Origin: Saccharibacter sp. 17.LH.SD
Lineage (GTDB): Bacteria > Pseudomonadota > Alphaproteobacteria > Acetobacterales > Acetobacteraceae
Reading direction: 5' to 3'
Assembly: GCF_009834805.1 (NCBI RefSeq)
Contig: NZ_WVHO01000001.1
Location: 1-64,000 of the forward strand
Length of the DNA stretch: 64,000 nucleotides
Notes under the pieces: model-generated
What the model saw: only the letters and a program-made list of their open reading frames with translations
What the model was told of the DNA's origin: nothing
Databases searched by the model: none
Shown here: positions 1 to 64,000 of the stretch, one piece after another
How positions within the stretch are numbered: position 1 is the first letter of the stretch
Layout of the letters: each line of letters begins with the position of its first letter
Position numbers and translations under genes: made by a program

Positions 1-308
1 GCCTGAAGTTCGGCCATCGCGGCCTTGTTCCCGCTGGTTGAGCGGATCATATCGTCAACTTCTGGCGTGCCATCCGTCGGGTCTATCGTGCCGTGGGCGA
101 TAGGCTGCCCATTCTCAGAGCCGCCTTTGATATTGACGGTAGCGAGAGGCGAGAGCAGGGCCATGACATCCGAGAGAGAGGTCACTTCCGCGGCTTGACC
201 AACCGGAATTGAGGTTGCGCCTAAGCTGATCAGGCACGCTTTTTGTTGTAATAGGTTCGGCATTGCGCCACGGGTGACGCTTTCATTAATCGTGACAATT
301 TGGGGCAT
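1..308 (-). CDS. Phage tail-sheath-like protein (DUF3383-like), 5' part only
   Basis: The N-terminal ~102 residues of a leftward phage gene are present; the rest lies beyond the left edge. It begins MPQIVTINESVTRG and its ATG overlaps the TAA of the gene at 308-1321 (TAATG), so the two are translationally coupled. Its position after the head and neck genes, and its start, resemble DUF3383 proteins, which occupy the tail-sheath slot in contractile-tailed phages with DUF1073 portals and DUF2184 capsids. The family call is inference from a fragment; another tail-tube or sheath protein is possible. Confidence 0.5.
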   Translation of the reverse strand, partial: MPQIVTINESVTRGAMPNLLQQKACLISLGATSIPVGQAAEVTSLSDVMALLSPLATVNIKGGSENGQPIAHGTIDPTDGTPEVDDMIRSTSGNKAAMAELQ

Positions 309-1321
309 TAGAGGGAGGTCCTTAAAGCTACGTGAGCGTGGGAAATGGTTTGGAGCTTGGGGTTCTTAACCGCGCTCTGAAGGGTGAGTTTCGCGCTTTG
401 AATGGTCTGAAACGCCACAGAACGCGCCGCGTGCTGGCTATACATCACGTCAAAATCAATCGTTTTCAGCATGCCCAGCGTGTTAATAGGCGCGAGGGGC
501 CGCTTATCGTCACGAAGAATGGGTGTATTCAGTACGCCCAACTTGTCCCAATTAAGCAAAGCCCAATGAGTGACGAAGTTGAGGACGTTGGAGGCTTCTT
601 CATTCGTTAAACCCACCAACCGCAACCGGACGCGTTCACGGGTGAGGGTGTCGGTCGTGCCGTTAGGGCTGCGCGTCCCCATGCTCAAAGCGGTTGTGCT
701 CTCGCTTTCATGATGAGCGCTGACATAAGGAGCATTTTGATTGTCTGGTACGCTGAAGCTCGGGAAGACAGGAACCCCACGCGGCCAAGCACACCATGCC
801 AAAGGTGCAGGGCTTTCGGTTGCCATGGCTAAGAAGAACGGAAGTGAATTACTGACAATGGGAGAAATCCCCTCTAATTCCGCCTCTGTTTCGATGAATT
901 GGCGGCAAAAAGTGGGCGGGATAGTGTCTCCGAGGTAATGTTGCAGTCCGGCCTGCTCATAACGCTGGGAGCGTGCCCCGATGGCGAATTTGATTCCCTG
1001 CCATGTTCCCACCCATACAGTATCAAGCTCCGTTGTCTCTTCATGGAATGGGTCGAGTTCTTTTTTCGTGGTGAAAACAATCCCGCTCTGATCGTAAGAA
1101 GCCCATTCATTCTGTGTGCTTTCTGTGCGGGCGTGGAGGCTGCCTTTGACGTCTTGTTGTGCGGAACAGGCTACCCAGAAGATAAACCCATCAAGAGGGA
1201 GCACGACGCGCTTATATTTCCGAAACGGAACGCTTTGGTCATAGGAAATATCTTTCAGGCCTGCTTCAAGCGCGTTCGCAAGAGGCGTATTAGAGCCAGC
1301 GAGTTCACTGAGTGACGGCAT
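308..1321 (-). CDS. Hypothetical phage structural protein (neck/tail region)
   Basis: A 337-residue protein in the leftward late operon, 1 bp from the gene at 1323-1829 and overlapping the next gene by TAATG. I recognise no domain. It has no signal peptide or membrane segment, and is mixed alpha/beta with a Ser/Thr-rich middle part around residues 195-225. The position between the neck proteins and the sheath-like gene suggests a head-tail connector or tail-completion role, but that rests on order alone. Confidence 0.7.
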   Translation of the reverse strand: MPSLSELAGSNTPLANALEAGLKDISYDQSVPFRKYKRVVLPLDGFIFWVACSAQQDVKGSLHARTESTQNEWASYDQSGIVFTTKKELDPFHEETTELDTVWVGTWQGIKFAIGARSQRYEQAGLQHYLGDTIPPTFCRQFIETEAELEGISPIVSNSLPFFLAMATESPAPLAWCAWPRGVPVFPSFSVPDNQNAPYVSAHHESESTTALSMGTRSPNGTTDTLTRERVRLRLVGLTNEEASNVLNFVTHWALLNWDKLGVLNTPILRDDKRPLAPINTLGMLKTIDFDVMYSQHAARSVAFQTIQSAKLTLQSAVKNPKLQTISHAHVALRTSL

Positions 1322-1322
1322 G

Positions 1323-1829
1323 CTAGTTCTCCTCGGCCCAAGCCATTAAAGCTCTCTCAAAAATCCCGGTATCGCGGAATGAGGGGCGGGGGTCGCCTTT
1401 GAGCCGTTTCCGTTCGCCGCGTGGGAGCTTGGCTTGTTCACGGCGGAACCGTTTAGCGTCCGACGGGGAGACATTGTTAAACCCACTTTTAAACCGATGA
1501 TTCACACCATCAATAGCCGCTTGTGTGGGGACTTTTCCGGGGCCGAGGCCCATTCGTTCGATCGAACCGCTGTTGATTGCTTCTTGAAGTTTGGCCTGGA
1601 GTTGTTGGGCTACGACCCTATAAGGCGAGGCGGGAACAATTCCTGTCACAAGGGCCTCTGCAATGTTGGTCTCAAAGGCGGCCTCTAGGCGCTCTTGAAT
1701 CCATTCGGCATTCGCGGCAACAAAGCGAGAGAAAAGGCCGTAACGTGCCTCTAAAATACGGGCGACATCAGCCGTTGTCTTCCCGCCGTCATAAGCTTGT
1801 TGACTCACGCCGAGATGGATTTTCGGCAT
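1323..1829 (-). CDS. Hypothetical phage neck/tail-completion protein
   Basis: A 168-residue basic protein. The N-terminal half is predicted alpha-helical, and the C-terminal third is rich in Arg/Lys (residues ~115-150: FRREQ, RGERKRLKGD). It sits 18 bp downstream of the DUF4054-like gene and 1 bp before the 337-residue gene. Size and position match HK97-gp10-like or tail-completion proteins, but I cannot see a diagnostic motif. A structural role is inferred from synteny only. Confidence 0.7.
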   Translation of the reverse strand: MPKIHLGVSQQAYDGGKTTADVARILEARYGLFSRFVAANAEWIQERLEAAFETNIAEALVTGIVPASPYRVVAQQLQAKLQEAINSGSIERMGLGPGKVPTQAAIDGVNHRFKSGFNNVSPSDAKRFRREQAKLPRGERKRLKGDPRPSFRDTGIFERALMAWAEEN

Positions 1830-1847
1830 AACAACTTCCCCGCGATG

Positions 1848-2303
1848 TTAAACCATCGCCCAAACAGTTCCGTATTGCTGAGCAAGGGACAGATAGAATT
1901 GCCCATAAGGGTTTTTGAGCGCTTGCAGATCCGCAATACTCAAATCTTTAAAAGCGTCGGGGATGAACCAGCTTTGAGAGGTTCCGTTGTCAGCACTTGA
2001 GGCGATAAGGCCCGGCGTGAAGCTGTTCATTCCCAGAGATCCGCGCAAAGTCTTCCAAAAAGACGGCGTGGCTGATTTTGGGTCGTCTTGGGCGAATTGA
2101 ATGAGGTTGGACGCTGCCAGATTGTAAACTGCTGCGGCATAAACGCGTACCGAGACGCAACGGATCTCTGGAATGGCTAAATCTTTCGCCAAACCGAAAA
2201 CGAAATCAATAATCGCCTCGGAAGGTTGCGCGGAGGGCGGGACTTGCATTTCAGCCCCGATAAAAGCCTTGAACCCGTCAAGGGTTGGCTCTTGGTTCTC
2301 CAT
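1848..2303 (-). CDS. Head-tail connector-like protein (DUF4054-like)
   Basis: A 151-residue protein, helical in the first half, ending with NPYGQFYLSLAQQYG. That segment resembles the conserved C-terminal end of DUF4054 head-tail connector proteins. The location also matches the usual order capsid, small protein, DUF4054, neck protein, DUF3383. The stop is 5 bp from the next gene start upstream in the operon. Family assignment is moderate; the structural role is supported mainly by order. Confidence 0.6.
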   Translation of the reverse strand: MENQEPTLDGFKAFIGAEMQVPPSAQPSEAIIDFVFGLAKDLAIPEIRCVSVRVYAAAVYNLAASNLIQFAQDDPKSATPSFWKTLRGSLGMNSFTPGLIASSADNGTSQSWFIPDAFKDLSIADLQALKNPYGQFYLSLAQQYGTVWAMV

Positions 2304-2308
2304 AGGGA

Positions 2309-2794
2309 TTAACCCCCAGCAGCTTCGTAGGTTTCTTGCGAGAAAGCGCTCAAATTTTTACCGCTATCGTCTTTCGCGGTAATCTTTACTTCCATGGACT
2401 TTGTAAGGTTTTCTTTTTTCCCGCGCTTGGCCTGGGCCATTGTTTGGCCTGCGATAGCTTCAGCAGAACGCTTCCGGTTTGCTTGGCCTTCTTTGGTCAG
2501 TTTCTCGTGATTGTCCTCAAGACCAGAAGCGAGTTCTTTAAAATTGACCGGCTTATCTTCACTGTAAACGAGGCCGCGATAATGAGGAGAGCGGTGTGCT
2601 TCCGAGGCGCGGCATAGGCCGAAAACTTGATGCTGCTTGATGATATCGCGTGCATCCTCGGGGTCAAGGTCACGAATAGCCACCTGCGCCCCTGCACGGA
2701 TCGTCATGCGGCTGGGTTGATCAGCACGATCCCCGGGGCGGCGGAACGTGAAAATATACGTTTGGTGCGTGGGGTTTCCGATGAAGAGATGCAT
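2309..2794 (-). CDS. Hypothetical phage protein between capsid and neck genes
   Basis: A 161-residue protein. The N-terminal half is beta-rich (residues 1-60), while residues ~85-140 are Lys/Glu-rich and probably form a charged helix. It is the first late gene downstream of the inserted antirepressor module, whose terminator lies just upstream at 2809-2842. Expression as part of the late operon therefore needs read-through or its own promoter. I recognise no family. Confidence 0.65.
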   Translation of the reverse strand: MHLFIGNPTHQTYIFTFRRPGDRADQPSRMTIRAGAQVAIRDLDPEDARDIIKQHQVFGLCRASEAHRSPHYRGLVYSEDKPVNFKELASGLEDNHEKLTKEGQANRKRSAEAIAGQTMAQAKRGKKENLTKSMEVKITAKDDSGKNLSAFSQETYEAAGG

Positions 2795-2808
2795 AAAAAC
2801 TCCAAAAG

Positions 2809-2842
2809 GATCAAAAAGAAAAACCCTCCCGGATGGGGAGGG
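2809..2842 (-). terminator. Rho-independent terminator of the antirepressor transcript
   Basis: On the minus strand a 7-bp G+C-rich stem (CCCTCCC/GGGAGGG, 5-base loop) is followed by TTTTTCTTTTT. It lies 28 bp after the antirepressor stop codon. It would separate the antirepressor transcript from the late genes downstream. Confidence 0.85.
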
Positions 2843-2869
2843 CCCTCACTTGCGTGATGATGGTAGATT

Positions 2870-3673
2870 TTACCTTTTCTCTTCTTTGTGCACAGCACGC
2901 GGAAAAGGAATGGTGTTTTGCCCAATGGCAATATCGCGGGCGTTAAGAAGGATTTCTTTCCCTTCAGCGAGAAGCCATTTATCGAGGCCCTCCTGATGAA
3001 AGAGGCGCGTCCCTTGTTCTCGCGTGCAGCGGATCATGCCGCCCATGCCGTTTCTTTGTAGGAAGCGGGCACATCGGTTGGAGCATTTTACGACCAGACC
3101 GCGCCGTCCGCATGAGGGTATTTTATGCTCATTGACGACGGCGGACATTGGACGATAGCCCGTCACAAAAATGCCCGTTGGGTCATAAGAGCCCACGACA
3201 TGCTCTAAGTGACTTCGCAGAGAAGCGATTTCTTCCATCACAGGGGCAACGGCTTTATTCACCACGCTTTTTGCAATCCCGCCGACCTCACGCGCAGTAA
3301 GGGCGGAAGGTGCGGTGATTTGTTGCTTCTCCACCCAAATGAAATAGGAACGGATCAGACGCCCCATCTCATTTTTCTCAACCATCGCGATATGTTTCGC
3401 GGCGTCTAGGGTGAGGGTGTAGTCAGTGGAGGCCCCTCTATTCCCGCTCCCCAAAACGGGGGAGCGGGAAATCCGCTCGTAATCTACTCCTTCTTCTAAT
3501 CCGAGAGAATTAATTCGTGCTTTTGTCCAGGTTGCGAAATCACGCTTTACTCCCAACCCTTCATGAAGAGCACGGGCATCAACGCCCAGCACAACTTGAG
3601 AGCCAATGACGACTTCTTTCGCTGTGCAGAGCGTCGCAACGTCGGAGAACTCAGCGGGGATGATAGTGCTCAT
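2870..3673 (-). CDS. AntA/AntB-type phage antirepressor
   Basis: A 267-residue protein with an AntA/AntB antirepressor domain over residues ~25-115: ARALHEGLGVKRDFATW, then GVDY, then LTLDAAKHIAMVEKNEMG. Such proteins bind and inactivate phage repressors, allowing induction. The C-terminal part (~190-267) has a Cys-rich stretch and looks like a separate DNA- or protein-binding domain. Its ATG overlaps the stop of the 97-residue gene upstream (ATGA), and a strong terminator follows. With the divergent ribbon-helix-helix gene at 4050 it forms a module interrupting the late operon. Confidence 0.85.
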   Translation of the reverse strand: MSTIIPAEFSDVATLCTAKEVVIGSQVVLGVDARALHEGLGVKRDFATWTKARINSLGLEEGVDYERISRSPVLGSGNRGASTDYTLTLDAAKHIAMVEKNEMGRLIRSYFIWVEKQQITAPSALTAREVGGIAKSVVNKAVAPVMEEIASLRSHLEHVVGSYDPTGIFVTGYRPMSAVVNEHKIPSCGRRGLVVKCSNRCARFLQRNGMGGMIRCTREQGTRLFHQEGLDKWLLAEGKEILLNARDIAIGQNTIPFPRAVHKEEKR

Positions 3674-3963
3674 GCTGCTTCTCCCATCGCGCGTTTAATA
3701 GCGACCATCTCACGGCCTATAGTGTCTGAGTGATACTCGGAATGGGCGGTCATCAGCCGGACGAAGTCAGCCGCTTTTATCCCTTCATTGTCGGGGTCAG
3801 GGATCATGTCTTTCAGAGTATCCAGCAATAAGATGATGTGTGTCGTAAACTCTTGCGATGACTGAATGACATTCTCTAACGCGACACGCTGCCAATCTTG
3901 AGGGGCGTTTTCCTCTTGTACTGGATGCGCATGTGCGCTATCGTTTTCCACAGCACTGAGCAT
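3670..3963 (-). CDS. Hypothetical protein cotranscribed with the antirepressor
   Basis: A 97-residue acidic, His-containing, probably helical protein with no family I recognise. It is first in a two-gene unit; its stop overlaps the antirepressor start (ATGA). The upstream 86 bp is shared with the divergent ribbon-helix-helix gene and should hold both promoters. It may be a small accessory to antirepressor control, but nothing in its sequence shows that. Confidence 0.65.
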   Translation of the reverse strand: MLSAVENDSAHAHPVQEENAPQDWQRVALENVIQSSQEFTTHIILLLDTLKDMIPDPDNEGIKAADFVRLMTAHSEYHSDTIGREMVAIKRAMGEAA

Positions 3964-4049
3964 GGAAGTGTCCTTTCCTTGTTTGGTGTTAGGGCTGAGC
4001 TGGAAGTTGCCTCTTCCTCTCGGCCTGATTTTTTAATATCATCGTATCT

Positions 4050-4256
4050 ATGAAAAAGGCAAGCGAAGATATCAAGAAATCATCGAGAGGAAGGCCGCGC
4101 CGAAAAACCTCTCCAGTCATGGTTCGTGTTTCTGAAGAAGAGTTGGCTGATTTGGATGCGTGGATTGCTGCCAGTGGGCCGCCTTATGTAACGCGTCCCG
4201 AGGCGATCCGCCGCTTGATCCAAAAAGGCCTAGAAGCTGAGGAGAGCGCGACATAG
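4050..4256 (+). CDS. Ribbon-helix-helix (Arc/Mnt-like) repressor
   Basis: A 68-residue protein. A basic N-terminus (residues 1-21) precedes VMVRVSEEELADLDAWIAA, the beta strand and first helix of an RHH fold, followed by RPEAIRRLIQKGL as helix 2. Arc and Mnt of phage P22 are dimeric RHH repressors that hold the adjacent ant gene off, and this gene is likewise divergent from an antirepressor. It is one of few rightward genes inside the leftward late operon, so it is probably transcribed in the lysogen. Repression of 3963-2870 is inferred from context. Confidence 0.8.
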   Translation: MKKASEDIKKSSRGRPRRKTSPVMVRVSEEELADLDAWIAASGPPYVTRPEAIRRLIQKGLEAEESAT

Positions 4257-4264
4257 TGCGCTCT
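4243..4264 (+). terminator. Hairpin at the 3' end of the RHH gene
   Basis: A perfect 7-bp inverted repeat (AGAGCGC/GCGCTCT, 8-base loop) overlaps the stop codon of the RHH gene and is followed by TACCCTCTTTT. The T-tract is imperfect, so termination is plausible but not certain. Confidence 0.4.
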
Positions 4265-4281
4265 TACCCTCTTTTGCGATG

Positions 4282-5409
4282 TTAGGAAGCCGTGCTTGCT
4301 GAAGATGAGGCAGGAGCACTTGACGCTGGCCCTGCGGCTGTAAACTCATTTGCCTCAGACACGCCCACAGAAAGGATGGTGGTTGCTTCGCCGCGCAATG
4401 CCCAGCCGCTCGTCGTGCGCATGAATGTTACGACGTCTGTTGCTTCTGCTCCGACGGGGCCGGTGATTTCGGCAGGAATAGCCCGGTCTGCAAACAAGCC
4501 ATTGCAGTTCAAATTAGCTTGACCAAACTCATCGGCAAAAACGTTCGTATCAATTGCCCCTTGTGCGGCCATATTGGGCAGCTCTGGAATGGTAAAGAGC
4601 ATGATGTCCGTCCCATTTGCCCCACGTCCACGGAGTTCGTCATCTGGGGCAAAGGTGACATCCACGTTCGCGGCGTTCATAACGCCACGGACAGCCTCCA
4701 AAATGGACGCAGAACCAGCCCCAGGGCGCTGATAGCCGGTAAGTTCTACAACCTTACTGACCAAGGTTCCCAAGACGCGCTGAGGGGTCAGGCAAGTGAC
4801 TTTAACGGCTGCACCACCATCATTGTAGCGGCCTGTAACACCAAGCAAGTTACAGCGGTTCAAAATCCCTGTAATAACGCGGTTTAAAGCCTGGAAAAGC
4901 TGGTTAGGGTCATAGTCATCAACGGTTGCTTTACCGTTACTATCGGCTGGGAGATTTTCTCTTACCGTGCCGCTGCTGCTATTGATGAGACCTTCCCCAT
5001 TTTGTGGGTTAAACCCAAAGAGCGCCGCATCGCGCAAAAGCTGGAAATGCCCCTGACGCATGGCCTTAGAATACGCATCGGTCAGCGACATATTCCAGTT
5101 GGCCGCTGCGTTTAAATCTTCACGCGAATAGACGACACGAATTTTCTGCTCATAAGTCGGTGTCGTGATGTAATCGAGGTTAAGGCTTACGGTTGGGAGC
5201 TCATTATACCCCGTTTGAGAGCCCTGCGCGATGGTGCGGAGATCGAGCACAGGAACATAAACGGCTTGGTCACGCTCAGTAAGGCGAACATCCAATTCCT
5301 GGCGTGGGAAGAGATACATAAAGCCCGATCGTAGGGCATAATTGATAAGAAAGCGTGGGTCTGTAAATGACGGGTTCACCGTCATTCTGGTAGGGGCGAT
5401 GAGTGCCAT
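4282..5409 (-). CDS. Major capsid protein (DUF2184-like)
   Basis: A 375-residue protein placed after the decoration protein and upstream (in late-operon order) of the neck genes. Composition is typical of HK97-fold capsid proteins of the DUF2184 family: an N-terminal segment with PSFTDPRFLINYALRSG, a beta-rich core and an insertion with many Asn/Gly. The C-terminal tail is Ala/Ser-rich (residues ~355-375) and probably flexible. It forms the icosahedral shell after assembly on the portal. The call rests on order, length and overall resemblance. Confidence 0.75.
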   Translation of the reverse strand: MALIAPTRMTVNPSFTDPRFLINYALRSGFMYLFPRQELDVRLTERDQAVYVPVLDLRTIAQGSQTGYNELPTVSLNLDYITTPTYEQKIRVVYSREDLNAAANWNMSLTDAYSKAMRQGHFQLLRDAALFGFNPQNGEGLINSSSGTVRENLPADSNGKATVDDYDPNQLFQALNRVITGILNRCNLLGVTGRYNDGGAAVKVTCLTPQRVLGTLVSKVVELTGYQRPGAGSASILEAVRGVMNAANVDVTFAPDDELRGRGANGTDIMLFTIPELPNMAAQGAIDTNVFADEFGQANLNCNGLFADRAIPAEITGPVGAEATDVVTFMRTTSGWALRGEATTILSVGVSEANEFTAAGPASSAPASSSASTAS

Positions 5410-5432
5410 TTCTTAATGATCCTTAGGGAGAA

Positions 5433-6089
5433 TTAAAATTGGATGAGAACCAAAATGGAATCTTTAACGTCCTCGCTGCGCTGCCAGGTGGAGGTCCCCG
5501 CTGTCTGGTCAATCGAGACGAGTTTTCCGCCTGTTTGGAAGACGTCGAGAAGGCGTACGGGAATAGTGTTTGAGCCCGATCCAGCAACAAGGCGTTGCTT
5601 CGTGAAGTCCCACCCGTAAGAGCCCTGCGTCTGGCTCCCTACTTGGCTTAAGAGGGCGGGGTCAGCCTGCACGGGAAGGCGCATTTCAGAACCGAACCGC
5701 ACAAACCCGATAGACATCCCTGGGGTTGAAATGGGCACCTGACTTGATGGTGTGATGACCATATGATTAGCATGGTCGAAGACCGCGAAGCCTGTCATGT
5801 CCTGGGGTGAGGTGGCGCGTTTAAGCGCGTTACCATAACGGCCATTATTAGGCGACTGACCGGCATTGACGGTTGCGCCCATGCCGGGGAATTGGCCGGT
5901 GCGTTCTGATACGGCAACGCCACCCCACATAGGCAGTGTCTCATTCGGGTCAACATAGCCAATAGAGAGACGATAACGGGTGGCCGGGTCAGCCCACGTA
6001 AGGCCCTGAATGGCGCCCGTGGTGGAGCTACTAAAAAGCCCGGACGCCTGAGTTGTGGCGTACGGGTTGATTGGGAACGTATTTACCAT
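5433..6089 (-). CDS. Probable capsid decoration/cement protein
   Basis: A 218-residue, almost entirely beta-rich protein. Gly/Ser/Thr-rich segments and a low charge are typical of capsid cement or decoration proteins encoded between the maturation protease and the capsid gene. The start has a fair ribosome site (AAGGATTTCTTTC ATG). No enzymatic motif is seen. Function is inferred from its place and composition. Confidence 0.55.
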   Translation of the reverse strand: MVNTFPINPYATTQASGLFSSSTTGAIQGLTWADPATRYRLSIGYVDPNETLPMWGGVAVSERTGQFPGMGATVNAGQSPNNGRYGNALKRATSPQDMTGFAVFDHANHMVITPSSQVPISTPGMSIGFVRFGSEMRLPVQADPALLSQVGSQTQGSYGWDFTKQRLVAGSGSNTIPVRLLDVFQTGGKLVSIDQTAGTSTWQRSEDVKDSILVLIQF

Positions 6090-6101
6090 GAAAGAAATCC
6101 T

Positions 6102-8168
6102 TTAAGCCATGAATTCGCCGAAAGCGCTTTTGAAAGAGCCGCGATATTCGGTGCGTGTGTGGCCGGTTGGGCTGCGTTGCGTGACAGGGCGGACGGGGTC
6201 ACTGTCTTTGTAACGAACGGGGCGCCTTGCGGCTTCCTGGGCGTCTTTGTGGATTTGACGGGACGCAAGCGCGAACACTTCCGGGGGAAGTTCGGAAAGG
6301 TCTGCATTCTTCCAATCGGTAGAATGCGGCTGAAGAAGCTTTGCACAACGGCGCTGATAGCCTGCGACGCTTTCGCCCGGAATGTAACGCGGCGTTTGAA
6401 GGCCCAGAGGTTGGGCGACTGCGTCCGTTTTAGATTCAGCCTCGCTGATCTCGTTATGCTCTTCGTCGCTAAGGGGGCGCGTCCGCCGCTGAAGCCGTTC
6501 GAGCTCTGCTCGTGCCTCTTCATCGCGCTTATTGAGTTCGTCGAGGCGATCCCTTACGGCGCGGTCTTTATCGCTTTCTAGGTCCACAAACTCCGCAGGG
6601 TTGCCGCCGCAATCGGTGACGCATTGAGCAATTGCCGCATCAGAGCAGCCATTCTCACGCATATGCGCGACCATCGTTGCGAGCATCTCATTTTTTTGAG
6701 CGTCGTTGCCGGGCTCATCTTTACGGTCAGCCGTAACAGTCGCAGGCGCGGCCATAGTGTCTTTCTTGTCCTTCTTATCGGTGCGCTCTTTGTCTTCTTT
6801 GCGGAGTTCTTCCTTCTCCATCGGTTTATTCTCTTCATCTTGAGAGGGGACGAGATTGAGCAGCGCTTGGGCTAACTCATCGCCGTTTTCTGGCATCTCT
6901 GAGGGCTCTTCTGTGGCTGGGCTCTGCTCAGGGGCGGGCTCCCCAGGAATAAAGCTTGAGGGCTGCGCTGGGTCTGTTGGGGCGGTATCGTGCTTCTCAA
7001 TGTCGCGGCCAATGCGCACCAGCTCACGCGCGATTTCTTTTTCGTCAGGCTCCTGGCCGTCTTTGCGGTCGGCTTCTGCTTTCGCGCCTTCAAAAAGCCC
7101 TTTGAGCTTGTCGAGGTCTTCGAGGGCCTTATCATAAACGCGCTCGCCTTCTGCGTCGTCCTTACGGCTTGCATCGTGGCGTTTATCTTTAGCTTTTTGT
7201 CTGAGCGCATCGTATGCGGCTCTTGTTTTCTCGCGGCTTAGCTCAGCCATAGTATCGAGTTCCTTTATGCGTTTGTTGAGAGGGGTGTCTATGCCGGTTG
7301 GGGGGCCGTATTTGTCCCACACACCAGCAGGGACAATCGCGAGATGGTCGGGGTGGAAAGGGACATCTTCGAGGATAAGGGTTTGCCCATCGCCTAAGGG
7401 CGTTCCGATACTGTCTTTCCCTGTCAGAACGCCCGGCGAGGTGGACCACGGCTGCTTTGTAAGCTGCTCCGCCATCGCGCGATCTTGAATGCGGACGATG
7501 CCCCATAGTTCTTTGTCTTTGACATAAGGATAAACCACGGAGCCCACGACGCGGTCACGGTAGAAGTTATCTTCAATGACGGGGCCTTCGGGATGGTCAA
7601 AAACAACGGGCAGCCCCTGGAAAGCCTCCATTACGCCGGGCGTTAGCCAGACATCACGATCTCGGTAAGCGTATTCCTGTTTATCGCCACCACGATACGC
7701 CCAGCCCGTGCCACTAATCCGCATGGCAAAAAGTGTGACGTTATAAAATAGTTCCGGGCTGGTATATTTCCCCTCGGCGATCTTGCGGCAGATGTCGCCC
7801 ATATTGGCCGTGAAACGGTCGAGAATATCAGCCGTAGAGCCAAAGAGCGGAGCCGGGAGATCATCGCCCTTAAACCACCCATAGGCGGTATGCTCGTCGT
7901 TCAGTTTGGGCGTAAAGGTCTCTTTGCATTTGATTGCAAAAGCCGTAAACGCGCCGTCCCCATCGCGCCGGGGGAGGCTTACACTCCACAGCAGCAAGCC
8001 ATCAGGAGCGAAGCCAATTTCTTCGCGCGCTTCACGGTTGGCCGTTTCGCGTGGGGTCTCGTCTGGTTGGCTGTCTCCTCCTGTAATCCCCCATGTGCCG
8101 TCACGCCGTTTGAGCAGCAGAATACGGCCATCGGCGGTATAGACGTTACCGGCGGCTTGAATAGACAT
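6102..8168 (-). CDS. NUDIX hydrolase fused to DUF2213 prohead protease/scaffold-like protein
   Basis: A 688-residue protein. Residues ~1-125 are a NUDIX domain with a complete NUDIX box: G31, E37, then R45-E46-A-R-E49-E50-I-G52. NUDIX enzymes cleave nucleoside diphosphate-linked compounds. Residues ~130-300 match the DUF2213 family found at the prohead-protease position of phages with DUF1073 portals. The region ~305-560 is highly charged (Lys/Glu/Asp), consistent with a scaffold segment, and the C-terminal ~120 residues are Arg/Glu-rich. It sits between the Mu F-like and decoration genes. The fusion of an enzyme to a capsid-assembly protein is unusual; the intact NUDIX residues argue for activity. 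Confidence 0.8.
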   Translation of the reverse strand: MSIQAAGNVYTADGRILLLKRRDGTWGITGGDSQPDETPRETANREAREEIGFAPDGLLLWSVSLPRRDGDGAFTAFAIKCKETFTPKLNDEHTAYGWFKGDDLPAPLFGSTADILDRFTANMGDICRKIAEGKYTSPELFYNVTLFAMRISGTGWAYRGGDKQEYAYRDRDVWLTPGVMEAFQGLPVVFDHPEGPVIEDNFYRDRVVGSVVYPYVKDKELWGIVRIQDRAMAEQLTKQPWSTSPGVLTGKDSIGTPLGDGQTLILEDVPFHPDHLAIVPAGVWDKYGPPTGIDTPLNKRIKELDTMAELSREKTRAAYDALRQKAKDKRHDASRKDDAEGERVYDKALEDLDKLKGLFEGAKAEADRKDGQEPDEKEIARELVRIGRDIEKHDTAPTDPAQPSSFIPGEPAPEQSPATEEPSEMPENGDELAQALLNLVPSQDEENKPMEKEELRKEDKERTDKKDKKDTMAAPATVTADRKDEPGNDAQKNEMLATMVAHMRENGCSDAAIAQCVTDCGGNPAEFVDLESDKDRAVRDRLDELNKRDEEARAELERLQRRTRPLSDEEHNEISEAESKTDAVAQPLGLQTPRYIPGESVAGYQRRCAKLLQPHSTDWKNADLSELPPEVFALASRQIHKDAQEAARRPVRYKDSDPVRPVTQRSPTGHTRTEYRGSFKSAFGEFMA

Positions 8169-8196
8169 GAGGAACCTTCATAGGGTGGGGGAACTG

Positions 8197-9027
8197 TTAG
8201 CGCTTGCCTTTGCCGTTTTTGATGTCGTGCACAGCAGCAAGGCCCTTTTCTGTCAGCATTTCTTCAGGAAGATCAGTGAGGGAGTAAAGGTAAATTCCCT
8301 TACAGGAGCAGAAGGGCGCCGTTGCGAAGCCTTCTGTATCTTCGTAAAAATCGACGTCTTTCTTGATGTAGCCGTTCTGGTAGGCCCAGCTATCCTTGAG
8401 GACGAAAATCTTCCCATTCCGGGCCAAATGTTCCGGTCGATGATGATAATTCGGACGGCTCGCGTTAGCATCCCAGATAACGGCAATCGCTTTATTATCA
8501 GAGGCGACGAGATAGTTTAGATTGGCGCTAAACTTGGCGTTCTGGTCAATAACAGTCCGCCGCTCTTCAAAGGGCTGTTGATAAAGCGGTTTGCTGATCT
8601 GTGCCTTAATCTCTCGGACTTTCTCGGGGGTTGTCATGCCGGGGTTTTGTGCCGTCGCCCATCCTGAAAAGCGCTGCAATGTTTGCTCGACCGCGCGGTC
8701 TTTATTGAGGGTGATAAGCTCCGTAGCGGCGGCAATCCGTCGCGCCAATTCACGTTGTAGGGATGGGGAGAGCTGCTTGACTGTGTAAACGGAGATTTGG
8801 TGCTCTTTGGCGATGGATCCTTTGGTGACTTTTTGGGTGTAGCTCGCCTGTAAAACGCGCTTTACCCGTCGGGTGCTTTCTTCATCACTGCCGACCATAC
8901 GCTTAGCGAGTTGTCTGAGCTTACGGAGCCATCTTTGATGTCTGGCTTTACTGTCATAGCCGTTTCTCCTCAAATCTTCGACCGCCTGCGTAAGCACGCT
9001 CTGAAAGGTCTCTCGTTTGCGGGACAT
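8197..9027 (-). CDS. Mu gpF-like minor head protein
   Basis: A 276-residue protein. The N-terminal ~170 residues are helical and very basic. Residues ~165-250 resemble the C-terminal Mu F head-morphogenesis domain, with HHRPEHLARNGKIF in place of the usual R-x-EH-x-x-x-NG-x-x-F signature and a Cys-containing GFATAPFCSC segment. Mu F-like proteins are minor head components needed for DNA ejection or head assembly and are normally encoded next to the portal. Here only a small rightward HTH gene intervenes. Confidence 0.75.
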   Translation of the reverse strand: MSRKRETFQSVLTQAVEDLRRNGYDSKARHQRWLRKLRQLAKRMVGSDEESTRRVKRVLQASYTQKVTKGSIAKEHQISVYTVKQLSPSLQRELARRIAAATELITLNKDRAVEQTLQRFSGWATAQNPGMTTPEKVREIKAQISKPLYQQPFEERRTVIDQNAKFSANLNYLVASDNKAIAVIWDANASRPNYHHRPEHLARNGKIFVLKDSWAYQNGYIKKDVDFYEDTEGFATAPFCSCKGIYLYSLTDLPEEMLTEKGLAAVHDIKNGKGKR

Positions 9028-9125
9028 AATGTAAACTCTTCACAAAAAAGCTTATATCTTTACGCGTTTTGCGTAATATTGTTCTTGCCGAGGTAATAGT
9101 ACCCGGTTTTCAAAGGAGAATATCC

Positions 9126-9347
9126 ATGACACCTACACGGCTGAGGCAATGCCTTGATACACTCCATTGGACGCAACGCGGCTTTGCGCGCATCGTTGGA
9201 TGCAGTGAAGGGACGGTGAGACAGTGGGCGCGTGGGCGTCTCTCCGTTCCCTCATCCATTGCGGCGTGGCTGGAAAAGATAGCGGATTATGTCGAAAAAA
9301 ACCCGCTCCCAAAGCCGTTTTCTGCGCAAGAAAGCGAGCCTTCATGA
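9126..9347 (+). CDS. Small helix-turn-helix protein inserted between portal and Mu F genes
   Basis: A 73-residue protein read opposite to the late genes. Start ATG at 9126 is chosen because AAAGGAG lies 9 bp before it. Residues ~1-50 form an XRE-like HTH: LRQCLDTLHWTQRGFARIVG followed by GTVRQWARGR. It has a clear paralogue at 27784-28149, outside the attachment site, sharing TQRGFARIV/SQRGFARIV and TVRQW. It ends 9 bp before the portal stop. It is a lysogenically expressed cargo-gene candidate; target unknown. Confidence 0.7.
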   Translation: MTPTRLRQCLDTLHWTQRGFARIVGCSEGTVRQWARGRLSVPSSIAAWLEKIADYVEKNPLPKPFSAQESEPS

Positions 9348-9355
9348 CGGTTCGC

Positions 9356-10786
9356 TCAGGGCAAATCTTCCCCCTCTGGTTCGCTTTCCTTTAGGTCAAA
9401 AGAGCCAGGGGGAAGAGAGGCGATTCTCTGCGTGTCGATATTGAGCTCACCGCTGAATATCTCTTCTCCTGTGTTTTCGATATTTCTTTGGACGAACTCA
9501 ACGAGTCCTCCAATATCCCTTGGAGAGCTTTGGACTAAGGGGGCGAGAACCCGCGCTGTCTCAAGTATGATACGATATTTCTTTTCTGTGACATCGAAAC
9601 TTTCATCTGTGCTCTCAGAAGGCCATGTGGGGGTAAAGCTATTCCGCCATTCTCGGAAAATAGTTTCGTTGCTCTTGTTCCCATACTCTTTAGGATATTT
9701 CTCACGCATAGCCGCGATGAAATCAGGGCTCCAAGCCCGGCGCATGGCGACAGCATCACAAAAACCGTAGATCATTTTGAGCCAGCGGCGGACGCGGCTG
9801 ACATATTGGGCGATCTGTTTGGCGTCCTCCGTTCCTTCTCCGAAGCCTTGTGCTAGTGTTTCCGCCTTGAGAATTTGGGCGGGCATCGTGGCGCCGGCGG
9901 CGATGTCCTCTAGGATATGCTGACGAACACCGCTCAGGGAGCTGTCAACATTCATGAGGTTAAGGGTGGCGACATCCTCATCATGGCCGATTGTAATGAC
10001 GTTCTCATTGGCAGAAATGCGGAGTTTCTCGGCTTTCTCTGTCGAAAAAACCTGCATCGCGCGATTAGCGATAGACGTTGGTTGTTTTAGCTTGGCAATG
10101 AGAACGCCCGCTTTACGTGCGACCTGGTTATTCGCAATCTGGGACTCAAGATAAGACCGCATAGGATACACGCAGCGGCGAAAACTTGAGCGCCCAGAAT
10201 AGCCATAAGCTGAGCTTTCATAATCAAGATATTCGGGCTCCTCATTCATCAAAATAAGGAAGCGCCCTTTTTTATAGGTTGTCCCATTGACCGTAACGGC
10301 GGCAGGGGCCTTCAAAAAGGAGGGGTCATTGGGGTCTTGCTGGAAAACAAGCGATCCTGCTGTGTTCAGAGGGTCTACAACGTTGAAATAAATATCCAGC
10401 TCATGCAGGCGGTTAAACGGGATGTCTTGATCAGGGGGGATACGTTTATTCGTTTTCGGGTCAACGGCTCCGAATACCATAACAGCCACACCATAAACAC
10501 GCGCCTTTGTGCCCAGTTGAGCAATAATATCGTCACAACCAATAAACCCCCAATGGCGTTTAAACTCCTTTGCGGGCTCATCGTCTAAGGCGTCACCAAC
10601 ACGAATCTTACGTTCTTCCCCCATGGCCATATCCACAGGCATACGCGCAATTTTAGCGCCTAAGGGATGAGACGTATAAAGCAGCTTGCACAACTCATAC
10701 GAAGGGGCGTGACCGGGCAGAAGCTGCGTATTAAACAGCTCACGCCATAGGGCATTGTCGCCAAAATCTGATGATGTGCCTGCCAT
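9356..10786 (-). CDS. Phage portal protein (DUF1073 family)
   Basis: A 476-residue protein directly downstream of the large terminase (3-bp gap). It matches the DUF1073 portal family, with N-terminal PLGAKIARMPVDMAMGEERKI and the central segment SSLSGVRQHILEDIAAGATMPAQIL followed by GFGEGTEDAKQIAQYVSRVR. Portals form the dodecameric ring through which DNA enters and leaves the head. Some relatives carry an Acb1 phosphodiesterase domain; I see no paired HxT/S motifs here, so this copy looks like a portal alone. The C-terminal ~30 residues are acidic. Confidence 0.85.
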   Translation of the reverse strand: MAGTSSDFGDNALWRELFNTQLLPGHAPSYELCKLLYTSHPLGAKIARMPVDMAMGEERKIRVGDALDDEPAKEFKRHWGFIGCDDIIAQLGTKARVYGVAVMVFGAVDPKTNKRIPPDQDIPFNRLHELDIYFNVVDPLNTAGSLVFQQDPNDPSFLKAPAAVTVNGTTYKKGRFLILMNEEPEYLDYESSAYGYSGRSSFRRCVYPMRSYLESQIANNQVARKAGVLIAKLKQPTSIANRAMQVFSTEKAEKLRISANENVITIGHDEDVATLNLMNVDSSLSGVRQHILEDIAAGATMPAQILKAETLAQGFGEGTEDAKQIAQYVSRVRRWLKMIYGFCDAVAMRRAWSPDFIAAMREKYPKEYGNKSNETIFREWRNSFTPTWPSESTDESFDVTEKKYRIILETARVLAPLVQSSPRDIGGLVEFVQRNIENTGEEIFSGELNIDTQRIASLPPGSFDLKESEPEGEDLP

Positions 10787-10789
10787 TGG

Positions 10790-12070
10790 TTAAAGCCCTG
10801 TATTGTCGCCCAGCCCAATGACGACCCCGTAGCAAAAGCAATCGAGGAGATCGTCAGCGCGCCGGGCGGCGTCCTTATCGTTAAGGATGAAATTGAAAAC
10901 CTGGGTAAGGAAGTGATTGCGGGATTGGCCGCGAAAGATGGTTGTCTTATCGAAGGCGTGGCGAGTGAGGGTTATCTGCTCACGATGCACGTAAGGGGAG
11001 GCATTCAGCGCCCGTTGATCTTTGCCCATGCTGGTAAGCTTTGATTCAATGGGCTGTACTGGATACCCGTTTCGTTGCAACTGTGGGATAACGACAGAGC
11101 CCGCCGCCTTGTCTTCAATGAACAGGCCAATAGAGCCGCTTCGTGCCTTTGTCAGGCGCGCGTAATGTTCAAGCTGGCCCACAACAACGGGAGCCCACTC
11201 TTCCAGCATGCTCCCTTCAATCTCGACAATATCCCAATCAAGAACCGTAAGAGGGCGGCTCTGATTATAGTTGTCGAGCGAGAAGTAAATGACCCCCGTT
11301 CCGTCGTTGCCTGCACCACCTTTAAGGGTCGTATCGATGACGGCATACACACAATCACAGAAAGAAGGCGTATCGCTGGGCGCGTTATCGATAAGCAGAT
11401 GAGAGAGTTTAAAGAAGCTTGAGCCGTGCGCCCGGTAAGCCCCCTCCCAGATATGTTCATAGTTTTCTGGGTCGTGTTCATAACACCGTAAGCGTTCCTC
11501 ATTGAGGGTCTCAGGAAGCCACGGATTGTCTGACCAATTGATCTGACTAATGAAAGCACGAGGGTTTTCAAGAAGGCTCTCTTTCAGCTTCTCAATAGGG
11601 GCGCCTTCTTCAAGCGGGTTCCAGGTAAACCAAACCTCAGAGCCTTTCTTTCGAATGGTCGGTAGAAGGAGGTCAATTGAATCCTGGCTTAAGGTTTGCG
11701 CTTCTTCGACCCATGCAATGTCTACACCTTCAGTTGATTTGATGCTCTGAATATTGCGGGCGAGCCCCTTAAAGAGAAACTCTGATCCATTATAAGCCCG
11801 AATACTGTTCTCTAGGATGGTGAACCAAGGAGACAGCCCTAATTCGCTAATCTGATCAGACAGAAGCTTATGAACAGAGTCTGCCATAGAGTTTTGATAT
11901 TCGCGGCAGCACAAAACACGTAATGTTCGCGACATCGTGAGGAGAACGAGAACTTTTGCAATCGCCCATGACTTACCGCCCCCACGGCCTCCATGCCAAA
12001 GACGATAGCGATAAGGATGTGAGAAATTCCCAAACTTGGCGTGCAATTTGACGGTGATAGCTTCAGCCAT
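10790..12070 (-). CDS. Terminase large subunit (PBSX/Terminase_3 type)
   Basis: A 426-residue protein. The N-terminal ATPase has Walker A G27-G-R-G-G-G-K33-S34, and a Walker B region with VDIAWVEEAQ near residue 117. The motif TWNP follows near residue 150. The C-terminal RNase H-like nuclease begins near CVYAVIDTTLKGGAGNDG, where Asp residues bind metal. It cuts concatemeric DNA and pumps it through the portal next door. The small subunit gene lies 23 bp upstream. Confidence 0.9.
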   Translation of the reverse strand: MAEAITVKLHAKFGNFSHPYRYRLWHGGRGGGKSWAIAKVLVLLTMSRTLRVLCCREYQNSMADSVHKLLSDQISELGLSPWFTILENSIRAYNGSEFLFKGLARNIQSIKSTEGVDIAWVEEAQTLSQDSIDLLLPTIRKKGSEVWFTWNPLEEGAPIEKLKESLLENPRAFISQINWSDNPWLPETLNEERLRCYEHDPENYEHIWEGAYRAHGSSFFKLSHLLIDNAPSDTPSFCDCVYAVIDTTLKGGAGNDGTGVIYFSLDNYNQSRPLTVLDWDIVEIEGSMLEEWAPVVVGQLEHYARLTKARSGSIGLFIEDKAAGSVVIPQLQRNGYPVQPIESKLTSMGKDQRALNASPYVHREQITLTRHAFDKTTIFRGQSRNHFLTQVFNFILNDKDAARRADDLLDCFCYGVVIGLGDNTGL

Positions 12071-12093
12071 GGCGGCAGGACTAAATCTCGTTT

Positions 12094-12378
12094 CTATTCG
12101 TCGTCAGAGACGCTCTGAATAATTAATTGAGGAGGTGAGAGCGGGGCACCTCCCGGGCCTGAAAGTTCCTGCACGGCGGTTGACTTCCCATAGCCGCGGT
12201 CAAGAAGTTCTTTAATTGCTGCAATGCGTGCCGTATCGTTTTTTGAGCGCTGGGCAATATCGAAAAGCATTTCTATTGCAGGCTTGCCGAATTGCTGAGC
12301 GATTGATTTTACTTCTGCCGTCGCTTTATTGAGGCTCCCTTTTTTCCGACCAGAACCCGCGGGTTTAGCCCGTGGCAT
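12094..12378 (-). CDS. Terminase small subunit-like DNA-binding protein
   Basis: A 94-residue protein. The Arg/Lys/Gly-rich N-terminus (GSGRKKGSLNKATAEVKSIAQ) and helical middle ending with AAIKELLDRGYGKS are typical of small phage proteins in the small-terminase slot. It would recognise the packaging site and stimulate the large subunit. A good ribosome site (AAGGAGA) precedes the ATG. Directly upstream are three 10-bp repeats that could be a recognition site. Confidence 0.65.
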   Translation of the reverse strand: MPRAKPAGSGRKKGSLNKATAEVKSIAQQFGKPAIEMLFDIAQRSKNDTARIAAIKELLDRGYGKSTAVQELSGPGGAPLSPPQLIIQSVSDDE

Positions 12379-12390
12379 GATAGGTTCTCC

Positions 12391-12420
12391 TTATCTATTA
12401 TTATCTATTTCGATCTATTT
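12391..12420. repeat. Three 10-bp direct repeats upstream of the small terminase
   Basis: The heptamer ATCTATT occurs three times at exactly 10-bp spacing, one helical turn. The block lies 13-42 bp upstream of the small terminase start and covers the 3' end of the small gene at 12401-12559. This spacing suits cooperative protein binding on one DNA face. A cos/pac recognition role or a late-operon control role is inference. Confidence 0.5.
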
Positions 12421-12559
12421 TATTGAGAATAACGCCACAAACAGCGCAACGATGAAGCGGCGTCTCCATGAAGAGATGACCGCTTTTTAGGCAGCTATGC
12501 CTTGGGCGCCAGAATGTGAAGAAACAGAAGCGCATGAAACGGGTCATCGCGGATGCCAT
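12401..12559 (-). CDS. Small zinc-ribbon-like protein
   Basis: A 52-residue reading frame with a strong ribosome site (AGGAAGGT just before ATG). The protein has Cys/His pairs in HSCLKSGHLF and HRCAVCGVIL, suggesting a single zinc site. The N-terminal part is aromatic and basic. It ends 22 bp before the small terminase and probably leads the late operon. No family is recognised. Confidence 0.5.
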   Translation of the reverse strand: MASAMTRFMRFCFFTFWRPRHSCLKSGHLFMETPLHRCAVCGVILNKIDRNR

Positions 12560-12571
12560 ACCTTCCTGGAA

Positions 12572-12617
12572 ACACACTAAAACACATTTAAGCTTGTATT
12601 ATGTGTATTAAGTGTGT
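12572..12617. promoter_or_regulatory. Imperfect inverted repeat, candidate HicAB operator/promoter
   Basis: The arm ACACACTAAAACACAT (12572-12588) faces ATGTGTATTAAGTGTGT (12601-12617), an inverted repeat with few mismatches. It lies directly upstream of hicA and of the divergent small gene. HicB antitoxins with a C-terminal RHH domain, as here, autoregulate at such sites. Binding is inferred. Confidence 0.45.
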
Positions 12618-12628
12618 ATATTTCATTC

Positions 12629-12817
12629 ATGAACAGCAGAGACGTGATCAAGAAACTAAAAGAAGATGGTTGGTACCACGTCAAAACGACTGGTGATCAC
12701 TGGCACTTCAAGCACCCAACGAAACCGGGCAAGGTCACGGTTACGCATCCAAAGCGAGATGTAAGCCGCTTGGTCATGAAATCTGTAGAGAAGCAAGCAG
12801 GGATTAAATTAAAATGA
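12629..12817 (+). CDS. hicA: HicA-type mRNA interferase toxin
   Basis: A 62-residue protein starting at ATG 12629 (MNSRDVIKKL), the standard HicA start; an in-frame GTG 15 bp earlier is less likely. It has the dsRBD-like HicA fold, with GDHWHFKHPTKPGKVTVTHP containing the catalytic His equivalent. HicA cleaves mRNA and is blocked by HicB. Its stop overlaps the hicB start (ATGA), so the pair is cotranslated. Such modules stabilise prophages or act in phage defence. Confidence 0.9.
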   Translation: MNSRDVIKKLKEDGWYHVKTTGDHWHFKHPTKPGKVTVTHPKRDVSRLVMKSVEKQAGIKLK

Positions 12818-13197
12818 CTCAGTATCTCGCTGTTATTAGCAAGGACCCTGACAGTGACTATGGGGTTCATTTTCCAGACTTCCCGGGCTGCGTGACGGCA
12901 GGGGAAACAATTGACGAAGCACGACGTATGGCTGAAGAAGCTCTGTCAGGCCATATTGCACTGATGCGGGAAGATGGTGACGTCATCCCCGCGCCATCGT
13001 CATATGAAGACATTATGAAAGACCCAGATAATCATGGTCTTTTTGTTTGTGAGATTTCGCCAGAAGACTATGACCCTATGGTGCGCGTTAACGTGACATT
13101 ACCGCGATCGGTTTTAGAAGCTATTGGGAAAGGGCGTAATCGTTCGGCATTTCTTGCTCAAGCTGCCCGCGAGAGATTGGGGTTAGCAGAACGGTAG
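12814..13197 (+). CDS. hicB: HicB-type antitoxin
   Basis: A 127-residue protein. The N-terminal partial RNase H-like domain has the HicB signature DYGVHFPDFPGCVTAGETIDEA. The C-terminal segment VRVNVTLPRSVLEAIGKG with RSAFLAQAARERL is a ribbon-helix-helix DNA-binding domain. It neutralises HicA and probably represses the operon at 12572-12617. It is a full-length, intact partner. Confidence 0.92.
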   Translation: MTQYLAVISKDPDSDYGVHFPDFPGCVTAGETIDEARRMAEEALSGHIALMREDGDVIPAPSSYEDIMKDPDNHGLFVCEISPEDYDPMVRVNVTLPRSVLEAIGKGRNRSAFLAQAARERLGLAER

Positions 13198-13204
13198 GAT
13201 ACAA

Positions 13205-13558
13205 CTAATTTCTAGAGTAGCTATCCTCATATTCTTGCATCTCCATCTCTTTCGAGACGGCTTTATCGATCCTCTCCATAAGAGGGACGGGCACGGCTTG
13301 GCCCAATCGCCAGACCTGCCGCGGTTCGGTTATGAACGGGACACAACGCACGAAATCACGAGGATCAAGCCCGAGCAGCCCGGCGTCATAGAGGGATAGA
13401 TGGACATCAGCGCGGTGTCGGGTATCTGGGCCTTTTTTAATCGGCACCATCACCACACGTCCTTGATGCCGCTTAATGATGACGTAAAGACCGCGTGGGC
13501 TAGATACAATTCTCCCGCGCCCTATCCTGCGGCCAGGAAGGAGAGAGAAAGAGAGCAT
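13205..13558 (-). CDS. Hypothetical MazF/PemK-like protein
   Basis: A 117-residue protein convergent with hicB (7-bp gap). The pattern GRGRIVSSPRGLYVIIKRHQGRVVMVPI, a central GLLGLDPRDFVRC and the final RLGQAVPVPLMERIDKAV follow the beta-barrel and last helix of MazF/PemK mRNA interferases (IVAPI, L-x-x-x-G-L, RLG-x-L-x-x-x-x-M-x-x-I). The identification is by pattern only and I see no antitoxin beside it. It could be an orphan toxin-like protein or a barrel DNA-binding protein. Confidence 0.45.
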   Translation of the reverse strand: MLSFSLLPGRRIGRGRIVSSPRGLYVIIKRHQGRVVMVPIKKGPDTRHRADVHLSLYDAGLLGLDPRDFVRCVPFITEPRQVWRLGQAVPVPLMERIDKAVSKEMEMQEYEDSYSRN

Positions 13559-13615
13559 GATTTTCTACCAAAAAACGGCTAATTTCTCAGTTTTTTCTTG
13601 CTTTTTTGTAGGTAT

Positions 13616-13633
13616 GTTTCTATAAATAGAAAC
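13616..13633. promoter_or_regulatory. 18-bp palindrome upstream of small phage genes
   Basis: GTTTCTAT and ATAGAAAC flank a 2-base centre, a perfect 8-bp palindrome. It lies 46 bp before the ATG of the 38-residue gene, where a regulator bound to the promoter would sit. The binding protein is unknown; the HTH protein at 13945 is a candidate. Confidence 0.4.
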
Positions 13634-13679
13634 AAGGGGAGCCCATAAGGGGCACCCGACGGACTAGAAAGGGTCGAAA

Positions 13680-13796
13680 ATGAGTAACAAGAAAGAAAAC
13701 TTACTGTTTATCATGGCGCTTATCGGCGCTGTAGGAACGGTTATTCAGACAGCTTTTGCTATCGCTGATCACATCAAAACATGGTTTAAGCATTGA
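13680..13796 (+). CDS. Small membrane protein, 38 residues
   Basis: A short frame, MSNKKENLLFIMALIGAVGT and on to a basic end HIKTWFKH. There is one hydrophobic segment (residues ~8-28) and Lys/Asn at the N-terminus. A terminator follows the stop by 6 bp, which supports it as a real transcription unit. Single-segment phage peptides can be holin-like, pinholin-like or type I toxin-like; I cannot choose among these. Confidence 0.5.
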   Translation: MSNKKENLLFIMALIGAVGTVIQTAFAIADHIKTWFKH

Positions 13797-13802
13797 GGGA
13801 GA

Positions 13803-13823
13803 GGGGAGAAACTCTCCCCTTTT
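13803..13823 (+). terminator. Rho-independent terminator
   Basis: GGGGAGA and TCTCCCC form a 7-bp stem with a 3-base loop followed by TTTT. It lies between the 38-residue gene and the 37-residue gene and could attenuate transcription into the latter. Confidence 0.75.
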
Positions 13824-13834
13824 GGGGAAGTGGC

Positions 13835-13948
13835 ATGACTGAGAAACTAATAGACTATTTGAGCGATAAGCCTTCTCGTTTTGTGATCGCTATGGCGGCA
13901 CTTTTTGTTGTGGCCTTCGTTGGCCGCCTATGGTGGAATTTCGCATGA
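13835..13948 (+). CDS. Small membrane protein, 37 residues
   Basis: A 37-residue frame starting MTEKLIDYLSDKPSRF, with one transmembrane segment (FVIAMAALFVVAFVGRLWW). Its stop overlaps the ATG of the next gene (ATGA at 13945), and that coupling is the main support for translation. Function unknown. Confidence 0.5.
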   Translation: MTEKLIDYLSDKPSRFVIAMAALFVVAFVGRLWWNFA

Positions 13949-14211
13949 CAGAAGGGAAACGCTTAACAATTGATCAGCTAGCGCGCGCCGGTCAAGCCGC
14001 GTTTGGTGAGCGTTGGCAAACGGCGCTTGCGAATGTCTTAAATGTTAATTCTAGCCGGATTAGGGGAGTCCTAGCGGGGAAAAGACTTCCTCCGCCTGGT
14101 TGGACCCCTGAAATTATAGAGCTGTTACGGAGGCGCTCCCAAGAATGCCTAGATATGGAGCGCGCCCTGGAAAATGAGCTTAATTCTGGCAACGCGCCTG
14201 ATAGGGATTAA
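13945..14211 (+). CDS. Putative HTH DNA-binding protein
   Basis: An 88-residue protein. ATG 13945 is preferred to 13930 because it overlaps the preceding stop. The middle (FGERWQTALANVLNVNSSRIRGVLAGKRLPPPGW) resembles a degenerate HTH module in which helix pairs recognise DNA. The C-terminal third is an acidic/basic helix. It may regulate nearby promoters, including that of the candidate RNA immediately downstream; this is inference. Confidence 0.6.
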   Translation: MTEGKRLTIDQLARAGQAAFGERWQTALANVLNVNSSRIRGVLAGKRLPPPGWTPEIIELLRRRSQECLDMERALENELNSGNAPDRD

Positions 14212-14296
14212 CTCAATTTCTCAGAGGTCTCTAAAGTGACACAGTGGCGTGACGAACCCCGTAAAAAGTACAAAAAACCGCCGTTTTATAGAGAAT

Positions 14297-14326
14297 TTGA
14301 GTCGACTCATTATATAAGGGTACGAT
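14297..14326 (+). promoter_or_regulatory. Sigma-70-like promoter of the candidate structured RNA
   Basis: TTGAGT (14297-14302) and TACGAT (14321-14326) are separated by 18 bp. The expected start, 6-8 bp downstream, falls at about 14333, the first base of the long stem. The match between predicted start and structure edge is the main support. Confidence 0.5.
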
Positions 14327-14332
14327 ATAGAG

Positions 14333-14460
14333 GCACCTGTCCTTTTTCCCACCCCGGGATTTAGGACTTTTCACCGGTAGCGGGGCTGCAACCCTGCTAC
14401 CATTTTCCAAACTCACAGCACGTTTCTGTGCTGCTCAAGGACAGGTGCTGTTTTGTCTGT
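14333..14460 (+). ncRNA. Candidate structured phage RNA closed by a 12-bp stem
   Basis: GCACCTGTCCTT (14333-14344) pairs perfectly with AAGGACAGGTGC (14437-14448). Inside are three hairpins: a weak 4-bp one (14347-14359), a 10-bp stem with a 6-base loop (14376-14401: GGTAGC paired with GCTACC, extended by GGGG with CCCT), and a 6-bp stem with a 6-base loop (14416-14433). The result is a four-way-junction or cloverleaf shape. A TGTTTTGTCT tract follows. No long reading frame fits either strand. There is no reverse transcriptase nearby, so it is not a recognisable retron. I know no family with this layout. Confidence 0.55.
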
Positions 14461-14575
14461 ATCGATACCAACCACACACCCATTCGGGTTTAGCGTTCGT
14501 ATCATTATAGGTATACACCCTATGCCTGCGAGACAGAGCACAGAAGCGACGCTGTGTCAATAGTGAGACACAATT

Positions 14576-14884
14576 ATGTCAACTCCAAGCGTTCCAGACC
14601 TTATAATGCAAGGGATAACACAACATCGCTGCTTATCTATTGTGTATAATGGCATCGGGAGGGTTATCGAACCCTATACCATAGGTATTTCTCGGGCGAG
14701 CAATCCCGTGGTTCGTGCGTGGCAGGTTAGTGGAGCAAGTATCAGTGGGCAGAATAGCGGTTGGAAGCTTTTAGAAATAAGCAAACTCGGTAACGTGTTT
14801 TTGATGAACACCACTTTCCAACCCAACCGCCCGGGATATAACCCTTACGATAAAGGTATGATATCCATTTATCAAAGAATCTAA
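14576..14884 (+). CDS. Stand-alone WYL-like domain protein
   Basis: A 102-residue protein. Residues ~10-95 follow a WYL-type pattern: I-x-x-x-x-CLSIVYNGIGRVIEPYTIGI, VVRAWQVSG, GWKLLEISKL and a final PNRPGYNPYDKGM. Small proteins of this kind occur in alphaproteobacteria and their phages; WYL domains sense ligands or nucleic acids in regulators and defence systems. It follows the candidate RNA by 115 bp, and a bidirectional terminator lies 93 bp after its stop. A short palindrome (TGTGTC/GACACA) precedes its start. Confidence 0.6.
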   Translation: MSTPSVPDLIMQGITQHRCLSIVYNGIGRVIEPYTIGISRASNPVVRAWQVSGASISGQNSGWKLLEISKLGNVFLMNTTFQPNRPGYNPYDKGMISIYQRI

Positions 14885-14976
14885 AGCCTCCACAATCGCA
14901 TGTGTCTGCTAGTTCGGCGGGTTCATTATGGACGGCACAGTCTGACCAATGATCCATATTTCCCTCAAATAGCAAA

Positions 14977-15007
14977 AGAGAGGTGGGTTTTCTCACCTCT
15001 CTATTTT
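14977..15007. terminator. Bidirectional rho-independent terminator
   Basis: AGAGAGGTG and CACCTCTCT form a 9-bp stem with an 8-base loop, with ATTTT on the plus side and CTTTTGC on the minus side. It separates the rightward WYL-like gene from the leftward early operon ending at 15035. Confidence 0.8.
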
Positions 15008-15034
15008 CACGCACTACAGCCGATTTTATGGAAA

Positions 15035-15580
15035 TCATGACACGTTTTTTCTAAACGTACAAGTGTCTTTTTCTCGTGCTTCTTTTTTCTTTTTTTCGAT
15101 GTAGAAGTTCCCTAGTTGTTCTAGGAGTAGAGCGCATTGAGAGCGCGCATATTTGTGAGCGTCTGGCTGTTTTTTTTGTGGCCAGAGCGTCGTTCCCAAA
15201 GCCGAAAAGCTCAGTCCGTCAACGAGCAGCATTTTAAGCCGCATGTGAGAGCACAAGCCCAGCGCTTGGGTTACTTCGCTGAGCCGTTCGCCCGCCTTAG
15301 CGCGTGCAATCGCAAATGTGTGTTCATCGCCCTTGATGTAATCAGCGGGGAGGGGCTCGCCTAATTCGTCAGCGTATCTATGCACACTGAAGAGGTAGTC
15401 TTTGAGCCACCGCTCAGATGCCGTGACAGCCTCCCCGTCAATATCCCCGCTATCGTGTAGCGCTTGCACGGTCTTCGATTTAACGCGGCGTTTACGCTTG
15501 CCCGTCCCAACTGTTTCGTAATCGGGTTTTAATATGCGCTCTTTGGTCGGTGGGATCGTGCTGAAGATGTTATCCGTCAT
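15035..15580 (-). CDS. Hypothetical protein at the late-regulator position
   Basis: A 181-residue basic protein, last gene of the leftward early operon. The C-terminal half (SEVTQALGLCSHMRLKMLLVDGLSFSALGTTLWPQ) looks like an HTH with a sigma-like recognition segment. This position often holds an antiterminator or late activator, and that role is proposed from place only. Its ATG overlaps the preceding stop (ATGA). It shares the start MTDNI with the preceding methyltransferase-like gene, probably because a local duplication copied this junction. Confidence 0.6.
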   Translation of the reverse strand: MTDNIFSTIPPTKERILKPDYETVGTGKRKRRVKSKTVQALHDSGDIDGEAVTASERWLKDYLFSVHRYADELGEPLPADYIKGDEHTFAIARAKAGERLSEVTQALGLCSHMRLKMLLVDGLSFSALGTTLWPQKKQPDAHKYARSQCALLLEQLGNFYIEKKKKEAREKDTCTFRKNVS

Positions 15581-16122
15581 AAGGCCTCGTTGTGGGGAAT
15601 GAGTGGCGGAATCCAGTCAATTTGGGGGCGGCCAACATGTCCACGCTCCCAAACAAACCATGCATAGGCCGTTTCGCTGGTCGCGCGATCGGAGAAAATC
15701 CAAACACGAGAAAGAGGTGTCTCTTTTATCCATTGACTATGTTTCCTTCCTTCAAGAAAGGACAGTTTTAGGAATAGACATACGCGATCCTTGGTATGTT
15801 TTAACGCAAGGTCAGCGAGTTCTTGCGCCTGATCATAAGTCGGCTGTGAAACAACAGACACCAGTTCATGACCTAACTGAGGTATGGTATCCCTAAAATC
15901 GTATCCGTCACTGATATCCAAAGACGATATTCCCGATCCTCGGAAGTGAGAAAATGCCTTAGCAATATCCCGCTGGCCGCAGCAGGGATCTAGAACCATT
16001 CCAACGAAAGGCCTTTCGACGGCTAAGAAACGTTCCGTCGTGGAGATAAGTTCGTTGTCTGCTTTCCTATCAGGCAGTTTTTCTGCGTTCATCAGAGCGG
16101 GCATGTTAATGTTATCCGTCAT
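15577..16122 (-). CDS. Degenerate adenine methyltransferase-like protein
   Basis: A 181-residue paralogue of the protein encoded at 16119-16715, sharing DPCCGQ, YDQAQELADLALKHTKDRVCLFL and FLEGRK. The motif IV NPPY of the neighbour is here Q93-P-T95-Y96, and the motif I Gly after DPCCGQ is replaced by Arg51. Both changes should abolish N6-adenine methylation. The reading frame stays open, so the protein may be kept for binding DNA or its partner, or may simply be recent and decaying. It overlaps both neighbours by ATGA. Confidence 0.75.
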   Translation of the reverse strand: MTDNINMPALMNAEKLPDRKADNELISTTERFLAVERPFVGMVLDPCCGQRDIAKAFSHFRGSGISSLDISDGYDFRDTIPQLGHELVSVVSQPTYDQAQELADLALKHTKDRVCLFLKLSFLEGRKHSQWIKETPLSRVWIFSDRATSETAYAWFVWERGHVGRPQIDWIPPLIPHNEAL

Positions 16123-16715
16123 GTGGCCTCGTCGGTGTGGGAGAGTGGCGGAAGTCGTCTATTTTGTGAAAACCCGACATGTCCATGCTCCCAGACAAAC
16201 CAGGCGTAAAAGATCGTTCCTCCGTGTCGTTGTTTCTGGCCGAGCAAGTGGCCCGGTGTGCAACTGATTCTGTCTGCGGGGAGATAGATGCGCGCCAGGG
16301 GTGTTTTATCCAGCCATTCTGCCCGTTTACGCCCTTCTAAGAAGGCGATTCTCAAGAACAAGCACACTCGGTCAGTCGTGTGTTTTAATGCTAGCTCTGC
16401 GAACTCTTGCGCCTGGTTATAAGGCGGATTTGAAATAACGGACGACCAGCCCAGGGCCAGCGTCTCCCTGAAGTCGTTTACGAGAAACTCAGGGTCGCGC
16501 GAGACGAGATCATAGCCAGCACAAGAAGCGCAGGAATCAGGGGAAAGATGCCGCTTGACGGAGCGCACGACATTCCCCTGACCACAACACGGGTCAACAA
16601 TCCGGCCAAAGAACGGGCGTTCTGCCTGCAAGAGCCGATCCGTTGCGCTTTCGGGTTCAACATAGAAATCGCTTTCTACTCGTTCATAAGGTGAACGGGT
16701 TGCTTTTGTCGTCAT
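16119..16715 (-). CDS. Phage DNA adenine methyltransferase
   Basis: A 198-residue protein with motif I DPCCGQG (41-47) for S-adenosylmethionine and motif IV NPPY (96-99), the N6-adenine signature. Start ATG 16715 is chosen because it overlaps the stop of the small membrane gene (ATGA). It is compact with no visible target-recognition domain, like phage Dam-type or orphan enzymes that modify phage DNA against restriction. Its degenerate duplicate follows directly. Confidence 0.8.
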   Translation of the reverse strand: MTTKATRSPYERVESDFYVEPESATDRLLQAERPFFGRIVDPCCGQGNVVRSVKRHLSPDSCASCAGYDLVSRDPEFLVNDFRETLALGWSSVISNPPYNQAQEFAELALKHTTDRVCLFLRIAFLEGRKRAEWLDKTPLARIYLPADRISCTPGHLLGQKQRHGGTIFYAWFVWEHGHVGFSQNRRLPPLSHTDEAT

Positions 16716-16807
16716 AAGCTTCGTATCGCCTTTACGAACAGGGCAATGCCAGACAGAGCGAAGAATACCGCCAATCCACCACCTGTTAGCTCCCAAAAAG
16801 CTTCCAT
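16712..16807 (-). CDS. 31-residue membrane peptide upstream of the methyltransferase
   Basis: A frame starting MEAFWELTGGGLAVFFALSG and ending AIRSL, one transmembrane segment with a basic end. AGAGGGAGAG precedes its ATG, and it overlaps both neighbours (TAATG before, ATGA after). The tight coupling is the evidence for translation. Function unknown. Confidence 0.55.
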   Translation of the reverse strand: MEAFWELTGGGLAVFFALSGIALFVKAIRSL

Positions 16808-16965
16808 TATTTCTCTCCCTCTGAAGTCCCGTGTAGATCGTCGTTTGATTGCTTTTTGTCTTTTTTGGTATCGTCTACCGTTTCAATTCCCAGACCGAAC
16901 TCAGAGAGGAGCGTCGCGTCTCTGAGTGGATGTTCTGTGGTGTTGTCTGCCCAACTGTCACGCAT
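16807..16965 (-). CDS. 52-residue acidic phage protein
   Basis: A frame starting MRDSWADNTTEHPLRD and ending in a Lys/Asp/Ser-rich, probably disordered tail. Its ATG overlaps the stop of the gene at 16958-17530, and its TAA overlaps the next ATG (TAATG). No family is recognised. Confidence 0.55.
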   Translation of the reverse strand: MRDSWADNTTEHPLRDATLLSEFGLGIETVDDTKKDKKQSNDDLHGTSEGEK

Positions 16966-17530
16966 GGCGAGAACGATCCTTCTGTTCTGTCACGCCCAGC
17001 GTTTCGTAAGCCTCTGGGCTTTGCTGTCTCAAAAACGAGAGAGCGGCGCGTCGTGCTTCTGCTGGGTGTGTGCCACGCAAGGAAGCGAGCTCTTGAAAGC
17101 CGTCTTCAGCTTGGCGGTGGTAGTTTCTGAGGCACGATTGAGCAAAGACTGAAAGTCCGCCCCCGTGTGAGGAAATGGCTCTAGTCGCTCGTTGCTTTTC
17201 CCACTTTTTACGTTGCGCTGCGCGGAGTGGTTCTGAAAACTCAGCCAATGCGGCGCATAGTTCGGCGGCTGAGGGGAAAAATGTGAAGCGACGGCGACAG
17301 AAACGGATGGCGTCAGCGCTCCATGCTTCGTCTGGGATGTTTTCTGCTTCCACCATGACGGCTACCAGCTCGGCCCAGTATCTTCCCCGATATTCTTCGT
17401 TTTTCTCGCGGAATTCCTTGCTATGGGCGACGTAAGAAGCAAGCTTCGTGAGCCACTGCCCAACGCGGCGGTTCTTGGCTTGCTGGTAACTGAGCTTTTG
17501 GTCAGCATTGAATTCGACAACGGTACTCAC
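16958..17530 (-). CDS. Putative phage replication accessory protein (helicase-loader position)
   Basis: A 190-residue, largely helical, basic protein directly after the O-like initiator gene (ATGA overlap). In lambdoid phages this place holds P/DnaC-type loaders. I see no Walker A motif, so it would be a P-like rather than a DnaC-like loader. Residues ~70-100 (ADAIRFCRRRFTFFPSAAELCAAL) are the most conserved-looking part. The role is inferred from position. Confidence 0.55.
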   Translation of the reverse strand: MSTVVEFNADQKLSYQQAKNRRVGQWLTKLASYVAHSKEFREKNEEYRGRYWAELVAVMVEAENIPDEAWSADAIRFCRRRFTFFPSAAELCAALAEFSEPLRAAQRKKWEKQRATRAISSHGGGLSVFAQSCLRNYHRQAEDGFQELASLRGTHPAEARRAALSFLRQQSPEAYETLGVTEQKDRSRHA

Positions 17531-18396
17531 GCGAAATACCCCCCGTGGTTTTGAGGATGGCAGAGCGATTTGTATTCGGGCGGCAGCTCGGGGAGCTCGT
17601 CGTCGAAATCGTCCCCAAAGCCCTCGAATGGATTGCTTGGGGCGTGGCTGCGTTTGGTGTTTCCGCTAGTCGTCACGAAACTCTGCGGCTTAGAGGCTTG
17701 AGGCGAGCGGCCCTTGATCGGGAACAAGCCCTGCCAGCCGTTTTGCGTTGATTGGTCCAGGACTTCCCCAGGATCGTTTCCAGCATCGCGCAGCTTGGCG
17801 AGTTCTTTGACGGACAGCTCAAGGGCTCGTTGTGTCGCCGGGCGCTTTTTCGCCCGACGCATCTCAACCCATCCCGCCCAGGCTTCAAGTGGGACCCAAT
17901 CAGGCGGAGCGAATTTCTGAGCCGACTTTTTCGGCTTGGGGGATATAGGGGGAATATATTCTGGTTCAATGGTGGTTATATGGTGGTTAGGTGGGGGTGA
18001 CACTGTGTCGTTTTGGGGTGACACAGTGTCGTCTAGGGGTGACACTGTGACGGGGTGACATGGTGACGGGGTTTCCGACACAGTGTCGCTATTTACTGTC
18101 CGTGTGTCGTTTTTGGTGTCAGAAACGCTTTCAGACGCGACCATTACATCAAAGCACAAACGGAAGCCGCTTTGCCCGTAACGTGGTTCTCTAACGATTA
18201 GCCCGTGGCGCACCAAAGCCTTACGAGCGCGCTGAATAGTGCGCTCTGACATTCCTGTGTCAGCGACAAGCGTTTTGAGCGAGGGGAAGGACACGTTGTC
18301 TCCTTCGCGTGCACAATCCGCCATAATAAAGAGAACGAATTTTTCGGATGTTGGGAGCTGCTGATGGCGCGCCCATTTCATAGCGGAGTAGCTCAT
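17527..18396 (-). CDS. O-like replication initiator with helix-turn-helix domain
   Basis: A 289-residue protein. The N-terminal ~95 residues are a winged-helix domain of the phage replication O type (SYSAMKWARHQQLPTSEKFVLF, SLKTLVADTGMSERTIQRARKAL). Residues ~100-135 repeat the unit DTVSP, encoded by DNA iterons, as in lambda where the origin lies inside O. The remaining part includes a WVPLEAWAGWVEMR segment and a C-terminal acidic tail. It should bind the iterons and recruit the host helicase through the next gene product. Confidence 0.8.
   Translation of the reverse strand: MSYSAMKWARHQQLPTSEKFVLFIMADCAREGDNVSFPSLKTLVADTGMSERTIQRARKALVRHGLIVREPRYGQSGFRLCFDVMVASESVSDTKNDTRTVNSDTVSETPSPCHPVTVSPLDDTVSPQNDTVSPPPNHHITTIEPEYIPPISPKPKKSAQKFAPPDWVPLEAWAGWVEMRRAKKRPATQRALELSVKELAKLRDAGNDPGEVLDQSTQNGWQGLFPIKGRSPQASKPQSFVTTSGNTKRSHAPSNPFEGFGDDFDDELPELPPEYKSLCHPQNHGGYFA
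17994..18088. other. Candidate phage replication origin: iterons inside the O-like gene
   Basis: Four 17-bp copies of GGGGTGACACTGTGTCG-type sequence start at 17994, 18015, 18036 and 18052. A fifth partial core (CGACACAGTGTCG) lies at 18076-18088. The first two are 21 bp apart, as are the second and third. The core GACAC-N-GTGTC is itself a palindrome. The neighbouring DNA toward 17940 is A+T-richer, a possible unwinding element. Layout matches lambdoid origins. Confidence 0.7.
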
Positions 18397-18815
18397 CGTG
18401 GGCCTTCAATTTCGGTGATTGTCACGACGGTTTTCTGCTCACACAAGCGGCACTTAACGGCGTGATATTCAGTCGTGATGTGAGCTGGGGAATCATCAAC
18501 GATGATACCGAGCCCATATTTGTTCCGGACGTGCCTGCGAGCCTGGATAACGGGCGTTGTGAGGCAATCAATAAGCTGCTTCGCGCCGCCGCCTTCCAGG
18601 TTGTCTTTGTCGGGCGTTCCTACGCTCCAGCGTTCAATGCGGATATGAGCATAAGGGAAGGGCTTAGAGGGGATATTCTGAGGCCCCCCAATGGCGGCAA
18701 CGATGTTCGCCCGTAGAGATTTTTTTAATCTCGTGAGCGCGCGGTGATGCATCCGTAACGTCTTATTAAGAAGCGGATAGGGCGTGGGTAGCGTAAAGCT
18801 GATGGAGCGGGGCAT
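18393..18815 (-). CDS. RusA-like Holliday junction resolvase
   Basis: A 140-residue protein. It has the RusA layout: N-terminal basic helix, then TPDKDNLEGGGAKQLIDCL (metal-binding D-x-DNL and D), then GIIVDDSPAHI (final DD). Two Cys near the C-terminus (CRLCEQK) may hold zinc. RusA-type enzymes resolve four-way junctions during phage recombination. Its ATG overlaps the stop of the 58-residue gene (TAATG), and its 3' end overlaps the O-like gene. Confidence 0.7.
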   Translation of the reverse strand: MPRSISFTLPTPYPLLNKTLRMHHRALTRLKKSLRANIVAAIGGPQNIPSKPFPYAHIRIERWSVGTPDKDNLEGGGAKQLIDCLTTPVIQARRHVRNKYGLGIIVDDSPAHITTEYHAVKCRLCEQKTVVTITEIEGPR

Positions 18816-18991
18816 TAAACATATCTCCCGCGCTTATCGCGTCGCCTGTAATCCTGTTTCTCTAGGGCTTCTATGTAAGCGTTTTTATGTGCGATAATCT
18901 CAAAGGCACGAACGACCTCGCCGTTAAGTTTCTGATTTTCCGCTAACAGCTTGGGATCAGGCGAAAATACCCGGCGTAAGAAGTTGATCAT
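18815..18991 (-). CDS. 58-residue hypothetical phage protein
   Basis: A frame starting MINFLRRVFSPDPKLLAENQ and then mostly helical, with a basic C-terminus (RRRDKRGRYV). Its ATG overlaps the end of the GapR-like gene and its stop overlaps the RusA-like start, which supports translation. No family is recognised. Confidence 0.55.
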   Translation of the reverse strand: MINFLRRVFSPDPKLLAENQKLNGEVVRAFEIIAHKNAYIEALEKQDYRRRDKRGRYV

Positions 18992-19239
18992 AGCCCGAGC
19001 GCCTTTCGATAAATATCAAGCAGCGTTTCTTGCTCTTCGACTTCTGCGGGTTCTTGCTTACGCAGGTTTAAGATTTGCTTGATGACTTTTACGTCAAAGC
19101 CTGCTGATTTTGCCTCGGTGAAAACATCGCGAATATCACTTCCCAACGCCTTACGTTCTTCTTCCAAACGCTCAACACGTTCAATGATGGAGAGCAGGCG
19201 ATCCGCCGCAATGCCGCCGGTGTTTGTGTCATTAGTCAT
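18988..19239 (-). CDS. GapR-like DNA-binding protein (DUF2312)
   Basis: An 83-residue protein starting MTNDTNTGGIAADRLLSIIE. It matches the GapR/DUF2312 family closely (RVERLEEERKALGSDIRDVFTEAK, GFDVKVIKQILNLRK). GapR proteins are alphaproteobacterial nucleoid proteins that clamp overtwisted, A+T-rich DNA and help topoisomerases ahead of forks and transcription. Phage copies sit near recombination or replication genes, as here. The internal start is chosen for its fit to the family; the upstream in-frame extension overlaps the preceding gene. Confidence 0.8.
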   Translation of the reverse strand: MTNDTNTGGIAADRLLSIIERVERLEEERKALGSDIRDVFTEAKSAGFDVKVIKQILNLRKQEPAEVEEQETLLDIYRKALGL

Positions 19240-19411
19240 TGGCTTTGCTCTCTCCATCTTGAGAAGGAGACAATTCGCCAAGGGTATTCACGTTGAGAAC
19301 TCGCGCTAGAGTATCCATGATTTCAATCTGTTTAGCTATTCCGAGTGTATCTTTCTGCTCTAAAGCCATGTGGAGAAGCCGACCTAGGAGATCTATAGAA
19401 TTGTCAGTCAT
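19232..19411 (-). CDS. 59-residue hypothetical phage protein
   Basis: A frame starting MTDNSIDLLGRLLHMALEQK, with a helical first half and a Ser/Glu-rich end. It begins 12 bp after the ssb stop and overlaps the GapR-like gene start. Recognised only as part of the packed operon; no family. Confidence 0.5.
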   Translation of the reverse strand: MTDNSIDLLGRLLHMALEQKDTLGIAKQIEIMDTLARVLNVNTLGELSPSQDGESKAND

Positions 19412-19422
19412 TGGTTACGTCC

Positions 19423-19872
19423 TTAAAACGGAATTTCATCGTCAAGAGGCTCATCGTTCCATTGGGATTCCTTGGAAGACTGGCGACTGCTGCTGCTTTG
19501 TTGAGAAGGAGAGCTTTCGTCGCGTTTGGGGGACGAAAGAAATTCGATTTCCCCAGAAAACCCGTTGATAGTTACTTCTATTGAGAAGCGTTTATTGCCG
19601 TTTTTATCTTGCCACTCACGATTGGTAAGCGGCCCTTCGGCACGGATTAGATCGCCTTTTCGGCAGTATTTTTCGCAAATTTCTGCGGTAAGTCCCCATG
19701 CGACGATTGGCGCCCAAAAGGTATTGGCTTTGTCGTTGCCGTCTTTGTCTTTCCAATTGCGGGAACAGGCGAGGCGTAGATGAGCTACCTTCACCCCGGT
19801 TTGTGTTGTGCGAACTTCCGGGTCTGCGCCCAGACGCCCTGTGCCGACCCAATAATTCTTATTACGAGCCAT
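19423..19872 (-). CDS. ssb: Single-stranded DNA-binding protein
   Basis: A 149-residue SSB. The OB-fold covers residues ~1-110 (YWVGTGRLGADPEVRTTQTG, RAEGPLTNREWQDKNGNKR), and a Ser/Gln-rich linker leads to the acidic tip DDEIPF that binds partner proteins. It protects phage single-stranded DNA during replication and recombination. Its ATG overlaps the stop of the 60-residue gene (TAATG). Confidence 0.93.
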   Translation of the reverse strand: MARNKNYWVGTGRLGADPEVRTTQTGVKVAHLRLACSRNWKDKDGNDKANTFWAPIVAWGLTAEICEKYCRKGDLIRAEGPLTNREWQDKNGNKRFSIEVTINGFSGEIEFLSSPKRDESSPSQQSSSSRQSSKESQWNDEPLDDEIPF

Positions 19873-20054
19873 TAATTGCGCTCCTTTACTTGGAGCACTT
19901 CAAGACCGCGAATTTTAGTCTTGCGCATCTCAATCTTTGGATTGGAGCAAGCTTCAATTTCAGAGCAGACCGCGCCGGGCACAGGCTCCCAGCGGTTCGC
20001 TATTTTTGAATAACGCGCAATAGTTGCCCATTGCTTGGGGAAGGGGTTTTTCAT
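19872..20054 (-). CDS. 60-residue hypothetical phage protein
   Basis: A basic protein (MKNPFPKQWATIARYSK start) with two Cys. It overlaps both the preceding HTH gene (ATGA region at 20051) and ssb (TAATG). No family is recognised. Confidence 0.6.
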   Translation of the reverse strand: MKNPFPKQWATIARYSKIANRWEPVPGAVCSEIEACSNPKIEMRKTKIRGLEVLQVKERN

Positions 20055-20305
20055 TGGAATTCAGCCCTCTTGAAAGGAGGGAAATAACCCGTGGGGTTTT
20101 GTCCTGTCTGGAACCTTACACACCCACCATTAGCGCCGTGTTCTTTGCGACGTATATTTTTCATAATCCTGTAAATACGATGTTTTGAAATGCCCATTTT
20201 TTTGGCGATGTTTTTTTGGCTCAGCCCATCCATCAGAAAAGAACGCACCTGCGATATTTCCTTTTCAGTGATCGGAATGCGGGGAGAGGATAAAGAATTA
20301 CTCAT
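20051..20305 (-). CDS. HTH protein of the early operon
   Basis: An 84-residue protein starting MSNSLSSPRIPITEKEISQV; the ATG at 20305 overlaps the stop of the antirepressor gene. Residues ~20-50 (VRSFLMDGLSQKNIAKKMGISKHRIYRIMKN) are a LuxR/resolvase-like HTH. The tail contains aromatic residues and one Cys. It may regulate early or middle transcription. Confidence 0.65.
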   Translation of the reverse strand: MSNSLSSPRIPITEKEISQVRSFLMDGLSQKNIAKKMGISKHRIYRIMKNIRRKEHGANGGCVRFQTGQNPTGYFPPFKRAEFQ

Positions 20306-20975
20306 ACCCGGCCTCCCCACTCACAATTTTTGCTAAACGGGCACGTCCACGCGATGTAATACGCAACTCATCAGAAAGGCGTGTTTCGCCTTCGTTAGTT
20401 GTGTAGGTACGCGTTACAAGCCGTGTGTAACCTTGCATTAATCCATAATGGGCAGGTTTAAGCTTTCGGCGCCCCTCGCTATCACGGCAGGCCCATCTTC
20501 GACTGATAAGAATATTGGCGACGGCTGTTTGCCCTATTTTTAGAAGGCGCCCACAATCACGAATTCCAATATCGTCCGCATGTTCTGCAACGACATCGTA
20601 AGCATTTGCCTTCGGAAGAAGCTGTGCATTTTGCTCAGATAGATCAGCGGCGAGGCGAAGTGCTTCGGGAAGCGTTTGTGGTATTTGGGGATGTGCTTGC
20701 GCTTCTAGCGCTATCCAACGATTGATGATGGCGTTTCGTAGTTTAACATTATAACCAGAAACCAGCGTTAAGGTGAGGTCTTTGGGAAGATTATAAAGAG
20801 GTTTTTCCCTGTTTGCCGCGTCTTTATAGATGCCCCCAAATTTGGGGGCATCTAATTCCAGCTCCAAAAACATCTTTTCGATGTCACGTATAACGTGATC
20901 ATGCCGTTTGCCTGTCAGTTCTGCAATCTCACGGCTCGACATCGTGAGAGGTGTTTGGGTAGGGAGGCAGATCAT
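20298..20975 (-). CDS. Rha/KilAC-type phage antirepressor or regulator
   Basis: A 225-residue protein. The N-terminal domain (SSREIAELTGKRHDHVIRDIEKM) is Rha-like, followed by LPKDLTLTLVSGYNVKLRNAIINRW. The C-terminal ~110 residues are a KilAC/ANT domain (GIRDCGRLLKIGQTAVANIL). Such proteins interfere with repressors or regulate lytic entry. It is the second early gene, overlapping cro by ATGA, giving this phage two antirepressor-type proteins together with the AntA gene at 2870. Confidence 0.85.
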   Translation of the reverse strand: MICLPTQTPLTMSSREIAELTGKRHDHVIRDIEKMFLELELDAPKFGGIYKDAANREKPLYNLPKDLTLTLVSGYNVKLRNAIINRWIALEAQAHPQIPQTLPEALRLAADLSEQNAQLLPKANAYDVVAEHADDIGIRDCGRLLKIGQTAVANILISRRWACRDSEGRRKLKPAHYGLMQGYTRLVTRTYTTNEGETRLSDELRITSRGRARLAKIVSGEAGYE

Positions 20976-21199
20976 GCCCGCTTCTCCTGTTGGGTTGATT
21001 GATCAGGAGTGGAATGGAAGAAGTCGTTTGCTGTGACTTTCCCGTTCGTGAATTCGTATATGCGGCGCAATACTCGAGCCGAGGGATGCCGATCACCAGA
21101 GTTATATCTGTAGATCGTTGCTATCCCTTGGACGCCGATACCATGCGCCACGTCTTGGTAAGTCAGGTTATGCACCTTCATATAATCAGCGAGTTTCAT
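20972..21199 (-). CDS. Cro-like HTH regulator
   Basis: A 75-residue protein with a single XRE-type HTH (LADYMKVHNLTYQDVAHGIGV, then RYNSGDRHPSARVLRRIYEFT). It is first in the leftward early operon and divergent from the LexA-like repressor. Its promoter region contains three copies of the shared operator (21209-21280). It should play the Cro role, opposing the repressor. Confidence 0.85.
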   Translation of the reverse strand: MKLADYMKVHNLTYQDVAHGIGVQGIATIYRYNSGDRHPSARVLRRIYEFTNGKVTANDFFHSTPDQSTQQEKRA

Positions 21200-21208
21200 A
21201 ATCGTATT

Positions 21209-21280
21209 TTGCCAAATAGGAAATATTAAGCAAGAATTTTTTGCCTGTTTGGCTAAAGATAATTTTTTCCAATTTGGATA
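21209..21280. promoter_or_regulatory. Operator region between cro and the repressor: three sites
   Basis: Three 15-bp sites fit TT(G/T)CC-N5-GG(C/A)(A/T)A: 21209-21223, 21241-21255 and 21266-21280, at start spacings of 32 and 25 bp. They fill the 90-bp divergent promoter region. Two further copies occur at 22849 and 22882. The arrangement matches lambda-type OR. Confidence 0.75.
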
Positions 21281-21289
21281 AAATTAGCC

Positions 21290-22087
21290 ATGACCCAAAC
21301 ACGTAACACGCAAAAGCCAGCTAAGAATTATCTTCGTGCCTATATCCAGGCTCTTGGCTTGACATACGAACAGGCAGGAGAGGTTGTAGGTCTTGCCGCC
21401 AGTGGTTTATCTCGGCCTGCCAATGGCGACAGGAAATTGCAGATGGAAATCGCGCTGCCTCTCTGGAAAAGCTTTGGGTTTCCAGAAGAGGATGTGGGGT
21501 TACTTTTTACGAAAAAGCCCACTCCTGAATATTTCGCCAAACATGGGATAGAGTGGAAAGGCCCCCCACCTGTTGGCAAGTCGCTAAGGCCTGTCCCAAC
21601 ATCAAAGATACGACAAATTGAGGTTATCGGGACGGTGCAAGCAGGCATGTTCACCGAAGCTTTTGAATGGGAGGCTTCAGAAAGATACTTGGTAATAACT
21701 CCTATTGATGATGGCTACCCGGCTTCTCTGCGGCGCTATGGCCTTGAGGTGCGCGGTGAGAGCATGAATAAGGTCTTCCCCTCTGGTTCGATGGTGTCCG
21801 TAATAGATTTTTATGAACTTGGGCGCCCGCCGGAGACTGGTGATTTCGTAACGGTGCACAGGCGCGACCCATACGGATCAGGCTTTGAGGTAACTATAAA
21901 AGCTCTGCAAGTCCGCGACGATGGATCGATATGTCTATGGCCTCAAAGTACAGACCCATCTTTCCAGCAGCCATTTGTCATCCCTGCACCTGACTTAGAC
22001 TGTCCAGAATGTGCGGGTGCCCCTGATATCCAAGTAAAAGGGCTTGTTGTTGGTTTGATTAAGACGCGCTTGAAGGCAGTTTTTTGA
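21290..22087 (+). CDS. LexA/CI-like prophage repressor (S24 peptidase)
   Basis: A 265-residue protein. Residues ~10-60 form an HTH (LRAYIQALGLTYEQAGEVVG). Residues ~110-265 are a LexA-type S24 domain with cleavage bond A118-G119, nucleophile S158 (GESM) and general base K204. RecA-stimulated self-cleavage would inactivate it on DNA damage and induce the prophage. It should bind the TTGCC-N5-GGCAA operators on both sides. A second control layer is suggested by two antirepressor-type genes. Confidence 0.9.
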   Translation: MTQTRNTQKPAKNYLRAYIQALGLTYEQAGEVVGLAASGLSRPANGDRKLQMEIALPLWKSFGFPEEDVGLLFTKKPTPEYFAKHGIEWKGPPPVGKSLRPVPTSKIRQIEVIGTVQAGMFTEAFEWEASERYLVITPIDDGYPASLRRYGLEVRGESMNKVFPSGSMVSVIDFYELGRPPETGDFVTVHRRDPYGSGFEVTIKALQVRDDGSICLWPQSTDPSFQQPFVIPAPDLDCPECAGAPDIQVKGLVVGLIKTRLKAVF

Positions 22088-22102
22088 GTTGGGGACAGTG
22101 GA

Positions 22103-22600
22103 ATGAGTGAAGATAAATATGTTGTAAAAAGAGAGAGATATTTAAAAATACTGAATGTCTTAAATGAAAGACAAGGAAAGAGAGTATATGGACCCGAAAT
22201 AACGGAATTATATGACATTGATGTATTGTGTACAAATCTTGAGTATTTACACGATATAGGATTAGTATATGCCAATATATTGCAAAGTGCAGATGGATAT
22301 TGGAGTTTTGCGGATGCGCGTATTACCCCAAAGGGGATAGCTTACTTTGAAGAGGCTGGCGGTCTTTATAAAAAAGAGACGTCTGTGCGTATAGAAATAG
22401 AATCATCTGCTTTAAAAGAGATGTTAGAAGCTTATGTGCAGGCAACGACTAAGGATAAAACAGCCAAATCAAAGATGATGAATGCAATTAAAAGCGCTCC
22501 TGCTGAGGCCCTGAAAACTTTAGTAGGACGTATGTTTCAGGAAGGGCTTCAGGAAGTTCCTCATGTATGGCAGTTGATCGAATCAGTGCTCTCCCATTGA
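22103..22600 (+). CDS. Winged-helix-like hypothetical protein downstream of the repressor
   Basis: A 165-residue protein, A+T-rich compared with its neighbours and 15 bp after the repressor gene, so probably cotranscribed in the lysogen. Residues ~5-80 look like a winged-helix unit (RYLKILNVLNERQ, LEYLHDIGLVYAN, ARITPKGIAYFEEAGG). The C-terminal half is helical. Lysogenic expression makes a superinfection-exclusion or defence role possible, but no motif shows it. Confidence 0.6.
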   Translation: MSEDKYVVKRERYLKILNVLNERQGKRVYGPEITELYDIDVLCTNLEYLHDIGLVYANILQSADGYWSFADARITPKGIAYFEEAGGLYKKETSVRIEIESSALKEMLEAYVQATTKDKTAKSKMMNAIKSAPAEALKTLVGRMFQEGLQEVPHVWQLIESVLSH

Positions 22601-22778
22601 TCGAGCCACAACTTGAGAATTCTATAAAACCACTACCGCTATAGAATCCGCCCATTTGTAAAAAGAGTCGTTTACTAAGATAGGGTATAGGCTCTTTAAA
22701 CCGCCCCATAAAGAAGCTGCCATTTTTCGAAGTTTCCGTCCATAGGTGAGAAAGCTCGGCCCATGCTGTATTTTTCAT
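22488..22778 (-). CDS. Doubtful small gene overlapping the 3' end of the winged-helix gene
   Basis: A 96-codon leftward frame starting MKNTAWAELSHLWTETSKNG, with AGGGG before its ATG. Its first ~55 residues resemble small phage proteins of the type LW-x-x-TSKNG-x-x-x-x-G. The 3' 113 bp overlap the convergent gene at 22103-22600, where codon use favours that gene. It may be a real short gene under the operators at 22849 or a chance frame. Confidence 0.3.
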   Translation of the reverse strand: MKNTAWAELSHLWTETSKNGSFFMGRFKEPIPYLSKRLFLQMGGFYSGSGFIEFSSCGSINGRALIRSTAIHEELPEALPETYVLLKFSGPQQERF

Positions 22779-22848
22779 TGTGACGCCCCTGGTTGAAGGT
22801 TTTACCCTTTTGTAGATGCTTTTGTATGAGAAGATATAATGCAATAAA

Positions 22849-22896
22849 TTGCCATAAAGGCAAAATTAACGTTGCAATATTTTTCCAAATAGGCAA
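22849..22896. promoter_or_regulatory. Second operator pair before the recombination operon
   Basis: TTGCC-ATAAA-GGCAA (22849-22863) is a perfect 5-5-5 palindrome, and TTTCC-AAATA-GGCAA (22882-22896) is a near match, 33 bp apart. They share the consensus of the three sites at 21209-21280. They precede the rightward operon starting at 22949, so the repressor should also silence recombination genes, like lambda OL. Confidence 0.75.
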
Positions 22897-22948
22897 AATA
22901 CCCTCATACACCACAACGCACCCGCACAAGGGTGCAGGGAGAGGGTAG

Positions 22949-23584
22949 ATGCACAACCTATTGCAAGAGCAAAAAGAGCGCGAGCTGGGGCAGATGATCC
23001 TGGGCACGCACCCAGATAGTAATAAGCTAGATAAGCAGATTGATGTATTCAGAGTAATCCAGGATTACGGCCTGCGTCTGAAGGATATTCTTGACGCGTT
23101 GCCTCGTAACTTAGAGTGGTTGCAATCGTTCGGTGTATCAGACGCAACAACAGACCTCAGATTTGCGCTTGGTGATTTTGCAGGTACGATTGACGAAAAA
23201 GTCGCTCCTGCTTTGAAAGGTTTCACTGAACAAGAGGGCAGCAAAACGGGCCTTACTCTCACAAGGGCGAAGCCTGATAGCGATGATTTTCATAATGCCT
23301 ATAAAGCAATAATGAAGACGCATGCTGACTTAATCTCTCTCGAGAAGAAGCTCTACGCGAAAAGTTACGCTTCTAAAGATGAGGTAGAAGCAGATGCTCT
23401 TTATCAGGCCGCTACTGATTGCGGGGCAGCCGTAGCCGCCACTGACCCCAAGGACGGCATGAGTAATTTCCACGCGCTGTTCGGTCCTGAAGAAGAACCA
23501 GAACAACACGACAAGGAAGACGCCATCCATCAGGCTAATGATGTCCGCCGTAAGATGGCATACGAAGACAGGGCGGCGGTGTGA
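22949..23584 (+). CDS. Hypothetical first gene of the rightward early operon
   Basis: A 211-residue acidic, helical protein (LKDILDALPRNLEWLQSFGVSD, FAGTIDEKVAPALKGF) with an acidic C-terminus. It is directly under the second operator pair. No family is recognised; first genes in this position are often host-takeover or anti-defence proteins, but nothing in the sequence shows that here. Confidence 0.65.
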   Translation: MHNLLQEQKERELGQMILGTHPDSNKLDKQIDVFRVIQDYGLRLKDILDALPRNLEWLQSFGVSDATTDLRFALGDFAGTIDEKVAPALKGFTEQEGSKTGLTLTRAKPDSDDFHNAYKAIMKTHADLISLEKKLYAKSYASKDEVEADALYQAATDCGAAVAATDPKDGMSNFHALFGPEEEPEQHDKEDAIHQANDVRRKMAYEDRAAV

Positions 23585-24024
23585 TGACGGCTATTTTACT
23601 GAATGAAAATGAGCAGAAACCCTATGTAGTTTCTGTCTCGGAATTATCTTTTAGCCTTGATCTCATGAACGACTATGTTTCGTTTGAATATACGCGAATG
23701 AAGAAGATTAATGAGTTTAAAGGGGAAAGATGGCCAGTTGATTTAGTCTTTCAACTTAAAGAGAAGATAAAATCTGCAATGTATATTTTGCAGAGATTAG
23801 AAAAACGTCTTCTTGTTGTGAGTGAAGAAGAGGAAAAACACTTATTAAAGTTGTTTGATATAAAGATCGACGAATTAAGGTACTCGTTAGTATCTGAGAA
23901 AGTATCAGAGAAGTATATCTCAATAATTGAGCCATTGCAGGGAATTATTGAAAGAGCGTCAGAACGCTCTTTAGCAGGTTCTTTGCAAGGAACAGACTGT
24001 CTTTACGTCACTTTAAATAAATAA
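23584..24024 (+). CDS. Hypothetical A+T-rich phage protein
   Basis: A 146-residue protein starting at ATG 23584, which overlaps the previous stop (TGATG). It is predicted to be helical with two coiled-coil-like stretches (residues ~55-95). Base composition is lower in G+C than the flanking genes, suggesting separate acquisition. No family is recognised. Confidence 0.6.
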   Translation: MTAILLNENEQKPYVVSVSELSFSLDLMNDYVSFEYTRMKKINEFKGERWPVDLVFQLKEKIKSAMYILQRLEKRLLVVSEEEEKHLLKLFDIKIDELRYSLVSEKVSEKYISIIEPLQGIIERASERSLAGSLQGTDCLYVTLNK

Positions 24025-24052
24025 CCCCCAAATAAACGAAGGATTTTTCAGC

Positions 24053-24253
24053 ATGTGCGAACACATGAACGGGGAAGCTGTATTCAAAATCAGCGAAAAG
24101 AGCCCCGTAGAAGAGCGTAAAGAGGCACGCGATAGCGGTATGCAGTGCCTCAAATCTGGCAACAAAGAAGGTGCCGTGCTGGCTTTTAGACGCGCCATGA
24201 TTGCTAACATACACATCATGGGAACGCCTCGCAGTTTGGGAGGGCGGCCATGA
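24053..24253 (+). CDS. 66-residue hypothetical phage protein
   Basis: A small basic protein starting MCEHMNGEAVFKISEK, with Cys/His near the start and a helical middle. It overlaps the ERF gene start (ATGA). It probably belongs to the recombination operon; function unknown. Confidence 0.6.
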   Translation: MCEHMNGEAVFKISEKSPVEERKEARDSGMQCLKSGNKEGAVLAFRRAMIANIHIMGTPRSLGGRP

Positions 24254-25017
24254 GTGACATAGCAATAGCAGATAAAAAAATGCCTGCGGCCTCTAATGCA
24301 GAGCAGAATGGGCCTGCGTCACTTTTAGAGATCATTTCGCGGGCAGCGACAAACCCACAATGTGACATTGGGAAAATGCAGTCGTTGCTTGAGATGCAAC
24401 AGAAAATTCAAGAGCGGCAAGATATCATGGAGTTTAATACCGCCATGAGTGACGCCTCTGGCGAGATCCCTCAGATACAGAAAAACGGGAAAGTAAGCTT
24501 AGGAGGGAAAGGGGGGTATAGCTTTGCTCGTTGGGAAGACATGGATAAGGCCATACGTCCCATATTGCGGAAGCATAACTTACGCCTTTCGTTTACAAGC
24601 CGGGCTTCTGAAGGTGGGGTAAAGACAATAATCGGCATCATAACGCATAAGAATGGACAGTATCAGACGGCTGAAATGGATTTGCCACCAGATGCGGGGC
24701 AAGGGCGCAATGCTATTCAAGCAGTTGGCTCTACCATTTCATATGCAAAGCGTTATTGCACTGAAATGCTGCTTAATATCGTTCGTACAGACGAAGACAA
24801 GGACGGCGTTTCTACGGTTCGTCCGCAGAACAAGGAAGTTATCACTCCGCAACAAAAGAATGCCATTGTTAACGCCCTGCAAAAATTAGAAACGGGGCCG
24901 GGGCAAATATTGTCTTATGTCGGAGTGGAAGCTTTAGATGATATCCCTGCAAACTACTTCAAAAGGGTGATGGATTACTTAGAGAAAAATATGTCTAAAA
25001 GAGGTATTAAGCCATGA
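24250..25017 (+). CDS. ERF-family single-strand annealing protein
   Basis: A 255-residue protein with the ERF domain over residues ~45-185: FNTAMSDASGEIPQIQKNGKV, YSFARWEDMDKAIRPILRKHNL and the signature YAKRYC. ERF proteins anneal complementary single strands in phage recombination and genome circularisation. The C-terminal region is helical and probably contacts SSB or the exonuclease. The next gene, a YqaJ nuclease, overlaps by ATGA, giving a Red-like pair. Confidence 0.9.
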   Translation: MSDIAIADKKMPAASNAEQNGPASLLEIISRAATNPQCDIGKMQSLLEMQQKIQERQDIMEFNTAMSDASGEIPQIQKNGKVSLGGKGGYSFARWEDMDKAIRPILRKHNLRLSFTSRASEGGVKTIIGIITHKNGQYQTAEMDLPPDAGQGRNAIQAVGSTISYAKRYCTEMLLNIVRTDEDKDGVSTVRPQNKEVITPQQKNAIVNALQKLETGPGQILSYVGVEALDDIPANYFKRVMDYLEKNMSKRGIKP

Positions 25018-25643
25018 AAATTTACAATGTAGAGCAAGGATCGGATGAATGGCTTTCCCTTCGTGCGGGCATCCCGACAGCATCTGAATTTAATAAGATC
25101 ATCACACCTAAGACATGTAAGCCTTCTGCTTCAGTGCCTGCTTTTGCGGCAAAATTAGCGGTTGAAATTATACTAGGTATCTCTTTAGAGCGCGATTTAA
25201 GCCAGAATATGGACGTGCAGCGCGGTATTGAATTAGAGACAAACGCGGCAATGGCGTACGAATTCGAGACGGCAGAAACAGTGACTTCTGTTGGCTTTAT
25301 CACGGACGATGAAGGAACTTACGGCGCAAGTCCTGACAGGTTTGTCGGAGAAGAGGGGCTTCTCGAAATTAAATGTCCGCGGCCTGAAAAACACGCTCTT
25401 TATATCATTAAAGGGTTTGGAGATGATTATTTTGCACAGGTGCAAGGTCAACTTCTCGTCACAGGGCGCCAATGGTGCGACCGTTATTCTTACTGCCCTG
25501 GGTTCCATCCTTATAGAGAGCGCATCACACGAGACGAAGCTTTTATTGAAGCACTCAAGAAAGAACTTGTGACGTTTCACGTCCTCAAAATGAACTACCT
25601 AGCTACATTGCAGAAGCAGGATAGGTGGGGAGAGGCAGCATGA
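25014..25643 (+). CDS. YqaJ/lambda-exonuclease-like recombination nuclease
   Basis: A 209-residue protein: QGSDEWLSLRAGIPTASEFNKI, then GASPDRFVGEEGLLEIKCP, the PD-(D/E)XK core (D, E-x-K), and YFAQVQGQLLVTGRQWCD. It degrades one strand of double-stranded ends so that the ERF protein can anneal. It overlaps ERF (ATGA) and the next Lar-like gene (ATGA). Confidence 0.9.
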   Translation: MKIYNVEQGSDEWLSLRAGIPTASEFNKIITPKTCKPSASVPAFAAKLAVEIILGISLERDLSQNMDVQRGIELETNAAMAYEFETAETVTSVGFITDDEGTYGASPDRFVGEEGLLEIKCPRPEKHALYIIKGFGDDYFAQVQGQLLVTGRQWCDRYSYCPGFHPYRERITRDEAFIEALKKELVTFHVLKMNYLATLQKQDRWGEAA

Positions 25644-26011
25644 TCTACCATGACTTAAAACGCTGCCCATTCTGCGCGTCGGGCCATGTTGCTCTTGTCC
25701 TCACAAGCTCCCACACATACGACAAACGGTTAGCGGTTGAGTGTGTGAACTGTCATGCGAACGGTCCAATCTCAGATGAAGGGAAGAGTAACGAGGACGG
25801 AATTAAGGCTATATCTCGTTGGAACAAACGCCGCATTGAAACGAAAAATGAAAAAATCTTTGGGATAACCCTATGGTTTTTCATGATTTCGGTTTCGATG
25901 CTGGTGCTTAATTTAAAAGGATGGGTTGGGGTCTGGACCGTGTGGGTTTTCTTTTACGGAACCTTGTTAGTCCTGGCTATCAGGGAGTTAAAGCGGGGAA
26001 AGAGCCCATGA
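25640..26011 (+). CDS. Lar-like zinc ribbon with membrane anchor
   Basis: A 123-residue protein starting MIYHDLKRCPFCASGHVALV. CPFC near residue 9 and CVNCHANGPISDEG near 37 form a Lar-type zinc ribbon (Lar proteins lessen type I restriction). WNKRRI marks the usual end of the domain. Unusually, two hydrophobic segments follow (GITLWFFMISVSMLVLNL and VWTVWVFFYGTLLVLAI), so the protein should be held at the membrane. It overlaps the next Lar-like gene by ATGA. Confidence 0.7.
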   Translation: MIYHDLKRCPFCASGHVALVLTSSHTYDKRLAVECVNCHANGPISDEGKSNEDGIKAISRWNKRRIETKNEKIFGITLWFFMISVSMLVLNLKGWVGVWTVWVFFYGTLLVLAIRELKRGKSP

Positions 26012-26199
26012 GTAACCTCCTAAAGCCATGTCCATTTTGTGGGTCAAACGACCTCGAAAATGAAGGTCTTCATATTTTTTGCAACTCCTGTGAGGCAATA
26101 GGTCCATATAAGGCCGGGGCGAACTGGGAGTTTTCCGCGCAAAACTGGAACAGAAGACATATTGAAGAAGACAACGAAACGCACGAGGGGGCAGAGTGA
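26008..26199 (+). CDS. Lar-like restriction-alleviation zinc ribbon
   Basis: A 63-residue protein: LKPCPFCGSNDLENEG, FCNSCEAIGPYK and the terminal WNRRH, a complete Lar-family zinc ribbon. Start ATG 26008 overlaps the previous stop. It is a soluble counterpart to the membrane-anchored copy before it. The family is linked to protection from host restriction, though many members are uncharacterised. Confidence 0.75.
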   Translation: MSNLLKPCPFCGSNDLENEGLHIFCNSCEAIGPYKAGANWEFSAQNWNRRHIEEDNETHEGAE

Positions 26200-26591
26200 T
26201 GAATAATCATATCGCCGCCTCGCAGGGCGGCGCTGAAATTATGACGCTGAACGATGTTCTGAAGAGGTTCCAAGGCCGTGTCGGTCGCACTCGCCTCATT
26301 CATCACATGAGAGATTTCCCTTCATTCGAGGGGAAGTCAACGCATGGGAGATGGGGGAAAAAATACATCTTTACGGAAGAACAATATCAAACATTAAAGC
26401 AGAGCCTATCATCATGCCCCTCAAGCTCATCAAACGCCCGGACTCAACGTTCTGGCATATCATCGGTACGGTCAACGGACGGCGCATACGCGAAAGCACG
26501 GGGACTTCTAGCAAAAAAAGAGCAGAAGAATATCGTGCAAAGAGAGAAAGCCAAGCCTGGCAGGAAAGCATCTATGGCGCAAAGTCGGTAG
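26199..26591 (+). CDS. Excisionase-position DNA-binding protein overlapping int
   Basis: A 130-residue protein; ATG 26199 overlaps the previous stop. Residues ~15-65 (MTLNDVLKRFQGRVGRTRLIHHMRDF, GKKYIFTEEQYQTL) look like a winged or MerR-like HTH typical of phage excisionases or small directionality factors. The last ~60 residues are Ser/Lys/Arg-rich and read in a second frame over the first 178 bp of int. The long overlap suggests the tail evolved by read-through. Confidence 0.55.
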   Translation: MNNHIAASQGGAEIMTLNDVLKRFQGRVGRTRLIHHMRDFPSFEGKSTHGRWGKKYIFTEEQYQTLKQSLSSCPSSSSNARTQRSGISSVRSTDGAYAKARGLLAKKEQKNIVQREKAKPGRKASMAQSR

Positions 26592-27505
26592 TTACATTCT
26601 CCCATGCTGTTCTTGCTTATTTGGAGGCTGAACCTAGAGGAGAAGGAACGAAGGCGTATCTCAGAAGGTTGCTGGATTTCTTTCATGATACGCGTCTAAT
26701 AGATATTAACCAGGAAAAATTGGATGAGGCCTATAAAGTAATCTTAAAAAAAGGCATTCATTCATCACAAGCAACCAAAAAGCGGGCGGTCAATACGCCT
26801 GTATGTGCTGTGATGCGTTTTGCGGCGCATAGAGGATGGTGTGACCCACCTCTATTTGCGCCGGTAAAAGTGCAAACACAGCCGGTAAAGTTCTTATATC
26901 CAAAAGAAGCTATTCGTTTAATTGAGGAAGCGGCGGATCATTTAAAGCCTTTGTTTATTTTTTTGTTGGGCACAGGAGCTCGCGTATCCGAGGCTCTTGA
27001 GCTTGAATGGAAGGAGGTTGATTTATACGGTAAACAAGCGACAATCTGGCAGAAGCAGCAAAATAAACGGCGGCTTGATCTGCCTCCTATTGTTATTAAG
27101 ACCTTGCAGCAACTACCACATCGAGAAGGGCGCGTTTTCCGTTCTACTTATCGTAGAACTAAGGCAGATGGCTATCATGATAATGGGCGCACAAGCGGAG
27201 GACAGTTTAAACGCGGATGGGCTGGCGCTTGTCGGCGGGCTGGTTTCTCAGGACAGTATAGAAAGTGGTCTCCCAAAGGAGAGCTTTCCCCGAGAGAACA
27301 GTTTGTGCCAGATATAACACCTCATATTATGAGGCATACATGGGCCACATGGAACTATTGCTTATATCGTGATCCTATTTTGCTCAGAGAAATGGGAGGA
27401 TGGAAGACGCTGAAGATGGTTGAACATTACTCAAAGCTTATTCCGCCAGTTTATGCTGACGAAATTAGGAGCTTTTTAGGTGGGGATTTTCTGACACGAA
27501 ATTGA
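26414..27505 (+). CDS. int: Tyrosine-type site-specific integrase
   Basis: A 363-residue integrase starting MPLKLIKRPDSTFW. The N-terminal arm-binding and core-binding domains precede the catalytic domain, with R190 (GTGARVSEALEL), HIMRHTWATW and the terminal GWKTLKMVEHYSKL containing the nucleophile Tyr. It recombines attP with the 3' end of a tRNA-Val gene, whose fragment lies 62 bp downstream. The position at the prophage end is standard. Confidence 0.92.
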   Translation: MPLKLIKRPDSTFWHIIGTVNGRRIRESTGTSSKKRAEEYRAKRESQAWQESIYGAKSVVTFSHAVLAYLEAEPRGEGTKAYLRRLLDFFHDTRLIDINQEKLDEAYKVILKKGIHSSQATKKRAVNTPVCAVMRFAAHRGWCDPPLFAPVKVQTQPVKFLYPKEAIRLIEEAADHLKPLFIFLLGTGARVSEALELEWKEVDLYGKQATIWQKQQNKRRLDLPPIVIKTLQQLPHREGRVFRSTYRRTKADGYHDNGRTSGGQFKRGWAGACRRAGFSGQYRKWSPKGELSPREQFVPDITPHIMRHTWATWNYCLYRDPILLREMGGWKTLKMVEHYSKLIPPVYADEIRSFLGGDFLTRN

Positions 27506-27567
27506 CACGGGAAAGGAAAGTAATTCTGTGAAATGTCAGAAGAACGCAGATTGTGGGCGGTCGTCCT

Positions 27568-27617
27568 CTACCTTGACATGGTAGGGGTCACAGGTTCAAT
27601 CCCTGTTGCGCCCACCA
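27568..27617 (+). repeat. Attachment site: 3' fragment of tRNA-Val(GAC)
   Basis: The segment contains an anticodon arm (CTACC TTGACAT GGTAG, anticodon GAC), variable loop, a T arm with GGTTCAATCCC, an acceptor strand TGCGCCC and ACCA. The D arm and the matching 5' acceptor strand are missing; the preceding GGGCGGT does not pair with TGCGCCC. This is the remnant left when a phage integrates into a tRNA gene. The intact gene should lie past the left edge. Confidence 0.85.
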
Positions 27618-27783
27618 CCCCGACCGGATAAAATCCCCAGAAAATAGCTGTTTTTGCATAAATATTCTGCAAAATGAAATTCTTCTATTATCCATCTTAT
27701 CCCGCTTTTTCACGCGAGTCTTTAGGACTTGCTGGCAAATTTCTGCACAGTCTCTTTGAGAAATTGACATTGGAGAGAGACAA

Positions 27784-28149
27784 ATGACACCGGAGCGCTT
27801 CCGTGAGTGCCTCTTGCTCATGAGTTGGTCCCAGCGTGGTTTTGCTCGTATTGTTGATAGAGCAGAAGCGACGGTCAGACAGTGGGTGAGAGGGAAAGTC
27901 ACCATCCCCTTCGATGTGGCAGAGTGGCTTGAGAAGGGAGTTCCTTTTATTGAGAACAATCCACCACCTATGCGCCTTCCTAAGTCTCAGTATGGAGCCC
28001 GAATGGCACGCATCAGTAAGGCGTTTCAGTGCCCTCTAAGGTCATGTAGCAGATCTGAAAGAGCTTCGTTCTTTTTTATAAAATCTAAAAGGAAATTCTC
28101 GTCTATAATTTGTTGTCTCCCATCTTTATACTTAGTTGAAAGAACCTGA
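27784..28149 (+). CDS. HTH protein, paralogue of the phage gene at 9126
   Basis: A 121-residue frame. Residues 1-60 (MTPERFRECLLLMSWSQRGF, TVRQWVRGKVTIPFDVAEWLEKG) match the protein at 9126-9347 closely. GGAGAGAGAC precedes the ATG. After residue ~75 similarity ends and the frame runs over the 3' end of the convergent gene at 28026, so the C-terminus may be a read-through artefact of a broken end. It lies just outside the prophage attachment site. Confidence 0.6.
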   Translation: MTPERFRECLLLMSWSQRGFARIVDRAEATVRQWVRGKVTIPFDVAEWLEKGVPFIENNPPPMRLPKSQYGARMARISKAFQCPLRSCSRSERASFFFIKSKRKFSSIICCLPSLYLVERT

Positions 28150-28454
28150 TTATCCCCTAATATATCGTAAGGTGCGGTTATTCCGAAACTGTGAATGATT
28201 CTATTTCTTATAGAGATTATTTCTACAAAGAGATTTGTTATATATTCTCTTGATTGGAAAGTTTCTTTTGCTTTTTTTACTATGGTAATAGTGTTTTTAT
28301 CTATCAAAGAGTGCCAGTTGTTTATGCTTTTTTCATTTTTAAGTAGGAGTTCAATAATAAAGGAGTTGTTGGAATTAAAGACATAAATGGCTGTCCCCAA
28401 TAACTCGCGATAACGCGCAGAAGGAAGGCTCATTCTAACATAAGGTTCATACAT
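28026..28454 (-). CDS. HEPN-like hypothetical protein
   Basis: A 142-residue, strongly A+T-rich and helical protein. The segment EIISIRNRIIHSFG contains R-x4-H, the catalytic motif of HEPN RNases, with an acidic residue upstream. HEPN proteins of this size often serve as RNase toxins or parts of defence modules beside integration sites. No MNT nucleotidyltransferase partner is seen. Its 3' end overlaps the convergent HTH gene by 124 bp. The call is by motif only. Confidence 0.5.
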   Translation of the reverse strand: MYEPYVRMSLPSARYRELLGTAIYVFNSNNSFIIELLLKNEKSINNWHSLIDKNTITIVKKAKETFQSREYITNLFVEIISIRNRIIHSFGITAPYDILGDNQVLSTKYKDGRQQIIDENFLLDFIKKNEALSDLLHDLRGH

Positions 28455-28666
28455 TGCTGAAAATTCTCCTATGATGCGTTCTTTTGATTTACGATATAAC
28501 GATTTTACTTAAATAGCATAAGAAATATATCCAAATTATATAGAAAACATTTCTTATATGAAGTATGGGATTTCTTCATCATGGGGAAGTTGTATGTAGT
28601 TGTTCGGGTAGTTGGGGTGTTTGTTTATTATTACTTTTGTCGATTATCTGTTCTCATGCTTTCCCC

Positions 28667-28698
28667 CTTTTTAGGGCCCTATATATGGCCCTAAAAAG
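28667..28698. terminator. Strong bidirectional terminator
   Basis: CTTTTTAGGGCC and GGCCCTAAAAAG form a perfect 12-bp inverted repeat around an 8-base loop; the A/T part serves as U-tract in either direction. It lies 32 bp after the Rieske gene stop and is its probable terminator. Confidence 0.8.
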
Positions 28699-28729
28699 AA
28701 GAAGGCTTTTATCCAGCTATATTCAACAA

Positions 28730-29863
28730 TTACGCTTCATGCGGGACGCCGTGACGGAGTAGTAACTCACGTAATTTTTTGACGATAGGGAAGACTTCGA
28801 CATTATGATCTCCTCCCAGTTCTTCCCAAGCTTTCTGTTCCATTTCAACAATTTCCTTGTCCTCATGGAAGATGCGGTTGGTGAAAACGCCGAGTGCTGG
28901 CCAAATAATATCGATGAGGAAGGGTGTTTTGGGGCGTAATACAGATAAGAGGCCAAAGGTCTGGCAGCTTTTCCCCTCTGGGCTGTCTGGCACGTAGGCC
29001 GCAAAGAGCTCCATGATAAGGTCTCCATCTTTGTCGTGAATGTGGAGACTTTGATAGGGGTAGGTAGTGCGGATTGTAACGACTTCTTCGACTGGCTGTA
29101 CCTTGTTAGGGTCGTATTTATGTTTACCGAAGATGAGACGCTCTGCGAGGGGTTGTTGGTTTCCTGTCCGAGCAAAGCTGTAACGTGCCTCAACAAAATT
29201 ATCGCCATTATCCCCACCTAGATAACGGGCTTTGATTTGTCCCATTTGTCGACGGTGTAGGAACTGATGGTTCATATCCATCAGGTTTTCATGCATGAAG
29301 GTATAATGGCATCTTACAGATGGGTTAAAGCGCCGTGTTTTAAAGGCTGGGTTATAAACCTGCGCAAGGCGTGGGAACGCGGCGCTGTCGGCTTTTTCGG
29401 GTTCCCCAGGGAAGATAAAAATCATGCCACCCGTTTCACGGCATGGATAGCTTTTTACGCAGTTAGGTATTCTTTCTTTGTTGGCGTCTTTCCCGAGGTA
29501 AGGAATATCAACGCACTGGCCTGCACGTCCATAAGCCCAACCATGGTAGCAACATTTAATACTATCACCTTCAACGACCCCTTTGCTGAGTGGGACTTGT
29601 CGGTGTGCACAACGATCTTCTAGGGCGAAAACACGGCCTTTTTTAGGGCGAATGAGTGCAATAGGGTGCTTACCAAAATACCGACCAATTGTTTTGCCGC
29701 GTTTGAGGTCTTTCGACCAGGCAATCGGGTACCAAAAATCAGGAGAAATATCAGTTAATCTAAGGTCATTTGTTGTGTTCACGTCAGGGTACTCATGTTC
29801 GAATAAAAGACTGATTAGTAATAGCGCATAATTTTCATAAAGGGAGGGTTTTGAAAGTATCAT
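28730..29863 (-). CDS. Rieske [2Fe-2S] ring-hydroxylating oxygenase, alpha-type
   Basis: A 377-residue protein. The Rieske centre is C85-x-H87 and C104-x2-H107 (CAHRQVPLSKG, CCYHGW). The catalytic domain has the mononuclear-iron motif near residues 190-205 (ENLMDMNHQFLHRRQ). Such enzymes hydroxylate or demethylate aromatic or terpenoid substrates using electrons from a reductase, which is not encoded nearby. A GTG start near 29782 is possible, because the first ~27 residues do not look like family sequence. Substrate unknown. Confidence 0.8.
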   Translation of the reverse strand: MILSKPSLYENYALLLISLLFEHEYPDVNTTNDLRLTDISPDFWYPIAWSKDLKRGKTIGRYFGKHPIALIRPKKGRVFALEDRCAHRQVPLSKGVVEGDSIKCCYHGWAYGRAGQCVDIPYLGKDANKERIPNCVKSYPCRETGGMIFIFPGEPEKADSAAFPRLAQVYNPAFKTRRFNPSVRCHYTFMHENLMDMNHQFLHRRQMGQIKARYLGGDNGDNFVEARYSFARTGNQQPLAERLIFGKHKYDPNKVQPVEEVVTIRTTYPYQSLHIHDKDGDLIMELFAAYVPDSPEGKSCQTFGLLSVLRPKTPFLIDIIWPALGVFTNRIFHEDKEIVEMEQKAWEELGGDHNVEVFPIVKKLRELLLRHGVPHEA

Positions 29864-30466
29864 ATCAATAAAAATTTACTATTTATTATGGATGTTAGAG
29901 TGGTATTATTTATAGAACCAATTTAGTCTTATTTTTAATTTTGAGATATATTTTCGTTGCTAAAATATAAGGATTTTTCATTCAGGATATGCAAGAAAGT
30001 GGAGGATGAATGCTTTTTTTGATTTTTGATATATTGATGGTAGTCTTTAGGTTGAGACTGGCTATATGTTCAGTCGTATAGTGTATTGAGATGAAGAGAT
30101 TAATTTATAGTAGAGCCGGTAAACATGTATATATACCCGTTGCACTGATTGTGACGTATCAAAGGGGAGGTAGAGTACATTTTGACGGAGAGAGTTTTTT
30201 ATAAAGTCAAAAAAGAGAAAGGGAGTTTATATATTTCTACTTAACAAGCTTGTTCTAGTTTCTGTTAGATAGAAAATATCACTGTTGAAAGTTTTTATTT
30301 AGAAGAACAAGTTGCACTCTACGGAACATAGCAGAAACAATTTCTTTCCCCTATAGAGTGGGTGACGCGCCGTGGTGCCTCAGATGAGGCCTGCCTTCTA
30401 TTGGTCCGCCAGAACATAGGAGAGATATGTTCTGGCTACATCGCTAACAGAAGGCAGTTAAATATT
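29864..30466. other. A+T-rich intergenic region before the Rieske gene and after pdc
   Basis: No convincing gene is seen. The right end (30377-30457) is rich in inverted repeats: GCCTC/GAGGC, then CTGCCTTCT (30391-30399) paired with AGAAGGCAG (30449-30457), enclosing a 9-bp hairpin CAGAACATA/TATGTTCTG (30410-30434). Being 10-76 bp after the pdc stop, these are the likely pdc transcription end. The rest is A+T-rich, presumably the Rieske promoter. Confidence 0.5.
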
Positions 30467-32152
30467 TTATGTTAGTTTAGGAGAGCGTGAGTTAGCAGCT
30501 CCGACGCGTTTACCCCATTCGGTAAGAGCTTCCGTGCAGTCGCTACGATCAAGCTGACACTCGATCAATGTTGGCCCACGAGTGTTCTTTTTCGCTTTTT
30601 CGATCGCAGCAGCAAGCTCAGCGCCTGTGGTTGCTTTCAAGCCAAGGCCGTGTCCGCCACCTTCACCGCCAACGCCACCGTTGAATTGTTCAATAAGGCC
30701 AGCGTAGTTCCAGTTCTGGATATAATTATAAGGCCCGTCATGGATTTTTATTTCAATAACGTAGCCATAATTATTAACGAGGAAGATAATTACAGGCAGC
30801 TCGTAACGAACCATCTGTGCGACTTCCTGAGCCGTCAGTTGGAATGATCCATCCCCAACCAGCAGGACATGGCGGCGGTCTGGTGCTGCAAGAGCGTTAC
30901 CGAAGATGGAGGGCACACTCCAGCCAATATGGCCCCATTGCATCTCGCTCTCTACTTTGGCTCCTTTTGGAAGGTTCATGCGTACAGCGTTGAACCATGA
31001 ATCTCCTGTTTCAGCGAAAAGGGTCGTCTTACTATCAACTAGGTGATTGATTTGACGTGCCATCTCATCGTTGGTCAGGCGTTCGGAAGGAGACGCTTTC
31101 GGTAGGGTAGCAGGCTCATACTGACCCGTGAGGGATGCAGGTTTTTTCGGGGCTTTTTTTATCAGAGCGTCAACGAAGTCTTTGAGGTGGAAGCCTTCGA
31201 ATACATGGTCGTTGACCGCTACGTGATCTGGAGAAACCTCTAGGACATTCTTCCCACGGACGAGACTGTTCCAGCCAACGGATGAGTAATCATTCCAGAC
31301 AGCCGCAAGCGTGATGACACCATCCGCTTCCTCAACGAGCTTTTGTGCCCCTGGACTGCTGACTTCACCCCAATAGACGCCACGGAAGCCCGGGTGAGTT
31401 TCTGGGAAGTAACTTTTGGATGCTCCCATGACTGTCACAGCACAGCCGAGCTTATCAGCCAGCTTGACCGCGTCCTCTAGGGCATCAGCGGAACGGAGCT
31501 TGGTGCCGATAAGGATGACAACTTTCTCGCGTTTTTCAAGGAAGCTTAGGCTCTCTTTAAGAGCAGTAGCAAGGCTTTCTTTGTCAGGGGCGGGGTAAGA
31601 GAGGAGAGAAGAAACGGGGCCAGGCCGTGCGCAAGGTTGATTCGCTATGTTACAAGCGATCTCCAAATAAGCGGGTTTCTTCTCGCGGAGAGCTGTACGA
31701 ATAACATGGTCAATTTGAGCTGGTGCATTCTCAGCAGACACGATGCTTTCTGCGGCTACCGTGACGTGGCGTACCATCTCAAGTTGGTAGTTATAGCTTG
31801 TGGTTCCAATGGTATGGTGCAGAATGCGCCCAGAACCGTGATCATTCGAGTTTGGGGCTCCAGAAATCAGAATAACGGGAAGATTTTCGGCATAGGCACT
31901 GCCAATTCCGTTCATAGCGGAAATGGCACCAACGCTAAATGTTACAATAGCGGCGGCCGCACCATTCTCACGCGCATATCCTTCTGCAGCAAAACTGCAA
32001 TTGAGCTCATTACAGTTGTAGATCTGCTTAGTGCCGCCGTGTTCCAGGAGCTGATCAAGAAGAACAAGGTTGTAGTCACCAGCGACCGCGAAGTGGTGCT
32101 TCAACCCAATCTGACTGAGGCGCTCAGATAGATAATGCCCGACGGTAAACAT
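30467..32152 (-). CDS. pdc: Pyruvate decarboxylase
   Basis: A 561-residue thiamine diphosphate enzyme. The N-terminal domain has NELNC with the catalytic Glu and the GSGR segment with paired His (ILHHTIG). The C-terminal cofactor motif is [15 protein letters not shown] to VNNYGY. Length and sequence agree with the Zymomonas/Acetobacter PDC group. It converts pyruvate to acetaldehyde and CO2 in the cytosol; acetic acid bacteria then oxidise acetaldehyde to acetate. It is monocistronic with its own hairpin-rich end, and a 16-bp palindrome 129 bp upstream is a candidate operator. Confidence 0.95.
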
Positions 32153-32280
32153 AACACGCTCCTAACTGAAAAAGCTCTTAACGATGGAGCCTTATCCTTC
32201 AGGAGCAACTTTTTTAATGTCGTGTAAAGATAATTTTTACATTAAATAAAGATAATCTTTCTACAAAAAAATCTCAAGGG

Positions 32281-32296
32281 TTCGTTGATCAACGAA
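32281..32296. promoter_or_regulatory. Perfect 16-bp palindrome upstream of pdc
   Basis: TTCGTTGATCAACGAA is a perfect palindrome 129 bp before the pdc start codon. Its symmetry suits a dimeric repressor or activator. No cognate regulator gene is adjacent. Confidence 0.5.
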
Positions 32297-32520
32297 TTGA
32301 TCTTGCAAAGAATATTATCTGGATTACAGAGGGTTGAATGGATAGTGTATGTTGGAAGAAAAGAAGAAAAGGTCATCGCGTAAAGTATGTATGTAGTGCT
32401 TCTATAGGGCATCTAGTTTAATTGGGGGGGGGGTAGTCGCAAGCTGACTTATAAAATAATTTTAGTAACATCATAGAAAATGAGTATATGCTTTATCAGA
32501 TTGTGGTCAGTATATTTTTA

Positions 32521-32546
32521 TAAAAAAAGAGACGAGTTCACGTCTC
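32521..32546 (-). terminator. Orphan rho-independent terminator
   Basis: On the minus strand GAGACG-TGAACT-CGTCTC (6-bp stem) is followed by seven T. No leftward gene ends upstream of it, so it may mark a small RNA from 32550-32785 or a lost gene. Confidence 0.6.
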
Positions 32547-32785
32547 GGACGACATGATCTTTTCCCATATGCCTGTCAGGTTGTGTCGTGGGCGTTAGTG
32601 AAAGAACCTTTTTCAGGTTTTCGGATGTTAATTATGCCCTTTCAGTTTATTTCTCTTTATGAGAGATTGGTCCGAGTTGACAGGGTTATGGCTGCGTCGT
32701 CGGGAGAGCCGTTTTGGAATTGAGTAATTAGGCTGTTGAAAGATAGAAAACAGCCTAGATTCCAGTAAAAAAGGAAGAGATCCAC

Positions 32786-33376
32786 GTGTCTTTGAGGTTA
32801 TTAGAGAACCCATGGCTTGAACGGCTTACTTTCATGCCACTATCTGTATTCTTACCATTTTGGGCGGTGTTTTTTTCGTGGGTTTGTTTCGAGAGTTTTC
32901 CGATTCCTTTTTTGGAATTTTCTTACTTATTTTTAGCCGGTTTCTTGTTGTGGACGTTGTTTGAATATCTTGCGCACCGTTTCATATTCCATTTGGAGCT
33001 TTCATCGCAGTTAGGGAAGTATTTTGTTTTCGTTATTCATGGAAATCATCATGATCAGCCCACTGATAAGCTGAGAAATATGATGCCTTTGGTGGTAAGT
33101 GTACCTTTGGCATTAGCGTTTTGGTATGTGGGTGAGTGGTGGGGAGGCCGGGTAGGGACGTCGGTGTTCTGTGGTTTCCTTGCAGGGTACATCACGTATG
33201 ATGTGATTCACTATTTGTGCCATCAAATACGATTTAAACGAGGAATTATGGCGCGTCTGCGTCGTCACCATAATTTGCATCATTTTGCGTCGGCTGAGAC
33301 GAATTATGCGGTGAGCAATACATTTTGGGATTATGTTTTTAGTACCAAAATGAAGAGACCCTCACAGCGTTCGTAA
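32786..33376 (+). CDS. Sterol desaturase/fatty acid hydroxylase-family membrane protein
   Basis: A 196-residue protein with four hydrophobic segments and the His clusters of di-iron membrane hydroxylases: EYLAHRFIFH, HGNHHD, HYLCHQ and RRHHNLHHF. The size fits the fatty-acid-2-hydroxylase-like subgroup lacking cytochrome b5. Acetic acid bacteria contain 2-hydroxy fatty acids, so lipid hydroxylation is a reasonable role, but the substrate is inferred. Confidence 0.8.
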   Translation: MSLRLLENPWLERLTFMPLSVFLPFWAVFFSWVCFESFPIPFLEFSYLFLAGFLLWTLFEYLAHRFIFHLELSSQLGKYFVFVIHGNHHDQPTDKLRNMMPLVVSVPLALAFWYVGEWWGGRVGTSVFCGFLAGYITYDVIHYLCHQIRFKRGIMARLRRHHNLHHFASAETNYAVSNTFWDYVFSTKMKRPSQRS

Positions 33377-33719
33377 TCGTGGATTCTGCTTTGGGTAATA
33401 CTGGACGAGAAGAGGGAACCGGTGTAGCCACCTGACGATGATTCGTTAGGTTGTGTTTTTATTATGATGAAATTCTTGTTTTGGCCATCTGATGATGAAC
33501 ATTGTGTGGAGTGGAGAGGTGCGATTCTGGCAATGACGCTGTGCAATGTCGTGGCGTTTGTTCACGAAATGGCGTGTTTAGAACAAGGGACTGGCAGAAA
33601 ACTGGGTATCGTCGAATGCAAAAATATGTCATGAGCGCGTATCAGTGACGTCTTACAAAGATGTGTTGTGCTGCTCTTTCCCATTCGTGAGCTTACTATC
33701 AAGAAAGATCTGACAGTTT
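33377..33719. other. Intergenic region before the polysaccharide cluster
   Basis: About 340 bp with no supported gene. I see no strong terminator for the hydroxylase gene. The right part, ending CAAGAAAGATCTGACAG, should contain the promoter of the export lipoprotein gene. Confidence 0.4.
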
Positions 33720-34946
33720 ATGGCTTTAGGACAAGTGACCCGAACTTGCTTTCATATTGGTATATCGAGACGTCTTTTATGTGGTCTCGTAAGCGTGGGG
33801 ATGGGAGTTTTGAGTGGGTGCAGCTCTCTTCCCGATAGCGCCCCGACAGAGCAGGCTGTCCTAAAGTCGGTGAAGAAGCCTGAGACAAATCCATTAGGAT
33901 TTCGTATCTTGCCTGTAACGCCTCAATTGGCAGCCATTCTTTCATCTGAGGTACCGCCAATTATCTCAAGCTTGGATAAAGCATCGAACAGGCAAGTGAG
34001 AAATGACCGAATTGGGGTAGGGGATGTCCTGACGGTGACGGTCTTTGAGCTTGGGAATGGGCTTTTTGCTTCCTCACAAAGTACTTCTGGTTCTGAAGGT
34101 TTGCCAGTGGGGCCTGCTGCGAGTGTAACGAACCAAAATCTTCCACCTACAGAGGTTGAAGCAGATGGAACGATTTCGATCCCATATGTTGGGAGGCTTC
34201 GCGCGGCGGGGTTGACGCCCCAAGAACTTGCAGGGAAAATTAGGAGTAATCTTGCTGGTAAGTCGCAAGATCCACAAGTCATGGTAAGAATATCTAACGA
34301 TATTTCAAACACAGTTATTGTATCGGGAGAAGTTCATCGGCCAGGGCGGGTTGTTCTGAGTACGGCACAAGAGCACTTATCGGATGTGATTGCTATCGCG
34401 GGGGGGGCTGTAAATCCCCCAGAAGATTCCCATGTTGAGCTTGTTCGAGGTAAGCAGGTCGGTGAGACAGATCTAGGGACGTTGGAAAATTTTCCAAGTG
34501 AAGATATTCGAGCACGCCCAGGTGATAGAATCCATGTGATTTATCAGCCGCGTAGTTATACTGTTTTTGGTGCAGCTGGGTTGCAGGCTGTTGAGACTCC
34601 CTTTAAATCCCCTCATGTTTCTCTAGCCGAAGCTGTGGCGCGGGCAGGGGGGCCTAACGATAACCGAGCTGATCCAAATGCTGTTTTCTTATTCCGTTTT
34701 GAAGATCCTGTGGCAGCAAAAGCACTGAAGCTGGATACGCCCGCGACCCCACATGGGATTCCCGTCGTGTATCAACTTGATATGATGAACCCGAGTAGTT
34801 ATTTCCTAGCGCAACGTATTCCTATGAAGACGAAGGACGTGATCCTCATTGCGACGGCTAAGAGCAACAGATTCTACAAATTTGTTCAGCTTCTTTCAAC
34901 TATCGTAAGCCCAGGCATTACGGCGGCGAATATGTCACGGTATTAG
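33720..34946 (+). CDS. Polysaccharide export lipoprotein (Wza-like)
   Basis: A 408-residue outer-membrane lipoprotein candidate. The signal peptide ends at a lipobox LSGC with C34. A Poly_export domain follows (RIGVGDVLTVTVFE to PYVGRLRAAGLTPQELAGKI), then two SLBB-type repeats (VIVSGEVHRPGRV, YTVFGAAGLQAVE). Wza-type proteins form the outer-membrane channel for capsule or exopolysaccharide. The downstream manC and glycosyltransferases fit an acetan- or capsule-type locus. Confidence 0.88.
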   Translation: MALGQVTRTCFHIGISRRLLCGLVSVGMGVLSGCSSLPDSAPTEQAVLKSVKKPETNPLGFRILPVTPQLAAILSSEVPPIISSLDKASNRQVRNDRIGVGDVLTVTVFELGNGLFASSQSTSGSEGLPVGPAASVTNQNLPPTEVEADGTISIPYVGRLRAAGLTPQELAGKIRSNLAGKSQDPQVMVRISNDISNTVIVSGEVHRPGRVVLSTAQEHLSDVIAIAGGAVNPPEDSHVELVRGKQVGETDLGTLENFPSEDIRARPGDRIHVIYQPRSYTVFGAAGLQAVETPFKSPHVSLAEAVARAGGPNDNRADPNAVFLFRFEDPVAAKALKLDTPATPHGIPVVYQLDMMNPSSYFLAQRIPMKTKDVILIATAKSNRFYKFVQLLSTIVSPGITAANMSRY

Positions 34947-35006
34947 TCGGCTGATTTTGCGGAAAGATTTTTTCCATTTAATCGAATTAAATAGAAGGCG
35001 AGGGTG

Positions 35007-36458
35007 ATGTCTGTGAAGCAGGAGGAAATAGTCTCTCTCTATCAGACAGTTGTGCCGGTTATACTGTCGGGAGGGTCTGGGAGCCGTCTCTGGCCAGTAT
35101 CTCGGCAAAGCTTTCCCAAGCAATTTTGGCCATTATTAGGCGATAATACGTTGCTGCAGGAAACTGTTTTGCGGGGAAGTCACCTTGGTCTTTCTGCTCC
35201 TGTAATTGTTTGTAATGAAGAACATCGTTTTGTTGTTTCTGAACAATTACGCAGAGTGGGAGTGACGAATGCGCGTGTCGTGCTTGAACCTTTCAGCCGT
35301 AATTCGGCTCCTGCCATCGCGGCTGCTGCATTCATGGTAATGGAAGAAAATCCAGATGCTATCTTATGGATAGTGGCCGCAGATGCCGCTATTCAAGATG
35401 AAGATCTATTGAAAACCGCATTGATGAAAGCTGTGGAAGCGGCAAAAGCGGGCTATATCGCCACTTTCGGTATTTGTCCGACAAAACCGGAAACAGGTTA
35501 TGGTTATATAAAGAGAGGAAAACTGTTAGATAGTATAAGTAACGTTTATAGTGTATCTCAATTTATTGAAAAACCTAATTACGATCGTGCGTTAGAGCTT
35601 TTTCAGAATCAGGATGTTTATTGGAATTCGGGCATGTTTGTTGCGCGAGCACGTACGATTTTGCGAGATATACAGGAATTTGAACCAGAGTTGTATATGA
35701 CAGTCCGTGATTCCGTCGAGAAACGGACGATTGATTTAGATTTTGAGCGTCTTGCACGTGAGGATTTTGGGAAAGCTCCCAATATTTCCATCGATTATGC
35801 GGTGGCTGAGCGTACAAAACATGCTGCTGTTGTTCCTTCCCAATTCGGATGGTCAGATATTGGAAGTTGGGATAGTCTGTGGGAGTTGACCCCCAAAGAT
35901 GATGAGGGGAATGTAGCCTTGGGGACTGTGTTTTTAGATGAAACACAGAATTGTTATGTTCGATCCGATAAAATAGTCGTAAGCGTTTGTGGTGTTAAGG
36001 ATCTTGTTGTCGTTGTGACGGAGGATGCTGTGCTTGTTTCTCATAGGGACAATGCGCAGGATGTGAAGAAAGCTGTTGAAAGGTTGGCGCGAGAGGGATA
36101 CCCAGAGGCACTGCATCACAATCGTGTCTATCGACCTTGGGGATTTTATGACAGTCTGATTCGTGGAGAGCGTTTTCATGTAAAACGTATTTGCGTAAAT
36201 CCTGGCCATAAGCTTTCTTTGCAAAAGCATTTTCATCGCGCAGAACATTGGGTTGTCGTTGCAGGGACTGCGCTTGTAACGCGTGGTGAGGAAGAGTTTG
36301 TTTTGTGTGAAAATGAAAGTGTTTATCTTCCACTGGGTGAGATTCACCGTCTTGAAAATCCCGGAAAAATCCCTTTAACTTTAATTGAGGTGCAATCCGG
36401 CTCGTACTTGGACGAAGATGATATTATTAGAATAGAAGATTTTTATTCTAGAGCGTAA
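35007..36458 (+). CDS. manC: Mannose-1-phosphate guanylyltransferase/mannose-6-phosphate isomerase
   Basis: A 483-residue bifunctional enzyme. The N-terminal nucleotidyltransferase has LSGGSGSRLWPVSRQSFPKQF and FIEKP. The C-terminal cupin isomerase has RPWGFYDSLIRGERFHVKRI and PGHKLSLQKHFHRAEHW. It makes GDP-mannose for exopolysaccharide. ATG 35007 is preferred over the GTG directly before it. It lies 60 bp after the export gene. Confidence 0.92.
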   Translation: MSVKQEEIVSLYQTVVPVILSGGSGSRLWPVSRQSFPKQFWPLLGDNTLLQETVLRGSHLGLSAPVIVCNEEHRFVVSEQLRRVGVTNARVVLEPFSRNSAPAIAAAAFMVMEENPDAILWIVAADAAIQDEDLLKTALMKAVEAAKAGYIATFGICPTKPETGYGYIKRGKLLDSISNVYSVSQFIEKPNYDRALELFQNQDVYWNSGMFVARARTILRDIQEFEPELYMTVRDSVEKRTIDLDFERLAREDFGKAPNISIDYAVAERTKHAAVVPSQFGWSDIGSWDSLWELTPKDDEGNVALGTVFLDETQNCYVRSDKIVVSVCGVKDLVVVVTEDAVLVSHRDNAQDVKKAVERLAREGYPEALHHNRVYRPWGFYDSLIRGERFHVKRICVNPGHKLSLQKHFHRAEHWVVVAGTALVTRGEEEFVLCENESVYLPLGEIHRLENPGKIPLTLIEVQSGSYLDEDDIIRIEDFYSRA

Positions 36459-36578
36459 TTTTAAAGATATATTACAGTGCGTCACTCTTGGAGTGAATAT
36501 TTGAGACAGAGAACAGGTTTAGATAGTTAGTGTTTAGGTTTCGAGGTTAACTTTTTTTTGTGAGGAAAGATAAAATTA

Positions 36579-37823
36579 ATGAGTGAAAAAAATATATTCC
36601 TTACAAAACGCGTAAACCTAATACATCAGGTTATGATCGTTGATGGTGGAGAGCTCCCAGAGAAGATACCTGAAGCTTTTGAGCTTAATTTATTAGAGAT
36701 AAAGAAGCTACATCCAAATATTCCCTATAAAATGTGGAGTGGTCGAGATGTTAGAGAGTTAATAAAAAATGATTTTGATCAATCAGTGCTTGATAGTTAT
36801 GATACGTTAACGCCTTACGCGTATAAATGTGATTTAGCCAGGCTCTGTATACTCTATGTTGAGGGCGGTTTATATATTGACCTTGGCGTCAGGCTTTTCC
36901 GAGAATTTAAGGTGCCATCTAAAATAGAGTTTTGTGCGTTTCGAGATCTTTATCAAGAGACAGGGAGTTTTATGATACAAAACGGCCTTGTTTATGCACA
37001 AAAAGGTCGTCCAGAGTTGCTTAATGCAATTAATTGGATTGTACAAAATTGTAGGGACCATTATTATGGTTTAAATTCGCTTTATCCGACCGGTCCGGTG
37101 CAACTTGGTCGATCTGTCGCGTTAGTTGCGGCATCACTCGGATCTGAAGGGGCAGGAGCTCAGTGGATCGGTGACTGCCGTTCTGTAACACCGAGCCAAG
37201 ACAACAAAAATATGATTTATGTTGACCCATTTGGCAATCTAGTGGCCTTGAGGGCCAAAGTTCGTGCTGGCGAATTGTCTCATATGGGGCTTATGGGGGG
37301 AAATAATTATAATGAGAGTTGGCAGCGCCGTCAGGCATATGGTGAGAGATGGCCTGCATGGAAACATGATGACCAGCAGATTCAATTAACTGGAGGAGGA
37401 AGGCGTACTCCTGATGGAATAACCGTTGTTGAAAAGAAAAAGGGACGATTTACGTATGGCCCATATATTGGGTTATCTCCAGGATCTTACGAGATTAGAG
37501 TGACCTTCAAAGAAGGTACGAAATTTCACAATATGCGTGTAGGTATTTGCAGCAGAGCTGATAGCGATAATCTTTTTAAAGGGAATTTTGATAATGTACA
37601 TGGAAAATTAAATAAGATAAGGGCTTTTTTCTCAATCGATCATTTTTATTCAGGAGTAGAAATTAGATTGTACAATATGGGGTGGCTTGAGGGATTTATT
37701 GAGAAAATTGAGATTGTTCCCGCTGACGATATTGGGGATGATAAATTGCGATGCGTATATAACATATTTAAAATGAGAGGGCAGAATATCATTTCAAGGA
37801 TGAGGTTAAATAAGAGAGAGTAA
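36579..37823 (+). CDS. Capsular-type glycosyltransferase with C-terminal extension
   Basis: A 414-residue protein, A+T-rich. Residues ~10-270 form a glycosyltransferase sugar-binding domain (GT32-like): PNIPYKMWSGRDV, AYKCDLARLCILYVEGGLYI then D101-L-G103. The usual DXD is thus D-L-G. Residues ~280-400 are a beta-rich extension absent from the paralogue at 37867, possibly carbohydrate-binding. It probably adds a sugar to the exported polysaccharide. Composition unlike manC suggests horizontal transfer. Confidence 0.7.
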   Translation: MSEKNIFLTKRVNLIHQVMIVDGGELPEKIPEAFELNLLEIKKLHPNIPYKMWSGRDVRELIKNDFDQSVLDSYDTLTPYAYKCDLARLCILYVEGGLYIDLGVRLFREFKVPSKIEFCAFRDLYQETGSFMIQNGLVYAQKGRPELLNAINWIVQNCRDHYYGLNSLYPTGPVQLGRSVALVAASLGSEGAGAQWIGDCRSVTPSQDNKNMIYVDPFGNLVALRAKVRAGELSHMGLMGGNNYNESWQRRQAYGERWPAWKHDDQQIQLTGGGRRTPDGITVVEKKKGRFTYGPYIGLSPGSYEIRVTFKEGTKFHNMRVGICSRADSDNLFKGNFDNVHGKLNKIRAFFSIDHFYSGVEIRLYNMGWLEGFIEKIEIVPADDIGDDKLRCVYNIFKMRGQNIISRMRLNKRE

Positions 37824-37866
37824 TTTTTTGAATGAATACGTTTTTTTATTTTAACTTGTTGGTAAT

Positions 37867-38715
37867 GTGGATATGATCGGTAATAAAGACATTCATGATG
37901 TTATGTATATACATCAGATATTTATTTGTAATGAGAATTATCCACGTGATAATCTGAAATTCCCAGATCCTATTGAGGATAATATATGTGAGATACGTCG
38001 AATTTATCCGAGCGCTACGTATATATTGTGGAATGACGAGACGATACTGAAGTTTCTTCAAGATAATTTTGATAATGATGTATCTGTTGCGTATAAGAAT
38101 ATCACGGCATTTGCATACAAAGCTGACTTAGCGCGATATTGTATTTTATATATTATGGGCGGTATTTACGTTGATCTAGGTATTAAAATAATAAATTCTT
38201 GGGATATTCCTAAAGAAAAAGGTTTTGCGGCTTTTAAAGAACTTGGATTTACAAATGAAAGTTGGACCACTATGCAAAATGGTTTGATTTGGTCTTTGCC
38301 AAAGAGAAGGGAGTTAGAGATTTGCATCCAGTATATTATAGAAAACTATAAAAATAAATTTTATGGCAAGACACCGCTTTGTATAACAGGACCCATTATG
38401 TACGGGCGCGCTATCACAGCTGCTATGGTAGAGAAGGGGCAATCAGATGAGGTAGATGATCAATGGGTCGGGGAGTATCGTTGGACAACGCCAGAATATG
38501 CGATGAAAAATGATGCTTATGTTTCTCCTGATCATAGGCTTATTGCTTTTAGAATAAAATTGATCGCGGGTGATCTTTCTCATCTCGGTTTAAAAGGAAC
38601 TAATAATTATAAGGAAATATGGGAATCTCGTCAGGTTTATGGTGAAAAGTCTCATAAGATTGGTAGCAGGAAAAAGATAAGCTTTCATGGTTTATGGAAG
38701 AAGATATTTAGTTGA
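37867..38715 (+). CDS. Capsular-type glycosyltransferase, short paralogue
   Basis: A 282-residue paralogue of the preceding protein: AYKADLARYCILYIMGGIYV followed by D103-L-G105, QNGLIWSLPKRRELE, DQWVGEYRWTTPE and DLSHLGLKGTNNY. It lacks the C-terminal extension. The start is uncertain: GTG 37867 or ATG 37873, both with weak ribosome sites. Very low G+C like its neighbour. The tandem arrangement suggests two related transfer steps in one polysaccharide. Confidence 0.7.
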   Translation: MDMIGNKDIHDVMYIHQIFICNENYPRDNLKFPDPIEDNICEIRRIYPSATYILWNDETILKFLQDNFDNDVSVAYKNITAFAYKADLARYCILYIMGGIYVDLGIKIINSWDIPKEKGFAAFKELGFTNESWTTMQNGLIWSLPKRRELEICIQYIIENYKNKFYGKTPLCITGPIMYGRAITAAMVEKGQSDEVDDQWVGEYRWTTPEYAMKNDAYVSPDHRLIAFRIKLIAGDLSHLGLKGTNNYKEIWESRQVYGEKSHKIGSRKKISFHGLWKKIFS

Positions 38716-38788
38716 TTATTTTTGCGTTTTCTAAAATAACGTAGTTGTAGAAGTAATGTCGTCAATCGTTGGGATCAGGGGAGAAGCT

Positions 38789-39166
38789 ATGTTCAGTCAT
38801 ATCGTTATTGGAACGAATGATCTTCAGAAGTCGAAGGACTTCTATAAGGCCATTTTTGCCGTTATTGGTGCAGAAGAAGTTCCTACGCTTCTTGATGAAG
38901 GATTTGGCTATGCTAAAGACGGCCAGCTATTCCTCGTAACACGCCCGATTGATGGCAAGGCGGCGACTTCTGCCAATGGTGGAACCATCGGGCTTACCAT
39001 GGAGTCACCTGAAATGGTGAAGGCCTGGCATGAGGCAGGTGTTCAAAATGGTGGAAAGACGATTGAAGATCCACCAGGGGTTAGAGAGAAAAAAGGGGTG
39101 AAGCTGTTTCTCGCTTATTTGAGAGATCCAGATGGCAATAAGCTCTGCGGCTTATTCAAGTTTTAG
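38789..39166 (+). CDS. VOC/glyoxalase-family protein
   Basis: A 125-residue protein beginning MFSHIVIGTNDLQKSKDFYK; GGGGAG precedes this ATG. The fold is two beta-alpha-beta-beta-beta repeats with a terminal LRDPDGNKLCGLFKF. VOC proteins include glyoxalase I, dioxygenases and antibiotic-binding proteins; this small form is often annotated as a lactoylglutathione-lyase-like protein. Substrate unknown. Confidence 0.8.
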   Translation: MFSHIVIGTNDLQKSKDFYKAIFAVIGAEEVPTLLDEGFGYAKDGQLFLVTRPIDGKAATSANGGTIGLTMESPEMVKAWHEAGVQNGGKTIEDPPGVREKKGVKLFLAYLRDPDGNKLCGLFKF

Positions 39167-39202
39167 TGGCTGTCGCGTCTCTAGAATATATTTGGGTATC
39201 GC

Positions 39203-39282
39203 TGGCGGTGGGGATGGGATTCGAACCTACGATACGGTATGAACCCGTATAACGGTTTAGCAAACCCGCCGCCTTCGGCCTC
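39203..39282 (-). pseudogene. Truncated tRNA-Ser(GCT) fragment, inverted to the intact gene
   Basis: On the minus strand, from the D loop to CCA, this segment matches the tRNA-Ser at 44676-44767 almost base for base, including anticodon GCT. It has an extra G before the anticodon arm and an extra T in the variable arm. The 5' acceptor strand is missing. The match continues 17 bp past CCA (to 39186). It looks like a phage or island attachment remnant. Confidence 0.85.
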
Positions 39283-39524
39283 TTTATCATAGTGACAGAA
39301 GTCACCTTTGATCAGCGATAATAAAGAGCTTGGAGAAGAGAGACTTTAGTAATCTCGGTTCTAACCTCTTGTTTCTCAATGAGAAAAAAACCGTTTTATT
39401 GTGAGATAATTCTATCTTGATATTTTGGTTTTTTTATCATTAAAACATTTTTTATAAATAGAATGGACTGCGCGTAGTGCGCCGACATTCGCGTGCTTCC
39501 CGTAATGGACGGGGACATATCTAG

Positions 39525-40763
<1,239 letters not shown>

Positions 40764-40792
40764 GATGGTGCTCTAGAGCGATATAAACGGAG

Positions 40793-40820
40793 CGCCTGGT
40801 CTTTGAGATCAGGCGTTTTT
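40793..40820 (+). terminator. Rho-independent terminator of gfo
   Basis: CGCCTGGTCT and AGATCAGGCG form a 10-bp stem with a 3-base loop followed by TTTTTGTT. It also abuts the stop of the convergent ruvX. Confidence 0.88.
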
Positions 40821-40821
40821 G

Positions 40822-41286
40822 TTAGGGGGCTGTGGCATCTAGCCATCCTTGCAATGTGTAAGCAGCCGCCATTTTATCAACAACTTCACCGCGTCGCTTG
40901 CGCGTCATATCTGCATCTTGGATGAGAAAGCGATTGACCGCGTTGGATGACAGGCGTTCGTCCCACATAGAGGCAGGAATGTTCAATCTCTCAGAAAGGG
41001 CGAGGGCCCAATCGGAGGCGGCTCGTGCTGCAGGGCCAAAACTTCCATCAAGGGAGAGGGGAAGCCCGACAAGGAACGCACCGACAGCGTGTTTTTGGCA
41101 GAGCGCGTGAATCTCTTTAGCGGTAGTGGCCAATTTCCCGCGTTTAAGAACGATCAAAGGAGAGGCCAACATGAGGGATGAATCCGAGATGGCAATGCCG
41201 ATTTGACGGCTTCCAGGGTCAATTCCCATGATAGATTGAGACGATTTGAGTTGAGCTCTGAGCTCATGTGGATTGAATAGCGGCAT
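40822..41286 (-). CDS. ruvX: YqgF/RuvX-type Holliday junction resolvase-like protein
   Basis: A 154-residue RNase H-fold protein: MGIDPGSRQIGIAIS near the start, VGLPLSLDG in the middle and WDERLSSNAVNRFLI near the end. The family is implicated in pre-16S rRNA 5'-end processing and in Holliday junction resolution. It is divergent from gatC with a 70-bp spacer, a common pairing in alphaproteobacteria. Confidence 0.9.
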   Translation of the reverse strand: MPLFNPHELRAQLKSSQSIMGIDPGSRQIGIAISDSSLMLASPLIVLKRGKLATTAKEIHALCQKHAVGAFLVGLPLSLDGSFGPAARAASDWALALSERLNIPASMWDERLSSNAVNRFLIQDADMTRKRRGEVVDKMAAAYTLQGWLDATAP

Positions 41287-41356
41287 ATCTAAGCGTTATG
41301 ATCATGTTTATGGCTGCAAGGCTACCCTGACCTTTCACATTTATTCAGGAATGTAC

Positions 41357-41644
41357 ATGTCGCTTGATGCGAAAAAAGTCGCGCGGATCGCCCGACTAGC
41401 TCGAATTGGTCTTTCAGACGCTGAGGTTGAAACCTATCGGCGCGAGATGGATGGTATTATTGGTTGGGTTGATCAGCTCAATGAGGTGGATGTCACTGAT
41501 GTGCCACCAATGATTGGTAGCGAGCTGGCAAGTGCTCGTTTGCGTAAAGATGAGGTGACGGACGGAAACCGCCAAGAGGCTGTGCTGTCTAATGCGCCAG
41601 AGCGCGAAGGGCCTTTCTATACTGTGCCGAAGGTGGTGGAATAA
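41357..41644 (+). CDS. gatC: Asp/Glu-tRNA amidotransferase subunit C
   Basis: A 95-residue protein beginning [25 protein letters not shown] precedes this ATG. The end, [13 protein letters not shown], is the family signature. GatC stabilises the GatA-GatB complex that converts Glu-tRNA(Gln) and Asp-tRNA(Asn) to the amidated forms. Its TAA overlaps the gatA start (TAATG). Confidence 0.95.
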
Positions 41645-43125
41645 TGGCGTTTAATTATACTCTAGCCTCGGCGCGTGATGCGTTGAAAAAGCGTGAAATT
41701 TCGGCAGTTGAGTTGGTTGATGCTCATCTCAGCGCGATTGAACGTCTTGATGACCGTTTGAATAGTTTTATCACACGGACGCCGGATCAAGCACGCCAGG
41801 CGGCAAAACAAGCAGATGAGCAGCTGGCGAAAGGCGAAGGAGGGGCTCTGTGTGGCATTCCTCTAGGGATTAAAGACCTTTTTGCGACAGAAAATGTTCG
41901 TACAACCGCAGCCAGCCGTATCTTGGATAATTTTATTCCACCTTATGAGAGCACGGTAACGGCGAATTTGAAGCAAGCAGGGGCTATTTCTTTAGGGAAA
42001 TTGAACCTTGATGAATTCGCCATGGGCTCCACGAATCTGACATCGGCTTTTGGTGGTGTAGAGAACCCTTGGAAGCGTAAAGGTTCTGATGCGCGTTTGG
42101 TCCCAGGTGGGTCTTCTGGCGGATCTGCTGCGGCTGTAGCAGCAGGGCTTGTGCTGGGGGCAACAGGAACCGACACAGGTGGGTCTATCCGTCAACCGGC
42201 GTCTTTTTGTGGGATCACAGGGGTAAAGCCAACTTATGGTCGGTGCTCACGGTTTGGCACCATTGCTTTTGCAAGTTCTTTAGACCAAGCAGGGCCAATG
42301 GCACAGACGGTGCGTGATTGTGCGATCATGCTGGAAGCCATGGCAGGGTTTGACCCCAAAGATTCGACGAGCGTTAACAAAGACGTTCCACATTATGAGG
42401 CGGCTTTAGATCGTGGGGTTAAAGGGTTGAAGGTTGGTATTCCTAAAGAATACCGCATTGACAATTTGCCTTCTGAAATTGCGGCATTGTGGGATAATGG
42501 TATCGTCTGGCTAAAAGATGCCGGCGCTGAGATTGTGGATGTGTCTCTTCCGCACACGAAATATGGATTGCCGACCTATTATATCGCGGCATTGGCAGAA
42601 GCCTCGTCCAACTTAGCCCGTTATGACGGGGTGCGTTATGGTGAGCGTGTGTCTGGTAAGTCACTTGACGAACTCTATGAGGCAACACGCTCAGCTGGCT
42701 TTGGAGATGAAGTGAAGCGTCGTATTTTGCTGGGGACGCATGTTTTGTCATCCGGTTATTATGATGCTTACTATTTGCGTGCGCAGAAAGTCCGTACGTT
42801 GCTGCGGCGTGACTTCCTCCAAGCCTATGAAAAGGTTGATGTGTTGTTGACCCCTACAGCGCCATCAGGGGCTTTTGCATGGGATGAGAAGCCAACAGAT
42901 CCTGTGCAGGTTTATCTGAATGACGTCTTTACCGTGCCTGCCAGCCTTGCTGGGGTGCCGGCAATGTCTGTCCCTGCTGGGTTGGACAGCCAGGGAGTTC
43001 CCTTAGGCCTTCAGCTCATTGGTCGTCATTTTGATGAAGAAACGCTGTTAGCCGCAGGGTTTGTTCTCGAACAAGCGGCATCCTTCACCCATCGTCCCAC
43101 CCTTCATGCAGGAGTGTCGGCATGA
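41644..43125 (+). CDS. gatA: Asp/Glu-tRNA amidotransferase subunit A
   Basis: A 493-residue amidase-family protein with the Ser-cis-Ser-Lys triad: K in [10 protein letters not shown], and Ser residues in [15 protein letters not shown] and [11 protein letters not shown]. It releases ammonia from glutamine and channels it to GatB. It overlaps gatC and gatB at both ends. Confidence 0.96.
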
Positions 43126-44582
43126 GCAACTATCGCATTACCGGCAACACAGGTGAGTGGGAAATTGTCGTTGGGATGGAAGTCCACGCCCAGGTTGTGA
43201 GTCAATCGAAGCTCTTCTCTGGTGCTTCTGCTTCCTATGGTGGTGAGCCCAACAGCCATGTCAGCCTCGTGGATGCAGGCTTTCCAGGTATGCTGCCTGT
43301 TTTGAACGAGGAGTGCGTTGCTCAAGCGGTGAGAACCGGGCTTGGGCTGCGTGCAAAGATTAATAAATTTAGCCGCTTTGACCGTAAGAATTACTTCTAT
43401 GCGGATTTGCCAACGGGGTATCAGATTAGCCAATTTGAGCACCCCATCATTGGCGAAGGAAAGGTTGAGATTGAGCTTCCTGATGGGGAAGTCCGTGTGA
43501 TTGGTGTCACGCGTCTGCATCTTGAGCAGGACGCTGGAAAGTCTATCCATGACCAAGACCCAACACGGTCATTTATTGACTTGAACCGTGCGGGTGTGGC
43601 GCTGATGGAGATTGTTAGCGAGCCCGATATTCGTTCTCCCGAAGAAGCTGGCGCTTACTTGCGTAAATTACGCCAAATTCTCCGTTATCTGGGCACCTGT
43701 GACGGGAATATGGAAGAAGGCTCCATGCGGGCGGATGTGAACGTTTCTGTTCGGCGTCCGGGTGAAGAGGGCTATCGCACACGCTGTGAAATTAAGAACC
43801 TTAATTCCGTGCGCTATGTGATGCAGGCGATTGAGATTGAGGCCGAACGTCAGATTGATATCTGGGAAGAGGGTGGCACGATCGATCAGGAAACGCGTTT
43901 ATTTGACCATGTAAAAGGTGAAACACGTTCCTTGCGCACAAAGGAAGATGCGCATGATTATCGCTACTTCCCTGATCCTGATTTGCTGCCACTTGAGCTT
44001 GAGCAAAGCTGGATTGATGAGCTGAAGGCTCATCTGCCAGAGCTGCCAGAAGATAAGCGGGCACGTCTTGAAAAAGAATATGGCGTGTCACGTTATGAGT
44101 CAGCCGTTCTGACCGCTGAGCAGTCTGTGGCGGATTTCTATGAAGAGGTTGCGAAGGGCCAGGACGCGCGTTTGGCGACAAACTGGATCCTTGGGGATTT
44201 CTTCGCAGCGCTGAATCGCACAGGGCGTTCTATTGAAAATAGCCCTGTGAGTGCGCAGGGGCTGCGTGAACTTCTCGGGCTGATTAGTGATTCGACCATT
44301 AATGGGAAGATCGCTAAGGAAGTTCTGGAAGATATGGTGGAAACGGGAGAGTCCGCTCAAGCCATTGTGGACCGTAAGGGCCTGAAGCAGGTGACCGATA
44401 CGGGAGCAATTGAGAAGAGTATTCAGGAAATTTTGGACGCGAATGCGGATAAGGTTGCTGAATATAAAAGCGGGAAAGAGAAGCTCTTCGGCTTCTTCGT
44501 TGGGCAGACCATGAAGGCTATGAAGGGGAAAGCAAACCCTGCACTGGTCAACGAACTGTTGAAGAAGATGCTCTCCGCATAA
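43122..44582 (+). CDS. gatB: Asp/Glu-tRNA amidotransferase subunit B
   Basis: A 486-residue protein: [13 protein letters not shown] at the start, [23 protein letters not shown] in the kinase-like domain and a C-terminal YqeY-like helical tail ([16 protein letters not shown]). It phosphorylates and amidates the misacylated tRNA. It ends the gatCAB operon; a large hairpin follows 13 bp later. Confidence 0.96.
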
Positions 44583-44595
44583 AAAGCTGAAAAAA

Positions 44596-44642
44596 AGTGT
44601 TTCTGGGGGTTTACCCGCGCGGCATTTCCCCCTAGAAACACT
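44596..44642. terminator. Large hairpin after gatB
   Basis: AGTGTTTCT with GGGGG pairs to CCCCC with AGAAACACT (one bulged T), enclosing an 18-base loop. The plus side lacks a T-tract, but on the minus strand the stem is followed by TTTTTTTC. It may end gatB transcripts and block antisense reading through tRNA-Ser. Confidence 0.6.
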
Positions 44643-44675
44643 CCTGCAAACGCCGTGTTAAACCGCGTAAAAAGC

Positions 44676-44767
44676 GGAGGGGTGGCCGAGAGGCTGAAGG
44701 CGGCGGTTTGCTAAACCGTTATACGGGTCATACCGTATCGTGGGTTCGAATCCCATCCCCTCCGCCA
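44676..44767 (+). tRNA. tRNA-Ser (anticodon GCT)
   Basis: A 92-nt class II tRNA: acceptor GGAGGGG pairs with CCCCTCC, discriminator G, encoded CCA. The anticodon loop TTGCTAA gives GCT. The long variable arm (TACGGG...ACCGTA type) and T arm GGTTCGAATCC are intact. Its 3' end is duplicated in inverted orientation at 39203-39282. Confidence 0.95.
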
Positions 44768-44877
44768 GCGATACCCAAATATATCCCAGAAAAAAGCCAA
44801 AAATTCGAAGATTTTAGCGGGTGAGGTCTTTGGATACTTTTCCTAACAGGAAAGCCGGAATATCCCGAGTGGCAAAA

Positions 44878-45825
44878 TCAGTCGATATTTTCTAGGGCCT
44901 TCCATGAATTTGCAAGAAACAGTAAATTGGAAGCTGTCAGATGTAAGGCGTAGGCAGCCATGTGCAAAGCTGGCTCAGGGGTATCAGGAGCTGCTCCATG
45001 ACCTCCGTTTTCATTTCTTAAGTCTGGGACACCTGTTTTGAGCATCGATATGTAAGTGTCAAAGCTTCTGTTGGCTCCGGCAGGGAATAAGCCTTTTTCT
45101 CTCAGAATTTTTATTAGATCAGAAGCTCGGGCACCAGATTGGTAGGCCCATCCTTTATTATCACAAATAGCTTTCATCATTGATTCAAAAGAACGACCGC
45201 AGGCTATAACACAGTCTTTTACATGTTGTTTTCTATAATGATCATGCGCAAGACGATAATCTTCATCTGATTTTTTAAATAATGGGTCTGATAGGAATTG
45301 TAATGTTGGTATAATAATCTCTTTATGGATTAATTGATTGTCGATCCGAATAATTTTTCCTCCATCATATTGATAGCCAAAACCCGCTTCTAGAAACCTT
45401 GTGTTAAGTTCTTCTATCGCTGAGGATATTGTTGTTGATGGTCGCCAACTGCCTACTCGGATTATTTTTTCAGCTAAAATGAAAATTAATTCACAGAAAT
45501 CAAGGAATTGAGGTGTGGTAAGGTTTGGGGAGTTAAGAGCATGTTCAATTTCTCTCTTGGGGCTGATTTGCTTAAAGGGTAAGGCCCATTCTCTGAATAA
45601 AAGACGCCCAAAATTAGTCCATATGGTGTTGGAACTGATTTCCCTACCCCGAGGCCTGACTGAACTTCCATTTCCGAATAGGTCTTCGGCGATGTACATA
45701 ACTTGTATTTTGAGTGTTTTCGGTACAGTATCATAATTATAAATATCATTATGTTTATCAATATTGTTTCGCCTTGAATAAATATCTGGCACCGACATAG
45801 AGTCCATCCTCTGGAAGATTTTCAC
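44878..45825 (-). CDS. Abi_C-domain protein (STM4504/CBY_0614-like)
   Basis: A 315-residue protein. The N-terminal part (VPDIYSRRNNIDKHNDIYNY then VPKTLKIQVMYI) and middle (IEELNTRFLEAGFGYQYDGG) match the STM4504/CBY_0614 type. The C-terminal ~130 residues resemble the abortive-infection C-terminal domain (HVKDCVIACGRSFESMMKAIC, LRNENGGHG, AAYALHLTASNLLFLANSW). Such genes are found in defence islands. It lies 110 bp after tRNA-Ser and is A+T-rich. No partner gene is visible. Confidence 0.7.
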   Translation of the reverse strand: MKIFQRMDSMSVPDIYSRRNNIDKHNDIYNYDTVPKTLKIQVMYIAEDLFGNGSSVRPRGREISSNTIWTNFGRLLFREWALPFKQISPKREIEHALNSPNLTTPQFLDFCELIFILAEKIIRVGSWRPSTTISSAIEELNTRFLEAGFGYQYDGGKIIRIDNQLIHKEIIIPTLQFLSDPLFKKSDEDYRLAHDHYRKQHVKDCVIACGRSFESMMKAICDNKGWAYQSGARASDLIKILREKGLFPAGANRSFDTYISMLKTGVPDLRNENGGHGAAPDTPEPALHMAAYALHLTASNLLFLANSWKALENID

Positions 45826-45859
45826 ATTTCGTTATTATAGTTGACCAAGACGGCCTGGC

Positions 45860-46717
45860 CTACTGCTTTGTCTGTGCCTTGGGGGTAGTTTTCCCTTTCG
45901 TAACCGGATCAAGCAGAGTGCGCATGGAGGGGGAGGTTTGGCGTATATGCTCGAAATGATCTTGCCCCATTTGATTGATCAGCAAGCGGCCGAGGACGTC
46001 GCCTTTGATATATTCGACAGTCAGTAAACTCATAAGGGGGCTGTCTGTTGTTAAGGCTTCGACTGAATTGTCTGTATGAAATTCGGCGATGACGGTTTTC
46101 GTTTGATCAGCGACAATAGCAGAGAGGCGTCGCCCGTTTAGCCTTTTGAGTGCACTCTCTCCACACAGAGTTAGATCATAGCATACAGGGCCATCAAGCG
46201 TATGTTTGCCATAAATGGCGACATGCACCTGGATGCCGCGGCGACTGGCGCGTTCTAGGGAAGGGGCGACATGCTCAAGCTCTGCATCCCATAAGGCCGC
46301 GTGAATTTCTGATGTGGCATTGTCGATAGTATCACAGAATGCAGAAATGACACTTTCCGTTGTACGGAGGGACCAAATTAGACCGTTGGGGCGCGATGTT
46401 GGGAGTTCGGAAAGTCCCGTTTCAGCTGTAGCAAGGTCAGTTTCAAATCGTTGTCGAAGGGCACTCATAAGCTTTGTATGAGGGGAAGCGGTGTACTGCA
46501 CCGGTTCTGACCGTGTTTTTAACACAGCTCCTTTTGCTTCCAAACGTTGGAGTGTTTCGTAAATTTTGGAAGGGGGGATGCCTGAGGCTTTGCTGACCTC
46601 ATGACCATTCATTGGCGAGGTCTCCACAAGAGCGCAATAAGCCCTTGCCTCATACTGAGAAAAGCCGAGGCGCATGAGTGCGCCCAATGTTTGCTCTGAT
46701 GACTGCTTAAATTCCAT
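45860..46717 (-). CDS. TrmB-family transcriptional regulator
   Basis: A 285-residue protein starting MEFKQSSEQTLGALMRLGFS. Residues ~10-75 are a TrmB winged helix (YEARAYCALVETSPMNGHEV, GIPPSKIYETLQRLEAKG). The rest is a PLD-like/sugar-sensing TrmB effector domain. Start ATG 46717 is favoured because the upstream extension overlaps the divergent ridA. It probably controls ridA and the MFS gene, with an operator at 46754. Confidence 0.8.
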   Translation of the reverse strand: MEFKQSSEQTLGALMRLGFSQYEARAYCALVETSPMNGHEVSKASGIPPSKIYETLQRLEAKGAVLKTRSEPVQYTASPHTKLMSALRQRFETDLATAETGLSELPTSRPNGLIWSLRTTESVISAFCDTIDNATSEIHAALWDAELEHVAPSLERASRRGIQVHVAIYGKHTLDGPVCYDLTLCGESALKRLNGRRLSAIVADQTKTVIAEFHTDNSVEALTTDSPLMSLLTVEYIKGDVLGRLLINQMGQDHFEHIRQTSPSMRTLLDPVTKGKTTPKAQTKQ

Positions 46718-46753
46718 GAGAAATAAATAGCACATTTTTATAATCGATAATAC

Positions 46754-46767
46754 ACTACTAAGGTAGT
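46754..46767. promoter_or_regulatory. Candidate operator between the TrmB-like gene and ridA
   Basis: ACTAC-TAAG-GTAGT is a perfect 5-bp inverted repeat centred in the 74-bp divergent spacer, 25 bp before the ridA start. Confidence 0.4.
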
Positions 46768-46791
46768 TAAACGAATCGAAAGGAGAACTAT

Positions 46792-47199
46792 ATGACGCGC
46801 AAAAACATTTCTTCTGGTTCATCCTGGGAAGAGAAAATTGGTTATTCGCGTGCAGTTGTAACAAATGGCTTCATGTTTATATCACCGACTGCCGCGACGG
46901 GATCAGATGGGAAGATTGTTGGGAAGGGAGATGTTTTTGCTCAAACCCAATTTATTCTAGCAAAAATTGGAGAAGTTCTTTCTGAATCAGGATCTCGTTA
47001 TGAAGACGTTATTAAAGTAACCTTATATTTAACGGATATCTCGCGTTGGCACGAAGCAGCGCAAGCACATGCAGACATATTCTTAACTATTCGCCCTGTT
47101 CTTGGGATGTTGCATGTCATGCCGTTTGTTGACCAGGATATCTTGGTCGAAATTGACGTTACTGCCTGTTTATCATCACATGATGCGCTGGGTAGATAA
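46792..47199 (+). CDS. RidA-family enamine/imine deaminase
   Basis: A 135-residue protein of the YjgF/YER057c/UK114 family: SWEEKIGYSRAVVTNGFMFIS, SRYEDVIKVTLYLTDISRW and IDVTACL. The typical Arg before VDVTA is replaced by EI here, so it may belong to a subfamily other than archetypal RidA. The gene is followed 3 bp later by the MFS gene, suggesting joint use in handling one substrate. Confidence 0.8.
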   Translation: MTRKNISSGSSWEEKIGYSRAVVTNGFMFISPTAATGSDGKIVGKGDVFAQTQFILAKIGEVLSESGSRYEDVIKVTLYLTDISRWHEAAQAHADIFLTIRPVLGMLHVMPFVDQDILVEIDVTACLSSHDALGR

Positions 47200-47202
47200 A
47201 AT

Positions 47203-48408
47203 ATGGGACAAACTATTCAACGTAGGAATATGCCCAGTAGTCAGCAACATGTGCGGACCTTGGTTCTAGCAGTGAGTGCTGGTGTGGCTATGTCTAATGG
47301 GTTTTCATTACAACCGCTTTTGCCTGATATCTCAAAAAGTTTCTCAGTAGGAACGTTTTCTTTGGGATTTGTGGCTGCGGCTCCGCAACTGGGATATACT
47401 CTCGGCTTGCTTTTTCTTACACCCTTAGGAGATCGGTATAATCGTAAAAAAATGGCGTATTATCAGTTTATTGGGCTGGCACTATGTCTTTTTATTTCTG
47501 CGATAACCCCATCTCTTTGGGTGTTTCTTGGTGCTTCACTTGTGATGGGTATTATGATGACGATTGTTATCCATCTCAATTCCTTTGCTGCCAATATTGC
47601 TTCTCCGGAACATCGTAGTCAGGCAGTTGGAATAGTAGCCACGGGGGTTGCTCTTGGCATTCTTGGCGGACGCGTCGTAGGGGGAATGCTGGGTCAGCAT
47701 CTCGGATGGCGTGTGATGTTGGCTATGAGTGGGGTGCTCGTGCTTTTTTGCGCGGTTGCCATTCATTTTTTACTTCCTGATGAGCCTTCCAAACCTGTTA
47801 CGCCCTATAGGGATATTTTACGGTCTTTGATTCCTTTATTTCGAAGAAGTCATCTGCTGAAAGAGGCCTCTTTTGCTGGAGGGGGTTGGTTTGCGGCGTT
47901 TAGTGCTTTTTGGGCATGTTTAGCGGCTCATCTTGCGCAGTCCCCTTTTTATTTTGGTCCACAGCAGGCTGGTTTGTTTGGTTTGGTAGGGATTGCCGGT
48001 GCGTTATCATCGCGTTCTGCGGGGCGTTGGGCGGACCGTATCGGGGCGAGAAAAGTGATTATAACGGGTGTGTTGACAGCCTTCTGTGCCTTTGTGCTGA
48101 TGTGGTATTTTAATAGTGCGTTATGGGCGCTTATTCTTGGTGTTTTGTTGGTGGATGTTGGTCTTTTCTCTTCCCAGGTGGCTAATCAAGCTCGCGTGCT
48201 CTCGCTAGATCCTAATGCGCGTAGTCGCCTCTATAGTCTCTATATGTTTTTATATTATGGAGCCGGAGCTATCGGTGCGGCGGTCTCTTTTACACTTTTA
48301 GAGTATTTCGGATGGAGTGCCGTGTGCGCATTTTGCTTAGGGTTAACATTTATCAGTGCGCTAACAGTTGGTATTGGTGCTAGGAGCGTAACGCGTGATG
48401 GTTGTTAG
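47203..48408 (+). CDS. MFS transporter, drug/sugar-efflux type
   Basis: A 401-residue membrane protein with 12 predicted segments. The loop 2-3 motif is GDRYNRKKM, and a second copy, GRWADRIGARK, follows segment 8. It is similar in layout to YnfM/AraJ-type exporters. It is cotranscribed with the RidA-like gene and probably controlled by the divergent TrmB-like regulator. Substrate unknown. Confidence 0.85.
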   Translation: MGQTIQRRNMPSSQQHVRTLVLAVSAGVAMSNGFSLQPLLPDISKSFSVGTFSLGFVAAAPQLGYTLGLLFLTPLGDRYNRKKMAYYQFIGLALCLFISAITPSLWVFLGASLVMGIMMTIVIHLNSFAANIASPEHRSQAVGIVATGVALGILGGRVVGGMLGQHLGWRVMLAMSGVLVLFCAVAIHFLLPDEPSKPVTPYRDILRSLIPLFRRSHLLKEASFAGGGWFAAFSAFWACLAAHLAQSPFYFGPQQAGLFGLVGIAGALSSRSAGRWADRIGARKVIITGVLTAFCAFVLMWYFNSALWALILGVLLVDVGLFSSQVANQARVLSLDPNARSRLYSLYMFLYYGAGAIGAAVSFTLLEYFGWSAVCAFCLGLTFISALTVGIGARSVTRDGC

Positions 48409-48753
48409 GGCGAAGAACGACGGTTATGTGGCGAGTGGCATTATACAAACAGCTTTTTAATATAACAGAATTTCCCTGCGACTAACGTGGAAAACGACGT
48501 GTTCCTTCAGTTTGGAAGCCAATTTTTTTATAGGTAAGGATGGCAAGTCTATTCTACGAATAGACGTTTCATTCAGGCGCTTTATTTTGGGAAAGGAAAG
48601 TTGTGGGCTACCTCATTGGACAACATCACGTTTATTAGAGAACCATTGAGATACAATGTGAAAATGTTCATAGGAAAAGGGCATAATATCAGAACGTTTT
48701 TCTTTATGATGTATCACGCAGTTCACATAACCTTTCTCTTAGAAAAGAGGACG
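48409..48753. other. Intergenic region between convergent MFS and LysE genes
   Basis: 345 bp without a supported gene. At the right end CATAACC...CTCTT / AAGAG...GTTATG (about 48726-48757) forms an imperfect hairpin that could end the LysE transcript. I see nothing else. Confidence 0.4.
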
Positions 48754-49362
48754 TTATGTCGATGACATCATTAATGGCCATAAGGTGAGTGCTAGTAAGA
48801 GACCCATTGTGATATTAAACCATTTGAGGCGGACAGGATCGTCGAGAAAGTGGCGAAGCATCGTTCCGCAGCTTGCCCATAGGGCTACGCTCGGTAAGTT
48901 TATTGCAGCAAAAATGATGCTTACAATAACGACGGAGCTAAAGGGGTGTATGGTATTTGTGTACATGGCGATTGCGGTTAGAGCCATGACCCAGACTTTT
49001 GGATTGATCCATTGAAAAGCAGACGCGCCTAAAAAAGTCATGGGGCGTTGGCTGATATCTTTGCTTTTGCCTATGGAACGGGTCATGGCAATGCGCCAAG
49101 AGAGGTATAGAAGATAGACCCCGCTCATTAGTTTTAGTACTATATGCAAGGTTGGGAAGGTTGATAATAGTGCTCCTACGCCGAACCCAACAGAGAGTAA
49201 CATCACGAAAAAGCCGAAAGAAATACCTAATATATGTGGTGTTGACCTGATAAAGCCGAAATTGGCGCCAGATGTAAGCAGCATAAGGTTGTTGGGGCCA
49301 GGGGTAACAGACGTTATGAATGAGTAAAAAACGAGTGAGGTTATCAGGCTTGGTATCATCAA
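48754..49362 (-). CDS. LysE/RhtB-family exporter
   Basis: A 202-residue membrane protein with six hydrophobic segments and the family start VTPGPNNLMLLTSGANFG, with FQWINPKVWVMALTAIAMY in the middle. These proteins export amino acids or related small molecules. It stands alone; the AGE/hldE operon begins on the same strand 68 bp upstream. Confidence 0.88.
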   Translation of the reverse strand: MMIPSLITSLVFYSFITSVTPGPNNLMLLTSGANFGFIRSTPHILGISFGFFVMLLSVGFGVGALLSTFPTLHIVLKLMSGVYLLYLSWRIAMTRSIGKSKDISQRPMTFLGASAFQWINPKVWVMALTAIAMYTNTIHPFSSVVIVSIIFAAINLPSVALWASCGTMLRHFLDDPVRLKWFNITMGLLLALTLWPLMMSST

Positions 49363-49429
49363 ATCTTCCCCTTTTTATTTTGATATGGTTTCTTTTTGAA
49401 AGAAAAATTTCTTCATTATCTCTATATTC

Positions 49430-50602
49430 CTAATCCGAAATGATCTCAATGGCTGTGCTGTAAATATGGTAAAGCGAACTTGCTGGTATATCAGAACTTG
49501 CTGGCGTGCGGTCTTCATGAAGGCGATCAATCCATCCGCCTTTAAGGGAGGGAGGAGCGAAGAAGGTGAAGAAATTTTTGGATACGCTCAGTAAAAGCTG
49601 AACATCATACATTCCGACAAGTTTACGGAGGAATTCCGTTTGAGGCCATAGGCGGAGTGAGCGCTCTTGTGGGAGGCCAGAGCTGAGGATGGAATCATAA
49701 ACAAAGGCATCATCACTTACCCCATAGCGTAGGCCCGCTGCGTAAAGATTTTTTGCTGCTTCGAATATTTGGTCGTAGCGAAGGTTTGTGCTGAGAGGGA
49801 GTGACAAAGAACGAGAGGTTTTTGCCCGTCTATAAGCCATAAGGAGCCAAGACCATTCGAAAAGATGACCGGGCTCAACATGGTTAAGGTTTTCTGCGTG
49901 TGTTGGGACCCAATCCGGTGTGAAAAACTCCAATAACATTCCTGAATCAGACCGGTAAAAAGTCTTCAAAGAGAATGTAACGAGCTCTTCAGCTTCGTTT
50001 AAAAAGAACAAATCATCTGTGGCGAAAAAGAGTGCCAAGAAGGCCTCTAGAAGATGCATATGTGGGTTTTGGCGGCGTAGAGGTTGGGAGGGGGCAGTAT
50101 CAAGGAAGCCCCCATTCTCTGTTGTAAAAATTGATTTTATATCCGCAATGGTTTCTTTTGCTCGCTTAATAAGGGCAGGGTCTTTTGTGAGTTGATATGC
50201 CTTGGCGTGTGCGTAAAGAATAAAAGCGTGTGCGTAGAGATCTCGCAGGGGGTTAATGGTTGATCCATCAGGGGAGACCGCAAAGGCCCATCCTGGTTTG
50301 CCGTCCGGCCGATAATAGCGGTGTGTCACATTATCTAAACAAGCAAGAGCCTTTTGTCCCCCATGGTACAGGCCATGATGTTCTGCGTGGCAATAGGTCG
50401 CAATCTGACGTGCCTGCACCATAAGGCGTAATTCTGGCAATGGGATCGCGCTATGGTCAAAGGAGAGGCGCTCATGGAAGAGCGAAATGCGCTCATTAAA
50501 GCCGCGTGTTATCCAAAGGGGGAGGGCTTGTTCTGTCAGCCAGTGATGCCATCTTTTTCTGAGATGTTTTTTATAGAAGGGTGCATCGGCATAATATGTC
50601 AT
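49430..50602 (-). CDS. AGE-family sugar epimerase/isomerase
   Basis: A 390-residue (alpha/alpha)6-barrel protein: VQARQIATYCHAEHHGLYHG, NPHMHLLEAFLALFFATDD and VEPGHLFEWSWLLMAYRRA carry the family His and Glu residues. Relatives act as N-acylglucosamine 2-epimerases or mannose isomerases. It overlaps the hldE stop by ATGA, so it probably serves heptose or LPS sugar supply; the exact reaction is unknown. Confidence 0.82.
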   Translation of the reverse strand: MTYYADAPFYKKHLRKRWHHWLTEQALPLWITRGFNERISLFHERLSFDHSAIPLPELRLMVQARQIATYCHAEHHGLYHGGQKALACLDNVTHRYYRPDGKPGWAFAVSPDGSTINPLRDLYAHAFILYAHAKAYQLTKDPALIKRAKETIADIKSIFTTENGGFLDTAPSQPLRRQNPHMHLLEAFLALFFATDDLFFLNEAEELVTFSLKTFYRSDSGMLLEFFTPDWVPTHAENLNHVEPGHLFEWSWLLMAYRRAKTSRSLSLPLSTNLRYDQIFEAAKNLYAAGLRYGVSDDAFVYDSILSSGLPQERSLRLWPQTEFLRKLVGMYDVQLLLSVSKNFFTFFAPPSLKGGWIDRLHEDRTPASSDIPASSLYHIYSTAIEIISD

Positions 50603-52038
50603 GACATGCGCTTTACAATATGCGTGGTTGATTGTCCCTCAATGATCGTTATCAAAGCGACCTTTCCACCATACTCCTTGACCACATCACCACCGACCAC
50701 GTCTTCTTCTTTATAATCAGCGCCCTTAACAAGAGTATGGGGTTTAATTTTTTTGATAAGCTCTAATGGTGTGTCTTCCTCGAAAATAAGGACCATGTCG
50801 ACATGACGGAGCGCGCTCATAATTTTTGCGCGGGCATGTTCATTTTGCAGGGGTCTTTGAGCCCCCTTTAAACGTTTGACAGATTGATCACTATTGAGGG
50901 CAACGATGAGTTTATCGCCCTGCTTAGCAGCGCCTTCAATGAGGGAAATATGACCAGGATGAAGGAGGTCAAAACATCCATTGGTGAAAACAATCGTGGC
51001 GCCATGACGTTTCCATTCATTAATGATCGTTAAGGCACGATCTATGGGCATGAGGAGGTCTTTATCCTCAATTTCCTCTTTTAACTCCTGATTAAGTTCA
51101 TCACGCGAGACAACAGAGGTTCCGAGTTTACGCACAGCGATGGAAGCTGCTGTGGTTGCAATGGTTGTGGCCATTTCCAATGTTTGGCCCGCTGAGAGAA
51201 TACTTGCGATCGTTGCAATAACAGTATCACCTGCACCAGAAACATCAAATACTTCTGATTTACGTGCGGCTCTATGCAGGATCCGTCCATTGCGACACCA
51301 GAGTGACATCCCCGCTTCTGAGCGTGTGAGTAAGACATCCCCGCCAAATTGCTCGCTTGCTTTTTGCGAAGCGCGTTCAACCTCTTGGTCAGTCTCTAGG
51401 GGCATATTTTGGGTAGCGAGTGCCATTTCTTTGAGGTTTGGCGTTATTAAAGACGCGCCACGATAGGCTGAGAAATCAGGACGTTTAGGGTCTACAATGA
51501 CAGGAACAGAATGTGCCTGTGCGGCTTGCATAATGGCGTTGATGACGGCGTCAGAAAGAGCGCCTTTAGCGTAGTCGGAGCAGACAACAATATCCGTGTG
51601 TTCAATGGCGCGGCAGGTAGCTTCTATGAGGCGATAATAGGTTTCTTGTGAGGGAGGGGTGGTTTGTTCATGGTCAATGCGGACAATTTGCTGCCGTCCA
51701 CTGACGATACGTGTTTTTGTGATGGTATCCCAGTTTTCAGAGGTAATTAAAGAAGAGGTGTCAATCTGCGGCCATGGATGAAGGGTCTCTTGTAGTATAC
51801 GTGCTTCTTTATCAGGACCGACAATTCCGATTAACGTTACGTGGCACCCTAATGCCGCGGCATTGGCGGCGACATTAGCGGCCCCCCCTGGGCGGGAAGT
51901 TTGACTAGAGCGCAGCAAAACAGGAACAGGTGCTTCGGGCGAGACCCGGTGTACCTCGCCCATAATGTAATGGTCTAAGATAATATCCCCAATAACGGTG
52001 ATATGGCCGAATTTAAAATTGTCTATCATAAGGCGCAT
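50599..52038 (-). CDS. hldE: Bifunctional heptose-7-phosphate kinase/heptose-1-phosphate adenylyltransferase
   Basis: A 479-residue enzyme. The N-terminal ribokinase domain has SRPGGAANVAANAAALG and the catalytic VSGAGDTV. The C-terminal nucleotidyltransferase has FTNGCFDLLHPGH and LVKGADYKEEDVVGGDVV. It makes ADP-heptose for the LPS core. A start three codons later is also possible. It leads the two-gene unit with the AGE protein. Confidence 0.93.
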   Translation of the reverse strand: MRLMIDNFKFGHITVIGDIILDHYIMGEVHRVSPEAPVPVLLRSSQTSRPGGAANVAANAAALGCHVTLIGIVGPDKEARILQETLHPWPQIDTSSLITSENWDTITKTRIVSGRQQIVRIDHEQTTPPSQETYYRLIEATCRAIEHTDIVVCSDYAKGALSDAVINAIMQAAQAHSVPVIVDPKRPDFSAYRGASLITPNLKEMALATQNMPLETDQEVERASQKASEQFGGDVLLTRSEAGMSLWCRNGRILHRAARKSEVFDVSGAGDTVIATIASILSAGQTLEMATTIATTAASIAVRKLGTSVVSRDELNQELKEEIEDKDLLMPIDRALTIINEWKRHGATIVFTNGCFDLLHPGHISLIEGAAKQGDKLIVALNSDQSVKRLKGAQRPLQNEHARAKIMSALRHVDMVLIFEEDTPLELIKKIKPHTLVKGADYKEEDVVGGDVVKEYGGKVALITIIEGQSTTHIVKRMS

Positions 52039-52201
52039 GATCTTCCTGGAAGGGAGGAGATATCTGAAACTCTCCTATACTGACATAGGTTGGTCATGGT
52101 TTCAAAATTTGGGCCATGTGGCTGGCCTGTCATCTGTAACTAAACCTTATGGAAGAGTTTACGTGCTTTGATGATGACTGCTGATTCTGAGGGGAAGAGA
52201 A

Positions 52202-53806
52202 ATGGCCGATGTCACGTGGACGAATAAGACAACCTATAGTGCGGTGACGCAATATACTAATACGTCTCAGTCTATGGGGAGTATTCTCGCAACAAGTGCT
52301 GACTACAGTTAATTCAACTCACTAAACTCTAGTACAGGGTTAAAATATATTATTGTTCCGAAAGGAACGGTGCTTTCTCCTAATAATCAAACGATTGTTG
52401 CTACGCTTGTCTTTGATACGAGTTTAAATTTAACAACAGAGGCGGGTGTTCCTGTCTCGAGTGTTCAAGTAAACCTGAAATATCAGGGGGATCCAACATA
52501 TACACCATCCAGTGATAGCGATGATGATAGTAGTGGTAATAGCAGTATTTCGAAAATAGCCTTGATTTTTTCTTACGGTAATATTGTTCCAGATTCGGCA
52601 TATTTAGACGGTAGTGATAAACCAACAAATTTGGACCCGACGACGGCATCTTCATTGCTTACAAAATTGACTACAGATGCAACCGTTACATCTCTACTGG
52701 GCGGGAATTCAGCTGGAACGATTGCTCTTCTCCCGACATTTGAGATCAATAAAACCGCTACGACGTCAGGATTGCTGACCGATGTCCCATCGGCAACGGT
52801 ATGTTTTCTAGTCGGAGCAGAAATTAAGACACTGTCAGGCCTAAAAAAAATTGAAGATATTGCTCCTGGGGAAGTTATCGTAACATACCGACAAGGGAAA
52901 GAAATTCCGCAAAAAACTACATCCATCTGCAAGAAACGCGTTATTGTTTCTTCCTTTGAGGATTACCCCGTCCGTATTAAGGCGCATGCTCTTGCTGATA
53001 ATGTTCCCTATAATGATCTTCTTCTTACGGAAGAGCATTGTATATTTTTAGATGGGGATCTTATCCCTGTGCGGATGCTTTTAAATCAGCATTCTATTGT
53101 GAGGGAAAACTCTGTTCGTGACTATGATATTTATCATGTTGAATGCGGAAATCATGAAATTATCTGCGCTAATGGGGTCTATGCCGAAACATATCTCGAT
53201 ACGGCTCATCAGTTAGGGCATGACGGGAATCTTATTACGATTGGTCGTAAAACATGGGCGCGTGATGCGGTTGCCCCGTTGGGAGCACGTCGAGATATTG
53301 CCGAGCCTATATGGCGAAAAATTGCGCAACGTTCTGGACTGACGCAAACTCTTCCTGCAGCGGTGGATGATCCAGATCTCCATATCGTCACAGATACCGG
53401 TATGGATGTTCGGCCTTATCGTGTAAGAGAGCATTATTACTTATTTATGCTGCCAGAGAATATTAAACATATTCATCTCGTATCCCGGACATTCCGTCCG
53501 TCTGATGTGATTGGGCCTTTTATTGATGATCGGCGCAATCTCGGTGTTTTGGTGGATGATGTCCGCTTATTTTATGACGATGAGTGTGTCACCTTAGAGA
53601 CACCGTTCCAGGATTCATCCTTGTTGGGATGGGACGTCATGGAAGCATCGCATTGCCGCTGGACCAGTGGATCAGCACTTCTCCCGATTGGAAGGACATC
53701 GGTTCCCTGTGTTCTCAGTCTACATGTTCAACAGGCTGGGCCTTACCTTGCCGAGGGGGATATGTTTGCAGATCAATCGGATGTGCAGCCTATGATGGCG
53801 GCCTAA
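52202..53806 (+). pseudogene. Hint-domain protein gene interrupted by an in-frame TAA
   Basis: ATG 52202 has a good ribosome site (GAGGGGAAGAG). The frame reads MADVTWTNKTTYSAVTQYTN up to codon 36, then TAA at 52310-52312, and continues in the same frame for 497 sense codons. The downstream part has a beta-rich region, then a Hint_2 domain starting at CFLVGAEIKTLSGLKKIEDI with LLLTEEHCIFLDGDLIPV and ANGVYAETYLDT. Such proteins are common in Acetobacteraceae and resemble self-processing secreted proteins. Restart at GTG 52370, read-through or simple inactivation are all possible. Confidence 0.8.
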
Positions 53807-53851
53807 ATGGGGTGAGTGGGGATGTGTGTATCTGTCATGTGGTCTCGTAAT

Positions 53852-53945
53852 GAGGGCTTTATAGCCCTCCCATGAGGGAGCTATTTCATGGTTAAGTCTT
53901 GCTGCAGAGAAATGAGATGTCCTTTTTTAGGCCCCCTGCAGCAAG
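53852..53945 (+). terminator. Two inverted repeats after the Hint gene
   Basis: A 7-bp stem GAGGGCT/AGCCCTC (53852-53869) is followed by a 10-bp inverted repeat CTTGCTGCAG/CTGCAGCAAG (53898-53907 and 53936-53945) enclosing a T6 tract. They lie between convergent genes and probably end transcription. Confidence 0.5.
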
Positions 53946-53976
53946 CGCGAGAGTTCTGATGTGTTAGAATGGAATG

Positions 53977-55272
53977 TTACTCTGTCGTCCCGCGTAGTGT
54001 GTTGAGGGGAATCTTGAGATAACTTACCCCATTATCTTCAGGTTCAGGAAGTCGACCGCCCTGAATATTTACTTGAAGCGCGTGAAGGATAAGTTTGGGC
54101 ATAGGAAGCGTTTTGTCCCGGGCTTGACGGAGTTTCACATACGCTGCCTTTGTCATATCCTTTAGGTGCGGGTTGGTGCGTAATTGTTCCCCAACTGTGC
54201 TTTCCCAACGGGGATGTCGCCCGTGAGGTTGATAATCGTGCCCAGTGAAAAGGCGGGTTTCTTTTGGGAGGGCTAAAATCTCCTTGATAGAGCGCCATAA
54301 AGTTTTGGCGTCACCGCCAGGGAAATCAGCTCGGGCTGTGCCAGAATCTGGCATAAAGATGGTGTCATGAACAAAGACAGCATCATCGACCAAGTAACTC
54401 ACAGAGGCCAAAGTATGGCCAGGTGAGAAGAGAACACGCCCTTTGAGGGAACCTATGGTGAAATGATCGCCTTCTTTGAAGAGATGGTTCCATTGAGAGC
54501 CGTCTGTTTTGAGGTTTGGGAGATTATAAAGTTTTTTCCACAGCTTTTGAACATCACGTACATGGACGCCAATTGCTGTCGGTGCTCCTGTTTTTTCGTG
54601 CAGATAATGAGCCGCTGAGAAGTGGTCAGCGTGGGGATGTGTGTCAAGGATCCACTCAAGGTGAAGTTTGTTGTCGTGGATATAGCGGAGTAATTTATCG
54701 GCATTCTCGGTGCTGGTTGTTCCAGATTTTTCGTCATAATCCCAAACGGGGTCAATAATGGCGCAATGTTTCGTCTTCGGGTCAATGAGAATATACTGCA
54801 CGCTCCAGGTGCTTTTATCAAAAAAACCTTCCACATGGAGTTTGCGTTCTTGCTCTTTTTCGAGCCATTTTACGGCTTCGGTTAGGTCGAAGCCATAATT
54901 GCGTCCAAAGGGTAAGATATCATCCGCGTGCATGTGGCCATCGAGTATTTGGCCCAGCACATAGAGCGTCATGACGCGCTTACCCGAAGCGCAATGAGCA
55001 AAAACTGGCCCGTTCTTTTCGTGTAATACTGCCTGAAAAGCCCGTATATCGGCGCGTGTGAGGGTATTAATGGTGACTGGGATATAGTGATAGCGTAAGC
55101 CCATTTCCGCTACAGTATGGGCGGCTTGTTCATGAGAAGGGTACGATGTGTTTTCGCCATCAGGGCGGAGATTAACAACCTGGTTAAATCCTTCTTCTTT
55201 TAATGAAGCGAGGGTTTTGAGGTCAGGTTGGTCCGCGACAATCAGATGATCGTTGATGCGTACATATCTCAT
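53977..55272 (-). CDS. blh: Blh-type fusion: DUF442 phosphatase-like domain plus persulfide dioxygenase-like MBL domain
   Basis: A 431-residue protein. Residues ~1-140 are a DSP-like/DUF442 domain with the Cys loop HCASGKR. Residues ~155-390 are a metallo-beta-lactamase fold with THPHADHFSAAHYL (HxHxDH), SPGHTLASVSYLV and FTGHDY, as in ETHE1-type persulfide dioxygenases. In other bacteria Blh proteins oxidise sulfide-derived persulfides under control of BigR; no bigR-like gene is seen here. Confidence 0.85.
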   Translation of the reverse strand: MRYVRINDHLIVADQPDLKTLASLKEEGFNQVVNLRPDGENTSYPSHEQAAHTVAEMGLRYHYIPVTINTLTRADIRAFQAVLHEKNGPVFAHCASGKRVMTLYVLGQILDGHMHADDILPFGRNYGFDLTEAVKWLEKEQERKLHVEGFFDKSTWSVQYILIDPKTKHCAIIDPVWDYDEKSGTTSTENADKLLRYIHDNKLHLEWILDTHPHADHFSAAHYLHEKTGAPTAIGVHVRDVQKLWKKLYNLPNLKTDGSQWNHLFKEGDHFTIGSLKGRVLFSPGHTLASVSYLVDDAVFVHDTIFMPDSGTARADFPGGDAKTLWRSIKEILALPKETRLFTGHDYQPHGRHPRWESTVGEQLRTNPHLKDMTKAAYVKLRQARDKTLPMPKLILHALQVNIQGGRLPEPEDNGVSYLKIPLNTLRGTTE

Positions 55273-55332
55273 GCGTATAGCCCTTTATGTGTCGTCACCA
55301 CGTTAGGGTAGGAACTTTCTACTCAGAATCAA

Positions 55333-55366
55333 GGACACCCCCGCTATGATAAAAGCGAGGGTGTTC
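55333..55366. terminator. Hairpin between blh and the MFS gene
   Basis: GGACACCC-CGCT pairs with AGCG-GGGTGTTC around an 8-base loop with one mismatch; CTTTA follows on the plus side. It lies between two leftward genes and may end the MFS transcript, although the minus side lacks a good T-tract. Confidence 0.45.
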
Positions 55367-55393
55367 TTTAGCTATAAAAAGAGAGGAAGCGGG

Positions 55394-56692
55394 TTATGAT
55401 TCTGATTTCTGTTGCGCTTCCATTTCCTGCGTATAACGGCGTGCCTCGGGTGAAATAGTCAGAGACATCGTCATAAAGGCGGAGAGCAAGTAAACGATGG
55501 CGAATGTCCAGATCACATAGACCATTCCCTGACCAAAGATCGCGCTACAGGCGGAGACGAGCGCTGGACCAACCCAGGTGGAGGCGCCAGCCCCAAGGCC
55601 AAGAATGGAAAGAGCGGCGGCTTTTTCCTTCGGGCAAATTTGCGGCATAAGGCCGGAAAGTGGCACGAAGGCCGCAATCGCTGCCCCGTAGAGCACACCA
55701 ACAAGAGCCGCAGCCAAGAAACTTCCAGGGAAGTAAAGAGGCACGTAATAGAAAAGCGGGATAGAGATAAACCCACCAATACCGCCAAAGACCGCTACAA
55801 CAAAGCGAGCCCCGAGACGGTCTGCCAGCATCCCCGAGAGAAGGTTGACGATAATGTTGCTCAAGAAGATGAGCGATAAGAGGTTGAGCCACTGCCCAAG
55901 TGAAAAGCCGAGATGGTCCACAAAGAAGGACGGCATGATGGCCAGAAAAGCATATTCAGAGGATGTATCAATCGTGCGGACAATACCTGCAATCAACGTC
56001 TTTGGTTCACGCCAGACGATGCTGAAAGAATCAAAGAAGGCGCTCTTTACTGACACATGCTCTGGAAGGAGGCGTTTTGTTCCTGTTGGTTCATGGGTGA
56101 AGAGCAACGCAATCAACCCGCCAATAATGACCAACCCCAAAGAGCACCAAAAGGTATTAAGCTCACCAATTTGGGGGATGGCGTAGCGTGCAAACTGAGA
56201 CCCAAGCGTTGGCAGACCGGCAGAGAAGGAGAACCAGAACCACCCGGCGGCAGAGCCAAGCATTGAGCTGGGTGTGGCTGCGGCAATCCAAACAAGGAAA
56301 CCATAGGCAAAGAGGGGGTAGGCAAAGCCGCGCAATGTGTAAAAAAGCAAGGTCATTGCTGCATTATTGGGCCCTAATCCAAAAATAAGAAAACAGGCCT
56401 CAAGCACGGACCATAGGATCAACCCCCACCACATGACCTTTTTAGGGCCAAAAAGATCAGAGAGCGGCCCAGACAGCCAAGCGGCGATCATCACAGTGAT
56501 GCCGTAGAAGAGGAAAAGATAGTTGACGAAATCTTGTGAATGGCCGTGATGTGTCTCGAATGTGTCGAGATATCCAGCCTCGACACCATCACCCACCATG
56601 AATAAAAGTTGACCGACAAACGCCCAGAAGAGAGCTTTGGGAATACCAATCTTCTCGGCGAAACTGCGTTTCTCAGGTGCTGTTTCGAGCAT
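55394..56692 (-). CDS. MFS transporter, RbtT/DalT/CsbX type
   Basis: A 432-residue protein starting MLETAPEKRSFAEKIGIPKA; GGAGAGACAAC precedes this ATG. There are 12 predicted membrane segments, with FMVGDGVEAGYLDTFE in segment 1 and SGPLSDLFGPKKVMWWG as the MFS loop motif. The GDG-x-E start is typical of pentitol transporters of the RbtT group. A polyol or sugar-acid substrate is inferred. Confidence 0.82.
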   Translation of the reverse strand: MLETAPEKRSFAEKIGIPKALFWAFVGQLLFMVGDGVEAGYLDTFETHHGHSQDFVNYLFLFYGITVMIAAWLSGPLSDLFGPKKVMWWGLILWSVLEACFLIFGLGPNNAAMTLLFYTLRGFAYPLFAYGFLVWIAAATPSSMLGSAAGWFWFSFSAGLPTLGSQFARYAIPQIGELNTFWCSLGLVIIGGLIALLFTHEPTGTKRLLPEHVSVKSAFFDSFSIVWREPKTLIAGIVRTIDTSSEYAFLAIMPSFFVDHLGFSLGQWLNLLSLIFLSNIIVNLLSGMLADRLGARFVVAVFGGIGGFISIPLFYYVPLYFPGSFLAAALVGVLYGAAIAAFVPLSGLMPQICPKEKAAALSILGLGAGASTWVGPALVSACSAIFGQGMVYVIWTFAIVYLLSAFMTMSLTISPEARRYTQEMEAQQKSES

Positions 56693-57035
56693 AAATGTTG
56701 TCTCTCCCTTTGTGCATCGGCGTGTCACGAACCTGTTTCCAGCCTCATTGCTGAAAGCGCGTATGGGACACAGCATTTCTAGGCCCTACGAGAGTGCTCG
56801 GCCCTACTTCATAGATTATCGTGGAGACTCATTCTCATTGATGGTGTGAAACCAATAACGATCAGACGTTAAAAATGAGAATCTCCAGTTATAGTGTCTG
56901 GGAAGGTAGCATAAATCATTATTTAAAGCAAACAATATGCTTTCCCCTTGGTTAAGGGGTAAAGCAGCATTCAAAAAATAATGGTTTTATCTGTAATAAA
57001 TTTATTGAGTTAAGCGTTTTATTTTAAAGTAAATG
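56693..57035. other. Intergenic region upstream of the MFS transporter
   Basis: About 340 bp with no supported gene. It contains an imperfect inverted repeat, GGAGACTCATTCTCATT (about 56824-56840) facing AATGAGAATCTCC (56874-56886), which resembles Fur-type operator halves (TGAGAAT). Further right it is A+T-rich and non-coding. Confidence 0.35.
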
Positions 57036-58118
57036 CTACATAAATTTCTCAATTCTATCGAGTATCGTTTTACATCTTTTTTGATAGTTTTCTAGACTAA
57101 AGATATCGGCCACATGCTCGCGTGCATTCTTCCCTAAATGTTGTAGGGAGAGTGGATTTTGAAAAATATATTCCAATGTTTTGCAGACACTTTCGGGAAT
57201 GCCGTCATCTCTTTGGAGGACAAAGCCTGTTTTATCATTCTGGACGCTATAGGTCATTTCACCAACAGGCGTTGCCATCAGGGGAAGCCCCATTCCCATC
57301 GCTTCATGCGCTGCGAGGCACATTCCTTCATAACGGGAAGGTTGGGTATAGAGATGAAGATGGCGGAGAAAATGTGGGACATCGGAAACAAAACCGAGCA
57401 ATGAGACACGTTGCTCTAGGTGATAGTCTTTAATGAGTTGCTCTAGTTCCTGTTGTTGTGGGCCATCTCCTGCAATGGAAAGATGAACGCGGTCCGCCTT
57501 ATCTGGATTGCGTTCACAGAAGAGGGCGAGCCCTTTGAGGAGGCGAGGGTAGTTTTTAACCTCATGAAGCCGTCCTGTGCTGCCTATCTGAAGGGTTGTC
57601 TGCCCATCCCAGTAAGAGGCTACGGTCTCCTTGGCCTGACAGATATAAAGCGGCCAGGGGATGATATCGCTCTCGCGGATATGCATGCGCTCATGCAAGA
57701 ACTTCCCGACGTAAAAGGAATCCGGAACCCATAATTTGGTAATTTTCTTCCCAACGCTCGTTGAAAAGCGAAGATTGGCGCTGTTTTTCCAACTTACGAC
57801 GGGAATACCCAGTATCTTTCCGGCAAGCTGCCCGACGATGGTTGCACGGCTGAGTGAGGTCCAAATGACATCAGGGCGTGATTGGCGGAGGATATTGATG
57901 AAGGTGAGGACAGTCTGTAGGAAGCTTGGACGTTTTTGGAAGAGAATTCTGTAAGGAATGCCCGCTTTTTCTAAATGAGGGGCTGCGCCCATATCGCGTG
58001 GTTCACAGGCTGTTACGTCAACCGAATGCCCGAATTGCTCAATAGTTTTAACGACTTGTGGAATGGCGAATTCAGCCCCTCCGGTCTCTAAGCTTGTAAC
58101 GATATAATGGATTTTCAT
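57036..58118 (-). CDS. Family 4 glycosyltransferase
   Basis: A 360-residue GT-B protein starting MKIHYIVTSLETGGAEFAIP. It has GSTGRLHEVKNYPRLLKGLALF and SIAGDGPQQQELE in the nucleotide-sugar half, and SRYEGMCLAAHEAMGMGLPL as the E-x7-E motif. It probably acts in LPS or exopolysaccharide synthesis. It stands alone, and the start at 58118 is favoured over a longer one. Confidence 0.88.
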   Translation of the reverse strand: MKIHYIVTSLETGGAEFAIPQVVKTIEQFGHSVDVTACEPRDMGAAPHLEKAGIPYRILFQKRPSFLQTVLTFINILRQSRPDVIWTSLSRATIVGQLAGKILGIPVVSWKNSANLRFSTSVGKKITKLWVPDSFYVGKFLHERMHIRESDIIPWPLYICQAKETVASYWDGQTTLQIGSTGRLHEVKNYPRLLKGLALFCERNPDKADRVHLSIAGDGPQQQELEQLIKDYHLEQRVSLLGFVSDVPHFLRHLHLYTQPSRYEGMCLAAHEAMGMGLPLMATPVGEMTYSVQNDKTGFVLQRDDGIPESVCKTLEYIFQNPLSLQHLGKNAREHVADIFSLENYQKRCKTILDRIEKFM

Positions 58119-58268
58119 CCGGAATCCTGTGTGTTGCGGCAAAAATGGGCGGGCAGGGCCTGTCATACAAGAGGGATGATCTGCCCGCAATGATGAGGGA
58201 ATACGTGGCTGTGCCGCTGTGATGACGTATTAAAATGACGCAGAAAAGAAATTTATACACGATTTTGT

Positions 58269-58285
58269 TTGCGAACTACTCGCAA
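58269..58285. promoter_or_regulatory. 17-bp palindrome upstream of bfd
   Basis: TTGCGA-ACTAC-TCGCAA is a perfect 6-bp inverted repeat 54 bp before the bfd start. bfd genes are typically induced by iron shortage through Fur-family regulators, so a Fur-type operator is a reasonable inference; the sequence is not the classical Fur box. Confidence 0.5.
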
Positions 58286-58338
58286 TTTCACTAACGTCCA
58301 AAAGACGAAATTACACCAGGGACGTTGGGGATGCTTTC

Positions 58339-58662
58339 ATGATCGTCTGCTCATGTAATGCTCTATCGGATAAAGATGTCGATGCTGCGATTCAAAGTGG
58401 TGTATGTCGGACGGCAGAAGTCTATGCGGTGAAGAAATGTCGCGTGCAATGTGGTCAATGTGTACCAGGGATCGTGTGCCGTCTTAAGGAGGCTCTAAAG
58501 AGACAAAGAGAATGCGTGGTAGAAAGCGCAGAGCCGGCCCCTTGTGTCTCATCATGTGATGCGGCATTGGCTTCCCTTGAGTTGGAAGCACGGGCTCTTG
58601 AAAGTGAGCAAGGGCGTGAGCGGGTGGTTTCTGCACTGGCTCATGGGCAGCCAGGCTTTTAG
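58339..58662 (+). CDS. bfd: Bacterioferritin-associated ferredoxin
   Basis: A 107-residue protein. C4-x-C6 and C38-x2-C41 bind a [2Fe-2S] cluster as in Bfd, and the first ~60 residues are the BFD-like domain (MIVCSCNALSDKDVDAAIQS). The C-terminal ~45 residues extend beyond the usual length and contain two more Cys. It reduces bacterioferritin iron to release Fe(II). It is convergent with bfr. Confidence 0.88.
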   Translation: MIVCSCNALSDKDVDAAIQSGVCRTAEVYAVKKCRVQCGQCVPGIVCRLKEALKRQRECVVESAEPAPCVSSCDAALASLELEARALESEQGRERVVSALAHGQPGF

Positions 58663-58669
58663 CAGACAT

Positions 58670-58699
58670 AAAAAATGCCCGACAATGCGGGCATTTTTT
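58670..58699. terminator. Bidirectional terminator between bfd and bfr
   Basis: ATGCCCG and CGGGCAT form a 7-bp stem with a 6-base loop, flanked by A5 and T6, so both convergent genes can end here. Confidence 0.9.
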
Positions 58700-58719
58700 A
58701 TGGGCAACAAAGAGTTCGA

Positions 58720-59208
58720 TTATTCTTTGCTGTCTGCTGATGTTGAGTTCAGCGTGATGTAACGCTCCAAGCCAACCTGCTTGATGAGATCAAGCTGGGT
58801 GTCGATGAAGTCTTCATGCTCTTCTTCATCAGAGAGAATGCGGAAGAGAAGGTCACGTGATACGAAGTCACGAACGCTCTCGCAATAGGCGATGCCTTCA
58901 CGAAGGTTCTCAAGCGCAAGAGCCTCTGCTTTAAGGTCGCACTCCAGGATTTCCTGAACATTCTGGCCGATCTGAAGTGGGTTCAGCTTCTGAAGGTTAG
59001 GAAGCCCACCTAAGAAGAGGATGCGCTCAATCAGCCAATCGGCATGGCGCATTTCTTCGATGGATTCCTCATATTCTTTCTTACCGAGCTTTGTAACGCC
59101 CCAGTGGTTCAGCGTGCGGGAATGAAGGAAATATTGGTTAATCGCTGTCAGCTCATTGGCCAACTGGATGTTTAAAAACTCGATAACCTTGGGGTCTTTT
59201 ACTGCCAT
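58720..59208 (-). CDS. bfr: Bacterioferritin
   Basis: A 162-residue ferritin-like protein starting MAVKDPKVIEFLNIQLANEL. Ferroxidase residues include E19 and E52/H55 (EEMRHADWLIERILFLGG), with M53 as the haem ligand, and DEEEHEDFID in helix 4. It stores iron in a 24-mer. The longer frame upstream is A+T-rich and not protein-like, so ATG 59208 is used. Confidence 0.93.
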   Translation of the reverse strand: MAVKDPKVIEFLNIQLANELTAINQYFLHSRTLNHWGVTKLGKKEYEESIEEMRHADWLIERILFLGGLPNLQKLNPLQIGQNVQEILECDLKAEALALENLREGIAYCESVRDFVSRDLLFRILSDEEEHEDFIDTQLDLIKQVGLERYITLNSTSADSKE

Positions 59209-59495
59209 GATAGCCTCGTCATGTTGAATGTGACGACTCAGAATGTTAAGTCGCCATCTCTCTATGGTTAGGCTTTTAACATGAAGATATTTCAAAAATC
59301 TAGTATTTTTTAATTGCAAATAAGTATCAACAAAAATAAAAACAGTAAATATGTAAAAATTACAAATACAAAAAATATTCACACATAAAATTTCTTTATT
59401 TTTTACTGTAAAATAATAAAATATAGTAAAAATTTAATGATAATATTGTCTTTTTAATTTTTTATCATAATATGAAAATCGCATAATTAGGGGGC

Positions 59496-60248
59496 ATGAT
59501 GGTTTTTAAAAGAGTGCCATATAGGTTTACGTTTTTCTTATTGTTATGTGGCTGTACAGGGGCTTCACATACAGTTAATGACGTGAAATGGAGGCCGTCA
59601 TTACCACCGCCGCCAACAGAAATGTCTAAGGAGGGGCAGCGTGATGTCTCGTTATTCTATGCCACGCGCATCTTTCGAGGCACACCACGTTGGAAACTTG
59701 CCCTTCATGACGCCCAGAAGGGATCTGACGCGTTAGCGGATGATTTTTCATGCGCGGCTGGATTTAAGATTAACACAGCATCAACGCAGTCCGTTGTGGC
59801 ATTGATTCACTATGTTAAGCACGGCGTGCGCAAAGGGGTCTCTTATGAGAAGCATTTATGGAAAAGAGAGCGCCCTTATGTAAATCATCCGGGGCCTATC
59901 TGCCTTCCAGAGACGGAACGTGCCTTATTAGGATGGTCTTATCCATCAGGTCATGCGGCAGCTGGTTATGCCACAGCGCTCACGCTTGCCTCACTTTTAC
60001 CAGAGCGACGAGAAGCCTTACTGAAACGCGGCCATCTTTTTGGGGAAAGCCGCGTCATTTGTGGGGTTCATTGGAATTCAGACATTTTGGCAGGGGAGGA
60101 GGTGGCGCGCGCTTATATAAAGCATGAGCAAACAGACCCTCACTTTCAGGCATTATTAAAGGCAGCAAAAGTGGATTTAGCTACCCATCGTCGGGAGTTA
60201 GTACCGCCCGACTCGGCAGAATGTGTGAGGGAGACAAAGATCAGGTAA
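59496..60248 (+). CDS. Class A acid phosphatase (PAP2 family)
   Basis: A 250-residue secreted protein. The signal sequence has a Cys at a lipobox-like site (LLLCGC). The PAP2 motifs are KRERPYV, SYPSGHAAAGYAT and ESRVICGVHWNSD. These match PhoN-type non-specific acid phosphatases acting in the periplasm on phosphomonoesters. The preceding 287 bp (59209-59495) is A+T-rich and holds the promoters of this gene and of bfr. Confidence 0.88.
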   Translation: MMVFKRVPYRFTFFLLLCGCTGASHTVNDVKWRPSLPPPPTEMSKEGQRDVSLFYATRIFRGTPRWKLALHDAQKGSDALADDFSCAAGFKINTASTQSVVALIHYVKHGVRKGVSYEKHLWKRERPYVNHPGPICLPETERALLGWSYPSGHAAAGYATALTLASLLPERREALLKRGHLFGESRVICGVHWNSDILAGEEVARAYIKHEQTDPHFQALLKAAKVDLATHRRELVPPDSAECVRETKIR

Positions 60249-60266
60249 TAGGGAAGCAGGATAAGC

Positions 60267-61268
60267 TTATGTCGGCGTTGGGTCGTGAGGTGGAGCGTCA
60301 ACTTGAGGGGATGATGGAACAATTTTGCCTGCTTTGGCGGCATCAAAAATGATTGTTCCATTATCTTCAATATTCATAATATTTTCGAACCGGTAACTTT
60401 CTTTGATATTTTTTATTTTGTATGTTTTGCGTGCAAAAATATTTTGCCGCGTAACATCATCAATTCCGTTAATATAGAGAAAGATACGGAAACTCTCTTT
60501 TTGAAAATCGTCACTACTCATCTGATAAAATGGACTTTCTTCATTAATTGCATGACATAATTCATGGTAATATTGCAGAATAGGAATAAAGTTTTCTTTG
60601 AGAGTTATTTGTTCAAAAATAGGTTTTGCACTTTTGTCTTCACATTGGACGATCCGTAAAAGGGTCATTTCTGAATTTAACGAGATAACAGAGTTTTTGC
60701 GTTCATTAATAATTTGGACGGATAGATATTTTATCCCGCCTTCCTCATAAACGACGATATCATCACTGATATTAACACGTGCTGGGATACGCGTGAAACG
60801 AGCAAAAATAAGACCTGTGACGACAGCGTTGACCAAAATACCTGTAAAGAGTTCGATTGAAACAATGGTATGAGAGATGGCTTGGGTTGGTGCCATAAAG
60901 CCAAAGCCAACTGTGGATAGGGTTTCGATACTAAAGAAAAATAAGGTAAGAAGGCTGGGGTTTTTGATGGACGATATTTCTGCCCATTCAGGGTAAAGAA
61001 GGGTCGCGAAAAAAAGGCAGATAACGCAATAAACCAGAAAGGATAAAAATGAAAATTTCCACCAAGATATTTGAATAAAATAATGATAAAGGTCATTCTT
61101 AATATTGTTTTTTATATTAATACTGACGATATCATCGTGGTTTAGATAGATTTTCTTTTTTCTGACTTTTAGTATCGAGCTCTTATCATATAGTTTTTTG
61201 AGAAAATTGTGTGATTTTGTATGATTACTGTGGTCATCTGGAATATCGTTTTTAGGTGGTTTTTCCAT
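60267..61268 (-). CDS. Inward-rectifier (KirBac-type) potassium channel
   Basis: A 333-residue protein starting MEKPPKNDIPDDHSNHTKSH. Segment M1 (SFLSFLVYCVICLFFATLLY) and M2 (ELFTGILVNAVVTGLIFARF) flank a pore with TVGFG. The C-terminal ~190 residues are the Kir immunoglobulin-like cytoplasmic domain (RFTRIPARVNISDDIVVYEE). It forms a K+-selective tetramer in the inner membrane. It is convergent with the phosphatase gene, 18 bp apart. Confidence 0.85.
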   Translation of the reverse strand: MEKPPKNDIPDDHSNHTKSHNFLKKLYDKSSILKVRKKKIYLNHDDIVSINIKNNIKNDLYHYFIQISWWKFSFLSFLVYCVICLFFATLLYPEWAEISSIKNPSLLTLFFFSIETLSTVGFGFMAPTQAISHTIVSIELFTGILVNAVVTGLIFARFTRIPARVNISDDIVVYEEGGIKYLSVQIINERKNSVISLNSEMTLLRIVQCEDKSAKPIFEQITLKENFIPILQYYHELCHAINEESPFYQMSSDDFQKESFRIFLYINGIDDVTRQNIFARKTYKIKNIKESYRFENIMNIEDNGTIIFDAAKAGKIVPSSPQVDAPPHDPTPT

Positions 61269-61503
61269 TATAATCCTCGTGGTCTGAGCATGATACCTCA
61301 TTACAGAGTGCCATCATATATTGAAGTTTAGGAGAGGAAAGTTGGAAAGAATATAAAAAACATATTTAGAACAAGTATATTTTCTGATGAACATATCTAA
61401 TATAATCATATTTAACGATGAGAAAATCTTGACCTTACTATGCAAATAAGGAGAAGGTTGTTCTTATATCGTTACAACATGGCATTCTTGCGTGGATTTT
61501 TCT

Positions 61504-62142
61504 ATGAAAGCATACATTTACGTCTTATTAATATTTTTATGTGCCGGTTCTGCATTTTGTTACAATAAATGGAATGACGTTGATAGATATATGACACTTT
61601 ATGCATCGGATATTAAGAATAGTCTAAAAAATCTCGAAGCAAAAATTGAAAAAAATAAAAGTAACGATACCGATTTATTTGAAATAAATTCTGGATTTCA
61701 TCAGAGTGTAACGTTTAATCCCTGTGTATCAAAAGTCACAAATGATGAAATAAAAATGATAAAAAATGTACCTTATTTCGTAAGCACAAATATATTTAAT
61801 AAAAAATTAGATTCTAATAATGCAAAAATTATTCCACATGTATTACTTGCTCAATTGATAAAAATTGAATATTATAAGATATTGGAAAATGTTTTTAATG
61901 TTGAAAGTCCACCAAGATCATGTAAGTTTATAATTGATTATATTGAACTTGATGATTACGGAAATCCAAAGGAGAAAAATACTTATTCATTTGTGATGAC
62001 ATATGAAAAATTTAAAAGGATTAATAAAAATTATACAACAGATTTCAAATTGGAAAATATAGCTTACTCTTTTGATGTAAATACTGATTTTGGAGGGAGT
62101 CTTTTATTGGAAAGTATAGCAGCTATTGGTTTGCTTCGTTAA
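61504..62142 (+). CDS. Hypothetical secreted, A+T-rich protein
   Basis: A 212-residue protein. MKAYIYVLLIFLCAGSAFCY looks like a signal peptide or anchor. The mature part is Asn/Lys-rich, with Cys in FNPCVSK and SCKFIIDYIELDDYG. Very low G+C marks it as foreign. An 11-bp hairpin 39 bp after the stop may end its transcript. No family is recognised. Confidence 0.6.
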   Translation: MKAYIYVLLIFLCAGSAFCYNKWNDVDRYMTLYASDIKNSLKNLEAKIEKNKSNDTDLFEINSGFHQSVTFNPCVSKVTNDEIKMIKNVPYFVSTNIFNKKLDSNNAKIIPHVLLAQLIKIEYYKILENVFNVESPPRSCKFIIDYIELDDYGNPKEKNTYSFVMTYEKFKRINKNYTTDFKLENIAYSFDVNTDFGGSLLLESIAAIGLLR

Positions 62143-62181
62143 ATATTATTATTGTAATGGTTTTATAACTATATTGGTACG

Positions 62182-62219
62182 TTATGCTGTAGCGTGATTT
62201 TTTATGTTCTACAGCATAA
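62182..62219. terminator. 11-bp inverted repeat after the secreted-protein gene
   Basis: TTATGCTGTAG and CTACAGCATAA pair perfectly around a 16-base, T-rich loop. Stable, but without a classical U-tract after the stem. Confidence 0.5.
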
Positions 62220-62289
62220 TGAAACTGCATTATGTGAATAAAAATCTTTTAGGTCTTGTTAGGACTTGAATAACAAACAACCTTCGACG

Positions 62290-62945
62290 GACCATCTCTG
62301 CGATTTTCTGTCGGCATTAAAATGGTGCGAAATGGTGTTTTCTACCTTCTGAGTTTAGTCCCTGGTGGATTGCCGCCCAGTTGTTCATTCGATGGTCGAA
62401 GCTTGGTGTCTGGCAGCGTCTCTTTGAACGGGTTAGCAGCAAGGATCAAGCATTGGGTGCGGTTTTTCTTGATGGAACTGTCATACGTGCCCACCATAAG
62501 GCGGCTGGGGCGGCTAAAAAAGGGGGTACAAAGACGGCCACAGAGATCGTGAAGCTCGTGGTCGATCACGTGGGGGGGGGGCATCAAGGTCTGTGTAGCC
62601 GCTGGCGGACGTGGCCAGGCTCTGTCTTTCACGCTGTCACCCGGACAGGCTACGAATGGTCATGTGCCTATGCTCTACGTTCTCATCTGTCCGCTCCGCC
62701 TAATTTATGTGGTCTGCGACCGTGGCTATGCCTCACATAAATTCCGTGACTCTCTTTGGACCCACGGGTCTCGTCCCGTTTCTCGCCACGCCAGAACGAT
62801 CCTAAAGTTACTTGCCCCAAATGGGCTTCCAGACACCGGCATCTTGTTGAAAATTTATGGGCACGGATTAAAGAGTGGTGGGAATGATTTTTGGAGGTTG
62901 GTCGCAAAAGGAGTGGCTTTCCAGCGGGTTGATGCTCTGTGATTG
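62290..62945 (+). mobile_element. IS5-family transposase remnant with frameshifts
   Basis: Pieces of one DDE transposase appear in at least three frames: NGVFYLL, then IRWSKLGVWQRLFERVSS with FLDGTVIRAHHKAAGA (first Asp), then ALSFTLSPGQATNGH with VVCDRGYASHKFRDSL (second Asp), then VENLWARIKEWWE (Glu). One shift falls at a run of ten G (62572-62581). Part of the N-terminus is missing. No terminal inverted repeats were identified. It lies directly beside the CRISPR-like repeats. Confidence 0.8.
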
Positions 62946-63023
62946 TTCGTGCGTGCAGGTTGCCCATAGTGATGGAAATATGAGCGTAAGAGCATATGCA
63001 TATAAAGCCTTATTGAGCCGTTT

Positions 63024-63126
63024 GCCGTGATTTACCTACCGGATTTGCCCATGGTAGGCTTGCGATCTGTTGTCGTGGCCTCAAGTTCCTGCCGTGGTTT
63101 ACCTACCGATTTGCCCATGGTAGGCT
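63024..63126. CRISPR. Two-repeat CRISPR-like array beside cas2
   Basis: Two direct repeats, 63024-63060 (37 nt) and 63091-63126 (36 nt), differ by one substitution and one inserted G. They enclose a 30-nt unique spacer. Repeat length 36 and spacer 30 are typical of type II-C. Each repeat contains CCTACC/GGTAGG arms. The array ends 59 bp from cas2, the usual place. More repeats may have been lost toward the IS remnant. Confidence 0.7.
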
Positions 63127-63184
63127 TAGCTATGATATAACTTATTGATATTGCTGTTATTTCTTTCATTTTCTGGATTAAAAA

Positions 63185-63514
63185 TCACAGCAATATCATT
63201 TGTTTTTCCCCGGTTTTTTCCGTTTTTTTAGCAAATCCAAGCATAATCTCCATTCGTCCATATTGTTTGTCTGTGATATGAAGAGCGCGGACACTCCCTT
63301 CCCGTGGGAGGGCTGTGCGGACGCGCCGGAGATGCTTCTCTATGCTGTCTTTCCCCCGCCCGATACGGGCGTAAACGGAGTATTGCACCATAATAAACCC
63401 GTCATGGCGGAGGAAGTTGCGAAAGCGCGTTGCCTGACGCCGCTGTGTTTTTGTGCGTACGGGGAGGTCAAAGAAAATCATGAGCCACAAAAATCGGGCC
63501 TCCTCGGCTTTCAT
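63185..63514 (-). CDS. cas2: CRISPR adaptation endonuclease Cas2 (type II-C-like)
   Basis: A 109-residue protein: LMIFFDLPVRTKTQRRQATR with the conserved Asp after the first strand, then FIMVQYSVYARIG and VRALHITDKQYGRMEIM. Length and sequence match Cas2 of type II-C systems. It bridges two Cas1 dimers during spacer integration. Its ATG overlaps the original cas1 stop (ATGA). Confidence 0.9.
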   Translation of the reverse strand: MKAEEARFLWLMIFFDLPVRTKTQRRQATRFRNFLRHDGFIMVQYSVYARIGRGKDSIEKHLRRVRTALPREGSVRALHITDKQYGRMEIMLGFAKKTEKTGEKQMILL

Positions 63515-64000
63515 GGCGTGCTTCTGTCTGCCAGTTGGGGGGATTTCAGCCCTTCGGCTTTACCTTGTGAAAGGGCCTTCACGAGGCTTGTTGTCATAGC
63601 CTCACTAGCCGCAAGGACGGTCATACATTCTGTGCCAATTAAAAACCTCTTCCGTGAGGATGTTGGCCATCAAACGGCGCTCTTCAAGAGTAATAGGCGC
63701 CGTGTTTGGTTCTGGGTCGTAACGGTAAATCATGCGATCAACAGCCGGGCGGAAAGGTTCTATAAGGTCATCGACAAGATTAAAGGCATTAGTACGGGAT
63801 GAATGGTGCACGCCAAGGGCTGGGACAAGGCCTGAGGCAACACAGCTCCGGGCAATGGCAGACCGAAGAATAGCATAGCCGTAATTAAGAAGTCCGTTTC
63901 GTTTATCGTCAGGGTCTGCCCGTGTGAATTTTGAAAAAAGACGTGACCAATAAAAGCGGGCAGCTTGGGCTTCAATATTTTCTGGGTCTCCTGACATCAC
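63511..64000 (-). pseudogene. cas1: cas1 (type II-like), partial at the window edge and frameshifted near the 3' end
   Basis: The visible ~163 codons encode the C-terminal half of Cas1: LFSKFTRADPDDKRNGLLNY, GYAILRSAIARSCVASGLVP, ALGVHHSSRTNAFNLVDDLI and EPFRPAVDRM, with the family His and Asp metal ligands. After LTEEV the frame shifts at a T5 run (A run at 63641-63645) and stops at 63605. Removing one T restores VLIGTECMTVLAASEAMTTS and further residues to a TGA at 63511-63513 that overlaps the cas2 start. The truncated protein lacks ~45 residues. Confidence 0.85.

Follow-up and report, generated by a model that had tools for sequence, protein, structure and literature searches.

What does a stretch of 116 nucleotides do that is predicted to fold into a compact four-way junction in a prophage of Saccharibacter sp. 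17.LH.SD, directly ahead of a gene for a small WYL-type protein? A preliminary description of the locus had proposed a structured RNA, transcribed from a promoter of its own, that belongs to no described family. To address this question, we considered the window, namely the whole 64,000-nt stretch of DNA that was analyzed, with positions 1-27500 taken as the prophage span, a working limit set from an integrase-like ORF and a tRNA-Val. The features discussed are collected in Table 1.

Table 1 Features of the locus and its surroundings, in window coordinates.
Feature	Position	Strand	Remark
Small hydrophobic peptide, 38 aa, first gene of the upstream module	13680..13796	+	74% identical in L091
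Small hydrophobic peptide, 37 aa	13835..13948	+	68% identical in L091
Protein of 89 aa, weak HTH_31 similarity	13942..14211	+	E 0.0089, below Pfam cut-off; PHROG 3626 and 12690
Promoter-like TTGAGT-N18-TACGAT	14297..14326 (14297-14302, 14321-14326)	+	8/12 matches, chance-level frequency
Perfect 12-bp palindrome TGAGTCGACTCA	14298-14309		overlaps the promoter-like string
Four-way-junction element (116 nt)	14333..14448	+	z -6.0; strand taken from the downstream WYL gene
Closing stem, 5' arm GCACCTGTCCTT	14333..14344	+	exact complement of AAGGACAGGTGC
Hairpin 1, 4 bp	14347..14359	+	predicted fold
Hairpin 2, 10 pairs, one G.U	14376..14401	+	predicted fold
Hairpin 3, 6 bp	14416..14433	+	predicted fold
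Closing stem, 3' arm AAGGACAGGTGC	14437..14448	+	exact complement of GCACCTGTCCTT; 12 bp
Second, weaker closed domain, 10-pair closing stem	14449..14540	+	predicted only for an RNA with its start at 14333
5-bp hairpin just ahead of the WYL start codon	14554..14571	+	prediction only; missing from the fold of 14212-14884
Stand-alone WYL-type protein, 102 aa, predicted Sm-like barrel	14576..14884	+	AlphaFold model, structure matches
Inverted repeat located between two convergent genes, WYL and 15035	14977..15002		terminator score on - strand only

The perfect closing stem and the three hairpins of the preliminary description were both recovered, the two arms being exactly complementary and the hairpins appearing in the predicted fold. 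In the computed ensemble, 30 of the 32 pairs of the element have a probability of at least 0.97, with the remaining two at 0.86 and 0.76. As the element was picked by eye out of 64 kb, the shuffle and window-energy figures are weakened and should be read as such: the minimum free energy (MFE) of positions 14325-14460 is -58.8 kcal/mol, compared with a mean of -36.2 for 200 dinucleotide shuffles (z -6.00), none of which is as stable, while the MFE of the element itself (-55.5) lies below that of all 2282 windows of the same length over positions 1-27500 (116 nt, step 12 nt; the next being -53.6). By z-score, the element ranks second among 468 windows between 10 and 24 kb (15 random sequences per window), behind a stretch with AT-rich repeats at 12371. 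The claim of an unusually stable structure in the prophage, outside convincing genes, was thus upheld. The multi-branch shape alone, nonetheless, is common by chance. With both strands of the window considered, stems of at least nine pairs that close at least three branches are predicted at 89 places, close to the 76, 67 and 68 places counted in three random sequences, and perfect 12-bp inverted repeats with arms no more than 120 nt apart are found at seven places in the 64 kb, the element included. The antisense strand folds nearly as well (-57.1 vs. -57.6), and folding of the element as single-stranded DNA gives a z of -4.9 against shuffles.

Extending the sequence towards the WYL gene also yields folds that are far more stable than those of shuffled sequences, with a z of -6.35 for 14333-14600 and of -6.8 (40 shuffles) for the 250 nt ahead of the WYL start. 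Positions 14449-14600 alone are only moderately better than their shuffles (z -2.4, with 5 of 200 being as stable), such that most of the stability of 14333-14600 is contributed by the element. The junction at 14333-14448 is a predicted autonomous folding domain. A 12-nt alternative pairing of 14421-14432 with 14537-14548 (92%) could compete with hairpin 3; as this is one of 11 inverted pairs in 1.5 kb, it is not claimed here.

The element had also been assigned a promoter of its own. This we could not sustain, as the promoter-like string is present but matches at a level (8 of 12, spacers of 15-19) that is reached 7.7 times per kb over both strands, and as a scan with a 9-of-12 cut found no promoter on the + strand. 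The T-rich tract reported after the last stem base does begin at 14451, yet the terminator scan found none on the + strand between the element and the WYL gene. For an RNA beginning at 14333, the predicted fold places the tract in the 5' arm of a 10-pair stem (14449-14458 with 14531-14540), whereas in folds including upstream bases, the closing stem is extended outward and the tract is mostly unpaired. The state of the tract thus depends on the start site. The second domain directly abuts the last base of the element, and its closing stem is absent in the fold of 14212-14884.

The element lies within a 364-nt gap (14212-14575) ahead of the WYL gene that contains no convincing ORF. The earlier statement that no reading frame explains the sequence holds insofar as no convincing gene was found, although frames do touch the element, the longest encoding 42 aa on the + strand (GTG start, 14236-14364) and 61 aa on the - strand (14231-14416). 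The 42-aa frame was not believed to be a coding region, given that it has no Pfam match, no phage match and only a PHROG match at E 0.37; its one weak match (E 0.17) is to the beginning of an HNH nuclease from another locus (L058).

The protein encoded downstream had been called WYL-like, and the structural comparison agrees, the best PDB matches being to WYL proteins, albeit weak. The protein has no profile match of its own in Pfam (E 0.01), PHROG, PADLOC or NCBIfam. Among four WYL relatives compared with Pfam PF13280, one just reaches the cut-off (L006, 21.9 vs. 21.8), two remain below it (L003 and L020) and one has no match (L016). The best of five AF2 models, obtained with a 6-row alignment, presents one helix and six strands (pLDDT 87.8, pTM 0.81; the pLDDT of the five models spans 60.7-87.8). 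Foldseek placed BrxR, DriD with ssDNA and PafBC at the top of the PDB rows, ahead of Sm and SmAP proteins, with a TMq of 0.56-0.67 for the WYL rows shown and a best E of 0.01, such that none reaches 0.001. The WYL/Sm-like fold of the downstream protein is a predicted one, of a type that RNA-binding proteins also have.

In the literature, WYL is described as an SH3 barrel of the Sm-like type that is predicted to sense ligands or nucleic-acid fragments (Makarova et al. 2014, PMC4012209), PafBC is reported to be activated by ssDNA and not by the equivalent ssRNA (PMC11804915), and DriD binds ssDNA in its WYL domain (PMC12340889). RspWYL1 is reported to prefer ssRNA, and its binding is abolished by mutations in the WYL domain, the C-terminal domain or the ribbon-helix-helix, as well as by deletion of the C-terminal domain, and is kept with one pair of WYL-domain mutations (PMC6547453). 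Based on these mutant data, a bare WYL domain need not bind RNA. The excerpted text of a jumbo-phage review mentions WYL in passing only (PMC7824862). The titles and abstract openings retrieved showed no WYL/phage/RNA pairing and no four-way-junction phage RNA, which should not be taken as a claim of absence from print.

Distant relatives of the WYL protein were found in IMG/VR (12 other loci) and among 200 genomes (7 besides the own one), with none added by an alignment scan of genome contigs. In 10 of the 12 phage loci, WYL begins no more than 14 nt after another ORF or overlaps with it, while in the remaining two (L004 and L005), WYL is part of a longer frame. Upstream of WYL, z-scores calculated for 14 of the 19 relatives range from 0.5 to -4.9, the strongest being those of L022 (-4.9) and L021 (-3.1), both being family-genome loci rather than phage contigs. 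As the relatives lack such a leader and the covariance model considered below finds nothing in their loci, the element is not a constant companion of this gene family.

To place the element in its prophage context, we compared 12 regions from relatives of TerL (with an E cut-off of 1e-20, such relatives were detected in 23 of the 200 family genomes, among them the own one) and ten more around the HTH gene. The usual order in related prophages is the 15035-like gene, the 13205-like gene, terS, terL and portal; in several regions, at least one of these genes was not detected. The first two genes adjoin in L062 and L090, with about 15 and 80 nt between them. In L061, a second prophage within the own genome, the 15035-like gene is found about 0.4 kb from terS, with the 13205-like gene being undetected. 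The window differs in that 1.5 kb separates the 15035 and 13205 genes, with an insert on the opposite strand that comprises, in order, the 38-aa peptide, the 37-aa peptide, the HTH-like protein, the element and the WYL gene. The peptide/peptide/HTH module is also present in L091, where the converging terL frame stops at the HTH stop codon, leaving no room for the element or the WYL gene. The element and WYL gene thus behave as a separate addition. In L065, from the same genus, the corresponding interval is about 9 kb long (5300-14500) and carries two dynamin-like GTPases matching the PADLOC LeoA and LeoBC models, together with a WYL-WCX regulator-type protein. The site is therefore variable and can hold defence-type genes. 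Such cargo in L065 does not show that the cargo in the window is defensive, and PADLOC found nothing for the HicA, HicB, HTH-like, WYL and 15035 proteins of the window. Our literature search on Leo clusters in such prophages found no papers.

Several other features of these regions were noted. A HicA/HicB toxin-antitoxin pair lies between terS and the 13205 gene (12614-13197, + strand). A small cysteine-pair ORF found near terS or terL (12401-12577, - strand, in the window) has counterparts in L061 (6448-6636), L062 (9283-9528) and L067 (4348-4542) and appears by eye to be conserved, its motif reading CAVCGV in the window, L061 and L062 and CLMCGT in L067. At 15577-16796, two adjacent genes match the same PHROG DNA methyltransferase family (phrog_799), possibly by duplication. 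At 13614-13834, small hairpins precede the 38-aa peptide gene and a strong hairpin follows it at about 13800-13820. Among 299 family genomes, this stretch was found in two, own included, and it is about 70% conserved in G001:C19 (L091/L119), where the changes in the hairpins look partly compensatory by eye. The small hydrophobic peptides, together with a structured leader, are suggestive of a module of the type I toxin-like or holin-like kind.

The preliminary description knew of no RNA family with this shape, and Rfam 15 at the gathering threshold indeed returned no match to the element, a tRNA being the only match in the window. For 14200-14600 at E up to 5, only three sub-threshold matches were obtained (E 0.31-0.92), including the CRISPR-repeat-like DR52, which was dismissed as noise (E 0.43, 19.3 bits vs. 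a threshold of 50). Searches by blastn gave no match for 14290-14470 in 50,697 phage records nor for 14200-14900 in 72,556 plasmid records, collections from which records of the own genome may be absent, and over 100 genomes, own included, returned the own copy only. IMG/VR contains the same prophage, with no difference across the 8.3 kb compared.

We also used a covariance model built from one sequence (R1; two identical rows), a construction by which distant homologues would be missed, with stricter filters in the whole-genome searches. Over 397 family genomes at E up to 0.5, R1 gave matches in five, namely the own copy and four others with a per-genome E of 0.013-0.099, which is chance level over 397 genomes. 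Three of these four alignments break pairs, the fourth spans model positions 17-71 only, and the MFE folds of all four differ from the junction of the element. Over 395 order genomes (a set overlapping with the former) at E up to 0.01, only the own copy was found. R1 found nothing in the 19 WYL loci or in 15 loci of the upstream HTH gene, one match at E 1.1 in the 12 related prophage regions, and one, also at E 1.1, in 40 further loci (L050; TerL relatives, HTH regions and one upstream-module homologue). The search for homologues with covarying stems that the preliminary description had proposed therefore returned nothing beyond chance-level matches, leaving the candidate unproven.

Pattern searches gave a similar picture. 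In viral contigs, the exact closing-stem pattern with a gap of 75-105 (the gap of the element being 94) was found in the same prophage only, as were the hairpin-2 and linker patterns in IMG/VR; an 18-mer of hairpin 1 is present in two further viral contigs, where R1 gives no support. In genome contigs, the closing-stem pattern with the same gap was found in 16 stretches, eight of which were folded. L102 and L108 are long near-perfect palindrome-like repeats, while L101 and L103 show several branches inside the shared stem, yet lie within long ORFs, as do L100 and L109. Across 19 pattern loci, R1 gave a single match at E up to 1 (E 0.084), in L105, a Hyphomonadaceae locus with the same CACCTGTCC arms. 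We took the genome-contig stretches as chance or unrelated repeats. Matches to the pattern are dispersed in one Hyphomonadaceae assembly (L102, L105, L108, L111, L112 and L114) and in one Nitrosopumilaceae assembly (L099, L104, L106, L107, L110 and L113), in the latter with a near-constant spacing of 120-122 nt and with two of the stretches folded. In the sets searched, the element appears to be present as a single copy with no detectable homologue.

How, then, should the element be understood? Of the explanations considered, we rank first, tentatively and at somewhat less than an even chance, a structured 5' leader that would regulate the WYL gene in cis, with 14333-14448 as its opening domain and possible processing to a stable RNA. 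In this reading, transcription, strand, start site and leader function are inferred, as is any binding on the part of the WYL protein. Together with the WYL gene, the element would make up an accessory unit that is oriented counter to its core neighbours and that entered the prophage at a variable site, with replication-side genes on one flank and terminase-side genes on the other. For transcription initiated at 14333, the leader would measure about 243 nt; it would act on translation or stability of the WYL mRNA and could yield a stable RNA when processed at the closing stem. In favor of this reading are the low energy relative to shuffles, the position of the element upstream of WYL in a gap with no convincing ORF and with no + strand terminator detected in between, the separate addition of element and gene and, if the start is at 14333, the second domain and the hairpin before the start codon. 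Against this reading stand the chance-level promoter match, the equal stability of the antisense strand and the moderate second domain. In other genomes, the WYL relatives occur without the element and, as the pairing of element and gene is thus seen once, it could be accidental. Because the pairing of the T-rich tract depends on the start site, the weight given to a leader was slightly lowered and that of a small RNA raised. The latter, ranked next and considered somewhat unlikely, would be an independent prophage sRNA about 116-130 nt long, with its 5' end at 14333 and its 3' end within or beyond the T-rich tract. It would act in trans, with its unpaired linkers available for base pairing or with a protein as its binding partner. 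The fold is compact and self-contained, with each closing-stem pair at a probability of at least 0.76, the promoter-like string lies at the right distance from 14333, the T-rich tract is largely unpaired when upstream bases are included, and phage-derived sRNAs are a reviewed class (PMC12197685). That promoter match, however, is of chance frequency, the scan found no terminator, and a start at 14333 would place the T tract in a stem. Exact 10-mer complementarities inside the window are, moreover, few, and the one examined further, of 11 nt at 38641-38651, maps close to the 3' end of an ORF that is not part of the prophage.

One must also consider that sequence inserted at a hot spot may fold well by accident. 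We regard such an unselected structure as unlikely, although the lack of a homologue, and hence of covariation, the near-random frequency of the multi-branch shape and the seven 12-bp inverted repeats in 64 kb all speak for it; that not one of 200 shuffles is as stable, and that no prophage window compared has a lower energy, speak against it. Less probable still, and in our view improbable, is a role at the DNA level, in which the inverted repeats would serve as an operator, a packaging or replication site or an extruding cruciform. Such a role would fit the equal folding of both strands, the single-stranded DNA fold and the perfect palindrome just upstream. On the other hand, terS is 1.95 kb away, with hicAB and the 13205 gene between, and R1 finds no such element in the 12 related prophage regions, seven of which have a detectable portal gene beside terL. 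The element is thus no shared core site, and a core packaging site was ruled out by its absence from sister prophages. A MITE was likewise rejected, as the element is single-copy in the genome and the repeat search showed no flanking duplication.

A bolder reading, by analogy with Sm proteins on snRNAs, is that the Sm-like WYL protein binds U-rich linkers of its four-way-junction RNA to form a phage RNP; we consider this a long shot. It is just as speculative that such an RNP would serve as a regulator or as a defence or counter-defence module, at a site that elsewhere holds a Leo-type cluster. Of the U-rich stretches of the element, 14368-14371 and 14403-14406 are unpaired and 14343-14347 is mostly paired. 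At least three U4 tracts are rare in mononucleotide shuffles (43 of 20000) but not in dinucleotide shuffles (3828 of 20000), and the U4 count of the element is reached in 77 of 2740 prophage windows.

The function of the element, whose relatives were not found in the sets searched, is therefore a guess, albeit a testable one. If expressed, this would be a structured RNA with no match in Rfam 15, located ahead of a WYL protein that consists of one domain. Within larger regulators, WYL domains are known to sense single-stranded nucleic acid, and a cognate structured RNA beside a stand-alone phage WYL protein would make the question of binding testable with two small molecules. If not expressed, the element would be an instructive case of thermodynamic stability alone being misleading.

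Among known systems, the outer ends of the element invite comparison with retrons. In retron msr-msd RNA, perfectly paired outer arms enclose hairpins, and the 12-bp inverted ends of the element (a1/a2-like) do the same. While the paired ends noted in the preliminary description are thus real, the retron itself was ruled out, since the own genome assembly, as had been stated, contains no reverse transcriptase match (PF00078, 0 matches; the control was positive in 3 of 14 genomes). In Y RNA, the 5' and 3' ends pair in a long stem with hairpins inside, and the partner is the Ro (TROVE) protein. The ends of the element are similarly paired around hairpins; a Y RNA/Ro system was ruled out by the lack of PF05731 (TROVE) matches in the own genome (control positive in 1 of 14) and of an Rfam match. 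Prophage sRNAs share with the element a compact non-coding structure in a prophage accessory region, but differ in that no promoter or terminator above chance level and no target within the window were found for the element. Cis-regulatory leaders of bacterial and phage mRNAs form a riboswitch-like or autoregulatory class. Although the element has no Rfam match, homologues, known ligand or attenuator, such that any regulation is putative, it resembles these leaders as a long structured untranslated stretch ahead of a same-strand gene. Finally, while the downstream protein is a single domain of 102 aa with weak matches (E 0.01 or worse), it shares with BrxR, DriD, PafBC and RspWYL1 the predicted WYL/Sm-like barrel.
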